Source: Roseateles sp. XES5
GTDB lineage: Bacteria > Pseudomonadota > Alphaproteobacteria > Rhizobiales > Rhizobiaceae
Length of the DNA stretch: 64,000 bases
Direction: 5' to 3'
Assembly: GCF_020535545.1 (NCBI RefSeq)
Contig: NZ_CP084752.1
Coordinates: 2,631,501 to 2,695,500, forward strand
This document shows, in pieces, positions 1 to 64,000 of this stretch (positions are counted from its first letter, which is position 1; each line of letters starts with the position of its first letter). The notes below the pieces were generated by a model, which made no database searches, had not been told where the DNA came from, and saw nothing but the letters and a program-made list of their open reading frames with translations. A program made the translations under genes and the position numbers.

Positions 1-2
1 TC

Positions 3-431
3 AATGCGCTTCGCCTCGAAAAATCCTACGGGAGCTGGTCGCGGGAATACCGTCCGCTCTACGGGCCGCTCGAGGCCGGGCTGGAGCGCTTCGTCGCGCT
101 CGGCAAGGATGCGGACTTCGTTGGCAAGGCCGCGGCGAAGGCCGAGCGGGAAACCGGAGGAGCGATGCGCCTTCGCATCTTCATCGTCGAGGCGAAGGAT
201 GCCGACGTCATCGGCGACGAGCCGATCTATCTCGACGGCGCGGTGCGCGGCTGGGTGACGTCGGGCGGCTATGCCCATGCGGCGGGCGTTTCCGTGGCCA
301 TCGGCTATGTGCCGAAGGAGATCGCGGATGTTGCAACCGGCTGGTCGATCGAGCTTCTCGGCGAGATATTGACAGCACGCCTGCAGGCCGAACCGCTCTT
401 CGATCCGTCGGGCGCCCGGATGCGTGGCTGA
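3..431 (+). CDS. Dimethylglycine/sarcosine dehydrogenase-type protein, C-terminal part (5' truncated by window)
   Basis: This is an open frame entering from the left edge, with 142 residues visible. The visible part starts RLEKSYGSWSREY and later has GGAMRL and VTSGGYAHAAG. These are typical of the C-terminal aminomethyltransferase (GcvT-like, folate-binding) half of FAD-dependent dimethylglycine or sarcosine dehydrogenases, which demethylate glycine-betaine breakdown products and pass the one-carbon unit to tetrahydrofolate. The FAD domain lies outside the window, so the exact substrate cannot be decided, and a stand-alone GcvT-family protein is not excluded. A strong terminator follows 15 bases after the stop, so this gene ends its transcript. 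Confidence 0.75.
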   Translation, partial: NALRLEKSYGSWSREYRPLYGPLEAGLERFVALGKDADFVGKAAAKAERETGGAMRLRIFIVEAKDADVIGDEPIYLDGAVRGWVTSGGYAHAAGVSVAIGYVPKEIADVATGWSIELLGEILTARLQAEPLFDPSGARMRG

Positions 432-445
432 CGGCAGCGATTCCC

Positions 446-479
446 GAAAAACGGTGCTCGAAAACGGGCGCCGTTTTTC
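446..479 (+). terminator. Rho-independent terminator after the dehydrogenase gene
   Basis: A 12-bp stem (GAAAAACGGTGC with GCGCCGTTTTTC, one G-T pair) with a 10-base loop ends in a T run. The symmetric A/T tracts mean it could work in both directions. No gene is visible in the rest of the gap to 717, which should hold the liv promoter. Confidence 0.8.
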
Positions 480-717
480 GTGCTTTCGTGCAGCATTTTG
501 CACAAAAGTGCTGCTTTTCCCGCCGCTTTTTTGGTTTCCATGGCGTTAATTATGTCATTTAACGCTTCTTGCTAAAGAAATTGTCGATCCGGGCTTTTTG
601 GGCTTCCCTTTTGTATCGAAAGCGGTATGGAATCCCTCCTGTCCAAACAAGCTCGAAAAAGAGCGACAAAAACAAGAGATGCGGCCCTCAGGGAACCGCA
701 TCCGGGGGATTATATAT

Positions 718-1620
718 ATGGAGTATTTCGTCCAGCAGCTCGTCAACGGGCTGACGCTTGGCTCGATTTATGGTCTGATAGCCATTGGCTACACCATGGT
801 TTACGGCATCATCGGCATGATCAATTTCGCCCACGGCGATATCTTCATGCTGGGCGGTTTTGCCGCTCTCATCACCTTCCTCTTGCTCACCAGCGTGTTC
901 GTCGGCCTGCCGGTCGTCATCCTGCTCCTGGTGATGATCGCCGCGGCAATGCTTACGGCGTCGCTGTGGAACTGGACCATCGAGAAGGTCGCCTACCGGC
1001 CGCTGCGCGGATCCTTCCGCCTCGCGCCGCTGATCACCGCAATCGGCATGTCGATCGCGCTGTCGAACTTCATTCAGGTCACGCAGGGTCCGCGCAACAA
1101 GCCGATCCCGCCGCTGGTCTCGTCGGTCTACAACGTCTTCGGCATCGCGATCTCGCTCAAGCAGATCATCATCATGCTGCTGACGGTCATCCTGCTGACG
1201 ACCTTCTGGTACATCGTGAACAAGACTTCGCTGGGTAGGGCGCAGCGTGCGACCGAACAGGACCGCAAGATGGCGGCGCTGCTCGGCATCGACGTCGACC
1301 GCACGATCTCCGTGACCTTCATCATGGGCGCCTCGCTCGCTGCCGTCGCCGGCACCATGTACCTGATGTATTACGGCGTGACCGTCTTCACCGACGGCTT
1401 CATCCCGGGCGTCAAGGCCTTCACGGCTGCGGTTCTGGGCGGCATCGGCTCGCTTCCGGGCGCCGTGCTCGGCGGCCTGCTCATCGGCCTCATCGAGAGC
1501 CTGTGGTCCGCCTACTTCACCATCGACTACAAGGACGTCGCGACGTTCTCCATTCTCGCCATCGTCCTGATCTTCAAGCCGTCCGGCATTCTCGGACGAC
1601 CGGAAGTCGAGAAGGTTTGA
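718..1620 (+). CDS. livH: Branched-chain amino acid ABC transporter permease LivH
   Basis: This 300-residue inner-membrane permease belongs to the high-affinity branched-chain amino acid importer. The start [20 protein letters not shown] is the standard LivH N-terminus, and the family signatures [14 protein letters not shown] and [15 protein letters not shown] are present. The start at 718 is preferred over an upstream in-frame ATG at 598 because a purine-rich GGGGGA lies just before it and the extra 40 residues are not LivH-like. It is the first gene of the livHMGF operon, and livM begins 4 bases after its stop. Confidence 0.95.
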
Positions 1621-1624
1621 TTTC

Positions 1625-3013
1625 ATGTCCAACATTTCCAACTCCCCTGAGAGCGCCGGCGGTAACCTGACGGCGCGGGCTCTGCGCGAGGGCTTTTTCG
1701 CGGGCCTCATCTCGCTCGGCCTCTTCGTCCTCTTCGTCGGTCTCGAGACCACGCAGAACATCCGCAACGAACTGGTGCTGAACCAGCGGTGGGGTCTGCT
1801 CGCGATCTTCGTGATCGTGGCTGCCGTCGGCCGGTTTCTCTCCGTCGCCTATCTCCGCCCCTATATGGCCGCCCGCAAGGCAGCCCTCTCGAACGCGGCA
1901 GCGGAAACGGAAGAGAGCTTCTTCAAGCGCAATTTCAGCAAGATCGCCATTGTCGCGCTGCTGATCTATCCGCCGCTGATGGTCATGCTCTTCGGCGTGC
2001 AGGGCTCGCTGAAATGGGTCGACAATTTCGGCATCCAGATTCTCATCTACGTGATGCTGGCCTGGGGTCTGAACATCGTCGTCGGCCTTGCCGGTCTGCT
2101 CGACCTCGGTTACGTCGCCTTCTACGCGGTCGGCGCCTATTCCTACGCCCTGCTCTCGCAGCAGTTCGGCTTCTCCTTCTGGGTTCTGCTGCCGCTCGCC
2201 GGCATCCTTGCCGCCTTCTGGGGCATGATCCTCGGCTTCCCGGTGCTGCGCCTGAAGGGCGACTATCTCGCCATCGTGACGCTCGCCTTCGGTGAGATCA
2301 TCCGCCTTGTGCTGATCAACTGGACGGAAGTCACCCGCGGCACCTTCGGCGTCTCGGGCATCCCGAAGGCCTCGGTCTTCGGCATCTGGTCCTTTGACGT
2401 CAGCGCGCCGAACAACTTCGCCAAGGTTTTCGGCCTGCCGATGTCGTCGGCCTACTACAAGATCTTCCTCTTCTATCTCATCCTGGCGCTGGCTCTGCTC
2501 ACCGCCTATGTGACGATCCGCCTGCGCCGCATGCCGATCGGCCGCGCCTGGGAAGCGCTGCGTGAAGACGAGATCGCCTGCCGCTCGCTCGGCATCAACA
2601 CGGTGACGACCAAGCTGACGGCCTTTTCCATCGGCGCCATGTTCGGCGGTTTCGCCGGCTCCTTCTTCGCCGTGCGCCAGGGCTTCGTCTCGCCGGAAAG
2701 CTTCGTCTTCCTGGAATCGGCGATCATTCTCGCCATCGTGGTTCTCGGCGGCATGGGCTCGCTCATCGGCATCGCGGTTGCGGCGGCCGTCATGGTCGGC
2801 GGCACGGAACTGCTGCGCGAGATGACCTTCCTGAAGGCGGTCTTCGGGCCGGACTTCACCCCGGAACTCTACCGCATGCTGATCTTCGGCCTCGCCATGG
2901 TCGTCGTCATGGTCTGGAAGCCGCGCGGCTTCGTCGGAAGCCGTGAACCGACCGCCTTCCTTCGGGAACGCAAGGCAGTCTCCGGCAGCTTCACCAAGGA
3001 AGGGCACGGCTGA
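1625..3013 (+). CDS. livM: Branched-chain amino acid ABC transporter permease LivM
   Basis: This is a 462-residue multi-spanning permease and the partner of LivH. About 110 N-terminal residues containing two membrane segments precede the conserved LivM core, as is common for the long rhizobial form. The core has [21 protein letters not shown] and [16 protein letters not shown], the loop that contacts the ATPases. The C-terminus is hydrophilic. Its TGA overlaps the livG ATG (TGATG), which indicates translational coupling. Confidence 0.95.
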
Positions 3014-3899
3014 TGGCGCCCGAGACGAAGATAGCGACGAATACGATGACGAATGATCCCATCCTGAAAGTCGAGCACCTCTCGATGCGCTTCGGTGGCC
3101 TCATGGCCATCAACGACCTCTCCTTCGAGGCGCAGCGCGGCGAGATCATCGGCCTGATCGGCCCCAACGGCGCCGGCAAGAGCACCACCTTCAACTGCGT
3201 GACCGGCTTCTACAAGCCGACCATGGGCATGATCACGATGCGTCAGAAGGCCGGCAAGGAATTCCTGCTGGAGCGGATGACCGACTTCGAGATCACCCGC
3301 GATGCCAAGGTGGCGCGCACCTTCCAGAACATCCGGCTCTTCTCGGGCCTGACGGTTCTCGAAAACCTGCTCGTCGCCCAGCACAACATGCTGATGAAGG
3401 CGTCCGGCTATACGATCCTCGGCCTGCTCGGCCTCCCGGGCTACAAGAGGGCTGCGGCGGAATCGATCGAGATCGCCAAGTACTGGCTGGAAAAGGCAAG
3501 CCTCATCGAGCGCGCCGACGACCCGGCCGGCGATCTGCCCTACGGCGCCCAGCGCCGTCTGGAAATCGCCCGCGCCATGTGCACGGGGCCGGAATTCCTC
3601 TGCCTCGACGAGCCGGCGGCGGGCCTCAACCCGCGCGAGTCGCTCGCGCTCAACGAACTCCTGCGCTCCATCCGCAAGGACAGCGGCACGTCGATCCTGC
3701 TCATCGAGCACGACATGTCGGTCGTCATGGAAATCTCCGACCACGTGGTCGTGCTCGAATACGGGCAGAAGATTTCCGACGGCACGCCGGACCATGTGAA
3801 GAACGATCCGAAGGTTATCGCGGCCTATCTCGGTGTCGAAGATGATGAGGTCGAAGAGGTGATCGAGCAGATTGAAGAGACGCAGGGAGGTACGCACTG

Positions 3900-3900
<1 letters not shown>
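3013..3900 (+). CDS. livG: Branched-chain amino acid ABC transporter ATP-binding protein LivG
   Basis: This 295-residue ATPase is one of two that drive the Liv importer. It has Walker A GPNGAGKST, a Walker B ending in CLDEPAAGLNP and a LivG-type H-loop IEHDMSVVM. The signature motif is the degenerate LPYGAQRRLEIARAM, typical of LivG. The C-terminus carries an acidic extension (EDDEVEEVIEQIEE). The start overlaps the livM stop; an internal ATG at 3046 would drop 11 residues and also fits the family. Its stop overlaps the livF start. Confidence 0.95.
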
Positions 3901-4625
<725 letters not shown>

Positions 4626-4634
4626 GGCGGTCCC

Positions 4635-4662
4635 GCCCATGGTCTCCCCGGGGATCATGGGC
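4635..4662 (+). other. Intercistronic hairpin after livF
   Basis: An inverted repeat is built on GCCCATG and CATGGGC with an inner CCCC/GGGG stem. There is no T run after it, so it is more likely an RNA-stability or processing hairpin than a full terminator. It separates livHMGF from the small membrane gene and binding protein gene downstream. Confidence 0.5.
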
Positions 4663-4726
4663 AGATGTAGGAGTTTACAGCGGCCTTTGCGCGTTGTGAC
4701 GCGTGGCGCTGTAGAGGAGTAAGATC

Positions 4727-5071
4727 ATGCAGGGAATTCTCTACGAAGAGCCGTCCATCTGGCAGTTCCTCTTCATCACCGTCATCATGGGCGGCTGGAC
4801 CGCTTGGCGCACCGGCAAGAGCGTCGCGGAGAACTGGCAGAACTACGGAACGCTGGTCATCTACGTCCTTTTCCTGGGCGTTGCGATCCGCTTCATCCAT
4901 CACGCGCTGTTCCACGGCACCATGCTGACACCGCAGTACTATGTCGTGGACACGCTCGTGCTTTTGTTGTTTGCTACGCTCGGTTACCGCTACTATCGTA
5001 CGCGGCAAATGAGCAACAACTACTACTGGCTCTATGAAAAGGCTTCGCCCTTTTCCTGGAAGTCCAAATAA
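4727..5071 (+). CDS. Small membrane protein of the DUF6867 type next to liv genes
   Basis: This 114-residue protein has three likely membrane segments (around residues 12-25, 42-58 and 72-92) and a Tyr-rich C-terminal stretch ([19 protein letters not shown]). It resembles the DUF6867 family of small proteins that sit beside branched-chain amino acid transporter genes in Hyphomicrobiales. The function is unknown; position between livF and the binding protein gene suggests a role linked to this importer. An AGGAG lies 7 bases before the ATG. Confidence 0.75.
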
Positions 5072-5187
5072 CCAGAGGGAACGCCGCGCGTCGGTTCTCG
5101 GCCGCGGCTCAACGAATACCGGCGCAACGATTGCGGGTGTTGCGGCCGGTTAAAAATCAGCCCGCTTTTAAATTTGGGAGTAATAAT

Positions 5188-6306
5188 ATGAAGAAGTCTC
5201 TCATGTCGGCTGTTGCTTTGGCTGCAATGGTCGCTTTCAGCGGCAGCGCCTGGGCCGACATCCTGATCGGCGTCGGCGGCCCGCTGACCGGTCCGAACGC
5301 CGCATTCGGCGCGCAGCTGCAGAAGGGTGCCGAGCAGGCCGCTGCCGACATCAACGCAGCCGGCGGCATCAACGGCGAGCAGATCAAGATCGTGCTCGGC
5401 GACGACGTGTCCGACCCGAAGCAGGGCGTTTCGGTCGCCAACAAGTTCGTCGCTGACGGCGTGAAGTTCGTTGTCGGCCACTTCAACTCGGGCGTTTCCA
5501 TCCCGGCGTCGGAAATCTACGCTGAAAACGGCATCCTGCAGATCACCCCGGCTTCCACGAACCCGACCTACACCGAGCGCGGTCTGTGGAACACCTTCCG
5601 TACCTGCGGCCGTGACGACCAGCAGGGCGCCGTAGCAGGCTCCTTCATCGCCGCCAACTACAAGGACGCCAAGGTTGCCGTCGTTCACGACAAGACCCCG
5701 TATGGCCAGGGCCTTGCCGACGAAACCAAGAAGGCAATGAACGAAGCCGGCATCACCGAATCGCTCTATGAAGGCGTGAACATCGGCGACAAGGACTTCT
5801 CCGCTCTCATCGCCAAGATGAAGGAAGCCGGCGTTTCCGTCGTCTACTGGGGCGGTCTGCACACCGAGTTCGGCCTGATGGAACGCCAGGCTGCCGACCA
5901 GGGCCTGAAAGCAACCTTCATGTCGGGCGACGGTATCGTCTCGAACGAACTGGCTTCGATCGCCGGCGACGCCGTCGACGGCACGCTGATGACGTTCGCT
6001 CCGGACCCGCGCAAGAACGCCGCTGCCAAGGATCTCGTCGAGAAGTTCCGCGCTGCCGGCTTCGAGCCGGAAGCCTACACGCTCTACTCCTACGCTGCCG
6101 TTCAGGTCATCGCTGAAGGCGCCAAGGCTGCTGGCGGCACCGACGCACAGGCTGTTGCCGAAGCCATCAAGGCGAAGGGCCCGTTCAACACCGCCATCGG
6201 TGAACTCGGCTTCGACGAAAAGGGCGACATCACCCGTCCGGACTACGTCATGTACACCTGGAAGAAGGGTGACGACGGCAAGTACACCTACGTCGAGAAC
6301 CAGTAA
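5188..6306 (+). CDS. livK: Branched-chain amino acid ABC transporter substrate-binding protein (LivK/LivJ type)
   Basis: This 372-residue periplasmic binding protein starts with a clear signal peptide: [18 protein letters not shown], with cleavage expected after AWA. The mature part begins [18 protein letters not shown], the type I leucine-binding fold, and has [17 protein letters not shown] and the serine/threonine ligand contacts around [14 protein letters not shown]. The start at 5188 has GGGAG 9 bases upstream; an in-frame ATG at 5131 would put 19 odd residues before the signal peptide. Alanine codons and composition suggest high expression. A terminator follows. Confidence 0.93.
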
Positions 6307-6359
6307 TCGGTCTTACGGAACGGGCGGCGCATGCACGCCGCCCGGCCGCTTTCCTCCGA

Positions 6360-6383
6360 GCCCGGCCTTGTGCCGGGCTTTTT
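6360..6383 (+). terminator. Rho-independent terminator of the liv operon
   Basis: A perfect 7-bp stem (GCCCGGC with GCCGGGC) and 5-base loop are followed directly by TTTTT, 54 bases after the binding protein stop. Confidence 0.9.
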
Positions 6384-6497
6384 CGTGCGCGGCCCGATTT
6401 CACGCTTGCGTGGCGATGCCGCAGTGCGAACAATCGGAACCTTCGGTGCTTTCCTGACAGCCGCACGCTGCAGGTCGGCCAGACAGCGTGAGGACCC

Positions 6498-6932
6498 ATG
6501 ATCTTCGGTATTCGCCTTCTGCTTCCCCTTGCAGCCCTCGTTGCGTCCGTCTCCTTCGCCGGGGCGCAGGATGAAACGGCGCTGGATTGCGGCGCCTCCA
6601 CGGCGCAGCCCGATCTCAACGATTGCGCCTACCGCGCCTATGAAGCGGAAGATGCCGCGCTGAACGCCGCCTACAAGAAGGCGATGGCCAGGGCGAAGGC
6701 GCTGGACACGGAAAACACCGACCCGCCGCTCTATGCCGATCCCATCGGCGCCGTCGATGCGCTGAAGAACGCCCAGCGCGCCTGGATCGGTTATCGCGAC
6801 GGCCATTGCGTGCTGGCGGGGTTTCAGGCGCGGGGCGGGCAGGCCGAACCCATGCTGGTTTCCGGTTGCCTCGCCGATCTCACACGCAAGCGGACGGACG
6901 AGCTGAAGGAATTTCTGGAGACGGACTATTGA
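6498..6932 (+). CDS. Secreted LprI-like protein (DUF1311)
   Basis: This 144-residue protein has a signal peptide ending near SFAGAQD. The mature part has the LprI/DUF1311 pattern: paired cysteines (LDCG, LNDCAYRAYEAEDAALNAAY), then LKNAQRAWIGYRDGHC with Trp, Arg and Cys conserved in the family, and a last cysteine at SGCLADLT. Some family members inhibit lysozyme in the periplasm or at the cell surface, but the role here is inferred only from the family. It ends 10 bases before the next gene, so the two may be co-transcribed. Confidence 0.8.
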   Translation: MIFGIRLLLPLAALVASVSFAGAQDETALDCGASTAQPDLNDCAYRAYEAEDAALNAAYKKAMARAKALDTENTDPPLYADPIGAVDALKNAQRAWIGYRDGHCVLAGFQARGGQAEPMLVSGCLADLTRKRTDELKEFLETDY

Positions 6933-6942
6933 GGAGCCGCCG

Positions 6943-7563
6943 ATGACGCGCCGGATCGCCATCGTCGGAAACGGTCCGATCCGCGACGGGCTTGCCGACG
7001 CGATCGACAGCGCCGACATCGTCGTCCGCTTCAATCTCTGCCGCTCGGCGGGCGCGGGCGGTGTCAGGACGGATATCATCGCTGTCTGCAACACGGGGCG
7101 CCCCGCGCTGGAAATGCTGGCCGGCGGACGCTGGAAGGCGAGCGAGACGGTCCGGCAGGCCAGCGAGATCTGGTGCGTGCGCGCACCGGAAACCTTTGCC
7201 GCATTGCGCGCGCCGCTGTCTCTCAGCCATCCCGATCTTGACGATTTCTGCGACGACTACACGTCCGGTTTTGAAACCTTCGCCCGCGTGACGGGGCGGC
7301 GGCTTTGCATCATACCGGCGGCAACGCACCGGGCGCTCGATGTCTCGCTCGCCGCCTTCGACCCGGTCCCCTATGTGGTGCCGAGTTCCGGGTTGATCAC
7401 CATCGCGCATGTGCTCGATAGCATCGCCATGGAGGGTGACACCGTCGCGATAGCCGGTTTCGGTCACGAGGGATGGGAGTGGCATCCCTTCGCCGCCGAA
7501 CGGCGCTGGGTGGAGGCCGCCATTGCCGCCGGTCGTCTCGAGCGCCTTGACCGGCTGGCCTGA
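6943..7563 (+). CDS. Protein with GT29 (sialyltransferase)-like motifs; often labelled urease operon accessory protein
   Basis: This is a 206-residue cytosolic protein with no signal peptide. Residues 7-31 follow the sialyl motif L pattern (IVGNGPI, then AIDSADIVVRFN). Residues 147-174 follow motif S (PSSGLITI, then AIAGFG). H181 and E186 give the HxxxxE spacing of motif VS. These three motifs in order are the hallmark of glycosyltransferase family 29, although the protein is shorter than classical members. Rhizobial homologues are, to my recollection, annotated as urease operon accessory proteins, but no urease gene is nearby. It might use CMP-sialic or related CMP-sugars; the substrate is unknown. 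Confidence 0.65.
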   Translation: MTRRIAIVGNGPIRDGLADAIDSADIVVRFNLCRSAGAGGVRTDIIAVCNTGRPALEMLAGGRWKASETVRQASEIWCVRAPETFAALRAPLSLSHPDLDDFCDDYTSGFETFARVTGRRLCIIPAATHRALDVSLAAFDPVPYVVPSSGLITIAHVLDSIAMEGDTVAIAGFGHEGWEWHPFAAERRWVEAAIAAGRLERLDRLA

Positions 7564-7680
7564 ACGCCTCCTTTACCTTGCCGGACGGCTCGAAACGGAA
7601 CAGTTAAATATCTACCCAATCAATTAGAAGTCTCTGAAAGAAAATGCGCTAGGGTCTCTCCGCTCATTATGGAGAGATCG

Positions 7681-8511
7681 ATGCGTGGCAGGCTGGCCCT
7701 CTGGTTGAGGGCGCAGATCGAACTTGGCGTTTTTGAAACGAAGGCGGACATTTCGGCCTTCGTGCTGAACACGGTTCTGGTGGCGACCACCCTTGCGACG
7801 TCCACCTATCTCGTGGTTGCCGCCATTCTTGCGCATTTCGGGCTCTTGCCCTATCCGCTGCGCTCCGCCATCGGCTTCGGCGGTTCGACGACTATCGTGA
7901 TCGCCGCCAGCATCACCGCGCTGCTTGCCTGGCTGATCGGTACGGCGATCCATGAACTCTCGCTGTCGCGCGCTGAATTCGAGCGGCGCAGCCGGCTGGA
8001 TGCCCTGTCCGGTCTCTACAATCGCCAGGCCTTTACCGATGCGCTGTCGCAAACGACGGAGAACGGTTTCTTCGTGATATTCGATGTCGACCGCTTCAAG
8101 GACGTCAACGACACCCATGGCCATGCGGTGGGCGACGATGTCATCGTTGCGGTGGCGGAGGAGTTGAAACGGGTTTTCCTGCCCGGCCATCTCGTCGGCC
8201 GCTTCGGCGGCGAGGAGTTCGCCGCCTTCATCCGCAGCGAGGACCGCAGCGACTGCTGGCTTCTCGTGGAGGAGGCGCGCCGGTCGGTGAGCGGGCGGCG
8301 GGTCGCGGCGGGCGAGGGCACGATTGCCGTTACGCTGTCGGCCGGCATTGCCGACCGGAAAGGCGAGCGGCCGTTCGAGGCCGTCTTCGTGGCGGCGGAT
8401 CGGGCGCTTTATCTCGCCAAGTCGCTGGGGCGCGACCGTTCGGTCCATGAGGACGAAGGCGAAGCGCTGCTTGCGCCGCGCCGGCGGGCGGCTGCGGGAC
8501 GGCGCCGTTGA
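7681..8511 (+). CDS. Membrane-bound diguanylate cyclase (GGDEF)
   Basis: This 276-residue enzyme makes c-di-GMP from two GTP. Two membrane segments (about residues 25-50 and 58-85) are followed by a GGDEF domain with LDALSGLYNR, FDVDRFKDVNDTHGHAVGD and the active-site motif GGEEF. The RxxD inhibitory site expected a few residues before GGEEF is absent, so product inhibition at that site is unlikely. The start at 7681 is chosen because GGAGAG sits 4 bases upstream; an ATG at 7669 overlaps that ribosome site. It has no sensor domain beyond the membrane part. Confidence 0.9.
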   Translation: MRGRLALWLRAQIELGVFETKADISAFVLNTVLVATTLATSTYLVVAAILAHFGLLPYPLRSAIGFGGSTTIVIAASITALLAWLIGTAIHELSLSRAEFERRSRLDALSGLYNRQAFTDALSQTTENGFFVIFDVDRFKDVNDTHGHAVGDDVIVAVAEELKRVFLPGHLVGRFGGEEFAAFIRSEDRSDCWLLVEEARRSVSGRRVAAGEGTIAVTLSAGIADRKGERPFEAVFVAADRALYLAKSLGRDRSVHEDEGEALLAPRRRAAAGRRR

Positions 8512-8520
8512 GGCCGATCG

Positions 8521-9204
8521 TCAGATCCGGCGCAGGGCTTCGGGATCGCTTATATGGACGAGGCGGCCGCGCACGCTGACGCCGTGGCCGCGCAGCAGCG
8601 AGAAGGCGCGGGAGAGGGCTTCCGGCGCAAGGCCGAGTTTTCCGGCCAGAAGGCTCTTCTGATAGGGCAGGCGGAAGCTCACCGCCTTGCCATCCACCGC
8701 GCAATGGCCGAGCAGGTAGCGCGCCACGCGCTGCGGCGCAGTGTGCAGGCGGTCGTCGGCGAGGCTTGCAAAGGCTTTGCCCAGCTGGGTGGAAAGGGCG
8801 GTGGCGAGCGCCACCGCGAGATCCGCCCGGCGGTTGGCGATATCGCGCACGCGCTTCAGGTCGAAACGGGCGATCAGGGCCGGTTCGGCGGCCTGGGCCG
8901 TCGCACTGTACCGGCCGCCATCCAGCACCACGCTCGCACCGACGAGGTCGCCGGGGCCGTAGAGTTCCACGTCGGCCTCCCGGCCATCGGGATCGAGCTT
9001 GTAGGCACGGATGTAACCGGACAGGACGCAGTGCAGCACGTCGGCGGGTTCGCCTTCGCGGAACAGCATCTGGCGCGCCGGCAGGTTGCCGATGACGGCG
9101 ACTTCCATCATCGCCGCGACGCTTTCCACGCCAAGGACGGACAATAGGCCGGAATTCAGCAGGGTCTCGCGTTCCCGGGCACCGGGTTTCATCAGCCTGT
9201 TCAT
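8521..9204 (-). CDS. Crp/Fnr-family transcriptional regulator (DNR/NnrR-like)
   Basis: This 227-residue regulator has a cyclic-nucleotide-binding-like beta-barrel (about 25-135) and a Crp-type winged helix (about 150-225; LPYQKSLLAGKLGLAPEALS is the recognition-helix region). It lacks the cysteine cluster of FNR, so it does not hold an Fe-S sensor; the C-terminal part is closest in feel to DNR/NnrR nitric-oxide regulators, though nitrogen-oxide genes are not in this window. The ATG at 9204 is favoured over a GTG at 9213 because GGAG lies 8 bases before it. A perfect FNR-type box lies 78 bases upstream. Confidence 0.85.
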   Translation of the reverse strand: MNRLMKPGARERETLLNSGLLSVLGVESVAAMMEVAVIGNLPARQMLFREGEPADVLHCVLSGYIRAYKLDPDGREADVELYGPGDLVGASVVLDGGRYSATAQAAEPALIARFDLKRVRDIANRRADLAVALATALSTQLGKAFASLADDRLHTAPQRVARYLLGHCAVDGKAVSFRLPYQKSLLAGKLGLAPEALSRAFSLLRGHGVSVRGRLVHISDPEALRRI

Positions 9205-9281
9205 CGATCTCACTCCATGCTCCCGCAGGCGTCGTTCGGTCTTCGATGAAAGGACGATAGTCGAGGTCGGGGAAGTCTTAC

Positions 9282-9295
9282 TTGATTTCGATCAA
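9282..9295. promoter_or_regulatory. FNR/FixK-type box
   Basis: TTGAT-TTCG-ATCAA is an exact match to the TTGAT-N4-ATCAA consensus for FNR, FixK and NnrR proteins. It lies upstream of the Crp/Fnr gene (start 9204) and after the end of the efflux operon, so control or self-control of the regulator is the simplest reading. Confidence 0.85.
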
Positions 9296-9300
9296 TGAAC

Positions 9301-9340
9301 AGGAAAACGGCCGGCCCTGCTTTTGCGGGACCGGCCGTTC
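9301..9340 (-). terminator. Rho-independent terminator of the RND efflux operon
   Basis: Read on the minus strand, a long nearly perfect stem (AACGGCCGGTCCCGC with GCAGGGCCGGCCGTT) and an AAAA loop are followed by TTCCT. It starts 16 bases after the RND pump stop. Confidence 0.75.
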
Positions 9341-9355
9341 GATTGGCGTCGGGGC

Positions 9356-12300
9356 TTACTCGGCGGCGAGCGGCGAGTGATGCACCACGCTGAACGGCTT
9401 GCGCTCGCCGTTCTTCCTCTCGAGCGTCTCGATGCGCTTTTCGAGGTCGCCGACGTCGCGGGCGGTGTCACTGGCAAGGCGGGTGAGGGCCTCCGGCTCC
9501 ATGGCCAGCAGCTCGTCGTCCTTCTTGCCGACGAAGCGGCCGAAGATCCAGGCGAGAAGGCGCGACAGGTCGTCCATGATCAGGAAGAACGACGGCACGA
9601 CGACCAGCGAGAGCACGGTCGAGACGATGATGCCGCCGATCACCGCGATGGCCATCGGCGAACGGAACGAGCCGCCTTCACCGACGCCGAGCGCCGAGGG
9701 CAGCATGCCGGCCGACATGGCGATGGAGGTCATGACGATGGGGCGGGCGCGCTTGCGGCCGGCCTCGATCATGGCTTCCACCCGGTTCATGCCGTGGTGC
9801 ATCATCTCGATGGCGAAGTCGACGAGCAGGATCGCATTCTTCGTCACGATACCCATCAGCATGAGAATGCCGATGAGGACGGGCATGGACAGCGCGTTCT
9901 GCGTCAGGATCAGGCCCGCCGCCACGCCGCCGATGGCGAGCGGAAGCGAGAGCAGGATGGTGAAGGGCTGGATCACGTCCTTGAAGAGCAGGATCAGCAC
10001 CATCAGCACCAGCAGCAGGCCGAGCAGCATGGCATTGCCGAAGGACTGCTGCATCTCGCCCTGGATCTCCGCATCGCCGCTTTCGGCGAACTGGACGGTC
10101 GGCGGCATGTCGATGCTGGCGGCGATCTCCTTGAAGCGCGCCGTCGCCGTATCGAGCGCCACGCCCTGCTGGAGGTCGGAGCCGATGGAGACGACGCGGT
10201 TGCGGTTGTGCCGCTTCACCGAGCTCGGGCCTTCCGAATAGTCGATATCGGCGACGGAGGAGAGCGGCACGAACTGGCCGCCGGCCGTCTGGATCTTCAG
10301 GTTGCGGATCGCGGCGAGATCGGCGCGGAAGCCGCGGTCGACCTGCACGCGGATCGGGATCAGCCGGTCGTCGAGCGAGACCTTGCTGAGCTGCGAGTCG
10401 ATGTCGCCGATGGTGGCGACGCGCACGACTTCCGAGATCTGCGCCGTGGTGATGCCGAGGCGGGCCATCTGATCGTCGCGCGGGCGGATCTGCAGTTCCG
10501 GCCGCGGCAGTGAGCCTTCCGAGCTGACATTGGCGAGCAGCGGATCGGCGCGCAGTTTTGCTTCCAGCACGGCGACGGTGTTGTTGAGGTCCGCCTCGTT
10601 GTTGGAAAGCAGGTTGAAGGCGAGGTCGCGTTCGCCGCGGTCGTTGAGCTTGATGATGCGCACGTCCGGGATCTTGTGCAGCGTCGCGAAGATTTCCTTC
10701 TCGATGTCCCACTGCGGGCGCAGGCGGCCCTTCGCCTCCATCTTCGGCAGATACTGGCCGATGACGGGGATGCGGCCGAGCACGTCGTTCACCAGCTTGT
10801 GGGCGAGCGAGTGTTCGAGCTTGTCGAGGATGACGGTCACGGAGGCGCGGCGCAGTTCCAGGTCGCCCTTCGGCGAGGAGCCGCCAAGCACGAAGACGCT
10901 TTCCACGCCGTCGATGTCCTTGACGCGCTCGAAGATCTGCGTGGTCGTGCGGTCGGTATCGGCGAGCATGGCGTCCGGCGGCAGCTCGACCGAGAGCACG
11001 ACGCGCGAGGCGTCTTCCGGCGGCAGGAAGCTGCCCGGCACCGTGAAGAGCAGCATGACGGAGGCGATGAGGAAGGCGAAGGCGCCAAGCAGCGTCGCAT
11101 AGCGGGCGTACCACTTGCCCGTCGTCTTGCTGACGAGCCAGGTGTAGCCGCGCATGAAGGCGCCTTCCTTCTCCTCGCCATGGCCGTCCGCATCGCCCGA
11201 GCGCATGAGATAGGCCGCCATGACGGGGGTGACGAGGCGCGCCACCACGAGCGAGAAGAACACCGCGACGGCGACGGTCAGGCCGAACTGGATGAAGTAC
11301 TGGCCTGGAATGCCCGGCATGAAGGAGACCGGTACGAAGACCGCGATGATGGTGAAGGTCGTTGCGATGACGGCGAGGCCGATTTCGTCTGCGGCCTCGA
11401 TGGCGGCGCGATAGGGCGTCTTGCCCATGCGGATGTGCCGCGCGATGTTCTCGATCTCCACGATGGCGTCGTCGACGAGGATGCCCGTCGCGAGCGTCAG
11501 CGCCAGGAAGGAGACGAGGTTCAGCGAGAAGCCCATCAGGTCCATGATGAAGAAGGTGGGGATCGCCGATAGCGGCAGCGCCACGGCGGAGATCAGCGTC
11601 GCCCGCCAGTTGCGCAGGAAGAGCAGAACGACGATGACGGCGAGCAGCGCGCCCTCCATCAGCGTGTGCAGCGCGGCTTCGTAGTTGCCGTAGGTGAAGT
11701 AGACGGCGTCGTCGACGAGCTGGATCGAGACGTCGGGATATTGCGTGCGCACTTGGTCGAGCGATTTGGCGACGGATTCGGCGACCGTCACTTCGCTGGC
11801 GCCCTTGGAGCGGAAGACCGCGAAGGTCACGACAGGGTTGCCGTTGAAGCGCGAGAAGGAGCGCGGCTCCTCATAGGTGTCGCTGATCTTGCCGAGCTCG
11901 GAAAGCCGCACGAAGCGGCCGTTCGGCAGGGCGATCATCGTGTTGGTGAGCTTTTCGACGGAGCGGGCGTCGCCCAGCGTGCGGATCGCCTGCTCGGCGC
12001 CGGCGATCTGGCCGCGGCCCGAGCCGACATCGGCGTTCATGCTGCGGATCTGGCGGTTCACGTCAGCCGCGGAAATGCCGAAGGATTCCAGCTTGTCCGG
12101 GTTGAGGTCGATGCGCACCTCGCGGTCGGCGCCGCCGAAGCGGTCGATCTTGCCGATGCCGGGACGGCCCTGCAGCGAGCGCTTGACCTTGTCGTCGACG
12201 AACCACGACAGCTCTTCCAGCGTCATGTTGGGCGAGGAGACCGCGAAGGTCTGGATCGCCTGTCCCTCGACGTCGATCTTCGTGACGACCGGCTCCTCGA

Positions 12301-12667
12301 CGGAGGCGGGTAGGTCGCTGCGGATGCGGTCGATGGCGTCCTTGACGTCCTGCAGCGCCTGGTTCGTCGGCTTTTCGATCTCGAAGAGCACGGATGTGAG
12401 CGAGCTGCCGTCGGTGACGGTCGACATGATGTCGTCGACGCCTTCGATGCCGGCGACCGCGTCCTCGATCTCCTTGGTGACCTGCACTTCGAGCTCGGCC
12501 GGCGCGGCCCCGCTCTGGGTCACGGAGACCGCGATGATCGGCACGTCGATATTGGGGAACCGCGTGATGGGCAGTGCAAAAAAGGATTGGATGCCGACAT
12601 ACATCAGCAGGAAAAACGCGAGCAGCGGCGCAATCGGATTGCGAATGGACCAAGCTGAAAAGTTCAT
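9356..12667 (-). CDS. RND (HAE1/AcrB-type) multidrug efflux transporter
   Basis: This 1103-residue inner-membrane proton-driven pump has the canonical N-terminus NPIAPLLAFFLLMYVGIQSF, two large periplasmic loops and twelve membrane segments. The proton-relay aspartate pair is visible in ATGILVDDAIVEIENI, and the second half repeats the pattern in MGIVTKNAILLVDFAIEMM. A 60-residue hydrophilic tail with a short coiled coil (DVGDLEKRIETLERK) extends beyond the usual end. It follows the adaptor gene in the same operon. No outer-membrane channel gene is nearby, so a shared TolC-like protein is probably used. Drug range cannot be read from sequence. Confidence 0.93.
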   Translation of the reverse strand: MNFSAWSIRNPIAPLLAFFLLMYVGIQSFFALPITRFPNIDVPIIAVSVTQSGAAPAELEVQVTKEIEDAVAGIEGVDDIMSTVTDGSSLTSVLFEIEKPTNQALQDVKDAIDRIRSDLPASVEEPVVTKIDVEGQAIQTFAVSSPNMTLEELSWFVDDKVKRSLQGRPGIGKIDRFGGADREVRIDLNPDKLESFGISAADVNRQIRSMNADVGSGRGQIAGAEQAIRTLGDARSVEKLTNTMIALPNGRFVRLSELGKISDTYEEPRSFSRFNGNPVVTFAVFRSKGASEVTVAESVAKSLDQVRTQYPDVSIQLVDDAVYFTYGNYEAALHTLMEGALLAVIVVLLFLRNWRATLISAVALPLSAIPTFFIMDLMGFSLNLVSFLALTLATGILVDDAIVEIENIARHIRMGKTPYRAAIEAADEIGLAVIATTFTIIAVFVPVSFMPGIPGQYFIQFGLTVAVAVFFSLVVARLVTPVMAAYLMRSGDADGHGEEKEGAFMRGYTWLVSKTTGKWYARYATLLGAFAFLIASVMLLFTVPGSFLPPEDASRVVLSVELPPDAMLADTDRTTTQIFERVKDIDGVESVFVLGGSSPKGDLELRRASVTVILDKLEHSLAHKLVNDVLGRIPVIGQYLPKMEAKGRLRPQWDIEKEIFATLHKIPDVRIIKLNDRGERDLAFNLLSNNEADLNNTVAVLEAKLRADPLLANVSSEGSLPRPELQIRPRDDQMARLGITTAQISEVVRVATIGDIDSQLSKVSLDDRLIPIRVQVDRGFRADLAAIRNLKIQTAGGQFVPLSSVADIDYSEGPSSVKRHNRNRVVSIGSDLQQGVALDTATARFKEIAASIDMPPTVQFAESGDAEIQGEMQQSFGNAMLLGLLLVLMVLILLFKDVIQPFTILLSLPLAIGGVAAGLILTQNALSMPVLIGILMLMGIVTKNAILLVDFAIEMMHHGMNRVEAMIEAGRKRARPIVMTSIAMSAGMLPSALGVGEGGSFRSPMAIAVIGGIIVSTVLSLVVVPSFFLIMDDLSRLLAWIFGRFVGKKDDELLAMEPEALTRLASDTARDVGDLEKRIETLERKNGERKPFSVVHHSPLAAE

Positions 12668-12763
12668 GTCCCCAAAGTCCTTGTTGAGAGACCAGACGGT
12701 GTCCGGGTCCCGGCTCCTCCCGGATCACCCGCATGCTGCCAGGCGCCCCAGCCCGGCCTGAGC

Positions 12764-12783
12764 GGCTCCGCCTGGGCGGAGCC
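12764..12783 (-). other. Intercistronic hairpin between adaptor and pump genes
   Basis: There is a perfect 9-bp inverted repeat GGCTCCGCC/GGCGGAGCC with a 2-base loop and no T run. It lies in the 120-base gap of the efflux operon and may tune the expression ratio of the two genes. Confidence 0.5.
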
Positions 12784-12789
12784 TCCACG

Positions 12790-13998
12790 TCATTTCACGG
12801 CCGAAGCCTGCTCGGCATGGACCGGGTTCACCCGGTCGCCGTCGCGGACATAGGCGCCGGCCTTGGCGACCACCTCGTCGCCGGCCGCAAGGCCGCTGAC
12901 GATCTCGATCACCTGGCCGTCCTGAATGCCGGTCTCGACCGGCACCAGCTTGACGATGCCGTTTTCCACCTTGCGGGCCACCGTCTTGCCCTCCGCGGTC
13001 GTGATGGCGGACAGCGGCAGGACGATGCCCTCGCGCTCCGCAACGACGATCTCGGCGCTGGCGAACATGCCGGCGCGGGCCTTGCCCGGTTCGTCGAAGC
13101 GGATGTAGACGCGGCCGAGGCGGCTTTGCGGATCGAGGGTCGGCTCGACGAGGCGAACCGTGCCCGTCAGCGTGGCCGCGCCGCCGGCAAGGGTGACGCT
13201 CACCTTCTGTTCCGGCACAAGCTTGAGCACCGCATCCTCGGCAACGTCGGCCTTCAATTCGATTTCGCCGTCGCGGATGACGGTGAAGAGCGGCGTGCTG
13301 GCGCCGCTGGCGATGGCGCCGATCTTCGCGGTGCGGGCGGAGACGATGCCGGCGACCGGCGATTTCACTTCGGTGCGGGCAAGCTTCAGGTCGACATCGT
13401 CGATCTGCGACTGAGCCACCTTGATATCGGCTTCGGACACGGCAATCGCCTGTTCGGCGGAGTTGACGCGGGCGAGCGCCGCATCGGCGGCGGCAATGGC
13501 CTGGTCGGCGGCGGCCTGCGACTGCGAACCCGACTTGACCAGCTTCTGCGCGCGATCGCGCGTGCGCACGGCCTCGTCGGCATTGGCCTTGGCTTCGACA
13601 AGCTGCGCCTTGATCTGCGCCAGCGCAGCCTCGGCCTTGGCGAGCGAGGCTTCGCTCTGGCTCTTCTGCAACAGCAGGGCATCGTCGTTCAGCGTGGCGA
13701 GCGTGCCGTTCGCTTCGACCTTGTCGCCGACATCGGCGGCGAGCGAGCGGATGGAGAGGCCTTCGACGAGCGGCGTGACATAGACCTCGTCGACGGCCTG
13801 TACGGTGCCGGTCGCGATCACCCGGTCCACGATGGCGCGGGATTCAGCGGGTGTGACGACGATGGCCGGAAGGTTTTGCGTCTGTTGCTGGCCAGCCGTA
13901 TCGCCCGTGGCCGCATCGGCGGCGAGAGCGGAAAACGGGACGACCGTCATCAAAGCGGCGGCGGAAAAAGAGAGAACTTTCCTGTGTCCAGAAGCCAT
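12790..13998 (-). CDS. Efflux RND transporter periplasmic adaptor (membrane fusion protein)
   Basis: This 402-residue adaptor links the inner-membrane pump to an outer-membrane channel. An N-terminal signal segment (SFSAAALMTVVPFSALAAD) is followed by a lipoyl half (VTPLVEGLSIRSLAADVGDKV), a coiled-coil hairpin of about 100 residues rich in Ala, Lys and Gln, the second lipoyl half (VKSPVAGIVSARTAKIGAI) and beta-barrel domains. The ATG at 13998 is preferred because GGGAAAG precedes it; an upstream ATG at 14022 has no ribosome site. It is the first gene of the efflux operon. Confidence 0.9.
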   Translation of the reverse strand: MASGHRKVLSFSAAALMTVVPFSALAADAATGDTAGQQQTQNLPAIVVTPAESRAIVDRVIATGTVQAVDEVYVTPLVEGLSIRSLAADVGDKVEANGTLATLNDDALLLQKSQSEASLAKAEAALAQIKAQLVEAKANADEAVRTRDRAQKLVKSGSQSQAAADQAIAAADAALARVNSAEQAIAVSEADIKVAQSQIDDVDLKLARTEVKSPVAGIVSARTAKIGAIASGASTPLFTVIRDGEIELKADVAEDAVLKLVPEQKVSVTLAGGAATLTGTVRLVEPTLDPQSRLGRVYIRFDEPGKARAGMFASAEIVVAEREGIVLPLSAITTAEGKTVARKVENGIVKLVPVETGIQDGQVIEIVSGLAAGDEVVAKAGAYVRDGDRVNPVHAEQASAVK

Positions 13999-14250
13999 AG
14001 GCCGAACTTTCCCAAAAAGCATGACTTTATGATCTTGGTCCGGGCGATGTTGTTTTTCTTCTGCCGGACTTTATTCCTGCCAGTTTGGGAAAATACGGGA
14101 AGGCTCCCCAGCCTCTCCTTGCTCCCACTGTGCGGTCTATGTAATCGGCGCCCGCGAACCTTACAAGGGGTAACGGAATGGTGCCTCATTATTTTAGGCG
14201 TTTGGCATTTCGATGGCAATCGCGGCGTGCTGTCGCAGGATTTGCCCTTT
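13999..14250. other. Gap upstream of the efflux operon, no gene seen
   Basis: This AT-richer gap should contain the promoter of the minus-strand efflux operon. I see no convincing open frame, RNA gene or clear palindromic operator, and no regulator gene for the pump lies beside it. Confidence 0.4.
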
Positions 14251-14289
14251 CCCAAAAACAAAACGTGCGGGGCAGGGCCCCGCACGTTT
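14251..14289 (-). terminator. Rho-independent terminator of the ABC transporter operon
   Basis: On the minus strand, a 12-bp stem (AACGTGCGGGGC with GCCCCGCACGTT) and 5-base loop run into TTGTTTTTGGG. It lies 20 bases after the binding-protein stop and is one of the strongest terminators in the window. Confidence 0.9.
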
Positions 14290-14308
14290 CCTGTTTTCGA
14301 AACGAAGA

Positions 14309-15301
14309 TTACTTGAGGGCTTCGTCCGTGACCTCGTGCGTCCAGGCGCCTTCCGGCTCCTTGGAGATGACCGGATCCGAACCGCCGGCGAGCAGCGAGG
14401 CGACGGTGCGCTTGTAGTCCGCCTCGTCGAGCGCGCCGTTGGAACCGGCCGTCAGCTTGGCGACCTCGCCCATCATGCGCTTCTGGTGCGCTTCGGTCTG
14501 CGCGCCGGTGCTGTCGTTCTCCAGAACGATCTCGGCGGCTTCGTCCGGATGCTCCTCGGCATATTTCCAGCCCTTCATGGAGGCGCGGACGAACTTGACC
14601 ATCTTCTCCTTGAAGGCGGGGTCTTTCAGCTTGTCCTCCAGCACGTAGAGGCCGTCTTCCAGCGTCGCCACGCCCTGGTCCTCGTATTTGAAGGTGACGA
14701 GGTCTTCCGGCTTGATACCTGCGTCGAGCACCTGACCGTATTCGTTGTAGGTCATGGTGGAGATGCAGGCGGCCTGCTTCTGGATCAGCGGGTCGACGTT
14801 GAAGCCCTGCTTCAGCACCGTCACGCCATCCGGCCCGCCCTCGGTCGGGATCTTCAGGTGGCTCATCCAGGAGAGGAACGGATATTCGTTGCCGAAGAAC
14901 CAGACGCCAAGCGTCTTGCCCTTGAAGTCTTCCGGCCCCTTGACGCCGGATTCCTTGAGACAGGTCAGCATCATGCCCGACGACTTGAAGGGCTGGGCGA
15001 TGTTGACGAGCGGCACGCCCTTTTCGCGCGTGGCAAGGGCGGAGGGCATCCAGTCGACGATGACGTCGGCGCCGCCGCCGGCGATCACCTGGGCGGGCGC
15101 GATGTCCGGGCCGCCCGGCTTGATCTCGACGTCGAGCCCTTCCTCTTCGTAGAAGCCCTTGTCCTTCGCGACGTAGTAACCGCCGAACTGCGCCTGGGTG
15201 ACCCATTTGAGCTGGAGCGTCACCTTGTCGGCGGCGCCGGCCTCGAATGCGGCGAGCGAAAAGGCGCTTGCCAGCAGCAGCGATGCAATCTTGGCTTTCA
15301 T
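14309..15301 (-). CDS. ABC transporter substrate-binding protein, NMT1/THI5 (pyrimidine-type) family
   Basis: This 330-residue periplasmic protein has a signal peptide ending FEAGAADK. The mature part begins VTLQLKWVTQAQFGGYYVAKD, the hallmark of the THI5/NMT1 group that binds thiamine-pyrimidine precursors and other pyrimidine-like compounds. GGGADVIVDWM and TLGVWFFGNEYPF are further family features. The start at 15301 is set by AGAGGGAA 6 bases before it and by the signal peptide. As it is clustered with dihydropyrimidinase, carbamoylase and a RutR-like regulator, uptake of a pyrimidine or hydantoin is likely. Confidence 0.88.
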   Translation of the reverse strand: MKAKIASLLLASAFSLAAFEAGAADKVTLQLKWVTQAQFGGYYVAKDKGFYEEEGLDVEIKPGGPDIAPAQVIAGGGADVIVDWMPSALATREKGVPLVNIAQPFKSSGMMLTCLKESGVKGPEDFKGKTLGVWFFGNEYPFLSWMSHLKIPTEGGPDGVTVLKQGFNVDPLIQKQAACISTMTYNEYGQVLDAGIKPEDLVTFKYEDQGVATLEDGLYVLEDKLKDPAFKEKMVKFVRASMKGWKYAEEHPDEAAEIVLENDSTGAQTEAHQKRMMGEVAKLTAGSNGALDEADYKRTVASLLAGGSDPVISKEPEGAWTHEVTDEALK

Positions 15302-15323
15302 GTCAGTTCCCTCTTTCTTCTTG

Positions 15324-16193
15324 TTACGCCTGTCCACCGCGGACAGACGGATGCCAGAACGTGACGACCCGCTCGATGAGCGCGACGATCCCGTAGAAGG
15401 CGGAGCCAGCCACCGCGGCGACCGCGATTTCGGCCCAGACCATGTCGACATTCATGCGACCCACTTCCGTGGAAATCCGGAAGCCCATGCCGACGATGGG
15501 GGTTCCGAAGAACTCGGCGACGATGGCGCCGATCAGCGCCAGCGTGGAATTGATCTTGAGGGCGTTGAAGATGAACGGCCAGGCGGCCGGCAGACGCAGC
15601 TTGACCAGCGTCTGGAACCAGTCGGCGGCATAGGTGCGCATCAGGTCGCGCTCCACGTGGCTCGTCGCGGCAAGGCCGGAAACGGTGTTCACCAGCATGG
15701 GGAAGAAGGTCATGATGACGACGACGGCGACCTTGGACTGCCAGTCGAAACCGAACCACATGACCATGATGGGCGCGATGCCGATGACCGGCAGGGCCGA
15801 GACGAAATTGCCGAGCGGCAGCAGCCCCTTCTGCAGGAAGGGCGAGCGGTCGATGAGAACGGCGACGACGAAGCCGAGGCCGCAGCCGAGCGCATAGCCC
15901 GTCAGCACGGATTTCAGGAAGGTCTGACGGAAGTCCGCCCAGAGCGTCGGGATGGAATTGATGAGCCGCGCCCAGATCATGCTCGGCGGCGGCAGCAGCA
16001 CGGAGGGGATGGCAAAACCCCGCACGATGCCTTCCCACAGCACGAGGATGGTGACGCCGAAGAGGAGCGGCACGGCAAGGCGTGCGGCGCGGTCGGCGGC
16101 GGGGTTTGCGAATTTCCGGCGCACCAGCCACTCGTTGAAGGCCCAGGCGGCAAGCCAGAAGACGACGGCCGAGATCAGGATCGAGAGGGTCAT
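15324..16193 (-). CDS. ABC transporter permease (SsuC/ThiX-like), first of a pair
   Basis: This 289-residue permease has six membrane segments and the binding-protein-dependent transport signature region in the second half (residues about 180-230, LMRTYAADWFQTLVKLRLPAA). That loop docks on the ATPase. The start overlaps the stop of the other permease by 4 bases (ATGA). Two different permeases imply a heterodimeric channel. Confidence 0.9.
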   Translation of the reverse strand: MTLSILISAVVFWLAAWAFNEWLVRRKFANPAADRAARLAVPLLFGVTILVLWEGIVRGFAIPSVLLPPPSMIWARLINSIPTLWADFRQTFLKSVLTGYALGCGLGFVVAVLIDRSPFLQKGLLPLGNFVSALPVIGIAPIMVMWFGFDWQSKVAVVVIMTFFPMLVNTVSGLAATSHVERDLMRTYAADWFQTLVKLRLPAAWPFIFNALKINSTLALIGAIVAEFFGTPIVGMGFRISTEVGRMNVDMVWAEIAVAAVAGSAFYGIVALIERVVTFWHPSVRGGQA

Positions 16194-17074
16194 GCCCGTG
16201 CCCCCATGCGCTTGAGGACGAGGCTATGGGCGAAGCCGACGATGATGACCAGCAATGCCGCCACCGCCGCCGCCATGAAGAGCGCTGCCCAGATCTGCAC
16301 CGTCTGGCCGTAATAGGAGCCGGCAAGCAGACGCGCGCCGAGGCCGGCGACCGCGCCGGTCGGCAGTTCGCCGACGATGGCGCCGACCAGCGAAATGGCG
16401 ATCGCCACCTTCAGCGAGGTGAAGAGATAGGGCATGGAGGCGGGCCAGCGCAGCTTCCAGAAAGTCTGCGCGGCCGAGGCGTGATAGGTGTGCATCAGGT
16501 CGAGCTGGATCTGCTCGGGGCTGCGCAGGCCCTTCACCATGCCGACGACGATGGGGAAGAACGACAGATAGGTCGAGATCAGCGCCTTCGGCATGAGTCC
16601 GGAAACGCCCACGGCATTCAGCACCACGATGATCATCGGCGCGATGGCGAGGATGGGGATTGTCTGGCTGGCGATGACCCAGGGCATCAGCGAGCGGTCC
16701 ATGGCGCGGTTGTGCACGATAGCGATGGCGAGCAGGATGCCGAGCACGGCGCCCATGGCGAAGCCGAGCAGCGTCGCCGATAGCGTGATCCAGGCGTGGT
16801 AGACGAGGGAGCGCTTGGAGGTGATCGCCTTGTTGACGGTGGTGTCCCAAAGTTCCGCGAAGACCTGGTGCGGGGCGGGCAGGACCGGCCGCTCCTGCGC
16901 CATGGTTTTCGGAAGCAGTTCCATGAAGCCGATGGTCGTGCCGGCGCGCGCGGCCGTGTCGCGCTCGAAGGGCGCGTTCAGCACGACGACGAAGACATAC
17001 CAGAGGGCGAGGAGGGCGAGGACGACGGTGCCGATCGGCAACAGGCGGTCCTTGAGGAAGCTTGTCTCGCCCAT
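16190..17074 (-). CDS. ABC transporter permease (SsuC/ThiX-like), second of a pair
   Basis: This 294-residue permease has an N-terminal membrane anchor, a hydrophilic stretch of about 50 residues and then the conserved six-segment core. The ATPase-coupling loop is around QLDLMHTYHASAAQTFWKLR. It is 3 bases downstream of the small EamA-like gene and overlaps the next permease, so one operon runs from 18206 down to 14309. Confidence 0.9.
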   Translation of the reverse strand: MGETSFLKDRLLPIGTVVLALLALWYVFVVVLNAPFERDTAARAGTTIGFMELLPKTMAQERPVLPAPHQVFAELWDTTVNKAITSKRSLVYHAWITLSATLLGFAMGAVLGILLAIAIVHNRAMDRSLMPWVIASQTIPILAIAPMIIVVLNAVGVSGLMPKALISTYLSFFPIVVGMVKGLRSPEQIQLDLMHTYHASAAQTFWKLRWPASMPYLFTSLKVAIAISLVGAIVGELPTGAVAGLGARLLAGSYYGQTVQIWAALFMAAAVAALLVIIVGFAHSLVLKRMGARA

Positions 17075-17077
17075 GGC

Positions 17078-17413
17078 TCAGCTCCGCGCCGGGGTGGGCA
17101 ACAGCATCAGGCCCATGGCAAGGATGCCGAGGCCGACGCCGGCAAGCTGCGTGCCGCTCAGCCGCTCGCCGAAGAACAGGAAGGCGATGACATTGATGAT
17201 GAGGAGCTGGGTGATGGCGGACAGCGAGATGGCAAGCCCGAGCCCACCCTCGCGCATCAGCTTCAGCATCATCAGGTTGCCGACAATGTAGAGCGCCAGC
17301 GAGAACAGCAGGTAAAGGATGTTCGTCGTGCCGATATAGACCCGCGAGGCCGTCGCCGCGCCGATGAAGACCGCCGTTGCACCGAAGAGCCAGAGCACGA
17401 AGGGGAGCTTCAT
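17078..17413 (-). CDS. Small EamA/SMR-like membrane transporter
   Basis: This is a 111-residue protein with four membrane segments (FVLWLFGATAVFIGA, ILYLLFSLALYIVGN, LAISLSAITQLLIINV, LAGVGLGILAMGLML) in the half-size drug/metabolite transporter layout. The ATG at 17413 overlaps the stop of the ATPase gene (TGATG) once the upstream frameshift is corrected, which supports both the start and the correction. Such a small transporter inside an ABC operon may export the product or help uptake; this is inference. Confidence 0.75.
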   Translation of the reverse strand: MKLPFVLWLFGATAVFIGAATASRVYIGTTNILYLLFSLALYIVGNLMMLKLMREGGLGLAISLSAITQLLIINVIAFLFFGERLSGTQLAGVGLGILAMGLMLLPTPARS

Positions 17414-18206
17414 CAGGCGTGCTCCTCGTAGCTGTGGCCGGCGCGCAGGCCTTCGCGGACGCGATGCGCGATCTCCAGGAATTCCGGCGTCTCGCGGATG
17501 TCGAGCGGGCGTTCCTTCGGCAGGGGGATTCGATGATGTCGGTGACACGGCCGGGGCGGGGGCTCATGACGACGATCTTCGTGGAAAGATAGACCGCCTC
17601 CGGGATCGAATGGGTGACGAAGCAGATCGTCTTGTTGGTTCGCGCCCAGAGCTTGAGGAGCTGTTCGTTGAGGTGATCGCGCACGATCTCGTCAAGCGCG
17701 CCGAAGGGTTCGTCCATCAGGAGCAGGTCGGCGTCGAAGGCGAGCGCGCGGGCGATGGAGGCGCGCTGCTGCATGCCGCCGGAAAGCTGCCAGGGATATT
17801 TCTTGCCGAAACCGGTGAGATTGACGAGGTCGAGCGTGCGCTCGATGCGCGCCTTCTGGTCCGCCGCCGAGTAGCCCATGATTTCGAGCGGCAGGGCGAT
17901 GTTCTTTTCGATGGTGCGCCAGGGATAGAGCGCGGCGGCCTGGAAGACATAGCCGTAGGCGCGGCGCTTGCGGGCCTCCTCGGGCGACAGGCCGTTGACG
18001 GTGATCGTGCCGGATGTCGGCTTTTCGAGATCGGCGATGACCCGCAGGAACGTCGTCTTGCCGCAGCCGGAAGGGCCGATGAAGGAGACGAAATCGCCCT
18101 TCTCGACGGAGAGGTTCACGCCGGTCAGCGCCGTGACGGGGCCATCGGCGGTCTGGAAGGTGAGGCCGAGATCTTTCGCGGAGACGACGGTATCGGATGA
18201 GGACAT
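17413..18206 (-). CDS. ABC transporter ATP-binding protein (SsuB/TauB-like), frameshift near the 3' end
   Basis: This is the ATPase of the pyrimidine-type importer. Walker A is GPSGCGKTT, the signature is LSGGMQQRASIARAL, Walker B is LLLMDEPFGALD and the H-loop is CFVTHSIPEAVYLS. At 17523-17527 a run of five G (C on the coding strand) breaks the frame. As given, translation continues out of frame into the permease genes. Adding one C restores the usual tail (SPLPKERPLDIRE, then a stop at 17413) for 264 residues. All catalytic parts lie before the break. Start 18206 is likely, with an alternative ATG 9 bases upstream. Confidence 0.88.
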
Positions 18207-18340
18207 GCGGGTCATCTTTCGGCGCCCTTCGCGGCGCGGTTTGCGGCAGACTGCATGTCCCTTTCCGGCATTGCAATCGGCATTGTCTGGCGTATCACTT
18301 TGCGCACGGAATTCTCACGCTGGAACCGGGGGACGAGACG

Positions 18341-18754
18341 ATGGCGGTGGAGACGAAGGCCGAATGCCGGGTGGTGCGTCCCGGCGGCACCTACGATGGA
18401 AAGCAGGGCTTCAGCTATTTCGAGGGTATCGCCCGCGAGACGGTGGGGGCGTCGGGCATCTGCATGCATCTGCTGACGATCCCGCCGGGCGGCCGGGCCA
18501 AGGCGCATATGCACGAACGGCACGAGACGGCGATCTACATGCTCTCCGGCGAAGCGCATACCTGGTACGGCGAGCGGCTGGAGAACCATGTGATCGTCAA
18601 GGCGGGAGAGATGTTCTACATCCCCGCCGGCGTGCCGCATCTGCCCGCCAATCTCTCCAGCGAGCCGGCCTCGGCCGTCATCGCCCGGACAGATCCCCAC
18701 GAGCAGGAGAGCGTGGTGCTTCTGCCGCATCTCGAGGCGCTGGTTGCGGTTTAG
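18341..18754 (+). CDS. Cupin-domain protein
   Basis: This 137-residue single-domain cupin carries both metal motifs. Motif 1 is GGRAKAHMHERHETA (HxH then Glu after three residues). Motif 2 is GEMFYIPAGVPHLPAN, an exact G(X)5PXG(X)2H(X)3N. A metal (Fe, Mn or Ni) is therefore expected. The reaction is unknown. It is transcribed away from the importer operon over a 135-base gap, next to pyrimidine genes, so a link to that pathway is possible. GGGGGA lies 8 bases before the ATG. Confidence 0.85.
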   Translation: MAVETKAECRVVRPGGTYDGKQGFSYFEGIARETVGASGICMHLLTIPPGGRAKAHMHERHETAIYMLSGEAHTWYGERLENHVIVKAGEMFYIPAGVPHLPANLSSEPASAVIARTDPHEQESVVLLPHLEALVAV

Positions 18755-18767
18755 GACGCGAAGCTCT

Positions 18768-18825
18768 CTGCCCCTCATCCCGCTGCCGCGCCGTTCTTTC
18801 TGCCGCCGGGGAGAAAGCAAGGCGG
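18768..18825. repeat. Degenerate copy of a rhizobial extragenic repeat
   Basis: CTGCCCCTCATCC followed by CTGCCG and GGGGAGAAAG resembles the start and centre of the better copy at 30640-30765 read on its other strand. Both lie between genes. The match is partial, so this is a decayed copy at best. Confidence 0.45.
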
Positions 18826-18909
18826 GGGTGCTTTTCGTGCCCCATGCGGGTGGCCCGCCTCGGAGAGCGTCGGATCCGGCCGGACAGAGGGGAAGCCTTG
18901 CGCCTGCGA

Positions 18910-19283
18910 TCACGTCTTGCACCTCGCAAGCGGCCCCCAGCGCGTGCCATCGGGGAAGCTGACGGTGTAGCCGCCGTTTTCCGGCGTCAGTGTCAGGTCG
19001 TAGGGCGTGGTCTCTTCGGAACCTTCCTCATGGCATTCGGCCGGAACTGTTGTCACATCGCCGGCCTTCGTCCCTTCTCCCTTGAATTCGCAATAGGAGG
19101 CCGCGGTGGTGACACCCTCGCCGTTCAGCAGGAAGAAGATATCGGCGCCGGAGGATTCGCCCGTTTCGGCGTAGTGACAACCCTCCTTGTCGCCGTAGCT
19201 GCCCTCCAGGATGCCCGCCGCCCCCGCCGGGCCGGCGAGGACGGTGCCGAGGATGAGGGCGGGGGGAAGCGACGGATCGGCAT
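18910..19283 (-). pseudogene. Small secreted protein gene, frameshifted near its start
   Basis: As given, the ATG at 19283 (overlapping the hydantoinase stop as TGATG) leads into a short frame. In the next frame a 110-residue protein runs to a stop at 18910. Adding one C in the six-base G/C run at 19261-19266 joins them into 124 residues. The result is a signal peptide MPIRRFPPALILGTVLAGPA, then EGSYGDKEGCHYAETGESSGAD, four cysteines (CHY, YCEF, ECHE, RCK) and WGPL near the end. I do not recognise the family. Either the gene is broken or one base was lost in sequencing. Confidence 0.65.
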
Positions 19284-20737
19284 CAGACGCCGCTCGCCGG
19301 AATGCCGGTGCGTTCCACCTTGCGCGGCGCGGTGATTTCCTTCCAGGTCGACAGCGCCTTGTTGACGGCGGCGAAAGGCTCGCGCTTGACGAACTGGCCG
19401 TGACCCTCGCGGGTCTTGACGGTGCTCTCCTCGATGGCGACGACGCCGCGTGTCAGCGTGAAGCGCGGCAGGCCTGTCACCTGTTTGCCCTCGAACACGT
19501 TGTATTCGATGGAGGATTGCTGGCTCTTCGCGGAGATCGTCTTGGAGCGCTTCGGATCCCACACGACGATATCGGCGTCTGCGCCGACGAGGATCGCGCC
19601 CTTCCTCGGATAGACGTTGAGGATTTTCGCGATGTTGGTGGAGGTGACGGCCACGAACTCGTTCATGGTCAGGCGGCCGGTGTTGACGCCGTAGGTCCAG
19701 AGCATCGGCATGCGGTCTTCTAGGCCCCCGGTGCCGTTGGGGATCTTGCGGAAATCGCCGACGCCGAAGCGCTTCTGTTCGCCGGTAAAGGCGCAATGGT
19801 CGGTCGCCACCACCTGCAGCGAGCCCGCGGCAAGGCCTGCCCAGAGCGAATCCTGGTGCTGCTTGTTACGGAAGGGCGGGCTCATGACGCGGCGGGCGGC
19901 ATGGTCCCAGTCCTTGTTGAAATATTCGCTTTCGTCCAGCGTCAGGTGCTGGATCAGCGGCTCGCCATAGACGCGCATGCCGTTCTGGCGGGCGCGGCGG
20001 ATGGCTTCGTGCGCCTGTTCGCAGGACGTATGCACCACATAGAGCGGCGCACCGGCCATGTCGGCGATGATGATGGCGCGGTTCGTCGCCTCGCCTTCCA
20101 CGGATGGCGGGCGGGAATAGGCGTGGCCTTCCGGCCCGTTGTTGCCCTCGTCCATCAGCTTCTGCTGCATGGCGGCGACCACGTCGCCGTTTTCGGCATG
20201 GACGAGCGGCAGCGCGCCAAGCGCGGCGCAGCGCTGGAAGGAGGCGAACATCTCGTCGTCGTTCACCATCAGCGCGCCCTTGTAGGCCATGAAGTGCTTG
20301 AAGCTGTTGATGCCTTCCTCCTGCACCACGGTCTTCATCTCGTCGAAGACCTGCTCGCCCCACCAGGTCACGGACATGTGGAAGGAATAGTCGCAATTGG
20401 CGCGGGTCGACTTGTTGTCCCAGCGCTTCAGCGCGTCGAGCAGCGACTGGCCGGGGTCGGGCAGGCAGAAATCGACCACCATGGTGGTGCCCCCGGCAAG
20501 GCCGGCGCGCGTGCCGCTTTCGAAGTCGTCGGCCGAATAGGTGCCCATGAAGGGCATTTCGAGGTGGACATGCGGATCGATGCCGCCGGGCATGACATAA
20601 CAGCCCGCGGCATCCAGCACTTCGTCGCCGGAGAGATTGGGGCCGATCTCGACGATCCTGCCGCCGTCGATCTTGACGTCCGCCTTGTAGGTGAGGTCCG
20701 CGGTGACAATGGTTCCGCCCTTGATGACAGTGCTCAT
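19283..20737 (-). CDS. hydA: Dihydropyrimidinase / D-hydantoinase
   Basis: This 484-residue amidohydrolase opens the ring of dihydrouracil, dihydrothymine or hydantoins, the second step of reductive pyrimidine breakdown. Metal ligands H56 and H58 (GGIDPHVHLE), the carbamylated lysine K153 (HFMAYKGALM), YVVHTSCEQA and ATDHCAFTGEQK are all present. Length is normal. Its start overlaps the small gene upstream by 4 bases and its stop overlaps the secreted-protein start, so the block is translationally coupled. Confidence 0.93.
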   Translation of the reverse strand: MSTVIKGGTIVTADLTYKADVKIDGGRIVEIGPNLSGDEVLDAAGCYVMPGGIDPHVHLEMPFMGTYSADDFESGTRAGLAGGTTMVVDFCLPDPGQSLLDALKRWDNKSTRANCDYSFHMSVTWWGEQVFDEMKTVVQEEGINSFKHFMAYKGALMVNDDEMFASFQRCAALGALPLVHAENGDVVAAMQQKLMDEGNNGPEGHAYSRPPSVEGEATNRAIIIADMAGAPLYVVHTSCEQAHEAIRRARQNGMRVYGEPLIQHLTLDESEYFNKDWDHAARRVMSPPFRNKQHQDSLWAGLAAGSLQVVATDHCAFTGEQKRFGVGDFRKIPNGTGGLEDRMPMLWTYGVNTGRLTMNEFVAVTSTNIAKILNVYPRKGAILVGADADIVVWDPKRSKTISAKSQQSSIEYNVFEGKQVTGLPRFTLTRGVVAIEESTVKTREGHGQFVKREPFAAVNKALSTWKEITAPRKVERTGIPASGV

Positions 20738-21171
20738 TCTTCCGTCCCTTCGTCGTCTTCAAAGCTGCTCGGAAACACGCAGATTTCGAGCGAGAAATTC
20801 AGGTCCGCCAGTTGCCGGATGATCGCCGCATCGAAGTCGGGGCATATTGCTGCGATCCGGTCTGCATCGAAGTAGATCGCGAGGCTGATCTCGCGGGCGC
20901 GGCCGATCTGCGCCGCTGCGGCGAACACCTTGCCATGGCGCGCAAGGACGCCATGCAGATACGCGCTGACGTTTCCACTGCCATCCTCTTCGCGCGGGTA
21001 GAGGAAGATATGGTCTGCTCCAGGTTTTACCGTCCAGCCTTCGATGCCAGCCGTAAACGCGTCGATTTCAACCTGCGAAACGCCATTCACGCGCATGGTG
21101 ATGGAGTATTCGATCGTCGTCCTTTCGCTGCCGCCAGCCTCAGTTTCATCCGGGGAGGCGTCAGCGCTCAT
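20734..21171 (-). CDS. Small protein between carbamoylase and hydantoinase (unrecognised)
   Basis: This acidic 145-residue cytosolic protein has no signal or membrane segment. It begins MSADASPDETEAGGSE, then IEYSITMRVNGVSQ and ends LNFSLEICVFPSSFEDDEG. The beta-rich layout is faintly like DUF4279 proteins, which I hold only weakly. It overlaps both neighbours by 4 bases (ATGA at each end), which argues for a role tied to the hydantoinase/carbamoylase pair. Confidence 0.7.
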   Translation of the reverse strand: MSADASPDETEAGGSERTTIEYSITMRVNGVSQVEIDAFTAGIEGWTVKPGADHIFLYPREEDGSGNVSAYLHGVLARHGKVFAAAAQIGRAREISLAIYFDADRIAAICPDFDAAIIRQLADLNFSLEICVFPSSFEDDEGTEE

Positions 21172-22418
21172 TCCGCGATTCCCGCCGTCTCGATCACCGC
21201 ATGCAGCAGCACATCCGCACCGGCGGCGGCCCATTCCTTTGAAATGTCCTCCGCCTCGTTGTGCGAAAGGCCGCCGACGCAGGGGCACATGATCATCGTG
21301 GCAGGGGCGACCTTGGCGGCCCAGCAGGCGTCGTGACCGGCGCCGGAGATGATGTTCATATGGCTGTAGCCGAGGTCTTCGGCGGCCTTGCGGACGGTGG
21401 CGACCAGCGTGGGGTCGAAGGTGACGGGGTCGAAATGGCCGACCGCCTCGACGGAATAGCCGACGCCGAGCGCCTCGCAGATGGCAGGCGCCTCCGCCTC
21501 GATGCGGGCGCGCATGCCGTCCAGCTTTTTCTGGTCGGGAGAGCGGATGTCGACGGTGAAGACGACCTTGCCCGGCAGCACGTTGCGCGAATTGGGCGAG
21601 AAGAACACCTGCCCGACGCCACCGACGGCACCCGGCTGGTTTTCCATCGCGACGGTCTGAACCATTTCGAGAATGCGCGCCATGGCAAGGCCCGCATTGA
21701 CGCGCATGGCCATCGGCGTCGAGCCGGTATGCGCCTCGCGTCCGGTCAGCGTGAATTCCAGCCACCAGAGGCCCTGACAGTGGGTGACGACGCCGATGTC
21801 CTTCTTGTCGGCTTCGAGGATCGGACCCTGCTCGATGTGATATTCGAAATAGGCGTGCATCTTGCGCGCCCCGACCGCTTCGTCGCCGATCCAGCCGATG
21901 CGCTTCAACTCGTCGCCGAAGGTCTTGCCCTCGGGATCCTTGCGGCCATAGGCATAATCCTGCGTGTGCACGCCGGCGAAGACGCCGGAGGCGAGCATGG
22001 CGGGGGCGAAACGCGCGCCTTCCTCGTTCGTCCAGTTGGTGACGACGATGGGGTGCTTCGTCCTGATGCCGAGGTCGTTCAGCGAGCGCACGACTTCGAG
22101 GCCGGCGAGCACGCCGAGCACGCCGTCATATTTGCCGCCGGTCGGCTGGGTATCGAGATGCGAGCCGACATAGACGGGCAGGGCATCGGGATCGGTACCG
22201 GCGCGGGTCATGAACATGTTGCCCATCGTGTCGACGCCCATCGTCAGACCCGCAGCGTCGCACCAGGTCTGGAACAGGCGACGTCCCTCGGCGTCGGAAT
22301 CGGTCAGCGTCTGGCGATTGTTGCCGCCGGCGATGCCGGGGCCGATCTTCGCCATGTCCATGAGGGAATCCCACAGGCGGTCCGCGTTGACACGCATGTT
22401 CTCGCCGGGTGCGGCCAT
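21168..22418 (-). CDS. Zn-dependent N-carbamoyl-amide hydrolase (beta-ureidopropionase / hydantoinase-carbamoylase, M20 family)
   Basis: This 416-residue enzyme should release beta-alanine or an amino acid, CO2 and ammonia from the N-carbamoyl product of the hydantoinase. The M20/amaB metal motifs are present: GSHLDTQPTGGKYDGVLG, WTNEEGARFAPAM, YFEYHIEQGPILE and SGAGHDACW. GREAHTGSTPM is the dimerisation-region motif. The ATG at 22418 is chosen because GGGAG lies 8 bases upstream; a start at 22469 adds 17 residues. It heads the minus-strand pyrimidine operon. Confidence 0.92.
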   Translation of the reverse strand: MAAPGENMRVNADRLWDSLMDMAKIGPGIAGGNNRQTLTDSDAEGRRLFQTWCDAAGLTMGVDTMGNMFMTRAGTDPDALPVYVGSHLDTQPTGGKYDGVLGVLAGLEVVRSLNDLGIRTKHPIVVTNWTNEEGARFAPAMLASGVFAGVHTQDYAYGRKDPEGKTFGDELKRIGWIGDEAVGARKMHAYFEYHIEQGPILEADKKDIGVVTHCQGLWWLEFTLTGREAHTGSTPMAMRVNAGLAMARILEMVQTVAMENQPGAVGGVGQVFFSPNSRNVLPGKVVFTVDIRSPDQKKLDGMRARIEAEAPAICEALGVGYSVEAVGHFDPVTFDPTLVATVRKAAEDLGYSHMNIISGAGHDACWAAKVAPATMIMCPCVGGLSHNEAEDISKEWAAAGADVLLHAVIETAGIAE

Positions 22419-22543
22419 GTCATATGCTCCCACGTCTTCGGGCTCTTGAAGCCTCAATTTTGTTCCCACCGGCTGGCAGCGCGATTGTTTTGTTTGCGCC
22501 GTCCGACTCAGCAGTTGCCTTTACTTGATAACTGACTGATAAT

Positions 22544-22559
22544 TTGACCGGTTGGTAAA
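22544..22559. promoter_or_regulatory. RutR-like operator
   Basis: TTGACCGGTTGGTAAA matches 12 of the 14 fixed bases of the E. coli RutR box (TTGACCA-NN-TGGTCAA). It lies between the divergent carbamoylase operon (start 22418) and rutR (start 22692), so it could control both. Confidence 0.65.
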
Positions 22560-22691
22560 CATTACAGCTTCCGTAGCGGCACTCAAGCCGAAAAACCAAA
22601 ATCCTCGGATGAGCGCCCAGAAAATGGCGGCTGGTTAAACTGGTGAATTTGGCGGCACTTTTCCGCGGGGCGGAAGAGCCGAGGGGGCACG

Positions 22692-23342
22692 ATGGCATTA
22701 CCGAGGGCGGCGAGGACTCAGCGGCGCACGCGCATCCAGGAGGAGAAGGAGGAGCGGATCCTCGAGGCGGCGCTGGAAGTGTTTTCGCTGCACGGGTTCC
22801 GCGGCGCCACGGTGGACCAGATCGCCGAGGTGGCGGGCATGTCCAAGCCGAACCTGCTCTATTATTTCCGCACCAAGGAAGCGATGCACCGGGCGCTCAT
22901 CAATCGCGTGCTCGACACCTGGCTCGATCCGCTGCGCGAGTTCGACGCGGCGGGCAATCCCGTCTCGGAGATCCGCAGCTATATCCGGCGCAAGCTGGAA
23001 ATGGCGCGGGATTTCCCGCGCGAAAGCCGCCTCTTCGCCAATGAAATCCTGCAGGGCGCGCCCAATATCGAGGACGAGCTGAAGGGGCCGCTGAAGGCGC
23101 TCGTCGACGAGAAGGCGGAGGTCATCCGGGCCTGGGCGAAGGCGGGCAAGATCGCCAAATGCGATCCCTATCACCTGATCTTCTCGATCTGGTCGACGAC
23201 CCAGCACTATGCCGACTTCGATGTGCAGGTGCGCGCGGTGCTCGGACAGGACCAGGCCGGCGAAGGCCGTTTCGAGGATGCCGCCCGTTTTCTCGAACAA
23301 CTGTTCGTCACCGGCCTCAACATCCACGAACAGGTGGTGTGA
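22692..23342 (+). CDS. rutR: TetR-family regulator, RutR-like (pyrimidine catabolism)
   Basis: This 216-residue regulator has a TetR helix-turn-helix at about 20-65 (ILEAALEVFSLHGFRGATVD, then MSKPNLLYYFRTKEAMH) and a RutR-type ligand domain (PRESRLFANEILQGAPNIED; WAKAGKIAKCDPYHLIFSIW). In enteric bacteria RutR binds uracil or thymine and represses pyrimidine use. A matching operator lies upstream and the neighbours are pyrimidine degradation genes. GAGGGGG precedes the ATG. Confidence 0.9.
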   Translation: MALPRAARTQRRTRIQEEKEERILEAALEVFSLHGFRGATVDQIAEVAGMSKPNLLYYFRTKEAMHRALINRVLDTWLDPLREFDAAGNPVSEIRSYIRRKLEMARDFPRESRLFANEILQGAPNIEDELKGPLKALVDEKAEVIRAWAKAGKIAKCDPYHLIFSIWSTTQHYADFDVQVRAVLGQDQAGEGRFEDAARFLEQLFVTGLNIHEQVV

Positions 23343-23396
23343 GATTTCGTCCGCGCAAGTGCGGACGCTAATGGCTACGCTTTTTAGCGAGAATTG

Positions 23397-24314
23397 TCAG
23401 TCCGGCAGCAATGCCATCAGCGCCAGCCCGCAGGCCGTGACCAGCGCGCCGGCCAGCACCGGCAGGCTCGCCCAACCGTGGCCCAGCAGGCCTTCCAGCA
23501 GGATGATGAAGCTTGGTGTCAGGTAGCCGTAGCCGAGCACCTTGGAGGCTGGCAGGCGCATCGATGCATATTGCAGAAGCAGGAACGTGCCGGCCGTGGT
23601 GACGACGGCGAGATAGGTGACGGCGGCGTAGACGGCGAGGGGCAGGGCGGAGAAGTCGACCGCCAGAAGACCCCTGACGCCGGGCGGTATCAGCCACAGC
23701 GTCGCGCCGACCGTGACCCAGAAGCCGAAGGCGACGGCGGGCTCGCCCCGGTCGAAGCGGCGGATCAGCGGCACATAGAGCGCATGGCAGATGACGCCGA
23801 CGAAGAAGATCATCTCGCCCGCGCCGACGTCGAAGGCGAGGATGGCGCCGATATCGCCGCGAAAGATCACCCAGACCGCGCCGGCGGCGGCGATGAGGAG
23901 GCCGGCGAGCACGCCAGGGCGCGTCTTCTGGCCGAGTACGGGCAGGGCGAAGGCGGCGCTGAGGAGAGGCATCAGCGTGAAGACCGCGCCGGTCGCAATC
24001 GGGCTGGTGAATTCCAGCGCCATGAACATGGTCAGCATGTAGATGGCGATCAGCCCGCCGAGCAGCAGGAAGCGCCAGGCCTGCCGCGGCAAGGCGAGGG
24101 GAATGCGAAAGGCGCCGAAGGCGAGCGCGGCCATGACGGCGATGGTGAGGATGTAGCGCCAGAGCATCAGCGGCTCGGCCTCCATGTAGCGCGCGGCAAG
24201 CCCGCCGAAGGAGAAGGAGCCGGCGATCAGCACCGCGAAGAGCAGCATGGCGAGATGCCCCTTCAGCTTTTCGCGGCCTTTCGCGTGCGTGGAGAGGCCC
24301 GTCGGGGCCGGCAT
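23397..24314 (-). CDS. EamA/DMT-family membrane transporter
   Basis: This 305-residue protein has ten membrane segments in two EamA repeats (FAVLIAGSFSFGGLAARYM; ITYLAVVTTAGTFLLLQYAS). It is a likely metabolite exporter with unknown substrate. It ends convergently against rutR. An ATG at 24314 is used; a GTG at 24335 would add 7 residues but leaves no room for a ribosome site. Confidence 0.85.
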   Translation of the reverse strand: MPAPTGLSTHAKGREKLKGHLAMLLFAVLIAGSFSFGGLAARYMEAEPLMLWRYILTIAVMAALAFGAFRIPLALPRQAWRFLLLGGLIAIYMLTMFMALEFTSPIATGAVFTLMPLLSAAFALPVLGQKTRPGVLAGLLIAAAGAVWVIFRGDIGAILAFDVGAGEMIFFVGVICHALYVPLIRRFDRGEPAVAFGFWVTVGATLWLIPPGVRGLLAVDFSALPLAVYAAVTYLAVVTTAGTFLLLQYASMRLPASKVLGYGYLTPSFIILLEGLLGHGWASLPVLAGALVTACGLALMALLPD

Positions 24315-24455
24315 ACGCTTCGTCAAGAAAATCACCCTATTGTCTGCGGCGCGGCCTGCTCATAGACGCGGGGAAGGCGGTACGCCAGCCCCACAGGCCC
24401 CCCACAGGAAAGCCGCAATCGCCGCGCATAGGCCGGGCATTCGAAAGGACATTTC

Positions 24456-25088
24456 ATGACGACGGCAATTGGCTTCAAGGATACGGATCGCAAGACGAGC
24501 GAACTGCTCGAGGACATCCTCCATTCGATCAAGGGCGAGCACATCACGCTGCGCGACCTCCTGTCGATGATGGGTGAAAGCGGCCTGCTCCTGCTGTGCG
24601 CCTTCCTGTCTTTGCCGTTCCTGTTTCCGGTATCCATTCCCGGCGTCTCCACTGTCTTCGGCGCGGGCATCGTGCTGATCAGCGCGGCCATTACGCTCAA
24701 CCGCCTGCCCTGGCTGCCGGAAAAGGTCGCCGACCGGCGGCTGGAGAGCGACAAGCTGCGCCCGGTGCTGCAGCGCGGCGTCACGTTCCTGCGCAAGATC
24801 GACCGCTTCTTCAAGCCGCGCATGACGGGCCTCACCTCCGGCGCGGTGATGAACCGCGTGAACGGGCTGGTGCTGATGGGGGCAGGGGTGTTGCTCATGG
24901 CGCCGCTCGGGCTCATTCCCTTCTCCAACACGCTTCCGGGCATCGCCATCCTGCTGCTCGCCGCCGGCATCTCGCAGCGCGACGGGCTGGTGGTGATTGC
25001 GGGTTATGTGATGGTGGTGCTGACCATCGTCTACTTTGCGGCGCTGGCGTTCCTTGCCTATAGCGCTGGAAACAGTTTCCTCGGCTAA
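24456..25088 (+). CDS. exoD: ExoD-family exopolysaccharide-related membrane protein
   Basis: This 210-residue membrane protein is of the ExoD family. The N-terminal cytosolic part has LLEDILHSIKGEHITLRDLL, followed by FLSLPFLFPVSIPGVSTVFG, conserved Pro-Phe-Leu turns, and two C-terminal membrane helices. ExoD was linked to exopolysaccharide production and alkali tolerance in rhizobia; the molecular function is unknown. It stands alone and shares a two-way terminator with preA. Confidence 0.88.
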   Translation: MTTAIGFKDTDRKTSELLEDILHSIKGEHITLRDLLSMMGESGLLLLCAFLSLPFLFPVSIPGVSTVFGAGIVLISAAITLNRLPWLPEKVADRRLESDKLRPVLQRGVTFLRKIDRFFKPRMTGLTSGAVMNRVNGLVLMGAGVLLMAPLGLIPFSNTLPGIAILLLAAGISQRDGLVVIAGYVMVVLTIVYFAALAFLAYSAGNSFLG

Positions 25089-25135
25089 ATCGCCGCCGGC
25101 ACACCGGTAGAGAGGGCGCTACGTCGATAGAATCG

Positions 25136-25166
25136 AAAAGGCCGGGGCGAGATGCCCCGGCCTTTT
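25136..25166. terminator. Bidirectional terminator between exoD and preA
   Basis: A perfect 13-bp stem AAAAGGCCGGGGC/GCCCCGGCCTTTT has a 5-base loop. T runs follow on both strands, so it serves both convergent genes. Confidence 0.92.
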
Positions 25167-25171
25167 CGTTT

Positions 25172-26482
25172 TCACTCCGCGGCCTGCTTGGCCATCGGGT
25201 TGTTCGGGTGGGTCGTCCAGTTGGCGTAGTTGGGATCGACCGGCTTGCCGGTGCGCTGGTCGAGCGTGCCGGGATCGAGTTCCACCATGGTGATGCAGTT
25301 CTCGACGGGGCAGACGTTGACGCAAAGATTGCAGCCGACGCATTCGTCTTCCATCACCTCGAAATGCCTGATGCCGTCGACGAACTGCGTGATGGCCTGG
25401 TGCGAGGTGTCCTCGCAGACGATGTGGCAGCGCCCGCACTGGATGCAGGAGTCCTGATTGATGACTGCCTTCTCCACATGGTTCAGGTTCAGCTGGTTCC
25501 AGTTCTTGACCGTGGGCACGGCCAGGCCGCGCATGGCGTCGAGGCTGGCGTAGCCCTTCTCGTCCATGTAGTTGGACAGGCCGTTGCAGAGGTCCTGCAC
25601 GATCTTGAAGCCATAGACCATGGCCGCGGTGCAGACCTGCACCGTGCCGCAGCCCAGCGCGATGTATTCCGCTGCATCGCGCCAGGTCGTGACCCCGCCA
25701 ATGCCCGAGAGGGGCAGGCCGGCCGTCTGCGGGTCGCGGGCGATCTCGGCCACCATGTTCTGCGCGATGGGCTTGACCGCCGGGCCGCAGTAGCCGCCGT
25801 GCGAGCCCCAGCCATCGGTGCTGGGGTGCATGACCATGCGGTCCAGGTCCACGCCCATGATGGAGTTGATGGTGTTGATCAGGCTCACCGCATCGGCCCC
25901 GCCTGCCTTGGCGGCGCGCGCCGGCTGGCGCACATCGGTGATATTGGGCGTGAGCTTCACGATCACCGGCAGGCGGCTGTACTGCTTGCACCAGGCCGTG
26001 ACCATCTGGATGTACTCGGGCACCTGGCCCACGGCCGAGCCCATGCCGCGCTCGCTCATGCCATGCGGGCAGCCGAAGTTCAGCTCGATGCCGTCGGCGC
26101 CCGTGTCCTCGACCATGGGCAGGATGGCCTTCCAGCTCTGCTCGGTGCAGGGCACCATCAGCGAGACGATCATGGCCCGGTCCGGCCAGGCACGCTTGAC
26201 TCTTGCAATCTCCTCCAGATTGGTGCGCAGCGGCCGGTCGGTGATGAGCTCGATATTGTTCAGGCCGATCACGCGCCGGTCCTGGCTCATCAGGGTGCTG
26301 TAGCGCGGGCCGCTGACGTTGACCACCGGCGGGTCTTCGCCCAGGGTCTTCCAGACCACGCCGCCCCAGCCCGCCTCGAAGGCGCGCACCACATTCACTT
26401 CCTTGTCGGTGGGCGGCGCCGAGGCCAGCCAGAAGGGATTGGGACTCTTGATGCCCAGGAAATTGCTGCGAAGATCAGCCAT
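25172..26482 (-). CDS. preA: NAD-dependent dihydropyrimidine dehydrogenase subunit PreA
   Basis: This 436-residue FMN/Fe-S subunit reduces uracil and thymine to the dihydro forms, the first step of the reductive pathway. The FMN-binding dihydroorotate-dehydrogenase-like barrel (residues 1-330) has GIELNFGCPHGMSERGMGSA. The C-terminal ferredoxin domain carries CIQCGRCHIVC and CVGCNLCVNVCPVENC for two 4Fe-4S clusters. Codon use in about the first 370 codons (mostly CTG for Leu, much AGC and CCC) differs from neighbours, while the 3' end returns to local style. It lies 12 bases after preT. Confidence 0.94.
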   Translation of the reverse strand: MADLRSNFLGIKSPNPFWLASAPPTDKEVNVVRAFEAGWGGVVWKTLGEDPPVVNVSGPRYSTLMSQDRRVIGLNNIELITDRPLRTNLEEIARVKRAWPDRAMIVSLMVPCTEQSWKAILPMVEDTGADGIELNFGCPHGMSERGMGSAVGQVPEYIQMVTAWCKQYSRLPVIVKLTPNITDVRQPARAAKAGGADAVSLINTINSIMGVDLDRMVMHPSTDGWGSHGGYCGPAVKPIAQNMVAEIARDPQTAGLPLSGIGGVTTWRDAAEYIALGCGTVQVCTAAMVYGFKIVQDLCNGLSNYMDEKGYASLDAMRGLAVPTVKNWNQLNLNHVEKAVINQDSCIQCGRCHIVCEDTSHQAITQFVDGIRHFEVMEDECVGCNLCVNVCPVENCITMVELDPGTLDQRTGKPVDPNYANWTTHPNNPMAKQAAE

Positions 26483-26494
26483 GTCTCATCTCCC

Positions 26495-27856
26495 TCAAGC
26501 GACGGCAACGGAAGGCTGCGCGCCGGCAGCCAGCATGCGGTTGATCGAATCGGCGGCGTCGCGGCCCTGCGCGACGGAGGTGACCGTCAGGTCCTCGCCG
26601 GCCTTCACGCAGTCCCCGCCTGCCCAGACATTGGCGAGCGAGGTGCGGCCTTCGGCATCGATGGCGATGCGGTTGCCTGCCATGGCGAGGGAGCCGAGCC
26701 CGGCGGCCTCGAAGGTCTGGCCGATGGCCTTGAAGATCTGGTCGGCGGCAAGCGCCCCGGTCTCTCCCGTGCCGACGAGCTTGCCGTCGCGCATTTCGGT
26801 ATACTCCACCTCGATGCCGGCGACGTGGCCGTCCTTGGCGATGACGCGCCTGGGTTGCAGCCAGTGGCGGATCATCACGCCCTTGGAGGCGGCGAGGTCC
26901 TGCTCGAAGGGGGAGGCGTTCATGTGCTCCTTGCCGCGGCGGTAGCAGATCGTCACCTCCTCGGCGCCGAGCAGCTTGGCCTGCACGGCGGCGTCGATGG
27001 CTGTCATGCCGCCGCCGATGACGACGACGCGCCGGCCGACCGGGACGGTGGCCTTGTCGGTTGCCTGGCGCAGTTCCGCGATGAAATCGACGGCGTCGGT
27101 GACGCCGGGAAGGGTTTCCCCTTCCGCACCGAGCGCGTTGACGCCGGCAAGACCCATGCCGAGGAAGACGGCGTCGAAATTGGCGGTGAGGTCGACGAGC
27201 GTGAAGTCGCGGCCGAGCTTCAGGCCGTTCTTCACGTCGATGCCGCCGACGGCCAGCACGTAGTCAACTTCGCGCTGGGCGAAATCGTCGACCGCCTTGT
27301 AGGTGGCGATGCCATATTCGTTGAGGCCGCCGGCCTTCTCGCGCGCCTCGAAGATCACGACATCATGGCCGTTCACCGCGAGACGGTGCGCGCAGGCAAG
27401 GCCCGCGGGACCTGCGCCGACGACCGCAACGGCCTTGCCGGTGCGCGCCGCGCGCTCGTAGAAATGCTTGTTCTCCGTCATCGCGACATCGGTCGCGTAG
27501 CGCTGCAGGCGGCCGATCTCCACGGGGCGGTGCTCGGCGGTGTTGCGCACGCAGGCCTGCTCGCAGAGCGTCTCGGTGGGGCAGACGCGGGCGCACATGC
27601 CGCCAAGGATGTTCTGGTCGAAGATCGTCTTGGCCGAGCCGATGGGATTGCCCGTCGAGATCTGGCGAATGAACAGCGGAATGTCGATGGAGGTGGGACA
27701 GGCCGTCATGCACGGCGCGTCGTGACAGAAGTAGCAGCGATCGGCTGCGACCAGCGCCTCATGGTCGTCGAGGCGCGGGTGGAGGTCGGAAAAGTTGGTC
27801 TCGTATTCGGTCGGCGCAAGACGCCCCCGATGAATCCCAGATTGCGTCGTTCCCAT
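26495..27856 (-). CDS. preT: NAD(P)-dependent dihydropyrimidine dehydrogenase subunit PreT
   Basis: This 453-residue FAD subunit passes electrons between NAD(P)H and PreA. The N-terminal GltD-like cysteine region (CYFCHDAPCMTACPTSID; MCARVCPTETLCEQACVR) binds Fe-S clusters. VVGAGPAGLACAHRL is the FAD site and VVVIGGGMTAIDAA the NAD(P) site. The C-terminal VWAGGDCVKAGEDLTV closes the FAD domain. It is the first gene of preTA and diverges from smoC. Confidence 0.94.
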   Translation of the reverse strand: MGTTQSGIHRGRLAPTEYETNFSDLHPRLDDHEALVAADRCYFCHDAPCMTACPTSIDIPLFIRQISTGNPIGSAKTIFDQNILGGMCARVCPTETLCEQACVRNTAEHRPVEIGRLQRYATDVAMTENKHFYERAARTGKAVAVVGAGPAGLACAHRLAVNGHDVVIFEAREKAGGLNEYGIATYKAVDDFAQREVDYVLAVGGIDVKNGLKLGRDFTLVDLTANFDAVFLGMGLAGVNALGAEGETLPGVTDAVDFIAELRQATDKATVPVGRRVVVIGGGMTAIDAAVQAKLLGAEEVTICYRRGKEHMNASPFEQDLAASKGVMIRHWLQPRRVIAKDGHVAGIEVEYTEMRDGKLVGTGETGALAADQIFKAIGQTFEAAGLGSLAMAGNRIAIDAEGRTSLANVWAGGDCVKAGEDLTVTSVAQGRDAADSINRMLAAGAQPSVAVA

Positions 27857-27915
27857 TGTTATCTCCCATTCGTGTGGGCTTTTTGGATGAGAGAACGGTA
27901 ACTCAGCTTTATTTT

Positions 27916-27931
27916 TTTATCAAACGGTAAA
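27916..27931. promoter_or_regulatory. Weak RutR-like site upstream of preT
   Basis: TTTATCAAACGGTAAA shares the GGTAAA half-site with the box at 22544 and matches 10 of 14 fixed bases of the enteric RutR box. It lies 60 bases before preT. The match is modest and this AT-rich region could give it by chance. Confidence 0.35.
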
Positions 27932-28113
27932 AGTTCAAAAGAAATGCTGGTTTTTCAGGGCTTGCGGCAAAATAAAACATGAGATTTCCGGTTATCTTTT
28001 CCTTGCCTCAAGTGTGCGGCACAACCGCGCCTGTCCTTGCTGCGCCACCAGATGCCGTTTGACAGGTGACCGGAAAAGATGCAGCAAATCGTGTACAACA
28101 ACCGGGGTAGACG

Positions 28114-29067
28114 ATGGCGAAGCGGACGGAAACGGCCGGAAGACTGGACGATGCGGCAAGGGCCGGCTGGCTCTACTACGTCGCCGGCCGCACGCAGGAC
28201 GAAATCGCCGCCGCCATGGGCATTTCCCGCCAGTCGGCGCAGCGTCTGGTTTCGCTCGCCGTCGCCGAACGGCTGATCAAGGTGCGCCTCGACCATCCCA
28301 TTGCCGAATGCCTGGAACTGGGCGAACAACTCAAGCGGAAGTTCGCTCTCGTGCATGTCGATATCGTGCCGGGCGATCCGGGATCGACCTCGACGACGAT
28401 CGGCATCGCCGAGGCGGGAGCGGCGGAAATCGAGCGCTGGCTGAAGACGCCGGAACCGATCGTGCTGGCGGTCGGCACGGGGCGTACGCTGAAGGCGGCG
28501 ATCGACCAGCTTCCGACCATGGAATGCCCGCAGCACCGGATCCTGTCGCTGACGGGCAATATCGGTCCCGATGGTTCGGCCGCCTATTACAACGTCATCT
28601 TCTCCATGGCCGACGCGGTCAAGGCGCGGCACTATCCGATGCCGCTGCCGGTGCTCGTCTCCTCCATCGAGGAGCGGGACCTCCTGCACCGGCAGAGCCT
28701 CGTGCAGTCGACGCTGCAGCTCGGGCGCGAGGCGAATGTGGCCTTTGTCGGTATCGGCGAGCTCGGGGCGGATGCGCCGCTCTGTCTCGACGGCTTCCTC
28801 GATCCGGAGGAAATGGCGCGGCTGATGGCGGACGGGGCCGCAGGCGAAATCTGCGGCTGGATGTTCGACCGCAACGGCAAGCTGCTCGAAGGCAGCATCA
28901 ACGAGCGTGTTGCCTCCGTGCCGCTGCCGTCCCGCGAGACGACAACGGTCATCGGCCTTGCCAAGGGCAAGCGCAAGTATCTCGCCCTTCTGGCCGCCCT
29001 TCGCGGCGGTATGATCAACGGCGTCATCACCGACGAGTCGACCGCGCGCTACCTGCTTTCGGCCTGA
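28114..29067 (+). CDS. smoC: SorC/DeoR-type sugar-binding transcriptional regulator (SmoC-like)
   Basis: This 317-residue regulator has an N-terminal helix-turn-helix (AGRTQDEIAAAMGISRQSAQ) and a SorC sugar-binding domain (LAVGTGRTLKAAIDQLP; DTESTARYL-like end). GEICGWMFDRNGKL is typical of the family. It precedes the polyol transport and dehydrogenase genes, so it should sense sorbitol, mannitol or a phosphate ester and control them. Confidence 0.88.
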   Translation: MAKRTETAGRLDDAARAGWLYYVAGRTQDEIAAAMGISRQSAQRLVSLAVAERLIKVRLDHPIAECLELGEQLKRKFALVHVDIVPGDPGSTSTTIGIAEAGAAEIERWLKTPEPIVLAVGTGRTLKAAIDQLPTMECPQHRILSLTGNIGPDGSAAYYNVIFSMADAVKARHYPMPLPVLVSSIEERDLLHRQSLVQSTLQLGREANVAFVGIGELGADAPLCLDGFLDPEEMARLMADGAAGEICGWMFDRNGKLLEGSINERVASVPLPSRETTTVIGLAKGKRKYLALLAALRGGMINGVITDESTARYLLSA

Positions 29068-29198
29068 GCGACGCATTTCCGGACGCAAGACGAGCGCCCG
29101 CTTCATAAAAATTCCCCATGAAATTCAATGGAGGTTGCCTCGCATTGTGCGGTGCAGCAACGAATGGCCGTTGACTTCCCGTGCCATAATATGGGTAA

Positions 29199-29225
29199 TT
29201 GCTCACGAGCGAAGCAAATGCTCAT
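29199..29225. promoter_or_regulatory. Candidate SmoC operator upstream of smoE
   Basis: TTGCT-N9-AGCAA (29199-29217) is an inverted repeat. The word TGCTCA also recurs as a direct repeat at 29200 and 29219, about two helical turns apart. It sits 22-48 bases before smoE, where a regulator would act. No known consensus was available to compare. Confidence 0.4.
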
Positions 29226-29246
29226 TACTCTTCTGGGAGGAAGACA

Positions 29247-30560
29247 ATGAATTTTAAAACCCTTCTGCTGGGCACCTGCTCGGCTGCTCTCCTGTGCGGT
29301 TTTGCCAATGCGGAAACCCTCACCATCGCCACCGTGAACAACGGCGACATGGTCCGCATGCAGGGGCTGACGGACGATTTCACGAAGAAGAACCCGGACA
29401 TTCAACTCGAGTGGGTGACGCTCGAGGAAAACGTGCTGCGCGAACGCGTCACGACCGACGTCGCGACGAAGGGCGGCCAGTACGACATCATGACCATCGG
29501 CACCTATGAGGTTCCGATCTGGGCAAAGCAGGGCTGGCTGGTGCCGCTCGACAATCTCGGCGCCGACTATGACGTCGACGATCTGCTGCCCGCCATCCGC
29601 TCGGGCCTGACCGGCGACGACGGCAAGCTCTATGCCGCGCCGTTCTACGGCGAGTCTTCCTTCGTCATGTACCGCAAGGACCTGATGGAGAAGGCCGGCC
29701 TCACCATGCCCGATGCCCCGACCTGGGACTTCATCGCCGACGCCGCGCGCAAGATGACGGACCGCACTGCCGGCATCAATGGCATCTGCCTTCGCGGCAA
29801 GGCGGGCTGGGGCGAGAACATGGCCTTCCTGACGGCGACCGCCAACGCCTTCGGCGCCCGCTGGTTCGATGAGAACTGGAAGCCGCAGTTCGACCAGCCG
29901 GAATGGAAGAACGCGCTCGACTTCTACGTCAAGCTGATGAACGACGCCGGCCCGCAGGGCGCATCCTCGAACGGCTTCAACGAGAACCTGGCGCTGTTCC
30001 AGCAGGGCAATTGCGGCATGTGGATCGACGCCACGGTCGCCGCCTCGTTCGTCTCCAACCCGAAGGAATCGACGGTTGCCGACAAGGTCGGCTATGCGCT
30101 CGCTCCCGACACGGGTCTCGGCAAGCGCGGCAACTGGCTCTGGGCGTGGAACCTCGCCATCCCGGCCGGTTCGCAGAAGACGGAAGCGGCCGAGAAGTTC
30201 ATCGCCTGGGCAACGAGCAAGGAATACACCCAGCTCGTCGCCGAGAAGGAAGGCTGGGCCAACGTTCCTCCGGGCACGCGCTCCTCGCTCTATGCGAATG
30301 CCGAGTACCAGAAGGCAGCGCCCTTCGCGAAGATGACGCTCGACTCGATCAACGCGGCCGACCCGAAGAATCCCTCGGTCAAGCCAGTGCCCTATGTCGG
30401 CGTGCAGTTCGTCGCCATCCCGGAATTCCAGGGTCTCGGCACGACGGTCGGCCAGCTCTTCTCGGCCGCGCTCGCCGGTCAGATGCCGGTCGATGACGCG
30501 CTTGCGCAGGCACAGCAGGCCGCCGTGCGCGAGATGACCCGCGCCGGCTACATCAAGTAA
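29247..30560 (+). CDS. smoE: Sorbitol/mannitol ABC transporter substrate-binding protein
   Basis: This 437-residue periplasmic protein has a signal peptide ending GFANAETL and a type I sugar-binding fold (MRMQGLTDDFTKKNP-like start, YGESSFVMYRKDLMEKAGL, WAWNLAIPAGSQKTEAAEKF). It is the first gene of smoEFGK. The ATG at 29247 has GGGAGGAAG 5 bases upstream; an in-frame ATG at 29199 falls inside the operator region. A hairpin after the stop probably raises its share of the transcript. Confidence 0.92.
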   Translation: MNFKTLLLGTCSAALLCGFANAETLTIATVNNGDMVRMQGLTDDFTKKNPDIQLEWVTLEENVLRERVTTDVATKGGQYDIMTIGTYEVPIWAKQGWLVPLDNLGADYDVDDLLPAIRSGLTGDDGKLYAAPFYGESSFVMYRKDLMEKAGLTMPDAPTWDFIADAARKMTDRTAGINGICLRGKAGWGENMAFLTATANAFGARWFDENWKPQFDQPEWKNALDFYVKLMNDAGPQGASSNGFNENLALFQQGNCGMWIDATVAASFVSNPKESTVADKVGYALAPDTGLGKRGNWLWAWNLAIPAGSQKTEAAEKFIAWATSKEYTQLVAEKEGWANVPPGTRSSLYANAEYQKAAPFAKMTLDSINAADPKNPSVKPVPYVGVQFVAIPEFQGLGTTVGQLFSAALAGQMPVDDALAQAQQAAVREMTRAGYIK

Positions 30561-30580
30561 GCACCTCCTCCCCAAGGACG

Positions 30581-30608
30581 GGCTGCCCGGGATGCGTTCC
30601 GGGCAGCC
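30581..30608 (+). other. Hairpin after smoE
   Basis: A perfect 10-bp stem GGCTGCCCGG/CCGGGCAGCC has an 8-base loop and no T run. Such structures after binding-protein genes usually protect the upstream message while letting some transcription continue into the permeases. Confidence 0.6.
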
Positions 30609-30639
30609 GATGAAACGGGGAGGGCTGAATTCCGGACCA

Positions 30640-30765
30640 GCCCCTCACAGCCTGACGGCATCCTCTTCCCCAAGCGGGGTCGGGAATGATGGCCGCACCG
30701 CTCCCCTTCGCCCCGCTGCGGGGAGAAGGTCCCGGCAGGGGGATGAGGGGCAGTCTGTCCTGCAC
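30640..30765. repeat. Rhizobial extragenic repeat copy
   Basis: This intergenic block contains two mirrored parts. One is CCCCTCACAGCCTGACGGCA with CCCCAAGCGGGG, and the other is CCCCGCTGCGGGGAGAAGGT with GGCAGGGGGATGAGGGGC. It matches the style of palindromic repeats scattered between rhizobial genes and recalls the decayed copy at 18768. It occupies most of the smoE-smoF gap. Confidence 0.6.
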
Positions 30766-30817
30766 TGTACGACATGACCGCATCGGCCGGCGTACCGGCC
30801 CCGGGGAGGAGAAAATC

Positions 30818-31690
30818 ATGGCGACGGAGAACACGCGCGGTCTTGCGCGGCTGATGTTGGCGCCCTCTGTGGGGCTGCTGCTGATCTGGATGATCGTGCC
30901 ATTGGCGATGACGCTGTGGTTCTCGTTCCAGAACTACAATCTGCTCAATCCGGCCAATGTGAGCTGGACGGGCCTCTTCAACTACCAGTTCTTCTACACC
31001 GATCCAGCCTTCTTCCAGTCGATCTGGAACACGCTGCTGATCGTGGTGGGCGTGCTCGCCATCACCGTCATCGGCGGCACCGCGATCGCATTGTTGCTCG
31101 ATCAGCCGATGTGGGGGCAGGGGATCGTGCGCATCCTGGTGATCTCGCCCTTCTTCGTCATGCCGCCGGTCGCCGCACTGGTCTGGAAGAACATGATCAT
31201 GCATCCGGGCTACGGCGTGCTCGCGGATATCAACCGGTCGCTCGGGCTGCAGCCTGTCGACTGGTTCGCCCAGTACCCCCTGACCTCGATCATCATCATC
31301 GTCGCCTGGCAGTGGCTGCCCTTCGCCACCCTCATCCTGCTGACGGCGCTGCAGTCGCTCGACGGCGAGCAGAAGGAAGCCGCCGAGATGGACGGCGCGG
31401 GCTTCGTCTCCCGCTTCATCTATCTGACCGTGCCGCACCTTGCCCGCTCGATTACCGTCGTCATCCTCATCCAGACGATCTTCCTGCTCGGCGTCTATGC
31501 GGAGATCCTCGTCACGACCAATGGCGGCCCGGGTTACGCATCCACCAACCTGCCGTTCCTGATCTATCGCACCGCGCTGCTCGGCTACGACGTCGGCGGG
31601 GCCTCCGCCGGCGGCATCATCGCCGTCATCCTCGCCAATATCGTCGCCTTCTTCCTGATGCGCGCCGTCGGCAAGAACCTCGACAAGTAA
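30818..31690 (+). CDS. smoF: Sorbitol/mannitol ABC transporter permease SmoF
   Basis: This 290-residue inner-membrane permease (MalF type) has six segments. The ATPase-docking EAA loop is EKEAAEMDGAGFVSRF-like (EQKEAAEMDGAGF), followed by the typical TNGGPGYAST. The ATG at 30818 has GGGGAGGAG upstream; earlier in-frame starts run through the repeat and are not coding-like. Confidence 0.93.
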   Translation: MATENTRGLARLMLAPSVGLLLIWMIVPLAMTLWFSFQNYNLLNPANVSWTGLFNYQFFYTDPAFFQSIWNTLLIVVGVLAITVIGGTAIALLLDQPMWGQGIVRILVISPFFVMPPVAALVWKNMIMHPGYGVLADINRSLGLQPVDWFAQYPLTSIIIIVAWQWLPFATLILLTALQSLDGEQKEAAEMDGAGFVSRFIYLTVPHLARSITVVILIQTIFLLGVYAEILVTTNGGPGYASTNLPFLIYRTALLGYDVGGASAGGIIAVILANIVAFFLMRAVGKNLDK

Positions 31691-31702
31691 GGGGACAAGA
31701 TC

Positions 31703-32527
31703 ATGGCACGAGCTGTTTCAAACCGCCGCATTGCGGTTGCATCCATCGCCGCCTGGATCGTGGCGCTGATCATCTTCTTCCCGATCCTCTATACGATCAT
31801 CACCTCGTTCAAGTCGGAGAACGAGGCGATCCAGGGCTTCAGCCTGATCCCGTCCGGGACCATCGAGAGCTATGCCGCCGTGCAGGCGCAGAGCAACTAC
31901 TTCAAGTTCTTCCTGAACTCGGTGATCATCTCCGTCGGTTCCACGCTGCTCGCCCTGGTCATTTCGGTTCCGGCCGCCTGGTCTATGGCCTTCTCGCCGA
32001 CGAAGAAGACCAAGGACATCCTGATGTGGATGCTCTCGACCAAGATGATGCCGGCCGTCGCCGTGCTGGTGCCGATCTACCTCATCTTCCGCGACACCGG
32101 CCTGCTCGACAGCCGCATCGGCCTCACCGTCATGCTGACCATGATCAACCTGCCGATCGTGATCTGGATGCTCTACACCTACTTCCGCGAAATCCCCGGC
32201 GAGATCCTCGAGGCCGCCCGCATGGATGGCGCGTCGCTGTGGGGCGAGATCGTCTATGTGCTGACGCCGATGGCGGTGCCGGGCATCGCCTCCACCATGC
32301 TGCTCAACATCATCCTGGCCTGGAACGAAGCCTTCTGGACGATCCGCCTGACGACGACCAACGCCGCGCCGCTGACCGCCTTCATCGCCTCGTTCTCGAG
32401 CCCCCAGGGTCTCTTCTGGGCGAAACTCTCGGCCGCCTCCACGCTCGCCATCGCCCCCATCCTGATCATGGGGTGGTTCAGCCAGAAACAGCTTGTCCGC
32501 GGCCTGACCTTCGGCGCCGTGAAGTAA
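31703..32527 (+). CDS. smoG: Sorbitol/mannitol ABC transporter permease SmoG
   Basis: This 274-residue MalG-type permease has the EAA loop ILEAARMDGASLWGEI and LLNIILAWNEAFWTI at the fifth segment. It follows smoF by 12 bases with AAGGGGACAAG as the ribosome site, and pairs with SmoF. Confidence 0.94.
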   Translation: MARAVSNRRIAVASIAAWIVALIIFFPILYTIITSFKSENEAIQGFSLIPSGTIESYAAVQAQSNYFKFFLNSVIISVGSTLLALVISVPAAWSMAFSPTKKTKDILMWMLSTKMMPAVAVLVPIYLIFRDTGLLDSRIGLTVMLTMINLPIVIWMLYTYFREIPGEILEAARMDGASLWGEIVYVLTPMAVPGIASTMLLNIILAWNEAFWTIRLTTTNAAPLTAFIASFSSPQGLFWAKLSAASTLAIAPILIMGWFSQKQLVRGLTFGAVK

Positions 32528-32563
32528 ACGAAAGATCGGGGAGGAAACCCCCAGGAGGCAACA

Positions 32564-33561
<998 letters not shown>

Positions 33562-33565
<4 letters not shown>

Positions 33566-34335
33566 AGAGGCTGGAGGGCAAGAGCGCGCTGATCACGGGA
33601 TCGGCGCGCGGCATCGGCCGCGCTTTCGCGGAGGCCTATATCCGCGAAGGCGCCCGCGTCGCCATCGCCGACATCAACATGGAGCGGGCGCAGGCGACCG
33701 CGAAGGAAATCGGCCCTGCGGCCTATGCCGTGCAGATGGACGTGACGCAGCAGGCCTCCATCGATGCGGCCATAGCGGCCTGCGTGAAGGAGGCCGGGGG
33801 TCTCGATATCCTCGTCAACAACGCCGCGCTCTTCGATCTCGCGCCGATCGTCGAGATCACGCGCGAGAGCTACGACAGGCTGTTTTCGATCAACGTCGCC
33901 GGCACGCTGTTCACGCTGCAGGCGGCGGCGCGGCAGATGATCGCGCAGGGGCGCGGCGGCAAGATCATCAATATGGCAAGCCAGGCCGGCCGGCGCGGCG
34001 AGGCGCTCGTCGCCGTCTACTGCGCCACCAAGGCGGCGGTCATCAGCCTGACCCAGTCGGCGGGGCTGAACCTCATCAAGCACGGCATCAACGTCAACGC
34101 CATCGCCCCCGGCGTGGTGGACGGCGAGCACTGGGACGGCGTCGACGCGCTGTTTGCCAAATACGAGAACCGGCCGCTCGGCGAGAAGAAGCGCCTCGTG
34201 GGGGCGGAAGTGCCCTTCGGCCGCATGGGCACGGCGGACGACCTCACCGGCATGGCGCTCTTCCTTGCCTCGCAGGAGAGCAACTACGTCGTCGCGCAAA
34301 CCTACAATGTCGACGGCGGCAACTGGATGAGCTGA
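33562..34335 (+). CDS. smoS: Sorbitol (L-iditol) 2-dehydrogenase, short-chain family
   Basis: This 257-residue NAD-dependent enzyme oxidises sorbitol to fructose (and galactitol to tagatose in characterised homologues). The cofactor site is [11 protein letters not shown], then NNAA, with catalytic Ser in NMASQAG and YCATKAA for Tyr and Lys. Overlap with smoK shows coupled translation. Confidence 0.92.
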
Positions 34336-34392
34336 GCCCGCGATGGCGGACCCGGCACGAGAGAAGACCGGACCAACCGGAAGGAATGGACC

Positions 34393-35877
34393 ATGACCAC
34401 GAAACTGTCGCTCGCCACCCTCGACGCGGTCGAAAAGACCGCAGGCGTGCCATCCTATGCGCGCGGCAGCCTTGCGGCGGGCATCGTCCACTTCGGCGTC
34501 GGCAATTTTCATCGGGCGCATCAGGCGGTCTATCTCGATGACCTCTTCAATCTCGGACTCGATCATGACTGGGCGATCGTCGGCGCCGGCGTGCTCCCAT
34601 CCGACGCCGCCATGCGCGAGAAGCTTGCCGGGCAGGATTTCCTGACGACGGTGGTCGAGCAGGACAATAACCGCTCCGGCGCGCGCGTCACCGGTGCGAT
34701 GATCGATTATCTCGCGCCCGGCAACGCGGCGGCGACCGTCGCGCGCCTTGCCGATCCGGCGATCCGCATCGTCTCGCTGACCATCACCGAGGGTGGTTAC
34801 TTCATCAATCCTGCCTCGGGCATCTTCGACTCCGCCCATCCGGCCATCGCCGCCGATGCCGCCAACCCGGCGGACCCGAAGACCGTTTTCGGTCTCATCC
34901 TTGCCGGCCTGAAAGTGCGCAAGGACAAGGGCATCGCGCCCTATACGGTCATGTCCTGCGACAACATTCCCCACAACGGCAAGGTGACGCACGCGGCCGT
35001 ATCCGGTCTCGCGCGCCTCTCCGACCCCGGTCTTGCCGACTGGATCGACGCCAACGTCGCCTTTCCCAACGGCATGGTCGACCGCATCACGCCGGCGACC
35101 GGTGCGCGCGAGATCGGCATCGTCGCCGACGACTACGGCATCGACGACGCCTGGCCGGTCTTCTGCGAAGAGTTCAAGCAATGGGTGCTGGAAGACAATT
35201 TCCCTGAGGGACGCCCGGCGCTGGAAAAGGTCGGCGTGCAGTTCGTGCCCGATGTGGCGCCCTACGAGCACATGAAGATCCGCATTCTCAACGGTGGCCA
35301 TGCGGCCATCGCCTATCCGGCCGCCTTGCTCGATATCCATTTCGTACACGAGGCGATGGAGGATCCGGATATCCGCGCCTTCCTCGGCAAGCTGGAGCGC
35401 GAGGAGATCATTCCGGTCATCCCGCCCGTGCCGGATACCGATCTCAACGACTATTACGCCCTGATCGAGCGGCGCTTCTCCAACCCGAAGATCGCCGACA
35501 CGATCCCGCGCCTTGCCCAGGACGGCTCCAACCGGCAGCCGAAGTTCATCCTGCCTTCCACCGCCGACCGGTTGTCCCGCGGCGAGGATGTGACCGGTCT
35601 CGCGCTGGTCTCGGCCCTTTGGTGCCATTATCTTGCCGGCGTGACGGACAGCGGCAAGGCAATCGCCTTCAACGACCCGAACATCGACCGCATCCATGCG
35701 GCAGCGACCGCGGCAAAGAACGATCCGCAGGCCTTCCTTGGTCTGGGGGATATTTTCGGCGCTGTCGCGAATGCCGGCCTCTTCATCCGGCGCTTCACCG
35801 ATGCCCTGCAATCGTTGCAGCAGAACGGCACGCGGGCGACCTTGAAGCGTTATCTGGACAATGCGCTGTCGAGCTGA
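34393..35877 (+). CDS. mtlK: Mannitol 2-dehydrogenase
   Basis: This 494-residue polyol-specific long-chain dehydrogenase converts mannitol to fructose with NAD. The N-terminal GVGNFHRAHQAVYLDDLF and the catalytic KIRILNGGHAAIAYPA (Lys, Asn, His) are intact. It follows smoS by 57 bases with AAGGAATGG as ribosome site. Together with SmoS it feeds fructose to central metabolism. Confidence 0.94.
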   Translation: MTTKLSLATLDAVEKTAGVPSYARGSLAAGIVHFGVGNFHRAHQAVYLDDLFNLGLDHDWAIVGAGVLPSDAAMREKLAGQDFLTTVVEQDNNRSGARVTGAMIDYLAPGNAAATVARLADPAIRIVSLTITEGGYFINPASGIFDSAHPAIAADAANPADPKTVFGLILAGLKVRKDKGIAPYTVMSCDNIPHNGKVTHAAVSGLARLSDPGLADWIDANVAFPNGMVDRITPATGAREIGIVADDYGIDDAWPVFCEEFKQWVLEDNFPEGRPALEKVGVQFVPDVAPYEHMKIRILNGGHAAIAYPAALLDIHFVHEAMEDPDIRAFLGKLEREEIIPVIPPVPDTDLNDYYALIERRFSNPKIADTIPRLAQDGSNRQPKFILPSTADRLSRGEDVTGLALVSALWCHYLAGVTDSGKAIAFNDPNIDRIHAAATAAKNDPQAFLGLGDIFGAVANAGLFIRRFTDALQSLQQNGTRATLKRYLDNALSS

Positions 35878-35946
35878 GGCCTGAGGGGCTTTTCATCTGA
35901 TGGGGCAGACAGTACCAACGGGGGCCTGAAACGGAACGGAAAAGCC

Positions 35947-36639
35947 ATGGCCGCCAACGCGACAGATCTCGTCATTTTCGACTGCGACGGCGTGCTCGTC
36001 GATAGCGAGCCGATCTCGATTTCCGTGCTGGTAGAGGCGCTGGCAGCGGCGGGCGTGGCGATGAGCGAGGCCGAAGCGCACGAGCGCTTCCTTGGCCGCA
36101 GCCTGAAAAGCATGTCGGAAATCCTGCATGACGATTATGGCCTTGCGGTCGATGCCACGTTCCTGGAGACCATGCGCAAGGCGCTCTATGCGCGTTTCCG
36201 CTCCGAACTTCAGCCGATCGACGGCGTTGCCGAGACCGTGGACCGGCTTGGCATCGCCCATTGCGTCGCCTCCTCCAGCCAGCCGGAACGCATTCGCCTC
36301 TCGCTTTCCGTCACCGGCCTCATCGACCGTTTCGAGCCCAACATCTTCAGCGCCAGCATGGTGACGCACGGCAAGCCGGCGCCCGACCTTTTCCTGCACG
36401 CGAGTGCCAGCATGGGGATTACACCCGGCAGATGCGTCGTCGTGGAGGACAGTCCGGCGGGCATCATGGCGGCGAAATCGGCCGGCATGCGCGTCGTCGC
36501 CTTCACGGGTGGCTCGCATGCGCGCACGCCGCAGCACCGCGAGGCCCTGATGGCCCTCGGCCCCGACGCCCTATTTGACGACATGCGGGAATTGCTACAG
36601 TTTGTCCGCAACGAAAAGGGCGGCGGGAAAGAACATTGA
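35947..36639 (+). CDS. HAD-family sugar phosphatase (beta-phosphoglucomutase-like)
   Basis: This 230-residue HAD hydrolase has motif I FDCDGVLVDSEP, motif II CVASSSQPERI, the Lys at THGKPAPDLFLHA and motif IV VVEDSPAGIMAA. The cap is the small helical type, as in phosphatases for 2-deoxyglucose-6-P or sorbitol-6-P. The substrate is not known; position suggests removal of misphosphorylated polyols. It overlaps the kinase start by 1 base (TGATG). Confidence 0.88.
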   Translation: MAANATDLVIFDCDGVLVDSEPISISVLVEALAAAGVAMSEAEAHERFLGRSLKSMSEILHDDYGLAVDATFLETMRKALYARFRSELQPIDGVAETVDRLGIAHCVASSSQPERIRLSLSVTGLIDRFEPNIFSASMVTHGKPAPDLFLHASASMGITPGRCVVVEDSPAGIMAAKSAGMRVVAFTGGSHARTPQHREALMALGPDALFDDMRELLQFVRNEKGGGKEH

Positions 36640-38222
36640 TGCGCGATCTGATCGTTGCGGTGGACATCGGCACGGGGAGCGCGCGTGCCGGCGTGTTCGA
36701 CCGGAGCGGCACGATGCTCGGCCGTGCGGAACATCCCATCGCCATGCGGCGGCCGAGCGCCGATCTTGCCGAGCACGATTCCGAAGATATCTGGCAGGCG
36801 GTCTGCGCCGCCGTGAAGGCGGCCTGCAAGGCAGCCGATGCCCCGGCGGCGCGCGTTGCCGCTTTGGGTGTCGATGCCACCTGTTCGCTCGTCGTTCGCG
36901 ACACGGCGGGAAATCCGCTTGCGGTGTCCGGCGCAGAGGGCGAACGGTGGGACACCATCGTCTGGCTGGACCATCGCGCGCTGGAAGAGGCCGATCTCTG
37001 CACCGCGACCGGCCACCCGGTCCTTGCCCATTCCGGCCGCGTCATGTCGCCGGAAATGGAAATGCCGAAGCTGATGTGGCTGAAGCGCCAGCGGCCGGGG
37101 CAATGGGCGAAGGCCGGCTATTTCTTCGACCTTGCCGATTTCATCACCTGGCGGGCGACGGGGTCGAATGCCCGCTCGCGCTGCACGATGACGGCCAAGT
37201 GGAACTATCTCGCCCATGAGACGGCGCCGTGGCGCGCGGACTTCCTGAAGGCGGTCGGGCTGGAGGACGTGCGGGAGCGCGGCGGCCTGCCCGACGAGAC
37301 CGTGCCCGTCGGCGCAGCCGTCGGCCGGTTGACGAACGACGCGGCGGAGGCGCTCGGGCTCGATACGGATTGCGTGGTCGCGGCAGGCCTCATCGACGCC
37401 TATGCCGGTGCGCTCGGCGTGCTCGGCTCCTTTGCGGGCGAGCCGGAAAAACTGGAGCGCCAGCTGGCGCTGATTGGCGGCACGTCGAGCTGCATCGTCG
37501 CTTTTTCGCGTTCGGCGAAATTCGGCCTCGGCCTGTGGGGGCCGTATTACGAGGCGGTGCTGCCGGACTGGTGGCTGGTGGAGGGCGGTCAGTCGGCGAC
37601 GGGCGCGCTGCTCGATCATGTGGTGCGCGCACACAGCGCGGGGGGCGAGCCGACGGCGGCAAATCATGCCCGCATTCTCGCACGCATCGCGGTGTTGCGG
37701 GCCGAGGAGGGGGAAGCTTTCGGCGCGCGGCTGCATGTGCTGCCGGATTTCCATGGTAACCGGTCGCCACTTGCCGATCCACAGGCGCTCGGCGTGATCA
37801 GCGGCCTTGCGCTCGACGCCTCCTTCGACGGGCTCTGCCGCCTCTATTGGCGGACCGCGGTCGCCATCGCGCTCGGCATCCGCCATATCCTGGAAACGAT
37901 GGGCGAGGGCGGCTATCTGCCCGATACGCTGCATGTCGCCGGCGGCCATTTGCGCAATCCGCTGCTGATGGAACTCTACCGCGACGTCACCGGCTGCCGG
38001 CTCGTCGTGCCCGAGGCGGGCGACGCCGTGCTCCTGGGAAGCGCGATGGCGGCGGCCGTCGCCGGCGGGCTTCATGGCGACCTGCCGTCCGCGGGCCGGG
38101 CGATGCATCCGGGTGGCCGCACGCTGTTGCCGGATGCCGGCCGCAAGGCGGGCTATGACCGGGATTATCGCCGTTTCCTCACGCTTTACCGCCACCGCGC
38201 GGAGCTGGAAGCGATGCTTTGA
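36639..38222 (+). CDS. FGGY-family pentulose kinase (D-ribulokinase-like)
   Basis: This 527-residue kinase starts VAVDIGTGSARAGVFD and has LGVDATCSLVVRD and SPEMEMPKLMWLK, features of the FGGY pentulose (ribulose) kinase subgroup rather than xylulokinase. The C-terminal GGHLRNPLLMELYRDVTGC is the ATPase-fold signature. With the dehydrogenases upstream it could phosphorylate a ketose made from a pentitol such as arabitol or ribitol. The ATG at 36639 is used rather than the TTG 3 bases earlier. Confidence 0.9.
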   Translation: MRDLIVAVDIGTGSARAGVFDRSGTMLGRAEHPIAMRRPSADLAEHDSEDIWQAVCAAVKAACKAADAPAARVAALGVDATCSLVVRDTAGNPLAVSGAEGERWDTIVWLDHRALEEADLCTATGHPVLAHSGRVMSPEMEMPKLMWLKRQRPGQWAKAGYFFDLADFITWRATGSNARSRCTMTAKWNYLAHETAPWRADFLKAVGLEDVRERGGLPDETVPVGAAVGRLTNDAAEALGLDTDCVVAAGLIDAYAGALGVLGSFAGEPEKLERQLALIGGTSSCIVAFSRSAKFGLGLWGPYYEAVLPDWWLVEGGQSATGALLDHVVRAHSAGGEPTAANHARILARIAVLRAEEGEAFGARLHVLPDFHGNRSPLADPQALGVISGLALDASFDGLCRLYWRTAVAIALGIRHILETMGEGGYLPDTLHVAGGHLRNPLLMELYRDVTGCRLVVPEAGDAVLLGSAMAAAVAGGLHGDLPSAGRAMHPGGRTLLPDAGRKAGYDRDYRRFLTLYRHRAELEAML

Positions 38223-38251
38223 AAAATTCCTGAAAAAATTTGCAACCGGGT

Positions 38252-38276
38252 GGAACCAAATCTCCGGTCGCGTGTT
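38252..38276 (+). promoter_or_regulatory. EcfG-type promoter-like element
   Basis: GGAAC-N16-TGTT lies 30 bases after the kinase stop. Three of four -10 bases match GGAAC-N16/17-CGTT. Nothing coding follows on this strand, but a terminator is found 100 bases on, so a short RNA may be made. Confidence 0.5.
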
Positions 38277-38282
38277 TTCTTG

Positions 38283-38413
38283 TCGTCACCGGTCTACGCA
38301 TATCCCCCAAATGCGAGGCCCTCGACTGGTGATTGACCACGATACCGTGTCCCCCTCCGGTCCGTGGATACTCAAGCAGCCAGTGCCTCTCCGGCGCTGG
38401 CTGTTTTCTTTTG
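38283..38413 (+). ncRNA. Possible EcfG-dependent small RNA
   Basis: The stretch lies between the promoter-like element and a good terminator, beside the stress regulators. It has no open frame of note. Two C-rich stretches (TATCCCCCAAATG and GTCCCCCTCCGG) could pair with ribosome-binding sites, as in known C-rich-loop small RNAs. It is predicted from layout only; the terminator could instead belong to the kinase operon. Confidence 0.4.
38377..38413 (+). terminator. Rho-independent terminator
   Basis: An 11-bp stem (CAGCCAGTGCC with GGCGCTGGCTG, one G-T pair) and 5-base loop are followed by TTTTCTTTTG. It ends the polyol operon, the possible small RNA, or both. Confidence 0.85.
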
Positions 38414-38429
38414 TGCCTATGGAAACGAC

Positions 38430-38469
38430 GAAGAAAAGGCGGCGGTGGGCGTGCCGCACCACCGCCGCC
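38430..38469 (-). terminator. Rho-independent terminator of phyR
   Basis: On the minus strand an 11-bp stem (GGCGGCGGTGG with CCACCGCCGCC) is followed by TTTTCTTC, 34 bases after the phyR stop. Confidence 0.75.
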
Positions 38470-38502
38470 GCCGCGCCGCCGCTGCGGCATCCGGGAGCGG
38501 GA

Positions 38503-39297
38503 TCAAGCCGCTGCGCGGGTCTGCGGCGTGAAGAGGAGGGCCTGGTTGATCAGAACCTTCACCTGCTCCGGGTTGAACGGCTTGGAGACGAGGAAGGCCG
38601 GTTCCGGCCGCTCGCCTGTCAGCAGCCGTTCGGGGTAGGCCGTGATGAAGATGACGGGGATGTTGGTGCGGGAGAGGATCGTGTTGACGGCGTCGATGCC
38701 GGAGGAGCCGTCGGCAAGCCGGACATCGGCGAGCACGAGGCCCGGCCGGCTGTCGCTCCAGAGCGTTTCGGCTTCGGCCTGGGTGCGGGCGATGCCGGTG
38801 ACACGGTGGCCCATGCCGCTGACCATATGGGCAAGGTCGAGTGCGATCAGTGGTTCGTCCTCGATGATCATGATGCCGGTTTCCGCCTGGGCGGCGATTT
38901 CTGCAAAGGCGGCATCGAGGAGTGCGCGCACCGCGCTCACCTGCGCTTCGAGGATTTCGGCGGTCTTGTCGACGGAAAAGCCTTCGACGGTGGCGAGCAG
39001 CAACGCCTGCCGGCCGAGCGGGGGAACGCCCGAGAGATCGTAGGGCGCTTCGGCACCCGGCGTGATCGTGCCCGCTCCTCTGCTCACCGAGACGGGCAGC
39101 GATGAGATGATGCGGCTCAGGAGGCCGAAGAGCCTTGCCTTGTCGTCTTCTCCTTCCGGCAGCACCGAGGGGTCGATAAGGATGGTTTCGAGCGTGGCGG
39201 CCACATAGGCGTCGCCCGAAGACTGCGTGCCCGTGAGCGCGCGGGCATAGCGGCGAAGGGCCGGCAGGTGCGGCCCGATACGATCGGAAATCGGCAT
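38503..39297 (-). CDS. phyR: General stress response anti-anti-sigma response regulator PhyR
   Basis: This 264-residue protein has an ECF-sigma-like N-terminal domain (about 1-125) that captures NepR and a C-terminal receiver domain (about 140-260). The phospho-acceptor is D191 in LVLADVRLADG, with E146/D147 and K239 completing the pocket. Phosphorylation exposes the sigma-like part. The ATG at 39297 has AGGGGAC 6 bases upstream. It is divergent from nepR-ecfG, the usual alphaproteobacterial arrangement. Confidence 0.96.
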   Translation of the reverse strand: MPISDRIGPHLPALRRYARALTGTQSSGDAYVAATLETILIDPSVLPEGEDDKARLFGLLSRIISSLPVSVSRGAGTITPGAEAPYDLSGVPPLGRQALLLATVEGFSVDKTAEILEAQVSAVRALLDAAFAEIAAQAETGIMIIEDEPLIALDLAHMVSGMGHRVTGIARTQAEAETLWSDSRPGLVLADVRLADGSSGIDAVNTILSRTNIPVIFITAYPERLLTGERPEPAFLVSKPFNPEQVKVLINQALLFTPQTRAAA

Positions 39298-39344
39298 ACT
39301 TTGTCCCCTGTTCTCAAATTGCTGCACTCGCAGTTGACGGTTTG

Positions 39345-39369
39345 AACGCGGAAACCAAATTTAGGTTCC
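39345..39369 (-). promoter_or_regulatory. EcfG promoter of phyR
   Basis: On the minus strand GGAAC-N16-CGTT is an exact match to the general-stress sigma consensus, 48 bases before the phyR start. It gives positive feedback on the stress module. Confidence 0.88.
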
Positions 39370-39376
39370 GAAGAGG

Positions 39377-39401
39377 GGAACTTTTTTTGACACCGGGCAT
39401 T
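39377..39401 (+). promoter_or_regulatory. Probable EcfG promoter of nepR-ecfG
   Basis: GGAAC-N16-CATT faces nepR, 30 bases before its start. The -35 is exact and the -10 differs at one base. The two promoters are back to back, only 8 bases apart. Confidence 0.6.
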
Positions 39402-39430
39402 TCCACGCCGAATTCGTCAGAAGGGCGTGT

Positions 39431-39640
39431 ATGAACTTGAGAGTGGCAAGAGAGACGAGCGTGAACAAGCAGAACCCCGGGAGGCAATCTCCCCCAAAGG
39501 TGAATGATCCGAATGCGCAGATCGCAATGAAGCTGCGCACGTTCTATCATTCCGTGCAGGATGAGGCGCTTCCCCAGAGGTTCCTGGATCTTCTCGAAAA
39601 ATTGGATGCTGTCGAAAGCAGCGTGCAACGGGCCGAGTGA
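39431..39640 (+). CDS. nepR: Anti-sigma factor NepR
   Basis: This 69-residue NepR protein has the conserved core IAMKLRTFYHSVQDEALPQRF followed by LDLLEKLD. It holds EcfG inactive until PhyR-P binds it. The gene overlaps nothing and is 7 bases before ecfG. Confidence 0.95.
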   Translation: MNLRVARETSVNKQNPGRQSPPKVNDPNAQIAMKLRTFYHSVQDEALPQRFLDLLEKLDAVESSVQRAE

Positions 39641-39647
39641 GGACGTG

Positions 39648-40202
39648 ATGGACCAGGGACAGACGACTTTCAAGCGCGAGTTGCTGGCAGTACTGCCGAG
39701 CCTGCGCGCCTTCGCCATTTCCCTCATCGGCCGCCACGACCAGGCGGACGATCTGGTACAGGACACCATCATGAAGGCCTGGGCCAAGCAGGAACAGTTC
39801 GAGATGGGCACCAACATGAAGGCCTGGCTCTTCACGATCCTGCGCAACGAGCTTTACAGCAAGCTGCGCAAGCGCGGCCGTGAAATACAGGATTCCGAGG
39901 GCATCTTCACCGAGAACCTGGCGCAGCATCCCTCGCAATACGGTTCGCTCGACATGCAGGATTTCAAGAAGGCCTTGGAAAAGCTGCCGGACGAACAGCG
40001 CGAGGCGATCATCCTCGTCGGTGCCTCGGGCTTCTCCTATGAGGAAGCGGCGGAAATCTGCGGCTGCGCGCTCGGCACGATCAAGAGCCGCGTGAACCGC
40101 GCCCGCCAGCGCCTGCAGGAGCTGCTGCAGGTAAGCGGCGAAAGCGATTACGGGCCGGACGCGATTTCCGCGCCGATCACCTCGCGCGCGTTCGCATCGT
40201 GA
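39648..40202 (+). CDS. ecfG: General stress ECF sigma factor EcfG (RpoE-like)
   Basis: This 184-residue ECF15 sigma factor has region 2 (LVQDTIMKAWAKQEQF, then MKAWLFTILRNELYSKLRK) and region 4 (EKLPDEQREAIILVGASGFS, YEEAAEICGCALGTIKSRVN). It directs transcription from GGAAC-N16-CGTT promoters, of which exact copies are seen in this window. GAGTGAGGACG lies before the ATG. Confidence 0.95.
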   Translation: MDQGQTTFKRELLAVLPSLRAFAISLIGRHDQADDLVQDTIMKAWAKQEQFEMGTNMKAWLFTILRNELYSKLRKRGREIQDSEGIFTENLAQHPSQYGSLDMQDFKKALEKLPDEQREAIILVGASGFSYEEAAEICGCALGTIKSRVNRARQRLQELLQVSGESDYGPDAISAPITSRAFAS

Positions 40203-40325
40203 ATGAAAACGACAAGCCGCCCGTCTTCCCGACGGGCGGCGCATGAAGTGAGGGGATAGGCGCGAATCTGCACCCTGCCGCGTATGACGGATGAAAACGG
40301 GGATGGAATCGCGTACCGGAGACCT

Positions 40326-41831
40326 ATGAAGGATAATATCCAGCCTCTGCCGTTTGAAGTTGCCGCGGTTCTGGGCGCGCCCGACCGTCTGGCGGCGCTT
40401 GACGCGGCCATGCCGGTCTTTCTCGGTCCCGATGCCGATTTCGACGATATCACCGCGCTTGCCGCCGCGCTCTTCGAGGCGCCGATCGCGCTTGTTACCG
40501 TGCTCGGCCGTACGGACCAGTGGTTCCTCGCCCGCCAGGGCACGCCCGAAATCCGCGCCCCCTCGGAAGACTCCTTCTGCGCACGCCTGATCACGCTGTC
40601 GTCCGGCGAGCCGCTCGCTGTTCGCAATGCGCTGGAAGATCCGCGATTTTCGACCCTGCCGAGCGTGATCGGCGAACCGCATCTGCGCTTTTACGCCGGC
40701 GCGCCGGTTACCATCGAGGGACGGGCCGTCGGCACGGTCTGCGTCTTCGATATAAAGCCCCGGGCGGAAATCGCTCCCGACCTCCTGCCGCGCCTGAAAC
40801 GGCTGGCGGCGCTGGCCGCCTCGCTGATCAAGCTGAAGGACGAGGCGCGGCGGCGGACCCTTGCCGCGGAAGTGCTGTCGCGCGACGAGAAGCGCCATGC
40901 ACTGGCGCTGGACGCGGCCAATGTGGCAAGCTGGCTGTGGGATATCCAGACGGGCATGGTTTCGGGCAACGAGACCTTCTATCGCATGCTCGGCATCAAG
41001 CCTGCCAAGCCGATGCGCGCGCGGAAGTTCTTCACCTCCGTGCATTCCGCCGACCGCAAGATGACCATCGGGCGCCTGCGCAATGCGCTTGCCACCGGCA
41101 AGGAATATGACGGCCTGTTCCGCGCGGCAAAATCCGGACGCTGGCTGCTCGGCCGCGGGCGCGTGCACGAATGGGATGCGGACGGGCGGCCGACGATCTT
41201 CCTGGGCATCAATGTCGACGTCACCGAGGGGCAGCTTGCCTCGGAGCGCACGCGCCTCCTGCTGCGCGAGCTCAACCACCGGGTCAAGAACACGCTCGCC
41301 ATGCTGCAATCGCTGGCGCGCCAGACATTGCGGCAGACGAGCGATCCCGTCGAGTTCATGGATGCCTTCGCCGGGCGGCTGCAATCGCTCTCCGAGGCGC
41401 ATGGTCTGCTCAGCGATCACGAATGGGGCGTCATTCACCTGAAGATGCTGCTGCAGAAGCAGATCATGCCCTATGCCTTCGATTACGAAAGCCAGGTCGA
41501 AATCCACAAGGACGAGGTGGAACTGGGGCCGGACCAGGCCGTCGGGCTCGGCCTCGTTTTGCACGAGCTTGCGACCAATGCCCGCAAATACGGCGCGCTT
41601 TCGGTGCGTTCCGGCAAGGTGGTGATCACCGCGCGCGTGGTGAACGAAGATGAGCAGCGCGTGCTCAACATGACCTGGCACGAAGTGGGTGGACCGCCGG
41701 TCGATCCGAACGGTCGTCGCGGCTTCGGCTCGGTGCTGATCGAACGCAGCCTCGACAAGATCCTCGGCAGCAGTGTGCATGTCGAGTATCTGCCGAAGGG
41801 CGTGACCGCCGTCGTGCGGATGCCGCTTTAA
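40326..41831 (+). CDS. GAF-PAS HWE-family sensor histidine kinase
   Basis: This 501-residue soluble kinase has a GAF domain (about 30-170), a short linker helix, a PAS domain (about 185-305) and an HWE/HisKA2 catalytic region. The phosphorylated histidine is H318 in ELNHRVKNTLAMLQSLA; HELATNARKYGAL is the N-box, and TWHEVGGPPV carries the Trp-x-Glu that names the HWE group. No membrane segments are seen. Its place beside ecfG suggests that it phosphorylates PhyR. The ATG at 40326 has GGAG 5 bases upstream; 40284 is an alternative. Confidence 0.9.
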   Translation: MKDNIQPLPFEVAAVLGAPDRLAALDAAMPVFLGPDADFDDITALAAALFEAPIALVTVLGRTDQWFLARQGTPEIRAPSEDSFCARLITLSSGEPLAVRNALEDPRFSTLPSVIGEPHLRFYAGAPVTIEGRAVGTVCVFDIKPRAEIAPDLLPRLKRLAALAASLIKLKDEARRRTLAAEVLSRDEKRHALALDAANVASWLWDIQTGMVSGNETFYRMLGIKPAKPMRARKFFTSVHSADRKMTIGRLRNALATGKEYDGLFRAAKSGRWLLGRGRVHEWDADGRPTIFLGINVDVTEGQLASERTRLLLRELNHRVKNTLAMLQSLARQTLRQTSDPVEFMDAFAGRLQSLSEAHGLLSDHEWGVIHLKMLLQKQIMPYAFDYESQVEIHKDEVELGPDQAVGLGLVLHELATNARKYGALSVRSGKVVITARVVNEDEQRVLNMTWHEVGGPPVDPNGRRGFGSVLIERSLDKILGSSVHVEYLPKGVTAVVRMPL

Positions 41832-41843
41832 AAAACTGAAAAA

Positions 41844-42275
41844 TCAATCGTCGTCGCGGCGGGATTTCGGCGCCAGCAGGAAGCCGAGGGCGAGCGCCAC
41901 GGCCGTGGCGGCGAAGGGCTTCTTCACCGCAACAGTGGCCGCCGCCGCCATCAGGTCCCGCCGGGCCGCAAGCTGCTGGCGGCGGATGCGGCGCAATTCG
42001 CGCTCACGCTTGTTGCGTGCGGCAACGACGGCCAGCACGATGAGCGCAAGCAGAAGGAAGCCGCCGGCAAGGCCGAAGAGCGCGGGTACGGTGCCGTAGC
42101 GGTCGGAGAGCGCCACCGCGGTGCCCACGAGAGCGAGCACATAGGCTGTCACGAGCAGGGTGCCGATAAAGAGGCCGGCAATGGCATTGCGCCTGGCGAT
42201 GTCCATCGTTTCGTCCACCCGGTCGGTGACGCGGGTGACGAGGTTCTGGATGAGAATGGCCCCCAGTGACAGCAT
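41844..42275 (-). CDS. Small membrane protein, holin-superfamily-III/Phage_holin_3_6-like
   Basis: This 143-residue protein has two adjacent membrane helices (about 33-56 and 63-86), a basic loop of about 25 residues (RNKRERELRRIRRQQ) and a third hydrophobic stretch near the end (AATAVALALGFLLAP). The layout matches the putative-holin-like stress membrane proteins that occur beside YqjD/DUF883 genes. It is second in an operon read from an EcfG promoter, so envelope stress adaptation is the likely role rather than phage lysis. Confidence 0.7.
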   Translation of the reverse strand: MLSLGAILIQNLVTRVTDRVDETMDIARRNAIAGLFIGTLLVTAYVLALVGTAVALSDRYGTVPALFGLAGGFLLLALIVLAVVAARNKRERELRRIRRQQLAARRDLMAAAATVAVKKPFAATAVALALGFLLAPKSRRDDD

Positions 42276-42340
42276 GCCGGTCGTGCTCCGAATTCGTAAG
42301 AGAGAAAGGGGCGCCTGACGGCGTCCCCGATCGCATGGCG

Positions 42341-42739
42341 TCAGCGCCGCAGCAGGGTGGCGAGCAGGAAGCCGGCGGCGGCTGCAACGCCGAGCGTCGC
42401 CAGCGGGTTCTCCTTGACGGCCTGCCGCGCCTTGCGGCCTGAATCCTGATAGCGGGCCTGGAATTCGGCGAGAATGTCCTCGCCGGCGGCGATCATGCTC
42501 TTGATGTCGCCGTCCGCCCGGTCCTTGAGGCCATGGGCGGCATCGCTGACGTCTGCCTTCACCGCGCGTGCCTTGCGGCGAATGCGGCCCGCGCCATCGG
42601 CGGCGTCATTGGCGAGAAGGCCGGCGAGCGCCGCGATTTCCGCGCGCAGTTCCGCGATCTGGTCCTCGACCGCCTGGGCGTCGTCCTGGATGCTGCTGCG
42701 AAGGGTCTTGCTGCGGGATGAAAACAGTCCGTTGGCCAT
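42341..42739 (-). CDS. DUF883/ElaB-YqjD-like membrane-anchored protein
   Basis: This 132-residue protein is largely helical with a coiled coil (DDAQAVEDQIAELRAEIAAL), an amphipathic middle and a single C-terminal membrane anchor (ENPLATLGVAAAAGFLLATL) ending LLRR. This is the ElaB/YqjD pattern of stationary-phase proteins that tether ribosomes in E. coli. The ATG at 42739 has AAGGAG 7 bases upstream. It is first in the EcfG-promoter operon. Confidence 0.85.
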   Translation of the reverse strand: MANGLFSSRSKTLRSSIQDDAQAVEDQIAELRAEIAALAGLLANDAADGAGRIRRKARAVKADVSDAAHGLKDRADGDIKSMIAAGEDILAEFQARYQDSGRKARQAVKENPLATLGVAAAAGFLLATLLRR

Positions 42740-42827
42740 GCCGTTTCTCCTTGTTACGGTCACTCGCGGCGATGCGCGAGCCGAACAGCGCTCCACCCCC
42801 TTGGCGGAACGGTCTTTCGGGGCGGTA

Positions 42828-42852
42828 AACGTGGAGCGTGGAGAAAAGTTCC
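42828..42852 (-). promoter_or_regulatory. EcfG promoter of the DUF883-holin operon
   Basis: On the minus strand GGAAC-N16-CGTT is exact, about 90 bases before the DUF883 start and just past the end of hmuV. It places the two small membrane proteins in the general stress regulon. Confidence 0.88.
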
Positions 42853-42868
42853 GTAAGGCGCTGGAAAA

Positions 42869-43657
42869 TCAGGCCGAAGCGGTGTGTGGCAGCACGAAGG
42901 GCACACCGGCTGCGGGCACGCCGTTGATGCGCATGCGGCAGCCGAAGACGGCTTCCATGGCATCGTCGGTCATCACCTCGGCGGGTGGGCCGGAGCGTTC
43001 GATGCGACCGTTCTTCATCATCACCATATGGTCGGCGAACATGGCGGTGAGGTTGAGATCGTGCATGACCGCGATCACCCCGCCGCCGCCCTCGCAATAG
43101 CGCCGGGCGAGCTGCATGATGGTGAGCTGGTGGCGGATATCGAGCGCGGAAACCGGCTCGTCCAGCATCAGGAAGCAGGGCTCGCCGTCGAGCACCGGCT
43201 CCCAGATCTGCGAGAGCACGCGGGCAAGCTGCACGCGCTGTTGCTCGCCGCCGGAGAGTTCCTGGTAGAACCGGCCGGCAAAACCCGCGAGGTCGACGGC
43301 GCCGAGGGCTTCGGCGGTGACGGCATCGATGCGCTCGGCATGGCGGTTCGGGCCGACGGTGAGGCCGAGGCGAACGATCTCGCGCACCGTGAAGGGGAAG
43401 GCGATGGTGGCGGCCTGCGGCAGCACCGCGCGCTTGATGGCGAGCTGCCAGGGCTGCAGCGTGCGCACGTCATGGCCGTTGAGGCTGATGTCGCCCTTGC
43501 TGGCGAGTTCGCCGGCGATGGCCTTCAGCATCGTCGTCTTGCCCGAACCGTTGGGGCCGACAATGGCGGTGATCTCGCCGGGCTTTGCGGTCAGCGATAC
43601 GCCGTGCACGATGGTCTTGCCGGAAAGGCTGACCGAGAGGTTCTTCGCGGTGATCAT
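42869..43657 (-). CDS. hmuV: Haem ABC transporter ATP-binding protein HmuV
   Basis: This 262-residue ATPase of the haem importer has Walker A GPNGSGKTT, signature LSGGEQQRVQLARVL, Walker B CFLMLDEPVSALD and the H-loop AVMHDLNLTAMFA, typical of the iron/B12/haem FecCD-type systems. It is last in the hmuSTUV operon, 5 bases after hmuU. Confidence 0.95.
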   Translation of the reverse strand: MITAKNLSVSLSGKTIVHGVSLTAKPGEITAIVGPNGSGKTTMLKAIAGELASKGDISLNGHDVRTLQPWQLAIKRAVLPQAATIAFPFTVREIVRLGLTVGPNRHAERIDAVTAEALGAVDLAGFAGRFYQELSGGEQQRVQLARVLSQIWEPVLDGEPCFLMLDEPVSALDIRHQLTIMQLARRYCEGGGGVIAVMHDLNLTAMFADHMVMMKNGRIERSGPPAEVMTDDAMEAVFGCRMRINGVPAAGVPFVLPHTASA

Positions 43658-43662
43658 GCGTT

Positions 43663-44784
43663 CTACCAGCCGTTCCGGGTGCGGTCGCGCAGCAGGACCC
43701 AGAGGAAGAAGGGCGCGCCGGCAAGCGCCGTGATGATGCCGATGGGCAGTTCGGCGGGGGCGACGATGGTGCGGGCCAGCATGTCGGCGCCAAGCAGCAG
43801 CACGCCGCCGAGCAGGGCCGAAGCCGGCAACAGGTAGCGATGGTCCGGGCCGATGACGATGCGCAGGAGATGCGGCACGACGATGCCGACGAAGCCGATG
43901 CCGCCGCTGACCGCGACCGACGCGCCGACCGCGCCGGCCACGGCGACGATGGCGACATATTTCAGATGCTGCACCTTGACGCCCATGTGGAAGGCGGCGG
44001 CCTCGCCGAGCGTGATGGCGTTGAGGCCGCGCGACAGGAATGGCACGACGACGAGCGCGAGCAGGATGATCGGACCGGCGGCGAACAGCTTCAGCCAGGT
44101 CATGCCGGAAAGCGAGCCGAGGCCCCAGAAGGTGATGTCGCGCAGCTGCTTGTCGTCGGCCATGTAGATGAGGATGCCGGTGACGGCGCCGGCGAGCGCC
44201 GAGATGGCGATACCGGCCAGCAGCATGGTGGCGACGGAGGTCTGGCCGCCGCGTGTCGCGATGCGGTAGAGCAGCAGCGTGGTCAGCAGGCCGCCGCCGA
44301 AGGCGGCGAGCGGCAATGCATAGGCGCCGAGCGTGAGCATCACGCCGGCCGGCAGGCTGCTGCCGAGCACGATCATCAGCACCGCGCCGAGTGCCGAACC
44401 GGAGGAAATGCCGACGAGGCCGGGATCTGCGAGCGGATTGCGGAAGAGGCCCTGCATGACGGCGCCGGACATGGCGAGCGCCGCGCCGATGAGGAAGCCG
44501 AGCAGGGCGCGGGGCATGCGGATGTCGAAGACGATGATGCGATCGCGCACGCTGAGCGCGGTGTCCTCAGCGCCGGTCAGCAGCGCGCCGATGACATTGG
44601 TCGCGGAAGCATCCGAAGCGCCGGTGGCGATCGACAAGGCGAGCGCGACGATCGACAGGATGACGAGCGCGGCAAGGGTCAGGCGGGCGATGGCCGTCCG
44701 GTCGCCGGCGGCCTTGGCCTGACCGGAACGCATCAGAAGGGAGCCGCGCGCGAGCGGGCCGCGCATCGCATCATTGAGAGACAT
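43663..44784 (-). CDS. hmuU: Haem ABC transporter permease HmuU
   Basis: This 373-residue FecCD-family permease has about ten membrane segments (GFLIGAALAMSGAVMQGLFRNP near the third, GGIGFVGIVVPHLLRIVIG later). A 40-residue hydrophilic N-terminus precedes the first segment. The start lies within hmuT, a 14-base overlap. Confidence 0.94.
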   Translation of the reverse strand: MSLNDAMRGPLARGSLLMRSGQAKAAGDRTAIARLTLAALVILSIVALALSIATGASDASATNVIGALLTGAEDTALSVRDRIIVFDIRMPRALLGFLIGAALAMSGAVMQGLFRNPLADPGLVGISSGSALGAVLMIVLGSSLPAGVMLTLGAYALPLAAFGGGLLTTLLLYRIATRGGQTSVATMLLAGIAISALAGAVTGILIYMADDKQLRDITFWGLGSLSGMTWLKLFAAGPIILLALVVVPFLSRGLNAITLGEAAAFHMGVKVQHLKYVAIVAVAGAVGASVAVSGGIGFVGIVVPHLLRIVIGPDHRYLLPASALLGGVLLLGADMLARTIVAPAELPIGIITALAGAPFFLWVLLRDRTRNGW

Positions 44785-45724
44785 TGCCGGATTTGCCGTA
44801 GAATTTCTTGTTGAGATCGGTGATGGCCGAAGCGGTGCGCGGGCCGAAGCCGAGCAGGTGCAGGCCGTCCATGCGCACCACGGACTTGCTCGCCGCCGCC
44901 GGGGTCACGGAGATGGCGGGATGGGCGAGGATCTCGTCGTCGCTGCTGCCATGGCTGCCGCCGCGCGTCATGACCAGGATGACGTCTGGCTTGGCGTTGA
45001 TGATCGCCTCGTCGGTGATCGGCTTGTAGCCGTCGAAGGTGTTGTCCGTGGCGTTGATGCCGCCGGCAAGGCCGATGATGCCGTCGGCCGCCGTACCCTT
45101 GCCCGCCGCCATGACGCGGCCGCCCTGGAAGCTGAGGACGAAGAGCACGCGCTTGCGTTCGCTTTCCGGTCGCCTGGCGGCATCGGCGATAGCCGCGTCG
45201 AGTTCCGCGCCGACCTTTTCCTCCAGCGCCTTGGCCTTTTCCGGCACGCCGAGGAACTGGCCGACGACGTCGATCTTCTTCAGGATCGCATCGCGGTCAT
45301 AGCCTTCCGGCACGGTCGCGAAGGGAATGCCGGCGCTCTTGAGCACGGCCAGCGCATCGGCCGGGCCGCTACCCTCGACGGCGAGGATGGCGGTCGGATT
45401 GACGGCGATCACGCCTTCCGGCGAGAGCGCGCGCATGTAGCCGACATCCGGCAGCGTCATCGCCGCTTCCGGATACATGCTGGTGGAGTCGCGGGCGACG
45501 AGGCGGCCCTCCTCGCCCAGCGCATAGATGATTTCCGTGACCGCGCCGCCGATGGCCACGAGCTTGGAGGTGTCGGCCTGCTGCATCTCCTGCGCGACGG
45601 CCTTGCGGATGAAGCCGCCGTCGCCGGCGGCCGTCAGCGGCAAGAGCATCGGCGCCGAAAGTGCAAGGACGGTGAGGGCCACTTCCCACGGGCGGGCGCG
45701 GCGGAAATCGAAGCTCTTGCTCAT
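44771..45724 (-). CDS. hmuT: Haem ABC transporter substrate-binding protein HmuT
   Basis: This 317-residue periplasmic haem-binding protein has a signal segment (VALTVLALSAPMLLPLTAA), then KLVAIGGAVTEIIYALGEEG, the type III binding-protein start. YMRALSPEGVIAVNPTAIL and LLGFGPRTASAI are further family marks. Confidence 0.93.
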   Translation of the reverse strand: MSKSFDFRRARPWEVALTVLALSAPMLLPLTAAGDGGFIRKAVAQEMQQADTSKLVAIGGAVTEIIYALGEEGRLVARDSTSMYPEAAMTLPDVGYMRALSPEGVIAVNPTAILAVEGSGPADALAVLKSAGIPFATVPEGYDRDAILKKIDVVGQFLGVPEKAKALEEKVGAELDAAIADAARRPESERKRVLFVLSFQGGRVMAAGKGTAADGIIGLAGGINATDNTFDGYKPITDEAIINAKPDVILVMTRGGSHGSSDDEILAHPAISVTPAAASKSVVRMDGLHLLGFGPRTASAITDLNKKFYGKSGNVSQ

Positions 45725-45765
45725 GGCGGTGGTCCTTCGCAGTTTTTCTGGCGCGGTTTTCGGGC

Positions 45766-46812
45766 TCAGGCGGCGGCGCTGTCCGGGCGCGGCAGGTTGC
45801 CGAGGATTTCGCGCCAGTCGGCACGCTCGTCCATGCCTTCCTTGCGCTTGCCGAAGAACTGAATGACCATCTCGCCGTTCGCGTCATAGGCTTCGAGCGA
45901 GGTGACGTGGCCGTCCGACGTCGGCTTGCGCACCACCCAGCACTCGGCGATGTGGTCGGTGCGCAGGTGCATGTGGAAGGTCGGATCGAGCACGTTGATC
46001 CAGGGACCCATCGGCTGGATGTTCTTCACCGGGCCGGTATGAATCTGGATCGTGCCGTGGTTGCCGACGAAGCACATGATGTCGGTGCCGCGTTCGGCGG
46101 AAGCGTTCAGCAACTGGGTGACGGAATCGGCGCGCACCTCATGGGCGAAGTCCTCGCCGACGCTGCGCACGGCATCCTGGCGGGCGATCTTCAGCTTGCG
46201 CAGCATGCCGAAGAACTGGTGGGTGTCCGTCATGGCGCTCCAGTTTTCGCGCAGCGCCGCGACGTCGACCGGGCCGGTCTCGACCGTCTTTTCCGAGATG
46301 ACTTCGACGAATTCCTGCGACTGGTCCTCCAGGCGGAAGTCGGCGACGATGGCGTCATAGGCTTCGAGGTTGGAGGCGGGACGCAGGTGCACCTTGTGCA
46401 CGGCATTGCCGGCCTTGTCGAAGAACTGCAGGCTGCGGCGAACCTGGTCGCCGTCCGTCTTCGTCACGGCGAAGCCATGCGCCCAGGTGCCGGGGAAGAT
46501 GCGCAGGTCGATGTTCTCGCCGAGCACGATGGAAGCGTGCTTGCCGGTGTTGATCTTCTCGAAGACGCCGATCTTCTCGTGCACGACGCTTTCGTTGCGG
46601 GTCAGCGCCATGACCTCACCGAGCGCTTCCGAGCGCTCCAGGAAACGGTTGGCGTCGCCATCGATGCGCACGGCCGTCAGACCCACCTCGGCGGCCACGA
46701 GCGCGGCTTCCGAAATGCCGAGCTGGGCGGCGACGTCGCGTTCGCGCATCTTCGGGTTCTCGGCGCGGAAGGCGCGGATTTCGGCGGGGGTCGGGCGGGT
46801 CGTGTTGGTCAT
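45766..46812 (-). CDS. hmuS: Haemin-degrading/haem-trafficking protein HmuS (HemS/ChuS type)
   Basis: This 348-residue cytosolic protein has two repeated HemS halves. The N-terminal MRERDVAAQLGISEAALVAA is typical, and FVGNHGTIQIHTGPVKNIQP holds part of the haem pocket. It receives haem from HmuTUV and may open the ring. It is the first gene of hmuSTUV and lies behind an iron box. Confidence 0.94.
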   Translation of the reverse strand: MTNTTRPTPAEIRAFRAENPKMRERDVAAQLGISEAALVAAEVGLTAVRIDGDANRFLERSEALGEVMALTRNESVVHEKIGVFEKINTGKHASIVLGENIDLRIFPGTWAHGFAVTKTDGDQVRRSLQFFDKAGNAVHKVHLRPASNLEAYDAIVADFRLEDQSQEFVEVISEKTVETGPVDVAALRENWSAMTDTHQFFGMLRKLKIARQDAVRSVGEDFAHEVRADSVTQLLNASAERGTDIMCFVGNHGTIQIHTGPVKNIQPMGPWINVLDPTFHMHLRTDHIAECWVVRKPTSDGHVTSLEAYDANGEMVIQFFGKRKEGMDERADWREILGNLPRPDSAAA

Positions 46813-46918
46813 GGCGCGGCCTTCATCGAGATGCGGGTTTGCCCCTGCCGGTCCTTCTCCGCCAATAAATTTTCTTGGCGAAACAGGAGGTTGAGGGGGA
46901 TTTTGATGTTTTCTATCT

Positions 46919-46933
46919 TGACTTCATTACTCA
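46919..46933. promoter_or_regulatory. Iron-responsive operator (RirA-type TGA-N9-TCA)
   Basis: TGACTTCATTACTCA fits the TGA-N9-TCA iron-responsive box of rhizobia. It lies between divergent hmuS and the small secreted protein gene that precedes tonB, in an AT-rich promoter region, and could control both. Confidence 0.65.
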
Positions 46934-47045
46934 TATTTATCTATGCACGCAATACCGGAGCGGCAAAGTCATGTTAATTCTTTGCACGGCGGCCGGATAA
47001 CGGATTGCAGCCGATGCCCCGGCGCCAGAAGAAACAGGCAGGCCC

Positions 47046-47477
47046 ATGACCCTACGCACCCTTCTTGTCTCCGCGATGTTTTCCGCTGTGGCCCTTTCGG
47101 GCGCGGCGGCTGAGGAGGCCGCTGTGGCCAAGGGGCTGGATGTGGAGCTGAACGCGCTGGCGAGTTCGCAGAAGGGCTGCCTCTTCACCTTCGTCGCGCA
47201 GAACGGCTTTGACCGGAATGTCGCCAAGGTCTCGTTCGAATTCGTGATCTTCAACGACAAGGGCACCGTCGAGCGCCTGGCGCTGCTCGATTTCCGCGAT
47301 TTGCCGGCGGGCAAATCCAAGGTGCGTCAGTTCGACGTGCCGGGCATCAAGTGCGAGGGCGTGAAGAACCTGCTGATCAACGATGCGCCGGTCTGCGAAG
47401 GCGAGGGGTTCGAGAAGGGCCGCTGCATGGACGGCATCGTCACGCGCAGCAAGGCGGCCGCTGGTCTCGAAGGTTGA
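47046..47477 (+). CDS. Small secreted protein upstream of tonB (unrecognised)
   Basis: This 143-residue protein has a signal peptide (LLVSAMFSAVALSGAAAEE). The mature part has four cysteines (KGCLF, IKCEG, PVCEG, GRCMD), probably two disulphides, and a beta-rich core (VSFEFVIFNDKGTVERLALL). I do not know its family. It is 40 bases before tonB and shares the haem-locus control region, so a periplasmic part in haem or TonB function is plausible. Confidence 0.75.
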   Translation: MTLRTLLVSAMFSAVALSGAAAEEAAVAKGLDVELNALASSQKGCLFTFVAQNGFDRNVAKVSFEFVIFNDKGTVERLALLDFRDLPAGKSKVRQFDVPGIKCEGVKNLLINDAPVCEGEGFEKGRCMDGIVTRSKAAAGLEG

Positions 47478-47519
47478 GTTGAGTGGCGCTGCGCATGAAG
47501 CGGCGGCGTCTGGAACGGA

Positions 47520-48422
47520 ATGACGGGTGATATCATGGCTGGTAGCAAGTGGCTCTGGATCGGTGCGGGTGCCTTTTCCCTGCTCGCTCATGCCGGCGCG
47601 GCCGCAATCCTCACCATGACGCCGGCGCCGCAGGAAGAAGAGGCGATGATCGCCGGTGGCGTCGTCGCGGAAGTGGCGATGCTCGGCAATGGCGCGTTCG
47701 AGGCGGTGGAATCGGGCAATCCCGAAGACGCGATCACGCCCGAGACGATCCAGCCTGACGTTTCCGAGCCCGTGCCGCAGGAACTGGCTGAAATCCAGCC
47801 GACCGAGATCCAGCCGATGGAGATCGCCCCCGTCGATCCCGTTGCCTCCGAACCCGTTCAGGAACTCATCGTTCCCTCCGCCGAGGTGGAGATCGCCGCG
47901 ATCCCGGTTCCGGAAATCAAGCCCGAGGTCGAGCCGGAGCAGGAGATCAAGCCGGTTCCCGAGGTGAAGAAGGAAGAGCCGGTCAAGAAGGTCGAGCGCA
48001 AGAAGCCGAAGCAGAAGATCGTCAAGAAGGCCGGCGAAAAGGGCAAGGCCAAGGAGAATGCCACCAAGGGCGAGGTCGACGGTTCGGCGGATGTGAAGAC
48101 CGCCTCCGTCGGCGGCCAGAAGAAGGGCAATTCCTCCGCGGCCGGCAATGCCGCCGTCAGCAATTATCCGGGCAAGGTGCGCAACAAGATCAACCGCGCC
48201 AAGCGGCGCGCGCCGGGCGGCGAGCGCGGCAGCGTGGTCGTAAGCTTCGTCGTGGGATCCGGTGGGCAGGCGAGCGGCATTCGCATCGCGCGCAGTTCCG
48301 GCAGTTCGGCGCTCGATCAGGCGGCGGTCGATTCGGTGCAGCGCGCCGCTCCCTTCGCCAAGATTCCGGACGCCGCGGGCCGGTCGTCCTGGGCTTTCAA
48401 CGTGCCGATCGTCTTCAACTGA
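47520..48422 (+). CDS. tonB: TonB-family energy transducer
   Basis: This 300-residue TonB has an N-terminal membrane anchor (WLWIGAGAFSLLAHAGAAAI) and a long Pro/Glu/Lys-rich periplasmic spacer (residues about 70-190, many E-x-x-P and K-P repeats). The globular C-terminal domain holds NYPGKVRNKINRAKRRAP and GSSALDQAAVDSVQRAAPF. It powers an outer-membrane haem receptor that is not in this window. MAGSK at 47535 is an alternative start. Confidence 0.92.
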   Translation: MTGDIMAGSKWLWIGAGAFSLLAHAGAAAILTMTPAPQEEEAMIAGGVVAEVAMLGNGAFEAVESGNPEDAITPETIQPDVSEPVPQELAEIQPTEIQPMEIAPVDPVASEPVQELIVPSAEVEIAAIPVPEIKPEVEPEQEIKPVPEVKKEEPVKKVERKKPKQKIVKKAGEKGKAKENATKGEVDGSADVKTASVGGQKKGNSSAAGNAAVSNYPGKVRNKINRAKRRAPGGERGSVVVSFVVGSGGQASGIRIARSSGSSALDQAAVDSVQRAAPFAKIPDAAGRSSWAFNVPIVFN

Positions 48423-48432
48423 GATCGCTTTT

Positions 48433-48462
48433 CCCGCCGTCCTTCAGCCGGCGGGATTTTTT
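48433..48462 (+). terminator. Rho-independent terminator after tonB
   Basis: A 7-bp stem CCCGCCG/CGGCGGG with a 9-base loop is followed by ATTTTTT. Confidence 0.88.
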
Positions 48463-48473
48463 GTCGGAAAATA

Positions 48474-48488
48474 TGACTTTAATAGTCA
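48474..48488. promoter_or_regulatory. Iron-responsive operator with perfect symmetry
   Basis: TGACT-TTAAT-AGTCA fits TGA-N9-TCA and is also a perfect 5-bp inverted repeat. It lies 89 bases before the DUF2325 gene and directly after the tonB terminator, in an AT-rich stretch. It suggests iron control of the three-gene operon that follows. Confidence 0.65.
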
Positions 48489-48576
48489 TGTTTATACTTT
48501 ACTCTGAAAATCAAGTTTTGTAGGTTGCCCCCGAACTGAGGCTCCGCCCTTCGCGGAGTTCCAAAGGGGATGCTGC

Positions 48577-49212
48577 ATGAATGGAATGACGGCTGGCCGC
48601 ATCGAGGCGGTCTTGAAGGCGGCGATTGCGGAGCGTGACCGGCGCATCGCGGATCTGGAGCGCCAGCTTGCCGCGCTGAGGAAGCAGATGGCGGCGACGC
48701 AGGAAGGCGCGCCGGTGGCAACGCCGCCGGTGGACCATCGTGCAGCCCAGCCGCCGCGCGGCGTCGATGTCACCAAAGTCAAGCGCCGCACCGGCGAAGC
48801 GGAGAGGAAGGCGATGCGCGAGAAGCACAGGCAACAGCAGCTGGCGCGCCAGCGGCAGGAGAGCGACGCCGAGAAGGCCGAGAGCAAGGCCGCGCTCGAG
48901 GGGCGCAGCTTCCTCTATGTCGGCGGCCGCGATTGCCAGGTCGCGCATCTGCGGCAGATCGCCAGTTCCTACGGCGCCAACCTCATCCATCACGACGGCG
49001 GCCTGCGCGAGGCGGTGTCGCGCATCGACAATGTGCTGCCCTCGGTCGACTGCGTCTTCTGCCCCATCGACTGTATCAGCCACGATGCCTGCATCCGCGT
49101 GAAGACGGGCTGCAAGAAGTGGGAGAAGGCCTTCGTGCCGCTGCGCAACGGCAGCAAATCCTCCTTCGAACGCGCCCTGCAGAGCATGAGCCAGGGAGAC
49201 AATGTCCAGTGA
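48577..49212 (+). CDS. DUF2325 domain protein
   Basis: This 211-residue cytosolic protein has an N-terminal coiled coil (EAVLKAAIAERDRRIADLER), a Lys/Gln/Arg-rich middle (EKHRQQQLARQRQESDAEKA) and a C-terminal DUF2325 domain (RSFLYVGGRDCQVAHLRQIA, HHDGG, CVFCPIDCISHDACIRVKTG). Cysteines (C142-region FCPIDC, DACIR, GCKKW) could bind metal or haem. The biochemical function is not known to me. It is first gene after the iron box, so an iron or haem role is inferred. Confidence 0.85.
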   Translation: MNGMTAGRIEAVLKAAIAERDRRIADLERQLAALRKQMAATQEGAPVATPPVDHRAAQPPRGVDVTKVKRRTGEAERKAMREKHRQQQLARQRQESDAEKAESKAALEGRSFLYVGGRDCQVAHLRQIASSYGANLIHHDGGLREAVSRIDNVLPSVDCVFCPIDCISHDACIRVKTGCKKWEKAFVPLRNGSKSSFERALQSMSQGDNVQ

Positions 49213-49478
49213 ATGACGAAAGACCCGAAGCCTTCATGATGATCGGCCTGCACAAGCTGGCCGCGCAGAACGGCGACGGCCTCGTGCCGGAACTCTATGC
49301 CCTTTTGACGCGCCGCGCGGATATGCTGCAAAGCGCGAATGTTGCCGAATTTCCGCTGCTGAATGCCCGCCCGCCGGCGCGCGTCGCGGCATTCGAGGGC
49401 GCGTCCGCGCTTGAAGCGCGCAACGACAATATCGTAGCCTTCCCCATGCCCCGCCGCGTCCGGCGGGATTCATTCTGA
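49209..49478 (+). CDS. Small protein in the iron-boxed operon (unrecognised)
   Basis: An 89-residue frame begins with GTG at 49209, overlapping the DUF2325 stop (GTGA), or with ATG at 49236. It has MMIGLHKLAAQNGDGL, then two hydrophilic segments and a Phe-Pro repeat (EFPLLNA, AFPMPRR). It has no membrane segment. The family is unknown. Its 15-base spacing to the monooxygenase gene supports one operon. Confidence 0.65.
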   Translation: MNDERPEAFMMIGLHKLAAQNGDGLVPELYALLTRRADMLQSANVAEFPLLNARPPARVAAFEGASALEARNDNIVAFPMPRRVRRDSF

Positions 49479-49492
49479 TCCAGAGGTCCTCC

Positions 49493-49807
49493 ATGTTCGT
49501 CGCCATGAACCGCTTCCGCATTGCCATCGGCCATGAAGAGGCGTTTGAAAACATCTGGAAGGGGCGGGAGTCGAGCCTTTCCGACATGCCCGGCTTTCAG
49601 TCCTTCCACCTGCTGCGCGGCGATACGAACACGGAAGAAGGCTTCACGCTCTTCGCCTCCCACACGATCTGGGCAAGCAAGGACGACTTCGTGGCCTGGA
49701 CCAAATCGGAAAACTTCCGTCAGGCCCACAAGAACGCCGGCGACAACAGGGGCATCTATCTCGGCCCGCCGAAATTCGAAGGCTTTACGGCCGTCGTCGG
49801 CGCGTAG
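49493..49807 (+). CDS. Antibiotic-biosynthesis-monooxygenase fold protein, IsdG/HmuQ-like haem oxygenase candidate
   Basis: This 104-residue ABM-fold protein begins MFVAMNRFRIAIGHEEAFEN and has GFQSFHLLRGD, EGFTLFASHTIWASKDDF and FRQAHKNAG. The Asn6, Trp and His positions are those used by IsdG-type haem-degrading monooxygenases. The iron box upstream of the operon and hmu genes nearby support haem breakdown over antibiotic synthesis. A generic ABM protein remains possible. Confidence 0.75.
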   Translation: MFVAMNRFRIAIGHEEAFENIWKGRESSLSDMPGFQSFHLLRGDTNTEEGFTLFASHTIWASKDDFVAWTKSENFRQAHKNAGDNRGIYLGPPKFEGFTAVVGA

Positions 49808-49838
49808 GCACGTCTCTCGAAACAGTGGTCAAATCCTA

Positions 49839-49870
49839 AGCGCTTCGGGTCTGGCCCGAAGCGCTGTTTT
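49839..49870 (+). terminator. Rho-independent terminator of the DUF2325 operon
   Basis: A perfect 11-bp stem AGCGCTTCGGG/CCCGAAGCGCT with a 5-base loop is followed by GTTTT. It also touches the end of the convergent DUF423 gene. Confidence 0.85.
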
Positions 49871-50235
49871 CATGCGTCCCGGCGCGGCAGGAACGCGCCC
49901 AGCGCGACCGCCAGCCAACCGGCCATCATGAGCAGACCGCCCGTCGGCGCCGACATCGGGAAGAGCCCGTGCCCCGTGGAATGCCGGACGACGAGATCGC
50001 CGGCAAAGAGCGCGGTGCCGAGGATCAGGAGAGCGGCCGCGAGCGGCGCGGTGCGCACCGAGGACCAGCCGGCGTGAAGCGCGATCAGCGCTGGCGCATG
50101 GGCAAGGCACATGGCGGAGGCGCCGGCCATCAGTCGGGGATCGCTGCCATGCGAGGCCGCTGCAGCGGCGGCGACGCCGGCAAGGCCCATCAGGCCGGCC
50201 ACCAGAAGGGTTGCCGAGCGGAACGAAAAGATCAT
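49870..50235 (-). CDS. DUF423 small membrane protein
   Basis: This 121-residue protein has four membrane segments (TLLVAGLMGLAGVAAAAAAS, LAHAPALIALHAGW, AAALLILGTALFAGDLV, LLMMAGWLAVALGAF) and the DUF423 middle region SGHGLFPMSAPTGGL-like (TGHGLFPMSAPTGG). The function is unknown. The ATG at 50235 has AGGAAT 7 bases upstream. It lies 4 bases after the truncated haemoglobin gene, in one operon. Confidence 0.82.
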   Translation of the reverse strand: MIFSFRSATLLVAGLMGLAGVAAAAAASHGSDPRLMAGASAMCLAHAPALIALHAGWSSVRTAPLAAALLILGTALFAGDLVVRHSTGHGLFPMSAPTGGLLMMAGWLAVALGAFLPRRDA

Positions 50236-50239
50236 CGGA

Positions 50240-50656
50240 TTATTCCTGGTTCTGCATGTGATGGGCAAGACGCGTGACCGGCTCGAGAATGACCTTGCGC
50301 AGGCCTTCGCCCGGCACCGTTTCCTCCAGCGCCCGCACGAAACACAGCAGCCACTCGTCGCGTTCCGCCGGGCCGATGGGCGCCACGAAATGGCGGCGCC
50401 GCAGCATGGGGTGGCCGCGCTTTTCCGTATAGAGCGGCGGGCCGCCGAGCCAGCCGGTCAGGTACTCGTAGAGCTTTTCCTCGCTGCCCGACAGGTCCGG
50501 CGGGTGGATCGCGCGGCAGCGCGCGGCTTCCGGCAAGGTGTCCATCAGATGGTAGAAACGGCGCGTCAGCGCCCGGACGCCGGCCTCGCCCCCGACCGCC
50601 TCGTAAAGCGTGATCGTTTCGCCCTGCCGTTCCTGATCTTCCGTCGTGTCCGCCAT
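50240..50656 (-). CDS. Truncated haemoglobin (group II)
   Basis: This 138-residue globin has TLYEAVGGEAGVRALTRRFY, FYHLMDTLP, then EYLTGWLGGPPLYTEKRGHP with the proximal histidine region RRRHFVAPIG, and WLLCFVRALEE. This is the group II truncated pattern (oxygen or NO handling, peroxide protection). It heads a two-gene operon with DUF423. Confidence 0.9.
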   Translation of the reverse strand: MADTTEDQERQGETITLYEAVGGEAGVRALTRRFYHLMDTLPEAARCRAIHPPDLSGSEEKLYEYLTGWLGGPPLYTEKRGHPMLRRRHFVAPIGPAERDEWLLCFVRALEETVPGEGLRKVILEPVTRLAHHMQNQE

Positions 50657-50746
50657 GGGTCCGTCTTACCGCCGGTGCATTCCCCGCGCAATGGCGGGCT
50701 CCTCGCTGCGGCGAAACGCGCGCATTTGGCGCCGATTGACAAGAAA

Positions 50747-50760
50747 CCGTCCAGACGGTA
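50747..50760. promoter_or_regulatory. Palindromic operator upstream of the TetR gene
   Basis: ACCGTC-CA-GACGGT is a perfect 6-bp inverted repeat placed between a TTGACA -35 (50737-50742) and the start at 50771. Binding would block RNA polymerase, the usual self-repression of TetR regulators. Confidence 0.7.
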
Positions 50761-50770
50761 TGTTTATTGC

Positions 50771-51331
50771 ATGAGCAAGGCGCATCATCGCAAAAAGCAC
50801 CCCGAAGCCGTCCGTCAGCAGCTGCTGGACGTCGCGGCGAAACTGTCGCTGGAAAAGGGGCCGGCAAGCGTGACGCTCGACGCGGTCTCGCAGGCGGCCG
50901 GCGTCAGCAAAGGGGGGCTGCTGCACCATTTCCCCAATAAGCTTTCGTTGCTCGACGGCCTCTTTGCTGACCTGACGGAAAAGCTTGACCGGGCACTGGC
51001 GGAAAGGATGCGCGAGGATCCCGAGCCGAAGGGGCGCTTCACGCGCGCCTACATCTCCGTGTTCTTCCTGCCCGAAGGACTGGCGGACGGAGAGAAGTGG
51101 AAGGTGCTGACCATCGCGCTCATCTCCGAACCGCATCTGCGCGAACGCTGGCGACAATGGGTGGAGCGCCATCTTTCGGAAAATGTCGGCACGGATTCAG
51201 CCTTCGACGCCATGATCGCCCGCTATGCGGTGGACGGTCTGTGGCTTGCGGACCTGCTCGGCACGCCGACGATGGATGCGCAAACGCGCGCCGTAATGCT
51301 GGAGCGACTGACGGCGCTCTCGCGCCTCTGA
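50771..51331 (+). CDS. TetR-family regulator of the SMR efflux gene
   Basis: This 186-residue regulator has a helix-turn-helix at about 15-60 (LLDVAAKLSLEKGPASVTLD, AAGVSKGGLLHHFPNKLSLL). The C-terminal domain (VDGLWLADLLGTPTMDAQTR) is the type seen in repressors beside small drug pumps. The SMR gene follows after 36 bases, so the two are one transcript under the palindrome. Confidence 0.88.
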   Translation: MSKAHHRKKHPEAVRQQLLDVAAKLSLEKGPASVTLDAVSQAAGVSKGGLLHHFPNKLSLLDGLFADLTEKLDRALAERMREDPEPKGRFTRAYISVFFLPEGLADGEKWKVLTIALISEPHLRERWRQWVERHLSENVGTDSAFDAMIARYAVDGLWLADLLGTPTMDAQTRAVMLERLTALSRL

Positions 51332-51367
51332 CCCCTGATATTGGCGCCAATGCGCCGGAGAAGCCCT

Positions 51368-51709
51368 ATGAACCTCACCGTCGTCTATGCCGTGCTGGTC
51401 GTCGCCATCGTCTTTGAAGTCCTCGGCACCTCCGCCATGCAGGCGGCCCAGCATTTCTCGCGCCTCTGGCCGACCGTCATGATGGTGGCGTGTTATGCCG
51501 TCGCCTTCTTCTTTCTCTCCTGGAGCCTGCGCTACGTTCCGGTCGGCATTGCCTATGCCATCTGGAGCGGCCTCGGCATCGTGCTGATCTCGCTCGTCGG
51601 CTATTTCGTCTTCGGCCAGAAGCTCGATCCCGCAGCCATTTTCGGCCTTGGGCTCATCATTGCCGGCGTTCTTGTGCTGAACCTTTTCTCCAAGTCGACA
51701 TTTCACTGA
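51368..51709 (+). CDS. Small multidrug resistance (EmrE/QacE-type) efflux protein
   Basis: This 113-residue protein with four membrane helices carries the essential glutamate in helix 1 (VVAIVFEVLGTSAMQAAQHF) and SMR marks YVPVGIAYAIWSGLGIVLI and GLGLIIAGVLVLNLFS. It expels cationic compounds with protons as a dimer. The ATG at 51368 has GGAG 9 bases before it. Confidence 0.92.
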   Translation: MNLTVVYAVLVVAIVFEVLGTSAMQAAQHFSRLWPTVMMVACYAVAFFFLSWSLRYVPVGIAYAIWSGLGIVLISLVGYFVFGQKLDPAAIFGLGLIIAGVLVLNLFSKSTFH

Positions 51710-51775
51710 AAGATGCCGGGAATTGAAGGGGGGCCCCGCTTGCCAAAAAGCGGGGCTCGCTCTATCGATTCCGGT

Positions 51776-51797
51776 AAATTGAAAGCGGTTTCAATTT
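51776..51797. promoter_or_regulatory. LacI-type operator of thuAB
   Basis: AAATTGAAA-GCGG-TTTCAATTT is a perfect 9-bp inverted repeat with a 4-base centre, 21 bases before the thuA start. Its size and TTGAAA...TTTCAA core fit LacI-family proteins, and the LacI gene lies directly after thuB. Confidence 0.85.
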
Positions 51798-51818
51798 TCG
51801 ACGTCAGAGGAATGGCAC

Positions 51819-52604
51819 ATGGCAATACGCACCATCGTATGGGGTGAGAACATCCACGAGCAGACGAACGCGATCGTGCGTTCGATCTATCCTGATGGCA
51901 TGCACAACACGATCGCCGACGCGCTCAACAAGGACGCGGGCATTTCCGCGACGACGGCGACCCTGCAGGAGCCGGAGCACGGCCTGACGGAGGCACGCCT
52001 TGCCGAGACCGACGTGCTCCTGTGGTGGGGCCACAAGGATCACGGGGCGGTGAGCGATGCGGTGGTGGAGCGTGTGGCAAGGCGCGTGTGGGAAGGCATG
52101 GGTCTCCTCGTGCTGCATTCCGGCCATTTCTCGAAGATCTTCAAGCGCCTGATGGGGACGCCCTGCGCCCTGAAATGGCGCGAGGCCGGCGAGCGCGAGC
52201 GTCTGTGGGTCGTCAACCCGCGCCATCCTATCGCCGAAGGTCTCGGCGAGAATTTCGTGCTGGAAAACGAGGAGATGTACGGCGAGCAGTTCTCCGTGCC
52301 GGAGCCGCTGGAAACGGTGTTCATCTCGTGGTTCGCCGGCGGCGAGGTGTTCCGCTCGGGCCTGACCTGGCGGCGCGGCGCGGGCAATATCTTCTATTTC
52401 CGTCCCGGCCACGAGACCTATCCGACCTATCACGACGCCACCGTCCAGAAGGTGCTGGTCAACGGTGTGAAATGGGCTTTCAACCCGCAGGGCACCTATG
52501 CCGCGATCCACGACGCGCCCAACGTGCCCGTCGAAAAGGCGCTGGAGCCGATCGTCGAGCGCGGCCCGAAACTGCATGAAGCCGGCGAAGCCGGATATCG
52601 CTGA
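51819..52604 (+). CDS. thuA: ThuA trehalose/disaccharide utilisation protein
   Basis: This 261-residue ThuA-like protein of the class I glutamine-amidotransferase-like fold begins [20 protein letters not shown] and has [16 protein letters not shown] and [19 protein letters not shown]. In Ensifer, ThuA and ThuB together convert trehalose, maltitol and related disaccharides through a 3-keto route. GAGGA lies before the ATG. It is 9 bases before thuB. Confidence 0.92.
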
Positions 52605-52613
52605 GGCCATTCG

Positions 52614-53657
52614 ATGCGTCTTCTCGTTCTTGGAACAGGCGGCATGGCCAACACCCATGCCAGGCACTTCGCCGCGATCGACGGTGTCGAGGTCGTCGGC
52701 GCTGTCGATGTCGACCCTTCGCGCGCCAAGGCCTTTGCCGATACGCACGGCATTCCCAACGTCTTCACGTCGCTGGAGGAGGCGATTGCCTGGAATGGCT
52801 TCGACGCCGCCACCAATGTGACGCCCGACCGGGTGCACCACCCCACCACGCTGGCGCTGCTGGCGGCGGGAAAACATGTGATGTGCGAGAAGCCGCTGGC
52901 GGAAAACTATGCCAAGGCGGATGAGATGGCTCGCGCCGCCGAGGCGGCGGGCCTGATCACCATGGTCAATCTCACCTATCGCAATGTCGCGCCGCTACAG
53001 GTGGCGCGCGCCATGGTGCTGGCCGGCGAAATCGGCCATGTGCGCCATGTCGAGGCGTCCTATCTCCAGAGCTGGCTTGTCTCGAAAGCCTGGGGCAACT
53101 GGGCGACGGAGAGTCAGTGGCTCTGGCGGCTTTCGACCCGGCACGGTTCGAATGGCGTGCTCGGCGACGTCGGCATCCATATCCTCGATTTCGCCAGCTA
53201 TGGCGCGGCGAGCGACGTGGAGCACGTCTTCGCCCGGCTGAGGGCCTTCGACAAGGCGCCGGACAACCGTATCGGCGAATACGACCTCGACGCCAATGAC
53301 AGCTTCACCATGACCGTCGATTTCGCCAATGGCGCGCTCGGCGTAGTGCATGCCAGCCGCTGGGCGACCGGTCATCTCAACGAATTGCGCCTGCGCATGC
53401 ATGGCGACAGGGGCGCGCTGGAGGTGATCCATTCGACCGAGGGATCGAAGCTGCGCGGCTGCCTTGGCGAGGATGTGGAAAAGGCCATCTGGCGGGAGAT
53501 CGACGCCGGCACGGTACCGACCAACTATGAGCGTTTTGCTACCGCCGTTGCCGCCGGCGAGAAGATCGAGCCCGGCTTCCGCCATGCCGCCGACCTTCAA
53601 AAGGTGCTCGATCTCGCCATCGAGACCGAGAAGGAGCGGCGGGAACTGAAAGTCTGA
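52614..53657 (+). CDS. thuB: ThuB Gfo/Idh/MocA-family oxidoreductase
   Basis: This 347-residue dehydrogenase has an N-terminal NAD(P) fold (VLGTGGMANTHARHFAAIDG) and the family motif CEKPLAENYAKADEM with the catalytic lysine. The C-terminal part has VLGDVGIHILDFASYGAAS. It acts with ThuA. Its stop faces the LacI gene stop 2 bases away. Confidence 0.92.
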   Translation: MRLLVLGTGGMANTHARHFAAIDGVEVVGAVDVDPSRAKAFADTHGIPNVFTSLEEAIAWNGFDAATNVTPDRVHHPTTLALLAAGKHVMCEKPLAENYAKADEMARAAEAAGLITMVNLTYRNVAPLQVARAMVLAGEIGHVRHVEASYLQSWLVSKAWGNWATESQWLWRLSTRHGSNGVLGDVGIHILDFASYGAASDVEHVFARLRAFDKAPDNRIGEYDLDANDSFTMTVDFANGALGVVHASRWATGHLNELRLRMHGDRGALEVIHSTEGSKLRGCLGEDVEKAIWREIDAGTVPTNYERFATAVAAGEKIEPGFRHAADLQKVLDLAIETEKERRELKV

Positions 53658-53659
53658 GA

Positions 53660-54676
53660 TCAGGCCGGGGCAGGACCCGTCGAGCCACGGACGTGAAGCT
53701 CGACCGGCCAGACCTCCTGCAAGGCTTCCGGCGCTTCCCCTTGCAACAAGCGCAACACCATGTCGCCGATCCGCTCGCCCGCCGCGCGGATCGGCGATTG
53801 CGTGGTGGTGAGGGCCGGGACGAGATTTTCCGGGCTGAGATAGGAAAAGACGTCGTCATGGGCAATGAGGGAGACGTCCGTGCCGACGGCCAGCCCCGCA
53901 ATACGGATCGCCCGCATGGCGCCGAGCGCCGACATCATCGACCCGGCGATGACGGCTGTCGGCGGGGCGGGGAGGGCGAGGAAGGACTGCATCAGCCGGA
54001 AACCGGTCTCGTCGGTGAATTCGCCATGGGCGATCAGCGCGGGATCGACGGCAAGGCCGCGCGCGGCAAGCGTCCTGCGATAGGCCTCGTTCCGGTCGCG
54101 GGCATAGGTGTTGACGGTATCGCCGTTGATGAGCGCGATGCGCCGGTGGCCGAGGGTGGCAAGGTGCTGTGTCGCGGTCTCGATGGCCCCGAAATTGTCG
54201 ATATCGAGGAAGGCGAAGGGTTCGTCGGCCGCGCTGCGCCCATGCACGATGAAGGGCAGGCCTAGCCGTTGCAGGAGAGCGATGCGGCTATCCGTGCAGG
54301 CGGGCGTATGGACAACCACCGCATCCACCCGCTTGCTGGCGGCAAGCCGGCGGTAGGCCGCGGCTTCCTCCTCCTCCGTCTCGACGGTCGAAACGAGGAT
54401 GTCGATACCGTCCCGTTGCAGGCGGGTGGAAAGGCCGCCCATGAATTCGCTGGAATGGGGGCCGAAACGCCCGCTGCCCTGGAACACGATGCCGATGGCG
54501 TCGGCCCGCCCGGTCGCAAGCCGCTGTGCACTGACGTTCGGCCGATAGCCGAGCCGTTCCGCCTCGTGCAGCACGCGCGCCCGGGTTTCGGGCTTCACCT
54601 CCGGGTAGCCGCTCATCGCCCGGCTCACCGTCGTCTGGGAGAGGCCGATGCGGGCGGCGAATTCCTTGAGGTTCAT
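53660..54676 (-). CDS. LacI-family regulator, probable ThuR-like controller of thuAB
   Basis: This 338-residue repressor has the LacI helix-turn-helix (LKEFAARIGLSQTTVSRAMS, GYRPNVSAQRLATGRA) and a sugar-binding domain (RLGLPFIVHGRSAADEPF; IAGSMMSALGAMRAIRIAG). It is convergent with thuB and the only LacI gene in the window, so it most likely reads the operator before thuA. The thuEFGK transporter usually found with it is not here. Confidence 0.88.
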   Translation of the reverse strand: MNLKEFAARIGLSQTTVSRAMSGYPEVKPETRARVLHEAERLGYRPNVSAQRLATGRADAIGIVFQGSGRFGPHSSEFMGGLSTRLQRDGIDILVSTVETEEEEAAAYRRLAASKRVDAVVVHTPACTDSRIALLQRLGLPFIVHGRSAADEPFAFLDIDNFGAIETATQHLATLGHRRIALINGDTVNTYARDRNEAYRRTLAARGLAVDPALIAHGEFTDETGFRLMQSFLALPAPPTAVIAGSMMSALGAMRAIRIAGLAVGTDVSLIAHDDVFSYLSPENLVPALTTTQSPIRAAGERIGDMVLRLLQGEAPEALQEVWPVELHVRGSTGPAPA

Positions 54677-54942
54677 CTTGCTTCCCTGCGTCCGGACGAA
54701 GGACCAGAGGCTTTATGAACCTTCCGATCTATGGGGGCAAGCTCGGCCGGGCGCTGCACAGGGAACCGGTGCGCGACCCGCGCCTTCAGCACTGTCGGGT
54801 ACGGGGTGCCCGGCCTTTCTCGCTGCGGCCAGCCACGAGCAAGATATTCATGCCATAGGCTGGAGCCGGACCTGACGCGGGATGGCGCGGCGCCTTCCGG
54901 CCCGAAGCCCCCTCAGGTCCCGCGCTGTGCTGGAGGCCCTTT

Positions 54943-55722
54943 ATGAACCGTGTCGTGCTTGCCCGTTATTCCGAGCCCCTGGAGTGGATCAAGCTGATCC
55001 CCGACGACTTCGAGGTCATCGTCTACAACAAGGGCGAGAAAATCGAGTCGCCAACGGTTCTCCAGCGCGCCACGCAGATCATCGACCGTCCCAACGAGGG
55101 CCGGGAATCGGAGACCTATCTCAACCACATGCTGACGGAGATGCGGGACGACGACGGTTTCACCGTCTACGCCCAGGGTGGCCCCTTCGAGCATAGCCCG
55201 GACTTCATCAGCCTGCTGCACACCTGGAAGACGTGGGACGACCTGCAGCCGATGTCCTGGCAATGGCTCGCCGATAAGAAAGTGCCGCCGCCGCTGCTGC
55301 TTGCCGATTACGAGCGTGGCCTGTGCGGCCGGCCGCGTGTCCGGCTCGAACGCTTCTCGCTGCTCACCTGGGGACCGATCGATTTCATCGACCAGGGCGC
55401 ATGGGGCATGGGCCATGTCTACCGCGCCATCCATGAGGGTCTGCCTGACGGGACCAACATCGCAAGCCACTTCTTCAAGCTGGCCAAGCTCGACGCGCTT
55501 GCGGAAGAGGCCGAGCGCCACATGGTCGGCGTTTTCTCCTACGGCGCCATCTTCGCCGTCCGCAACCGCCGCGTCGCCGCGGTCCCGGCCGAATCCCTCG
55601 CGATCCTGCGCCACCTCTCGGTCTCGGGCATCGCGGTTTACGGCTACATCCTCGAACGCCTCTGGCTGCATCTCTTCGGCGAGAAGTTCTCGCTGCCGAA
55701 GTTCACCCCGCCGCCGCTCTGA
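54943..55722 (+). CDS. DUF3431-like protein
   Basis: This 259-residue protein has no signal peptide and begins MNRVVLARYSEPLEWIKLIP with VIVYNKGEKIES and RPNEGRESETYLNHMLTEM. That start matches DUF3431, a family with a glycosyltransferase-like fold in many members. Further on are YAQGGPFEHSPDFISLL and WGMGHVYRAIHEGLPDG. The function is unknown. The stop codon lies inside the first copy of a tandem 28-base repeat. Confidence 0.7.
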   Translation: MNRVVLARYSEPLEWIKLIPDDFEVIVYNKGEKIESPTVLQRATQIIDRPNEGRESETYLNHMLTEMRDDDGFTVYAQGGPFEHSPDFISLLHTWKTWDDLQPMSWQWLADKKVPPPLLLADYERGLCGRPRVRLERFSLLTWGPIDFIDQGAWGMGHVYRAIHEGLPDGTNIASHFFKLAKLDALAEEAERHMVGVFSYGAIFAVRNRRVAAVPAESLAILRHLSVSGIAVYGYILERLWLHLFGEKFSLPKFTPPPL

Positions 55723-55762
55723 GCGGCGATTCTGGCCGCCGCCGCTCTGGGCGGCTATTCTG
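55708..55762. repeat. Imperfect 28-base tandem duplication over a stop codon
   Basis: Two 27-base copies (starting 55708 and 55736) differ at two positions. The first holds the TGA of the DUF3431-like gene; in the second the same codon is TGG. It arose probably by slippage or a short duplication. Confidence 0.8.
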
Positions 55763-55780
55763 TAAAGCAGGGTTTGGCAA

Positions 55781-55815
55781 AGCCGGAACCGCCTCGATAG
55801 GCGTTCCGGCTTTTT
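55781..55815 (+). terminator. Rho-independent terminator after the DUF3431-like gene
   Basis: A 13-bp stem (AGCCGGAACCGCCT with AGGCGTTCCGGCT, one bulge) and 4-base loop are followed by TTTTT. Confidence 0.9.
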
Positions 55816-55886
55816 GCGTCGGAAAATGATTGTCGACAAACCGCGCTTTGCGGCGTGCTTCACGGGAGCCTGATCGGGATGGCAGG

Positions 55887-58118
55887 TCAGGCCGTTTCGT
55901 CAAGCTGCTCCTGCTCGAACAGCTCTTCCGGCAGGGATTCGTACCAGGCCGTGATGCGCTTGGCGATGTCGCGGCTCGCATCCACGCGGAAATGCGCGCA
56001 GTCCACCATGCGGTCCTGGTTCACGAAGTCGTCCACATCGAGGAAATCGACCTCGTCGCGAATGGCGGCGAGGCGCCGCCAGACATCGCCGAAAGCGGCC
56101 ATGCGCGTCGTAGTGATCCCGCGCATGATGTGATCGTCGTTGACGCCGACATCGCTGGGATTGCCGATCACCAGGAGACGGCGTCCCTTCACCTTCAGGA
56201 AGTCGCAGAATTCGCTGGCGCAATGTTCATAGAGGCCGCTTTCGAGATGCTCCCAGGCTTCCCGTGGCCACATGACATTGAAGAAATCGGAGCCGATGTA
56301 ATGCACGACCGCAGGCGGATAGTTCTGCAGGCGGTACGACTTGTTGAGGATCATCGACAGGACGAAGATGCGGGGATGGCTGTCGATTTCGGCGACGTCC
56401 CGCAGGCCGGAAAAATGCGCGAAGACGCCGGACTGGCAATTCGCCATGAAACGGATGCGGACATCGCGGTTGTCGATGTCCGGGCTGATTTCCTCCGCGA
56501 GGATGCGGGCGCGAACCTCGGGATTGTTGAAGTCCTCGACCGTGATCCAGGACGGAATTTCCGGCGTCACGGAGATGCTGTCCGGCACCTGCAGGTTCCG
56601 GAAGCGCTGGAACGCCTCATGCAGCAGCACGCTTTCCATGCCCATATGCATGATGCGGCAGGAGAAGGCCATGTGCAGCAGCGCTTCGGTCCGCACATCC
56701 GCGGCAATGAAACCGACGAGACCGTGATAGCCGAACTTGTCCCAGGCAAACAGCGCGAAGCCTTCCCGCAAGGAAGCCTCGGAAACGAAGTCCACCATCG
56801 AGCCGGGCTGGACGCGGGTCTTCATATAGTTGAGCTGGTTGGTGCGGTTGATCAGTTCCTCGAGCCGCGGCGCGAAGTCGACAAGGTCGGAACTGGTGGC
56901 GATCGCCACGTGGATGTCGCAGGTTCGCAGGAACGCCTCGCGGTCGCCCTCGAAAGCCTCGCCCTCCGTCAACCGGCTCTGCAGGCTCCGATATTCCTCG
57001 ACCCGCGACTTCTGGACATGGGCATGGCTCTCCACGAGCCTGGCGAGAAACGCGTCGCATTCATCGGACTTGGCATCGAGCGTGTGCAGATCCGGAAGAA
57101 CGGCCTTGGCTTCGGCAAGGTTGATGTCGTTGTCGTCGACGAACAGGCAGTTCTTCGGCTTGAGCTGCATGTCCTTGATCAGCGTCTGGATCGCCGCGCC
57201 CTTGGGCACGAAGGCGATGCGCGGGAAGACGAACTCGTCCCAAAGCCCGAGCGCCTCCAGCTTGCGGCGGGCGATGTCGAAATCGTTCTTCGAGCAGATG
57301 GCGGAGACGATACCGGAGCGGTTCAGACGGCGCAGCGCCTCGACGCGCGCCTCATGGGGAACGATGGCATCGGCATCGTCCAGCGTGCCCTGCCAGAGAG
57401 TCTCGTCGAGATCCCAGATGACCAGCTTGATGGATTTGGCGACATCTTCGACCGGCTTTTCCGCCTTCGCGGCGCGCCGAGGCCGCGTTGCCTGCACGCC
57501 CTTCAGGAAGAACATCGCCGAATCCGCGCCGAAGCTTTCGATCTCACGCTCCACGCCCGGGCGGAAGCAGATGGAAACCGGAACGCCGGCCTGTGAAAGC
57601 GCCTGGTAATTCTGCAGGAAGGCGACCGGCGACACGACCGGGTCGTTCTCGCCATGAACGAGCAGCACCGGCGGCCGTCCCTTCACATCCTGCCGAAGAT
57701 CGGAAAAACCTTCGATATCGCCGCTGAAGCCGATGATGGCGGAGGGGGATTCGACCTGTCGCAGCCCGTGATAGAAGGCAAGCGCCACGCCCTCCATATG
57801 GCCGACGATCGCGATCCTGTCGTTCGTCAGGCCATAGTCGTTCCGCAGCCCGGCAATATAGGCGTCCAGCGCCTCCGCCCCCAGCACGAGCCCGATGGAT
57901 GGCACGGAAGGATCCACCACGGCCTCTTCATCGGCAACCTCGGCCGCGCCCTGGAAGATCGGCATGGCAAACAGAGTATCGCCCATATGCTCGCGCCAGC
58001 GGCCGGCGAGCAGGCGCATGGTCGCATCCTCGGCGTTTCTGCCATGCAGCAGGACAACGGCGAACTGCGGCTCCTCGCCGTTGGCGGGCAGAAGCTTGCT
58101 GTCAAATCCGATGCGCAT
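55887..58118 (-). CDS. Fusion: degenerate alpha/beta-hydrolase + FkbH-like HAD-IIIC + SGNH-like domain
   Basis: This is a 743-residue protein. Residues 18-205 look like a phospholipase/carboxylesterase fold (FAVVLLHGRN; VLLVHGENDPVVSP), but the nucleophile elbow reads G106-H-M-E-G with Met in place of Ser, and the His position (GVEREI, about 191) is Arg. Residues 230-530 are an FkbH/HAD-IIIC domain (D236 and D238 in IWDLDET, SKND at 276-279, DDND at 328-331, RTNQLNYMKTR). Residues 550-730 have SGNH-like marks (NCQ at 560-562, D706-x-x-H709). FkbH proteins load glyceryl or handle acyl-carrier substrates. No carrier protein is nearby. Start 58118 follows GGACGATCC. Confidence 0.78.
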   Translation of the reverse strand: MRIGFDSKLLPANGEEPQFAVVLLHGRNAEDATMRLLAGRWREHMGDTLFAMPIFQGAAEVADEEAVVDPSVPSIGLVLGAEALDAYIAGLRNDYGLTNDRIAIVGHMEGVALAFYHGLRQVESPSAIIGFSGDIEGFSDLRQDVKGRPPVLLVHGENDPVVSPVAFLQNYQALSQAGVPVSICFRPGVEREIESFGADSAMFFLKGVQATRPRRAAKAEKPVEDVAKSIKLVIWDLDETLWQGTLDDADAIVPHEARVEALRRLNRSGIVSAICSKNDFDIARRKLEALGLWDEFVFPRIAFVPKGAAIQTLIKDMQLKPKNCLFVDDNDINLAEAKAVLPDLHTLDAKSDECDAFLARLVESHAHVQKSRVEEYRSLQSRLTEGEAFEGDREAFLRTCDIHVAIATSSDLVDFAPRLEELINRTNQLNYMKTRVQPGSMVDFVSEASLREGFALFAWDKFGYHGLVGFIAADVRTEALLHMAFSCRIMHMGMESVLLHEAFQRFRNLQVPDSISVTPEIPSWITVEDFNNPEVRARILAEEISPDIDNRDVRIRFMANCQSGVFAHFSGLRDVAEIDSHPRIFVLSMILNKSYRLQNYPPAVVHYIGSDFFNVMWPREAWEHLESGLYEHCASEFCDFLKVKGRRLLVIGNPSDVGVNDDHIMRGITTTRMAAFGDVWRRLAAIRDEVDFLDVDDFVNQDRMVDCAHFRVDASRDIAKRITAWYESLPEELFEQEQLDETA

Positions 58119-58470
58119 GGGGATCGTCCTGTCTGGTCTCAAGAACAAAGGCAGGCAGAGGCGCTTACCATCCGAACGCACCAACCTGCATTTGCGATTG
58201 CCCGCATTCGCACGCAGCAACCGACGCTATCGCCTTATCTGCTCAAGCTGGTGTGAAGCTCTCGGAATGGGGTGTCTGATGGCGTGGGGAGGAGCTGCTC
58301 GGTGCTTGGGCTTTGCTCCGATACCCTTGCGTCACAGGTCCGGCAGGGCCTGCCATCGTGCCATTGATGATTACTCGCCGAAATATCGGGTTTGCATGCC
58401 GGAACGAGATCCGGCGAACGGGCTTGCCGAACCAGGGGTTCGATGCCGTTCGCGCCGGATCCCTTGAACG
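58119..58470. other. Intergenic stretch without a recognisable gene
   Basis: The 352 bases hold only short frames with no family resemblance. It should contain the promoter of the fusion gene. It ends against the decarboxylase stop and shows no clear terminator. Confidence 0.4.
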
Positions 58471-59952
58471 TCAGCTAGCCTTGCTTTCTTTCACAATCTT
58501 GTCCCCAAGGCGGATTGTTTCCTGGATCAGCAAATCCAGGTCGCTGCGCCGCGTTCTGTGATTGTCTATCGCGACCCGCAGGCAATGCGCACCATTGACT
58601 GTCGTGTCCGAGAGTACTGCGGTGCCTTCTTCCTGTAATCTCAGCATGATCTCGGTGTTAAGTGCCTTCAGATCCCCGGCGCTCATCCCATCCGCGCGAT
58701 AGCGAAAGCAGACGATACTGATGTTTGTCGGCGCGACCAGCTCCAAAAGAGGTTCGGCCTCGACCAGTGCGCTGAGATAGTGAGCCTGCTCTATGTTCTG
58801 GTCGATCAGGCGGCCAAACTTCTCGATTCCATGCTCCTTGAGGGCCATCCAGACCTTGAGCGCCCGGAACCCGCGCGAGGTCTGCAGGCTGTAATCTGAG
58901 AGCCAATTGGCCGATGCAAGACCGCGGGGTGTCATCTCCAGATACTCAGGCGTCACGGCAAATGTATTGCGATGCGCTGCGGCATCCCGAATGAGGGTGC
59001 AACCGGCCTCAATTGGCGAGTGGAGCCATTTGTGTGGATCGAGTGCAACGGAATCGGCGCGTTCGATGCCGGCCACGCGATAGGCGTTCGACGGGGCGAT
59101 GGCGATCAAAGCGCCTATGCAGCCATCGACATGAAACCAGAGATTCTCATCTTCCGCCAAGCTCGCGAGAGCCTGCAGATCGTCGATAGCACCAGTATTG
59201 ACTGTCCCGGCCGTTCCGATCACGCAGGCAGGCTGGAACCCCGCTGCACGGTCCTCCGCAATCGCCGCCCGCAAGGCCGTGAGATCGATGCGCAATGCGG
59301 TATCTGTCGGAATGCGTCGTAGGGTCCGATTTCCCAACCCCAACGCTTCCATTCCCTTGCGGTGGCAACTGTGAATTTGATCAGAGCCGTAGAAACGCAA
59401 GGGTTTTTCCATGGCGGCCACACCGTGCTCGCGCACGTCGATGCCCGCCTTCACATTCCGCGCCACGTTCAGGCCGATGATATTGGCCATCGAGCCGCCG
59501 GCCACCAGGGTGCCGCTGGCGGACGCGGGGAAGCCGACCATCTCCTTGCACCAGTTCACTACCTGTTGGTCCACCATTGTGGCGGCATGGTTTCCGCCAC
59601 CAACATTCGAGCCCTGGACGGCTGCCAAAAAATCTCCCAGCGCCCCGGCAAAATTGCTGGCCCCCATGTACCAGGCCCAGAAGCGTGGATGCACGTTACC
59701 CATGGGATAGGGCATCACGTTCTCCGCCACTTCGCGATAGACTTCGGCCAGCGGCGCCGGCGACCGCGGCAACGAGGATCTGAAAAATGCCTTTACGTCC
59801 GCAGGCATTTCCCGCCAAACCGGACGGTCGCGGACGTCACGCAGATAGCTTACCCCATCGTCGACGATTTTGTGCGCCAGCGCCTCAACATCCGACCAGT
59901 CGTTCGGGTCAAGCGTTTCTTCAGCCGGCCGTCCTGCTGCAATCTCATCCAT
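58471..59952 (-). CDS. Group II PLP-dependent (aromatic-L-amino-acid-type) decarboxylase
   Basis: This 493-residue enzyme has GGSMANIIGLNVARN, the phosphate-binding GTAGTVNTGAIDD, D276 in FHVDGCIGA and K308 in ALDPHKWLHSP, the PLP lysine. The fold is that of aromatic amino acid, histidine or glutamate decarboxylases of group II; the substrate is undecided. Codon use is more AT-tolerant than the rest of the window (GTA, TTT, AGA, GCA), a sign of transfer. The ATG at 59952 follows GGGAGGGGG; an in-frame TTG is 15 bases upstream. It stands alone. Confidence 0.88.
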   Translation of the reverse strand: MDEIAAGRPAEETLDPNDWSDVEALAHKIVDDGVSYLRDVRDRPVWREMPADVKAFFRSSLPRSPAPLAEVYREVAENVMPYPMGNVHPRFWAWYMGASNFAGALGDFLAAVQGSNVGGGNHAATMVDQQVVNWCKEMVGFPASASGTLVAGGSMANIIGLNVARNVKAGIDVREHGVAAMEKPLRFYGSDQIHSCHRKGMEALGLGNRTLRRIPTDTALRIDLTALRAAIAEDRAAGFQPACVIGTAGTVNTGAIDDLQALASLAEDENLWFHVDGCIGALIAIAPSNAYRVAGIERADSVALDPHKWLHSPIEAGCTLIRDAAAHRNTFAVTPEYLEMTPRGLASANWLSDYSLQTSRGFRALKVWMALKEHGIEKFGRLIDQNIEQAHYLSALVEAEPLLELVAPTNISIVCFRYRADGMSAGDLKALNTEIMLRLQEEGTAVLSDTTVNGAHCLRVAIDNHRTRRSDLDLLIQETIRLGDKIVKESKAS

Positions 59953-60450
59953 CAGACCCCCTCCCAAAAAGTGCTGATGCGTTGAGATAATATACGCGTT
60001 TGCTTATGGACGCTATCCAACTGAACTTTCGATAGGGTTCAATCCTGTCATTTGGCGGTTTCCGTTGGCTTGTGGCTTCCTGCCCAAGGTCGTTGGTGCG
60101 CCCGGCTGCAAGCTTTCAGGAAGGTGTCCATTGAGTTACCGCCGGGAAGCTGGGGTTTCAGCATCTCGCAGGGTTGCGCGTCGGTGAGAGTGCCGCGCTG
60201 ATCGTGCGCGCCGTCATTGGCGGCGATGGCAAGGTCGGAACGCAATTCTGATTGCGGAAGTCATCAAGGACGCAGCACAACGTAGGACGTCTTTCGCGTT
60301 GCCTTGGTCGGCGTGCCGCGCTCTCTCCCTGTCATGGAAGGCCACATTGAATATATTGAAGAATTTCGAAACGCTTGTGCAATTGCGCTGCTTATTTCCA
60401 GCACACGCGAAGACAAGAAGACTGATTATTCAATGAATCAAGAAACTCGG
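59953..60450. other. Gap before the att site, possibly decayed sequence
   Basis: Nearly 500 bases without a credible gene. Short frames such as a 65-codon minus-strand one at 60048-60245 have no recognised domain. Lower GC and broken frames next to an att site suggest an older decayed insertion edge. Confidence 0.4.
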
Positions 60451-60495
60451 TGGCGCACCCGACAGGATTCGAACCTATGACCTTTGGAATCGGAA
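60451..60495 (-). other. 3' half of tRNA-Arg(CCG), probable attachment site
   Basis: On the minus strand the sequence runs from TTCCGAT (anticodon loop, anticodon CCG) through TCCAA, AGGTC, the T arm (ATAGG-TTCGAAT-CCTGT) and CGGGTGC-G-CCA. That is exactly the anticodon loop to the CCA end of tRNA-Arg(CCG). The 5' half is missing, so it is not a working tRNA. It is the footprint left when an element integrates into a tRNA 3' end. Confidence 0.85.
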
Positions 60496-60518
60496 CGCGG
60501 CCCTCAACGATTTCCCGC

Positions 60519-60644
60519 TGCTTCCTCTTGTTTACCAAACTGTGATTTTGGTATCCAGATCAAGCGGTAAGCCTTTTCGCCAGTTCCAACGGTCTTTCCT
60601 TAGTTTCCGGCAATTTGCTTCCTGCTGCTTCCTATATGCTTCCT
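60519..60644 (+). repeat. Four TGCTTCCT repeats between att site and integrase
   Basis: Exact copies of TGCTTCCT begin at 60519, 60616, 60626 and 60637. The last three are 10 and 11 bases apart, one helical turn. That is the layout of integrase arm-type or excisionase sites near an att core. Confidence 0.6.
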
Positions 60645-60665
60645 GTAGCAGGGTGAGGTGCCGGA

Positions 60666-61954
60666 ATGGCGAAGCTGACAAAACGAGTGGTCGATGGTCT
60701 CGAGCCGAAGGAAAAGGACTTCTTCCAGTGGGACGATGAGCTGCCGGGCTTCGGTGTGCGTGTCTGGCCCACCGGCCGCAAAACCTATGTTGCGCAATAC
60801 CGATCCGGCGGTCAAACCCGGCGCTTCAAGATCGGTGTCCACGGCCCTCTCACAGTCGAAGAAACCCGCAAGGAGGCCAATCAGTCCTCGGTGACGTTGC
60901 GCGTGGCGACGATCCGCAGCAGGATCGAGCGACCCGCCGCAAGTCTTTGACCATCGAGCAGCTTGTCGACGACTATTTCGCCGCTGCTGATAAAGGCTTG
61001 ATCCTGGGGAAGAGGAACAAGCCGAAGAAGGCGAACACGGTCTATGTGGATCGTGGGAGGGCAAAGCGGCATATCGTGCCACTCGTCGGTAAGAGGATCG
61101 TCAAGGACTTCACCGCAGCCGACGGCACGAAGATGATGCGGGACATTACCGCCGGCAAGACGGCCACTGTGGAGAAGACTGACAAACTCCGCGGCAAGGC
61201 AAAGGTGACCGGCGGCGCCGGAACTGCTTCTCAAGCCCTGACCCTGCTTAGCGGCATGTTCACCTTTGCCGTCTCCGAAGGGGTCATTCCCCACAATCCT
61301 CTCCGGGGCATCAAGAAACCAGCTGTGGGCGTTCGCACGCGCCGCTTGTCGCCGGATGAGTATAGAGCGCTAGGAAAGGTGCTGGAGGACGCTGGCGACG
61401 AGCTTTGGCAGGGCGTCGCGGGCACTAAGCTCTTTCTCCTCACTGGTTTCCGGTTGAGCGAGATTGCTGGGCTCATGTGGTCGGAAATCGATGAGGACGG
61501 AAGCTGCATCCGGCTTGACGATTCGAAAGAAGATGCTTCCATTCGGCCATTCGGCCATTCGGCCATTCGGCCAGTCGGGCGTCCCGTCTTCGATGTGCTA
61601 GCATCGTTGCCGCGGGAGAAGGGCGCCCGTTATGTCCTGCCAGGACCGAGGAGCGAAGACGGTTTCTACACCTCCCTCGACGAGGCGATCGGTAGGCTCA
61701 CGAAGAGGGCAGGGCTGGAGGGCGTCACCTCGCACACCCTCAGGCATTCCTACGCTAGTGTGGCCGGCGACCTCGGCTTTACCGAGATCACCATAGCCGC
61801 TCTCTTGGGTCACTCGGCCGGGAACGTCATCCAGCGCTACATCCACCACCTTGATAGCGTGCTGATTGCAGCCGCGAACAAGGTCTGCGGCGAGGTGCAT
61901 CGCATGATGACGGGGCGGACGGCGAAGGTCGTCAGAATGCCGAAGCGAGCTTAG
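60666..61954 (+). pseudogene. int: Tyrosine integrase of the integrative element, split by a one-base deletion
   Basis: The first frame (60666-60950) holds the arm-binding N-terminus (LTKRVVDGLEPKEKDFFQWD, GFGVRVWPTGRKTYVAQYR). The second (60947-61954) holds the core and catalytic domains with Arg in TGFRLSEIAG, HTLRHSYAS, LLGHSAGNV and Tyr in QRYIHH. Inserting one base after 60884 joins them with family-like sequence (QILGDVARGDDPQQDRATRR) for about 429 residues. As given, the integrase is broken. An in-frame 24-base repeat expansion lies at 61540. Confidence 0.85.
61540..61579 (+). repeat. CATTCGGC octamer repeated four times in the integrase gene
   Basis: Four perfect copies of CATTCGGC (61540-61571) are followed by a decayed fifth. 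The extra 24 bases add eight residues (FGHSAIRP) to a loop that is normally SIRPVGRPVF-like. Loss or gain of one unit would shift the frame. Confidence 0.85.
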
Positions 61955-62421
61955 CGTCCGTCAGAAGGATTGGGGAAGGGGTCGCCGTCCAACGGTGGTT
62001 CCTCGACCCCATTGGACTGGTCGCCTTCGTGGTGGCCGTAGAGGCCAAAGCGCTTTCTTTCCTCTTCTTTTTGATGCTCCCAAGCTTCGATTCGTTCGGC
62101 GACTTTCTCAGCGAAGCCCGCTGTCACGATCAGCTTGTCGGCGAAGATGTCGTGAAGGGTGCTGTCAATCTCGGACGCTATCTCGTCGATCCGCTCTTCA
62201 AGGTCGCTTCCATGCTTCAGAGCAGCTACCAGGTCCGCAAGATGCTCGACCCGATCTTCAAATGATGCTGGCCGAGGGAAATATTCTTCAAGGCAATGAA
62301 CAATCGCCTCGTTCATCGAAAGCCCTAAGCGTTCTGCCTGCGTCTTGATGCGGTCGCGCATTCCGGGTGGCAGCCGCACTATGAATTGATCGTAGTCGCG
62401 TACCCGCGCCTTCTTCCCCAT
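61951..62421 (-). CDS. Arc-family DNA-binding protein
   Basis: This 156-residue protein has an N-terminal ribbon-helix-helix (DYDQFIVRLPPGMRDRIKTQ, AERLGLSMNEAIVHCLEEYF) of the Arc repressor type, then a charged helical region. Its stop overlaps the integrase end by 4 bases on the other strand. It is divergent from the small HTH gene, with two palindromes between them, so it is the probable repressor of the element's operon. The ATG at 62421 follows GAGGGG. Confidence 0.85.
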   Translation of the reverse strand: MGKKARVRDYDQFIVRLPPGMRDRIKTQAERLGLSMNEAIVHCLEEYFPRPASFEDRVEHLADLVAALKHGSDLEERIDEIASEIDSTLHDIFADKLIVTAGFAEKVAERIEAWEHQKEEERKRFGLYGHHEGDQSNGVEEPPLDGDPFPNPSDGR

Positions 62422-62436
62422 AACACCCCTCATGCA

Positions 62437-62510
62437 ATATCACGCGTGCGATATCTCGCTTGCATTTACCATTCGTTTATGACTTAATCCAGTGATCGCA
62501 CCCGTGCGAT
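62437..62510. promoter_or_regulatory. Two related palindromic operators between divergent element genes
   Basis: Copy 1 (62437-62455) is ATATCACGCGTGCGATATC. Copy 2 (62495-62510) is ATCGCAC-CC-GTGCGAT, a perfect 7-bp inverted repeat. Both share GTGCGATA. They are about 55 bases apart and flank the likely promoters of the Arc gene and the rightward operon. Confidence 0.65.
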
Positions 62511-62539
62511 ACCACTATCTCGGCAAGGATTAAGATATT

Positions 62540-62770
62540 ATGAATGACGAAAAACCACGCCTGCGCCGCTCCGAGGTTCCCGAATACATGCTGCGTAAAC
62601 ACGGCATTCCGGTAGCCTTGGCAACGCTCGCCAAGATGGCAACCGTTGGCGGTGGCCCGGCCATGCAGCACGCCGGCCGCATCCCCCTCTACCATGTCAA
62701 CGATCTGGATGCCTGGGCGGATGAACGCCTGTCCAAGCCAGCCCGCTCGACCTCCGAAAGGGCGGCATGA
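62540..62770 (+). CDS. Small helix-turn-helix protein, excisionase/AlpA-like
   Basis: This 76-residue basic protein with a winged-helix-like pattern has [40 protein letters not shown] and [10 protein letters not shown]. Such proteins sit near integrases in rhizobial elements and act as excisionases or activators. It is first in the rightward run of overlapping genes. Confidence 0.8.
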
Positions 62771-63165
62771 TCATCGCCACCCAGAAAGCAAAAGGCCCGG
62801 CGACCGTTGCAGCGGTTCCGAGCCATGGTTCCACCAATCCCCAGAAGGATACGGAAATGAACGAGGTAACGAATACCACGGCGGCGGCGGCCAAGTCAAA
62901 GCCGACTGATGCGCAGATCGTCAAGGCCATGGACAATCTCATGGGCGATGTGCACTTCCTTCGGAGAGCCGCCGTCGTCTCCGACGAGCTGACGAGCATG
63001 GAGTTCCGCCGGTCGAAGACGGACGGGAGCAGCCTCCACTTCAAGTACGGCCTGACCACCGAACAAGTCGAAGGCATCACCTACATGCTGATGCATGTCC
63101 GTGACCTTGCTGAAAAGCTTGAGACAGCATGGGACAACGCCTTCGGCCTGGAGGGCGTTCAATGA
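62767..63165 (+). CDS. Hypothetical element protein 1
   Basis: A 132-residue frame overlaps the HTH gene by 4 bases (ATGA). Residues 45-130 are helical with [20 protein letters not shown] and [19 protein letters not shown]. An ATG at 62857 (MNEVTNTT) is a plausible alternative start after a GGA-rich site. The family is unknown. Confidence 0.65.
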
Positions 63166-63374
63166 GTGCCTCCAATCAGCCAGCAATGATGATCACGAAA
63201 GCGATTGACGAATGTGACTTCGCTGCGAGTTTCGCCGAGGCGATTTTCATGGCCGCGGTCGGGATCAACGACACTGAGCAAACCGGCGCGATCCAAGTCG
63301 TGGCTGAGGAAGTACGGCGAAAGCTGTTTTCGATCAGTGCTACGCTCGCTGATATCAGTAGGGCGCTGAAATGA
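63162..63374 (+). CDS. Hypothetical element protein 2
   Basis: A 70-residue helical protein (FAASFAEAIFMAAVGINDTE; EVRRKLFSISATLADISRAL). The ATG at 63162 overlaps the stop before it by 4 bases. It has no recognised domain. Confidence 0.65.
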   Translation: MSASNQPAMMITKAIDECDFAASFAEAIFMAAVGINDTEQTGAIQVVAEEVRRKLFSISATLADISRALK

Positions 63375-63610
63375 CCGCGAACCTCCCGACCACCCATGCC
63401 CGCATAAAGGACCGAGTTAAGGAACTGGCGGCGATGGTCAACCTGATCGACGGTGAAACCCTTGCGGCGGATATCAACACCACCGCTGATCGCTTGGCGG
63501 CGTTGATGCAGCGGATGCACGGCGGGAAGTGGAGCATCGATATCGATCATGACACCTGCTTCGTAGCTGTCTGCCGCGATTTCCCTGACGAACGGGAGGT
63601 GAAGCGATGA
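63371..63610 (+). CDS. Hypothetical element protein 3
   Basis: A 79-residue protein (RIKDRVKELAAMVNLIDGET; RLAALMQRMHGGKWSIDIDH) with a helical start and a short beta end. It overlaps both neighbours by 4 bases. Confidence 0.65.
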   Translation: MTANLPTTHARIKDRVKELAAMVNLIDGETLAADINTTADRLAALMQRMHGGKWSIDIDHDTCFVAVCRDFPDEREVKR

Positions 63611-63798
63611 TGATACCTCCCGAACACTCCCACTCCGCCGCGGTCGAGGAGGCCGCCCACTGGCTCGCGGATCTTCGCGAGCCTCCCCTCCCTGTCGTGC
63701 CGGCGCTGAAAGAGCGGTTCGGTCTCTCTGCCGTCGAGGCGTGCGAGGCGATCGCCTGGGCTGACCGTATGCGCGTTTATCGAAAGGCCCATGAATGA
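63607..63798 (+). CDS. Hypothetical element protein 4
   Basis: A 63-residue protein (AVEEAAHWLADLREPPLPVV; ALKERFGLSAVEACEAIAWA). The second half resembles a small helix-turn-helix. It overlaps the genes before and after by 4 bases. Confidence 0.65.
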   Translation: MMIPPEHSHSAAVEEAAHWLADLREPPLPVVPALKERFGLSAVEACEAIAWADRMRVYRKAHE

Positions 63799-64000
63799 AG
63801 AAGAACCAAAATCGGCGCCTAGCAAGCGACGGCCGATACTTCCCGATGTTCGAATGGTTCATGCGCTCAGCGGCATGGCATCATGCGTCTGTATACGAGA
63901 AAGCCCTCTACGTCGAAATTAAGCGACGGTATGACGGCAAGAACAATGGTGACATTCCAATGTCGCATCGAGAGGCGGCAGGGCTACTGGGTTGCAGCAA
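63795..64000 (+). CDS. Element protein with replication-initiator-like start (3' truncated by window)
   Basis: 68 residues are visible: FEWFMRSAAWHHASVYEKAL, then YDGKNNGDIPMSHREAAGLL. The last part is the winged-helix start seen in phage and plasmid replication proteins (NNG, S-R-A motifs). It overlaps the previous gene by 4 bases. It may be the replication protein of the element; the rest is outside. Confidence 0.55.
   Translation, partial: MKKNQNRRLASDGRYFPMFEWFMRSAAWHHASVYEKALYVEIKRRYDGKNNGDIPMSHREAAGLLGCS

What the first reader, a model, noticed from the sequence alone, without database searches (positions are those of the whole stretch)
55887..58118. Three-part fusion with a catalytically dead hydrolase domain in front of an FkbH-like enzyme
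The sequence directly shows the alpha/beta-hydrolase elbow as G-H-M-E-G (residues 106-110), with Met where Ser is needed, and Arg/Glu where the His should be. The Asp (D159) is kept. The FkbH/HAD-IIIC motifs downstream are intact and a SGNH-like tail follows. Loss of two catalytic residues in a conserved-looking fold suggests a binding or carrier role. No acyl-carrier protein or polyketide genes are near, so this may be a stand-alone system that modifies a carbohydrate or lipid.
Basis: partly seen in the sequence, partly recalled or inferred. Interest (0 to 1): 0.72.

Follow-up and report, generated by a model that had tools for sequence, protein, structure and literature searches.

The report
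Glyceryl-transfer enzyme carrying a dead esterase
A rare soil-bacterium protein joins a probable machine for attaching glyceric acid to something with an esterase domain that has lost its cutting residues but keeps its shape, so the old enzyme has probably become a holding or docking part.

Summary
Minus strand 58118-55887 codes for one 743-residue protein: an alpha/beta-hydrolase fold (1-210) with G-H-M-E-G where esterases have GxSxG and Arg191 where they have His; an FkbH/HAD-IIIC core with intact signature residues; and an SGNH-fold tail with conserved Ser563 and His709. It is one of a family: 32 aligned rows, query included, have the N-terminal domain. Five distant ones keep Ser-Asp-His; 27 Rhizobiaceae-type rows form one clade in which Ser was lost about once (A 11, G 11, M 4, S 1). 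So Met108 and Arg191 are not conserved; loss of a working triad is. In the one close trio measurable, the dead domain is under purifying selection (dN/dS 0.07-0.11), and the clade has invariant residues that intact rows lack. The gene is patchy (3 of 394 genomes of its family), without a neighbour common to the loci compared and without a carrier-protein match in the window. Best reading: an orphan glyceryl-transfer enzyme, probably acting on a glycan, whose fused esterase became a non-catalytic module. Substrate and acceptor are inferred.

The parts
55887..58118 (-). whole gene, 743 aa, three domains (ATG at 58118, stop at 55887; a TTG at 58220 would give 777 aa)
   Evidence: homologues P0002 and P0003 have the same 743-aa length
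57489..58118 (-). residues 1-210: alpha/beta-hydrolase (Abhydrolase_2, type-II carboxylesterase fold), nucleophile Ser and catalytic His missing
57789..57803 (-). residues 106-110, G-H-M-E-G, degenerate nucleophile elbow
57642..57644 (-). residue 159, the Asp of the former triad, kept in 25 of 27 Rhizobiaceae-type rows
57546..57569 (-). residues 184-191, C-F-R-P-G-V-E-R: clade-specific invariants C184 and F185 (27 of 27), R186 (26 of 27), and R191 where the catalytic His would be
56604..57437 (-). residues 228-505: FkbH core (HAD-IIIC part with D236/D238, K277, D328/D329, then the second half with C487)
   Evidence: TIGR01686 residues 230-507, E 6e-39, below cut-off; aligns to the genome's second, typical FkbH protein with the Cys in register; identical in 34 of 34 rows
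55914..56462 (-). residues 553-735: SGNH-fold domain with S563, D706, H709

Best explanation
The protein is a self-contained glyceryl-transfer enzyme with a pseudo-esterase at its front. Proposed cycle: (1) the FkbH core takes the glyceryl group from 1,3-bisphosphoglycerate as a thioester on Cys487 while the HAD-IIIC site removes the remaining phosphate (recalled FkbH chemistry; residues shown here, activity not shown); (2) instead of a separate carrier protein, the fused SGNH domain (Ser563-Asp706-His709) accepts the glyceryl group and passes it to a hydroxyl of an acceptor, most likely a sugar of a surface polysaccharide or glycolipid (inferred); (3) the N-terminal hydrolase, derived from an active-looking esterase that joined the protein once, no longer cuts and serves to hold the acceptor or to fix the geometry of the other domains (shown: triad residues lost, fold predicted intact, purifying selection in three relatives; inferred: what it holds).
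Against: The protein scores below NCBI's FkbH cut-off, so its substrate could differ. No glycan-synthesis genes were recognised among the flanking window genes scanned (the convergent gene 54943-55722 has only a sub-cut-off DUF3431 match). Neighbours are shared only among L003, L004 and L005, apart from one DUF2325 gene common to L008 (beside the gene) and the window (about 6.7 kb away). In Shinella L007 an acyl-carrier-like frame lies about 3.3 kb downstream (by reading). The Sphingomonas two-domain relatives sit among unrelated, seemingly housekeeping genes (by reading). The Campylobacter link is not clean: strain 12661 also lacks the sugar and is said to lack cj1301, not cj1302, and there the acyl group sits on a nitrogen, not an oxygen (PMC3068675, passages). 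A two-domain relative occurs in Sphingomonas ATCC 31555, whose welan gum, as I recall, carries no glyceryl. The SGNH domain could be a hydrolase. The selection estimate rests on one trio with dS near 1, with His kept at the His position in the protein row (P0008-P0013 group); against the window's own gene the N domain shows 0.36-0.46 at larger distance. Three rows of the clade (P0016, P0017, P0020) lack part of the N domain, cause not examined.
Confidence: 0.5

Rival explanations
1. The N domain is a dying leftover of a fusion: useless, tolerated, and on its way out.
For: It is the least conserved domain in the dead clade (mean pairwise identity over 26 rows 0.43, against 0.72-0.73 for the FkbH halves and 0.51 for the tail). 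The residue at the Ser position varies among Ala, Gly, Met and Ser and His changed at least 5 times on the tree. P0033 (524 aa) branches at the base of the 31-row clade without the domain, and P0016, P0017 and P0020 lack part of it (whether these are real losses or cut sequences was not examined).
Against: dN/dS 0.07-0.11 in the trio L003/L004/L005, and the eight coding sequences compared read through without stops; new invariant residues; high-confidence intact fold. In the intact rows too the N domain is the least conserved part (0.35, tail 0.37).
Confidence: 0.15
2. The N domain is still catalytic by another route, for example with Asp159, a different nucleophile or a co-substrate.
For: Asp159 is kept in 25 of 27 rows, His in 10 of 27, and P0023 has Ser again.
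Against: The nucleophile position is Ala, Gly or Met in 26 of 27 rows and the elbow offers no other conserved nucleophile. Ser and His are both gone in 16 of 27 rows.
Confidence: 0.07
3. The protein loads glyceryl onto a distant acyl-carrier protein for a small-molecule pathway, as in polyketide clusters; the SGNH domain is an editing thioesterase.
For: The PKS/NRPS FkbH enzymes in the passages read act on carrier domains. The genome has seven PP-binding matches and a 2497-aa frame with a ketosynthase match elsewhere, and a second, typical FkbH protein. A carrier-like frame lies near the relative in L007.
Against: No carrier or ketosynthase match inside the window; the nearest PP-binding match is about 98 kb from the gene. 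The fused SGNH domain would be unusual in that role (my judgement).
Confidence: 0.2
4. The FkbH core handles another acyl phosphate or acts only as a phosphatase, not as a glyceryltransferase.
For: Score below the FkbH cut-off; only 26% identity to the genome's typical FkbH protein over the shared part.
Against: Signature residues of both halves, including Cys487 aligned with the Cys of the typical protein, are identical in 34 of 34 rows.
Confidence: 0.12

Closest known systems
FkbH domain / HAD-IIIC glyceryltransferase-phosphatase (TIGR01686), e.g. Mad7 and Mad14 of tetromadurin
   Same: HAD-IIIC half plus second half with the Asp, Lys and Cys signature residues in register
   Different: Scores below the curated cut-off; has an N-terminal hydrolase and a C-terminal SGNH domain; no carrier-protein match in the window
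Two-domain FkbH-SGNH proteins, mostly about 500 aa (Sphingomonas, Novosphingobium, Luteimonas, Stenotrophomonas, Microbacteriaceae, Corynebacterium and others; L009-L049)
   Same: Same FkbH core and same C-terminal SGNH domain in the 40 of these 41 loci that were resolved; invariant Cys, Ser, Gly, Trp and His of the tail in 42 aligned sequences
   Different: No alpha/beta-hydrolase in front; seven have a different N-terminal stretch of about 164-191 aa
Type-II carboxylesterase / acyl-protein-thioesterase family (PF02230; 4fhz, 5dwd)
   Different: Ser and His missing; fused to FkbH; clade-specific C-F-R-P strand
SGNH O-acyltransferases of sugars (OatA and PatB catalytic domains)
   Different: 11-14% identity in the rows listed; here fused to an acyl-loading enzyme; block II/III residues not verified
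Three-domain relatives in Rhizobiaceae (Rhizobium wuzhouense L003, R. oryzicola L008, Shinella L007, plasmid p1 of R. rosettiformans L108)
   Same: Same domain order, N domain without the Ser, intact FkbH and SGNH residues
   Different: Residues at the Ser and His positions vary; different neighbours

Membership tests
FkbH domain (TIGR01686) | score over the curated cut-off (146.65 bits) | tested here: not met
   134 bits, E 6e-39; 136.8 bits in the genome search
FkbH domain (TIGR01686) | HAD motif I DxDxTLW, Lys, DD motif, NxTNQxN and SCR Cys conserved (motif list recalled) | tested here: met
   checked residues identical in 34 of 34 rows; in register with the genome's typical FkbH protein
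FkbH domain (TIGR01686) | transfer of glyceryl from 1,3-bisphosphoglycerate | not testable with these tools
   needs enzymology
Abhydrolase_2 / type-II carboxylesterase (PF02230) | fold and Pfam score | tested here: met
Abhydrolase_2 / type-II carboxylesterase (PF02230) | Ser-Asp-His triad as an active enzyme | tested here: not met
   Met108 and Arg191 in place of Ser and His; family by fold only, not an active esterase
SGNH hydrolase/acyltransferase superfamily | SGNH fold | tested here: met
SGNH hydrolase/acyltransferase superfamily | Ser, and Asp and His of the DxxH block | tested here: met
   S563 and H709 in 32 of 32 rows, D706 in 29 of 32; Ser and His invariant in 42 of 42
SGNH hydrolase/acyltransferase superfamily | Gly of block II and Asn of block III | tested here: inconclusive
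   a near-invariant Asp-Tyr/Phe stands about where block III would be; no residue-level structural alignment was available
ACP-dependent polyketide FkbH systems | carrier protein and PKS genes in the same cluster | tested here: not met
   no PP-binding or ketosynthase match in the window

The most novel reading that the evidence does not exclude
A carrier-free glyceryl O-acyltransferase in which glyceryl is loaded on the FkbH Cys, handed within one chain to an SGNH Ser, and delivered to an acceptor held by a pseudo-esterase: an esterase that once acted on (perhaps removed or edited) the same ester was captured by fusion, lost its nucleophile once, and was turned into the acceptor-binding or allosteric module through new invariant residues on its last strand and helices.
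Probability: 0.22. Interest if true: 0.6.

Novelty: new variant of a known kind. Interest (0 to 1): 0.42.

Why it matters
It gives a traceable case of an enzyme domain that lost its catalytic residues after fusion and yet was kept, with intact-triad relatives still present for comparison. If the glyceryl-to-glycan reading is right, it also points to an unassigned class of orphan genes that could explain glycerate decorations on bacterial surface sugars without a carrier protein.

Tried and rejected
Looked for a conserved neighbourhood: BLAST of ORFs between window 44-64 kb and six Rhizobiaceae loci found runs of shared neighbours only among L003, L004 and L005; the window and L008 share one DUF2325 gene, beside the gene in L008 and about 6.7 kb away in the window. 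Forty Sphingomonas-type loci share neighbours that, by reading, look like housekeeping genes. On the R. rosettiformans plasmid, cellulose-synthesis genes lie about 7-10 kb away and a FkbM methyltransferase gene directly upstream. None of this fixes a pathway.

Looked in print for a gene-level link between FkbH and gellan or other glycans: (listings) and passages of PMC8949500, PMC4432689, PMC9737242, PMC7099621, PMC7489565, PMC3068675. Gellan's L-glyceryl and a glyceryltransferase activity are mentioned but no gene is named in the passages seen. I recall a patent that names an fkbH gene as the gellan glyceryltransferase; it was not seen here and is not used as evidence. None of these nine searches was aimed at the three-domain arrangement itself and none listed a paper on it; no claim is made about the rest of the literature.

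Tried to find more intact-triad fusions: P0034 against 385 genomes of the class, E <= 1e-80, found only the window's own gene, and a second protein search with P0034 gave no further fused row among its 120 listed. The five intact rows come from one source collection without organism names.

Rejected: a frameshift or annotation artefact (743-aa homologues; codon-level selection); the overlapping plus-strand 588-aa frame as a gene (antisense of a high-GC gene; relatives show similar antisense frames). Nothing from Rfam in 50000-64000, no tRNA gene in the window; the promoter scan found 0 and the terminator scan 1 site, against 0.4 and 2.6 in shuffles.

Not tested: residue-level superposition of the dead pocket, and the position of the new invariant residues relative to the FkbH domain, as model coordinates were not at hand; absence of other folds from the structure lists is not used.

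Full report
What is there. The minus strand of window 55887-58118 codes for one protein of 743 aa. The overlapping plus-strand frame is antisense.

Relatives. A search of the protein collection gave 1501 relatives at E <= 0.001 among the 7994 candidates scored, 120 listed. I aligned 34 rows (the query and 33 of the 120). Thirty-two have the N-terminal domain; P0028 and P0029 do not. At the nucleophile position these 32 rows have A 11, G 11, S 6, M 4; at the His position H 15, R 12, L 2, T 1, Q 1, P 1. Five rows (P0034, P0035, P0036, P0037, P0063) have GYSQG with His; P0023 has GVSEG with Arg. In the 27 Rhizobiaceae-type rows, query included, Asp159 is kept in 25.

History. In an FkbH-core tree of 77 rows (81 picked of the 121, 4 lost to a motif filter) the rows with the N domain, three N-truncated rows and P0033 make one 36-row group with SH-aLRT 99; the five intact rows lie outside the 31-row clade (99) that holds the rest, and P0033, which has no N domain, branches first in that clade. 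In a careful tree of the 32 rows the 27 rows are one side of a branch (100/99); the fewest changes are 2 for Ser, 5 for His, 1 for Asp. The simplest account is one fusion with an intact triad, one loss of Ser at the base of the Rhizobiaceae-type clade, several changes at the His, and one return of Ser (P0023, still without His).

Selection. Codon comparison by a Nei-Gojobori script, pairs L003-L005, L003-L004 and L004-L005: N domain dN/dS 0.08, 0.07 and 0.11; FkbH part 0.05, 0.08 and 0.06; tail 0.05, 0.04 and 0.07. dS is about 1 in the N domain, so values are rough. Comparisons of these three with the window's gene, at greater distance, give 0.36-0.46 for the N domain, 0.15-0.20 for the FkbH part and 0.27-0.34 for the tail. 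In the dead clade P180, C184, F185 and G207 are invariant (27 of 27) and R186 nearly so (26 of 27); the five intact rows have other residues at these places, except one Arg at 186. By textbook topology the last strand and the first and last helices form one side of such a domain; that these residues make an interface is inference.

Core and tail. D236, D238, K277, D328, D329, N427, Q428 and C487 are identical in 34 of 34 rows; C561, S563, G564 and H709 in 32 of 32 that reach them; D706 in 29 of 32. The genome's second FkbH protein (290.8 bits) aligns at 26% with its Cys in register.

Distribution and place. Of the 80 best genome loci kept (283 relatives found), 6 (L003-L008) have the three-domain order; 40 of the 41 loci L009-L049 have FkbH plus the same tail without the hydrolase, one (L024) was not resolved. 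In 61 genomes searched, only the window's own has a full-length match; none of the 20 other same-genus genomes has one. In 394 genomes drawn from the family, 4 match at E <= 1e-100: three three-domain proteins (the own, and the genomes behind L003 and L008) and one two-domain protein of 513 aa. Of 116 plasmid records with any match, one (R. rosettiformans p1, 54.6%) covers at least 80% of the query; beside it lie a FkbM methyltransferase gene, a transposase gene and, 7-10 kb off, cellulose genes. In the window the gene lies between a genus-wide backbone (52600-54726: near whole in 18 of 20 other genomes, in two pieces in one, half in one) and a partial tRNA-Arg copy (60451-60495) beside an integrase. 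So it is a patchy, probably transferred gene.

Function. [quoted passage not shown] PMC8949500, passages). No PP-binding or ketosynthase match lies in the window, though a carrier-like frame lies about 3.3 kb from the relative in Shinella L007 (by reading). Four of nine FkbH relatives, picked for long or varied extensions, carry GT2 or LicD. In C. jejuni a glyceric-acid derivative sits on the flagellin sugar, as an amide (PMC3068675, passages); strain 12664, with cj1302 (FkbH) as a pseudogene, lacks it, and strain 12661 lacks it too with another stated gene difference (PMC7099621, passages). Together with the SGNH tail this favours transfer of glyceryl to a sugar, at about even odds. The N domain as a non-catalytic part is the best-supported step.

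Verdict. A new variant of a known kind, of moderate interest.

Noticed in passing
window 60451-60495 and 60666-61954: A 45-bp 3' piece of a tRNA-Arg (CCG) gene, 98% identical in 16 of 20 other same-genus genomes, sits beside a phage-type integrase gene; whole tRNA-Arg genes lie at that place in G008 and G009. Another copy lies in the same genome at C1:2705873-2705917 without a tRNA found around it, which suggests integrated elements in a row running off the right end of the window.
   Followed up: partly
window 54676-60451: The stretch between the LacI-type regulator and the tRNA-Arg piece is variable in the genus: about 1.6 kb in G009, about 5.8 kb here. At DNA level the DUF3431-like gene 54943-55722 was matched in 3 of 20 other genomes, the FkbH gene and the decarboxylase gene in none beyond short chance-like pieces.
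   Followed up: partly
L001 643-2583 (G000:C1:1855043-1856983): The genome has a second, typical FkbH protein of 646 aa beside a methyltransferase-like frame (by reading); it matches the solved protein BF1531 (3slr) at E 1.5e-57.
   Followed up: partly
P0028 and P0029 (1190 and 1191 aa): Tandem double proteins: FkbH-SGNH twice in one chain, with a different N-terminal stretch.
   Followed up: no
P0023: A row nested in the dead clade has Ser at the nucleophile position (GVSEG) but Arg at the His position.
   Followed up: partly
L011, L012, L019, L020, L021, L040, L048: FkbH-SGNH proteins with an N-terminal stretch of about 164-191 aa that is not the hydrolase and has no Pfam match over cut-off in the two scanned, L012 and L019.
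   Followed up: no
window 48577-49212 and L008 7339-7731: A DUF2325 gene is shared by the window and the R. oryzicola locus, beside the three-domain gene in L008 but about 6.7 kb away in the window.
   Followed up: no
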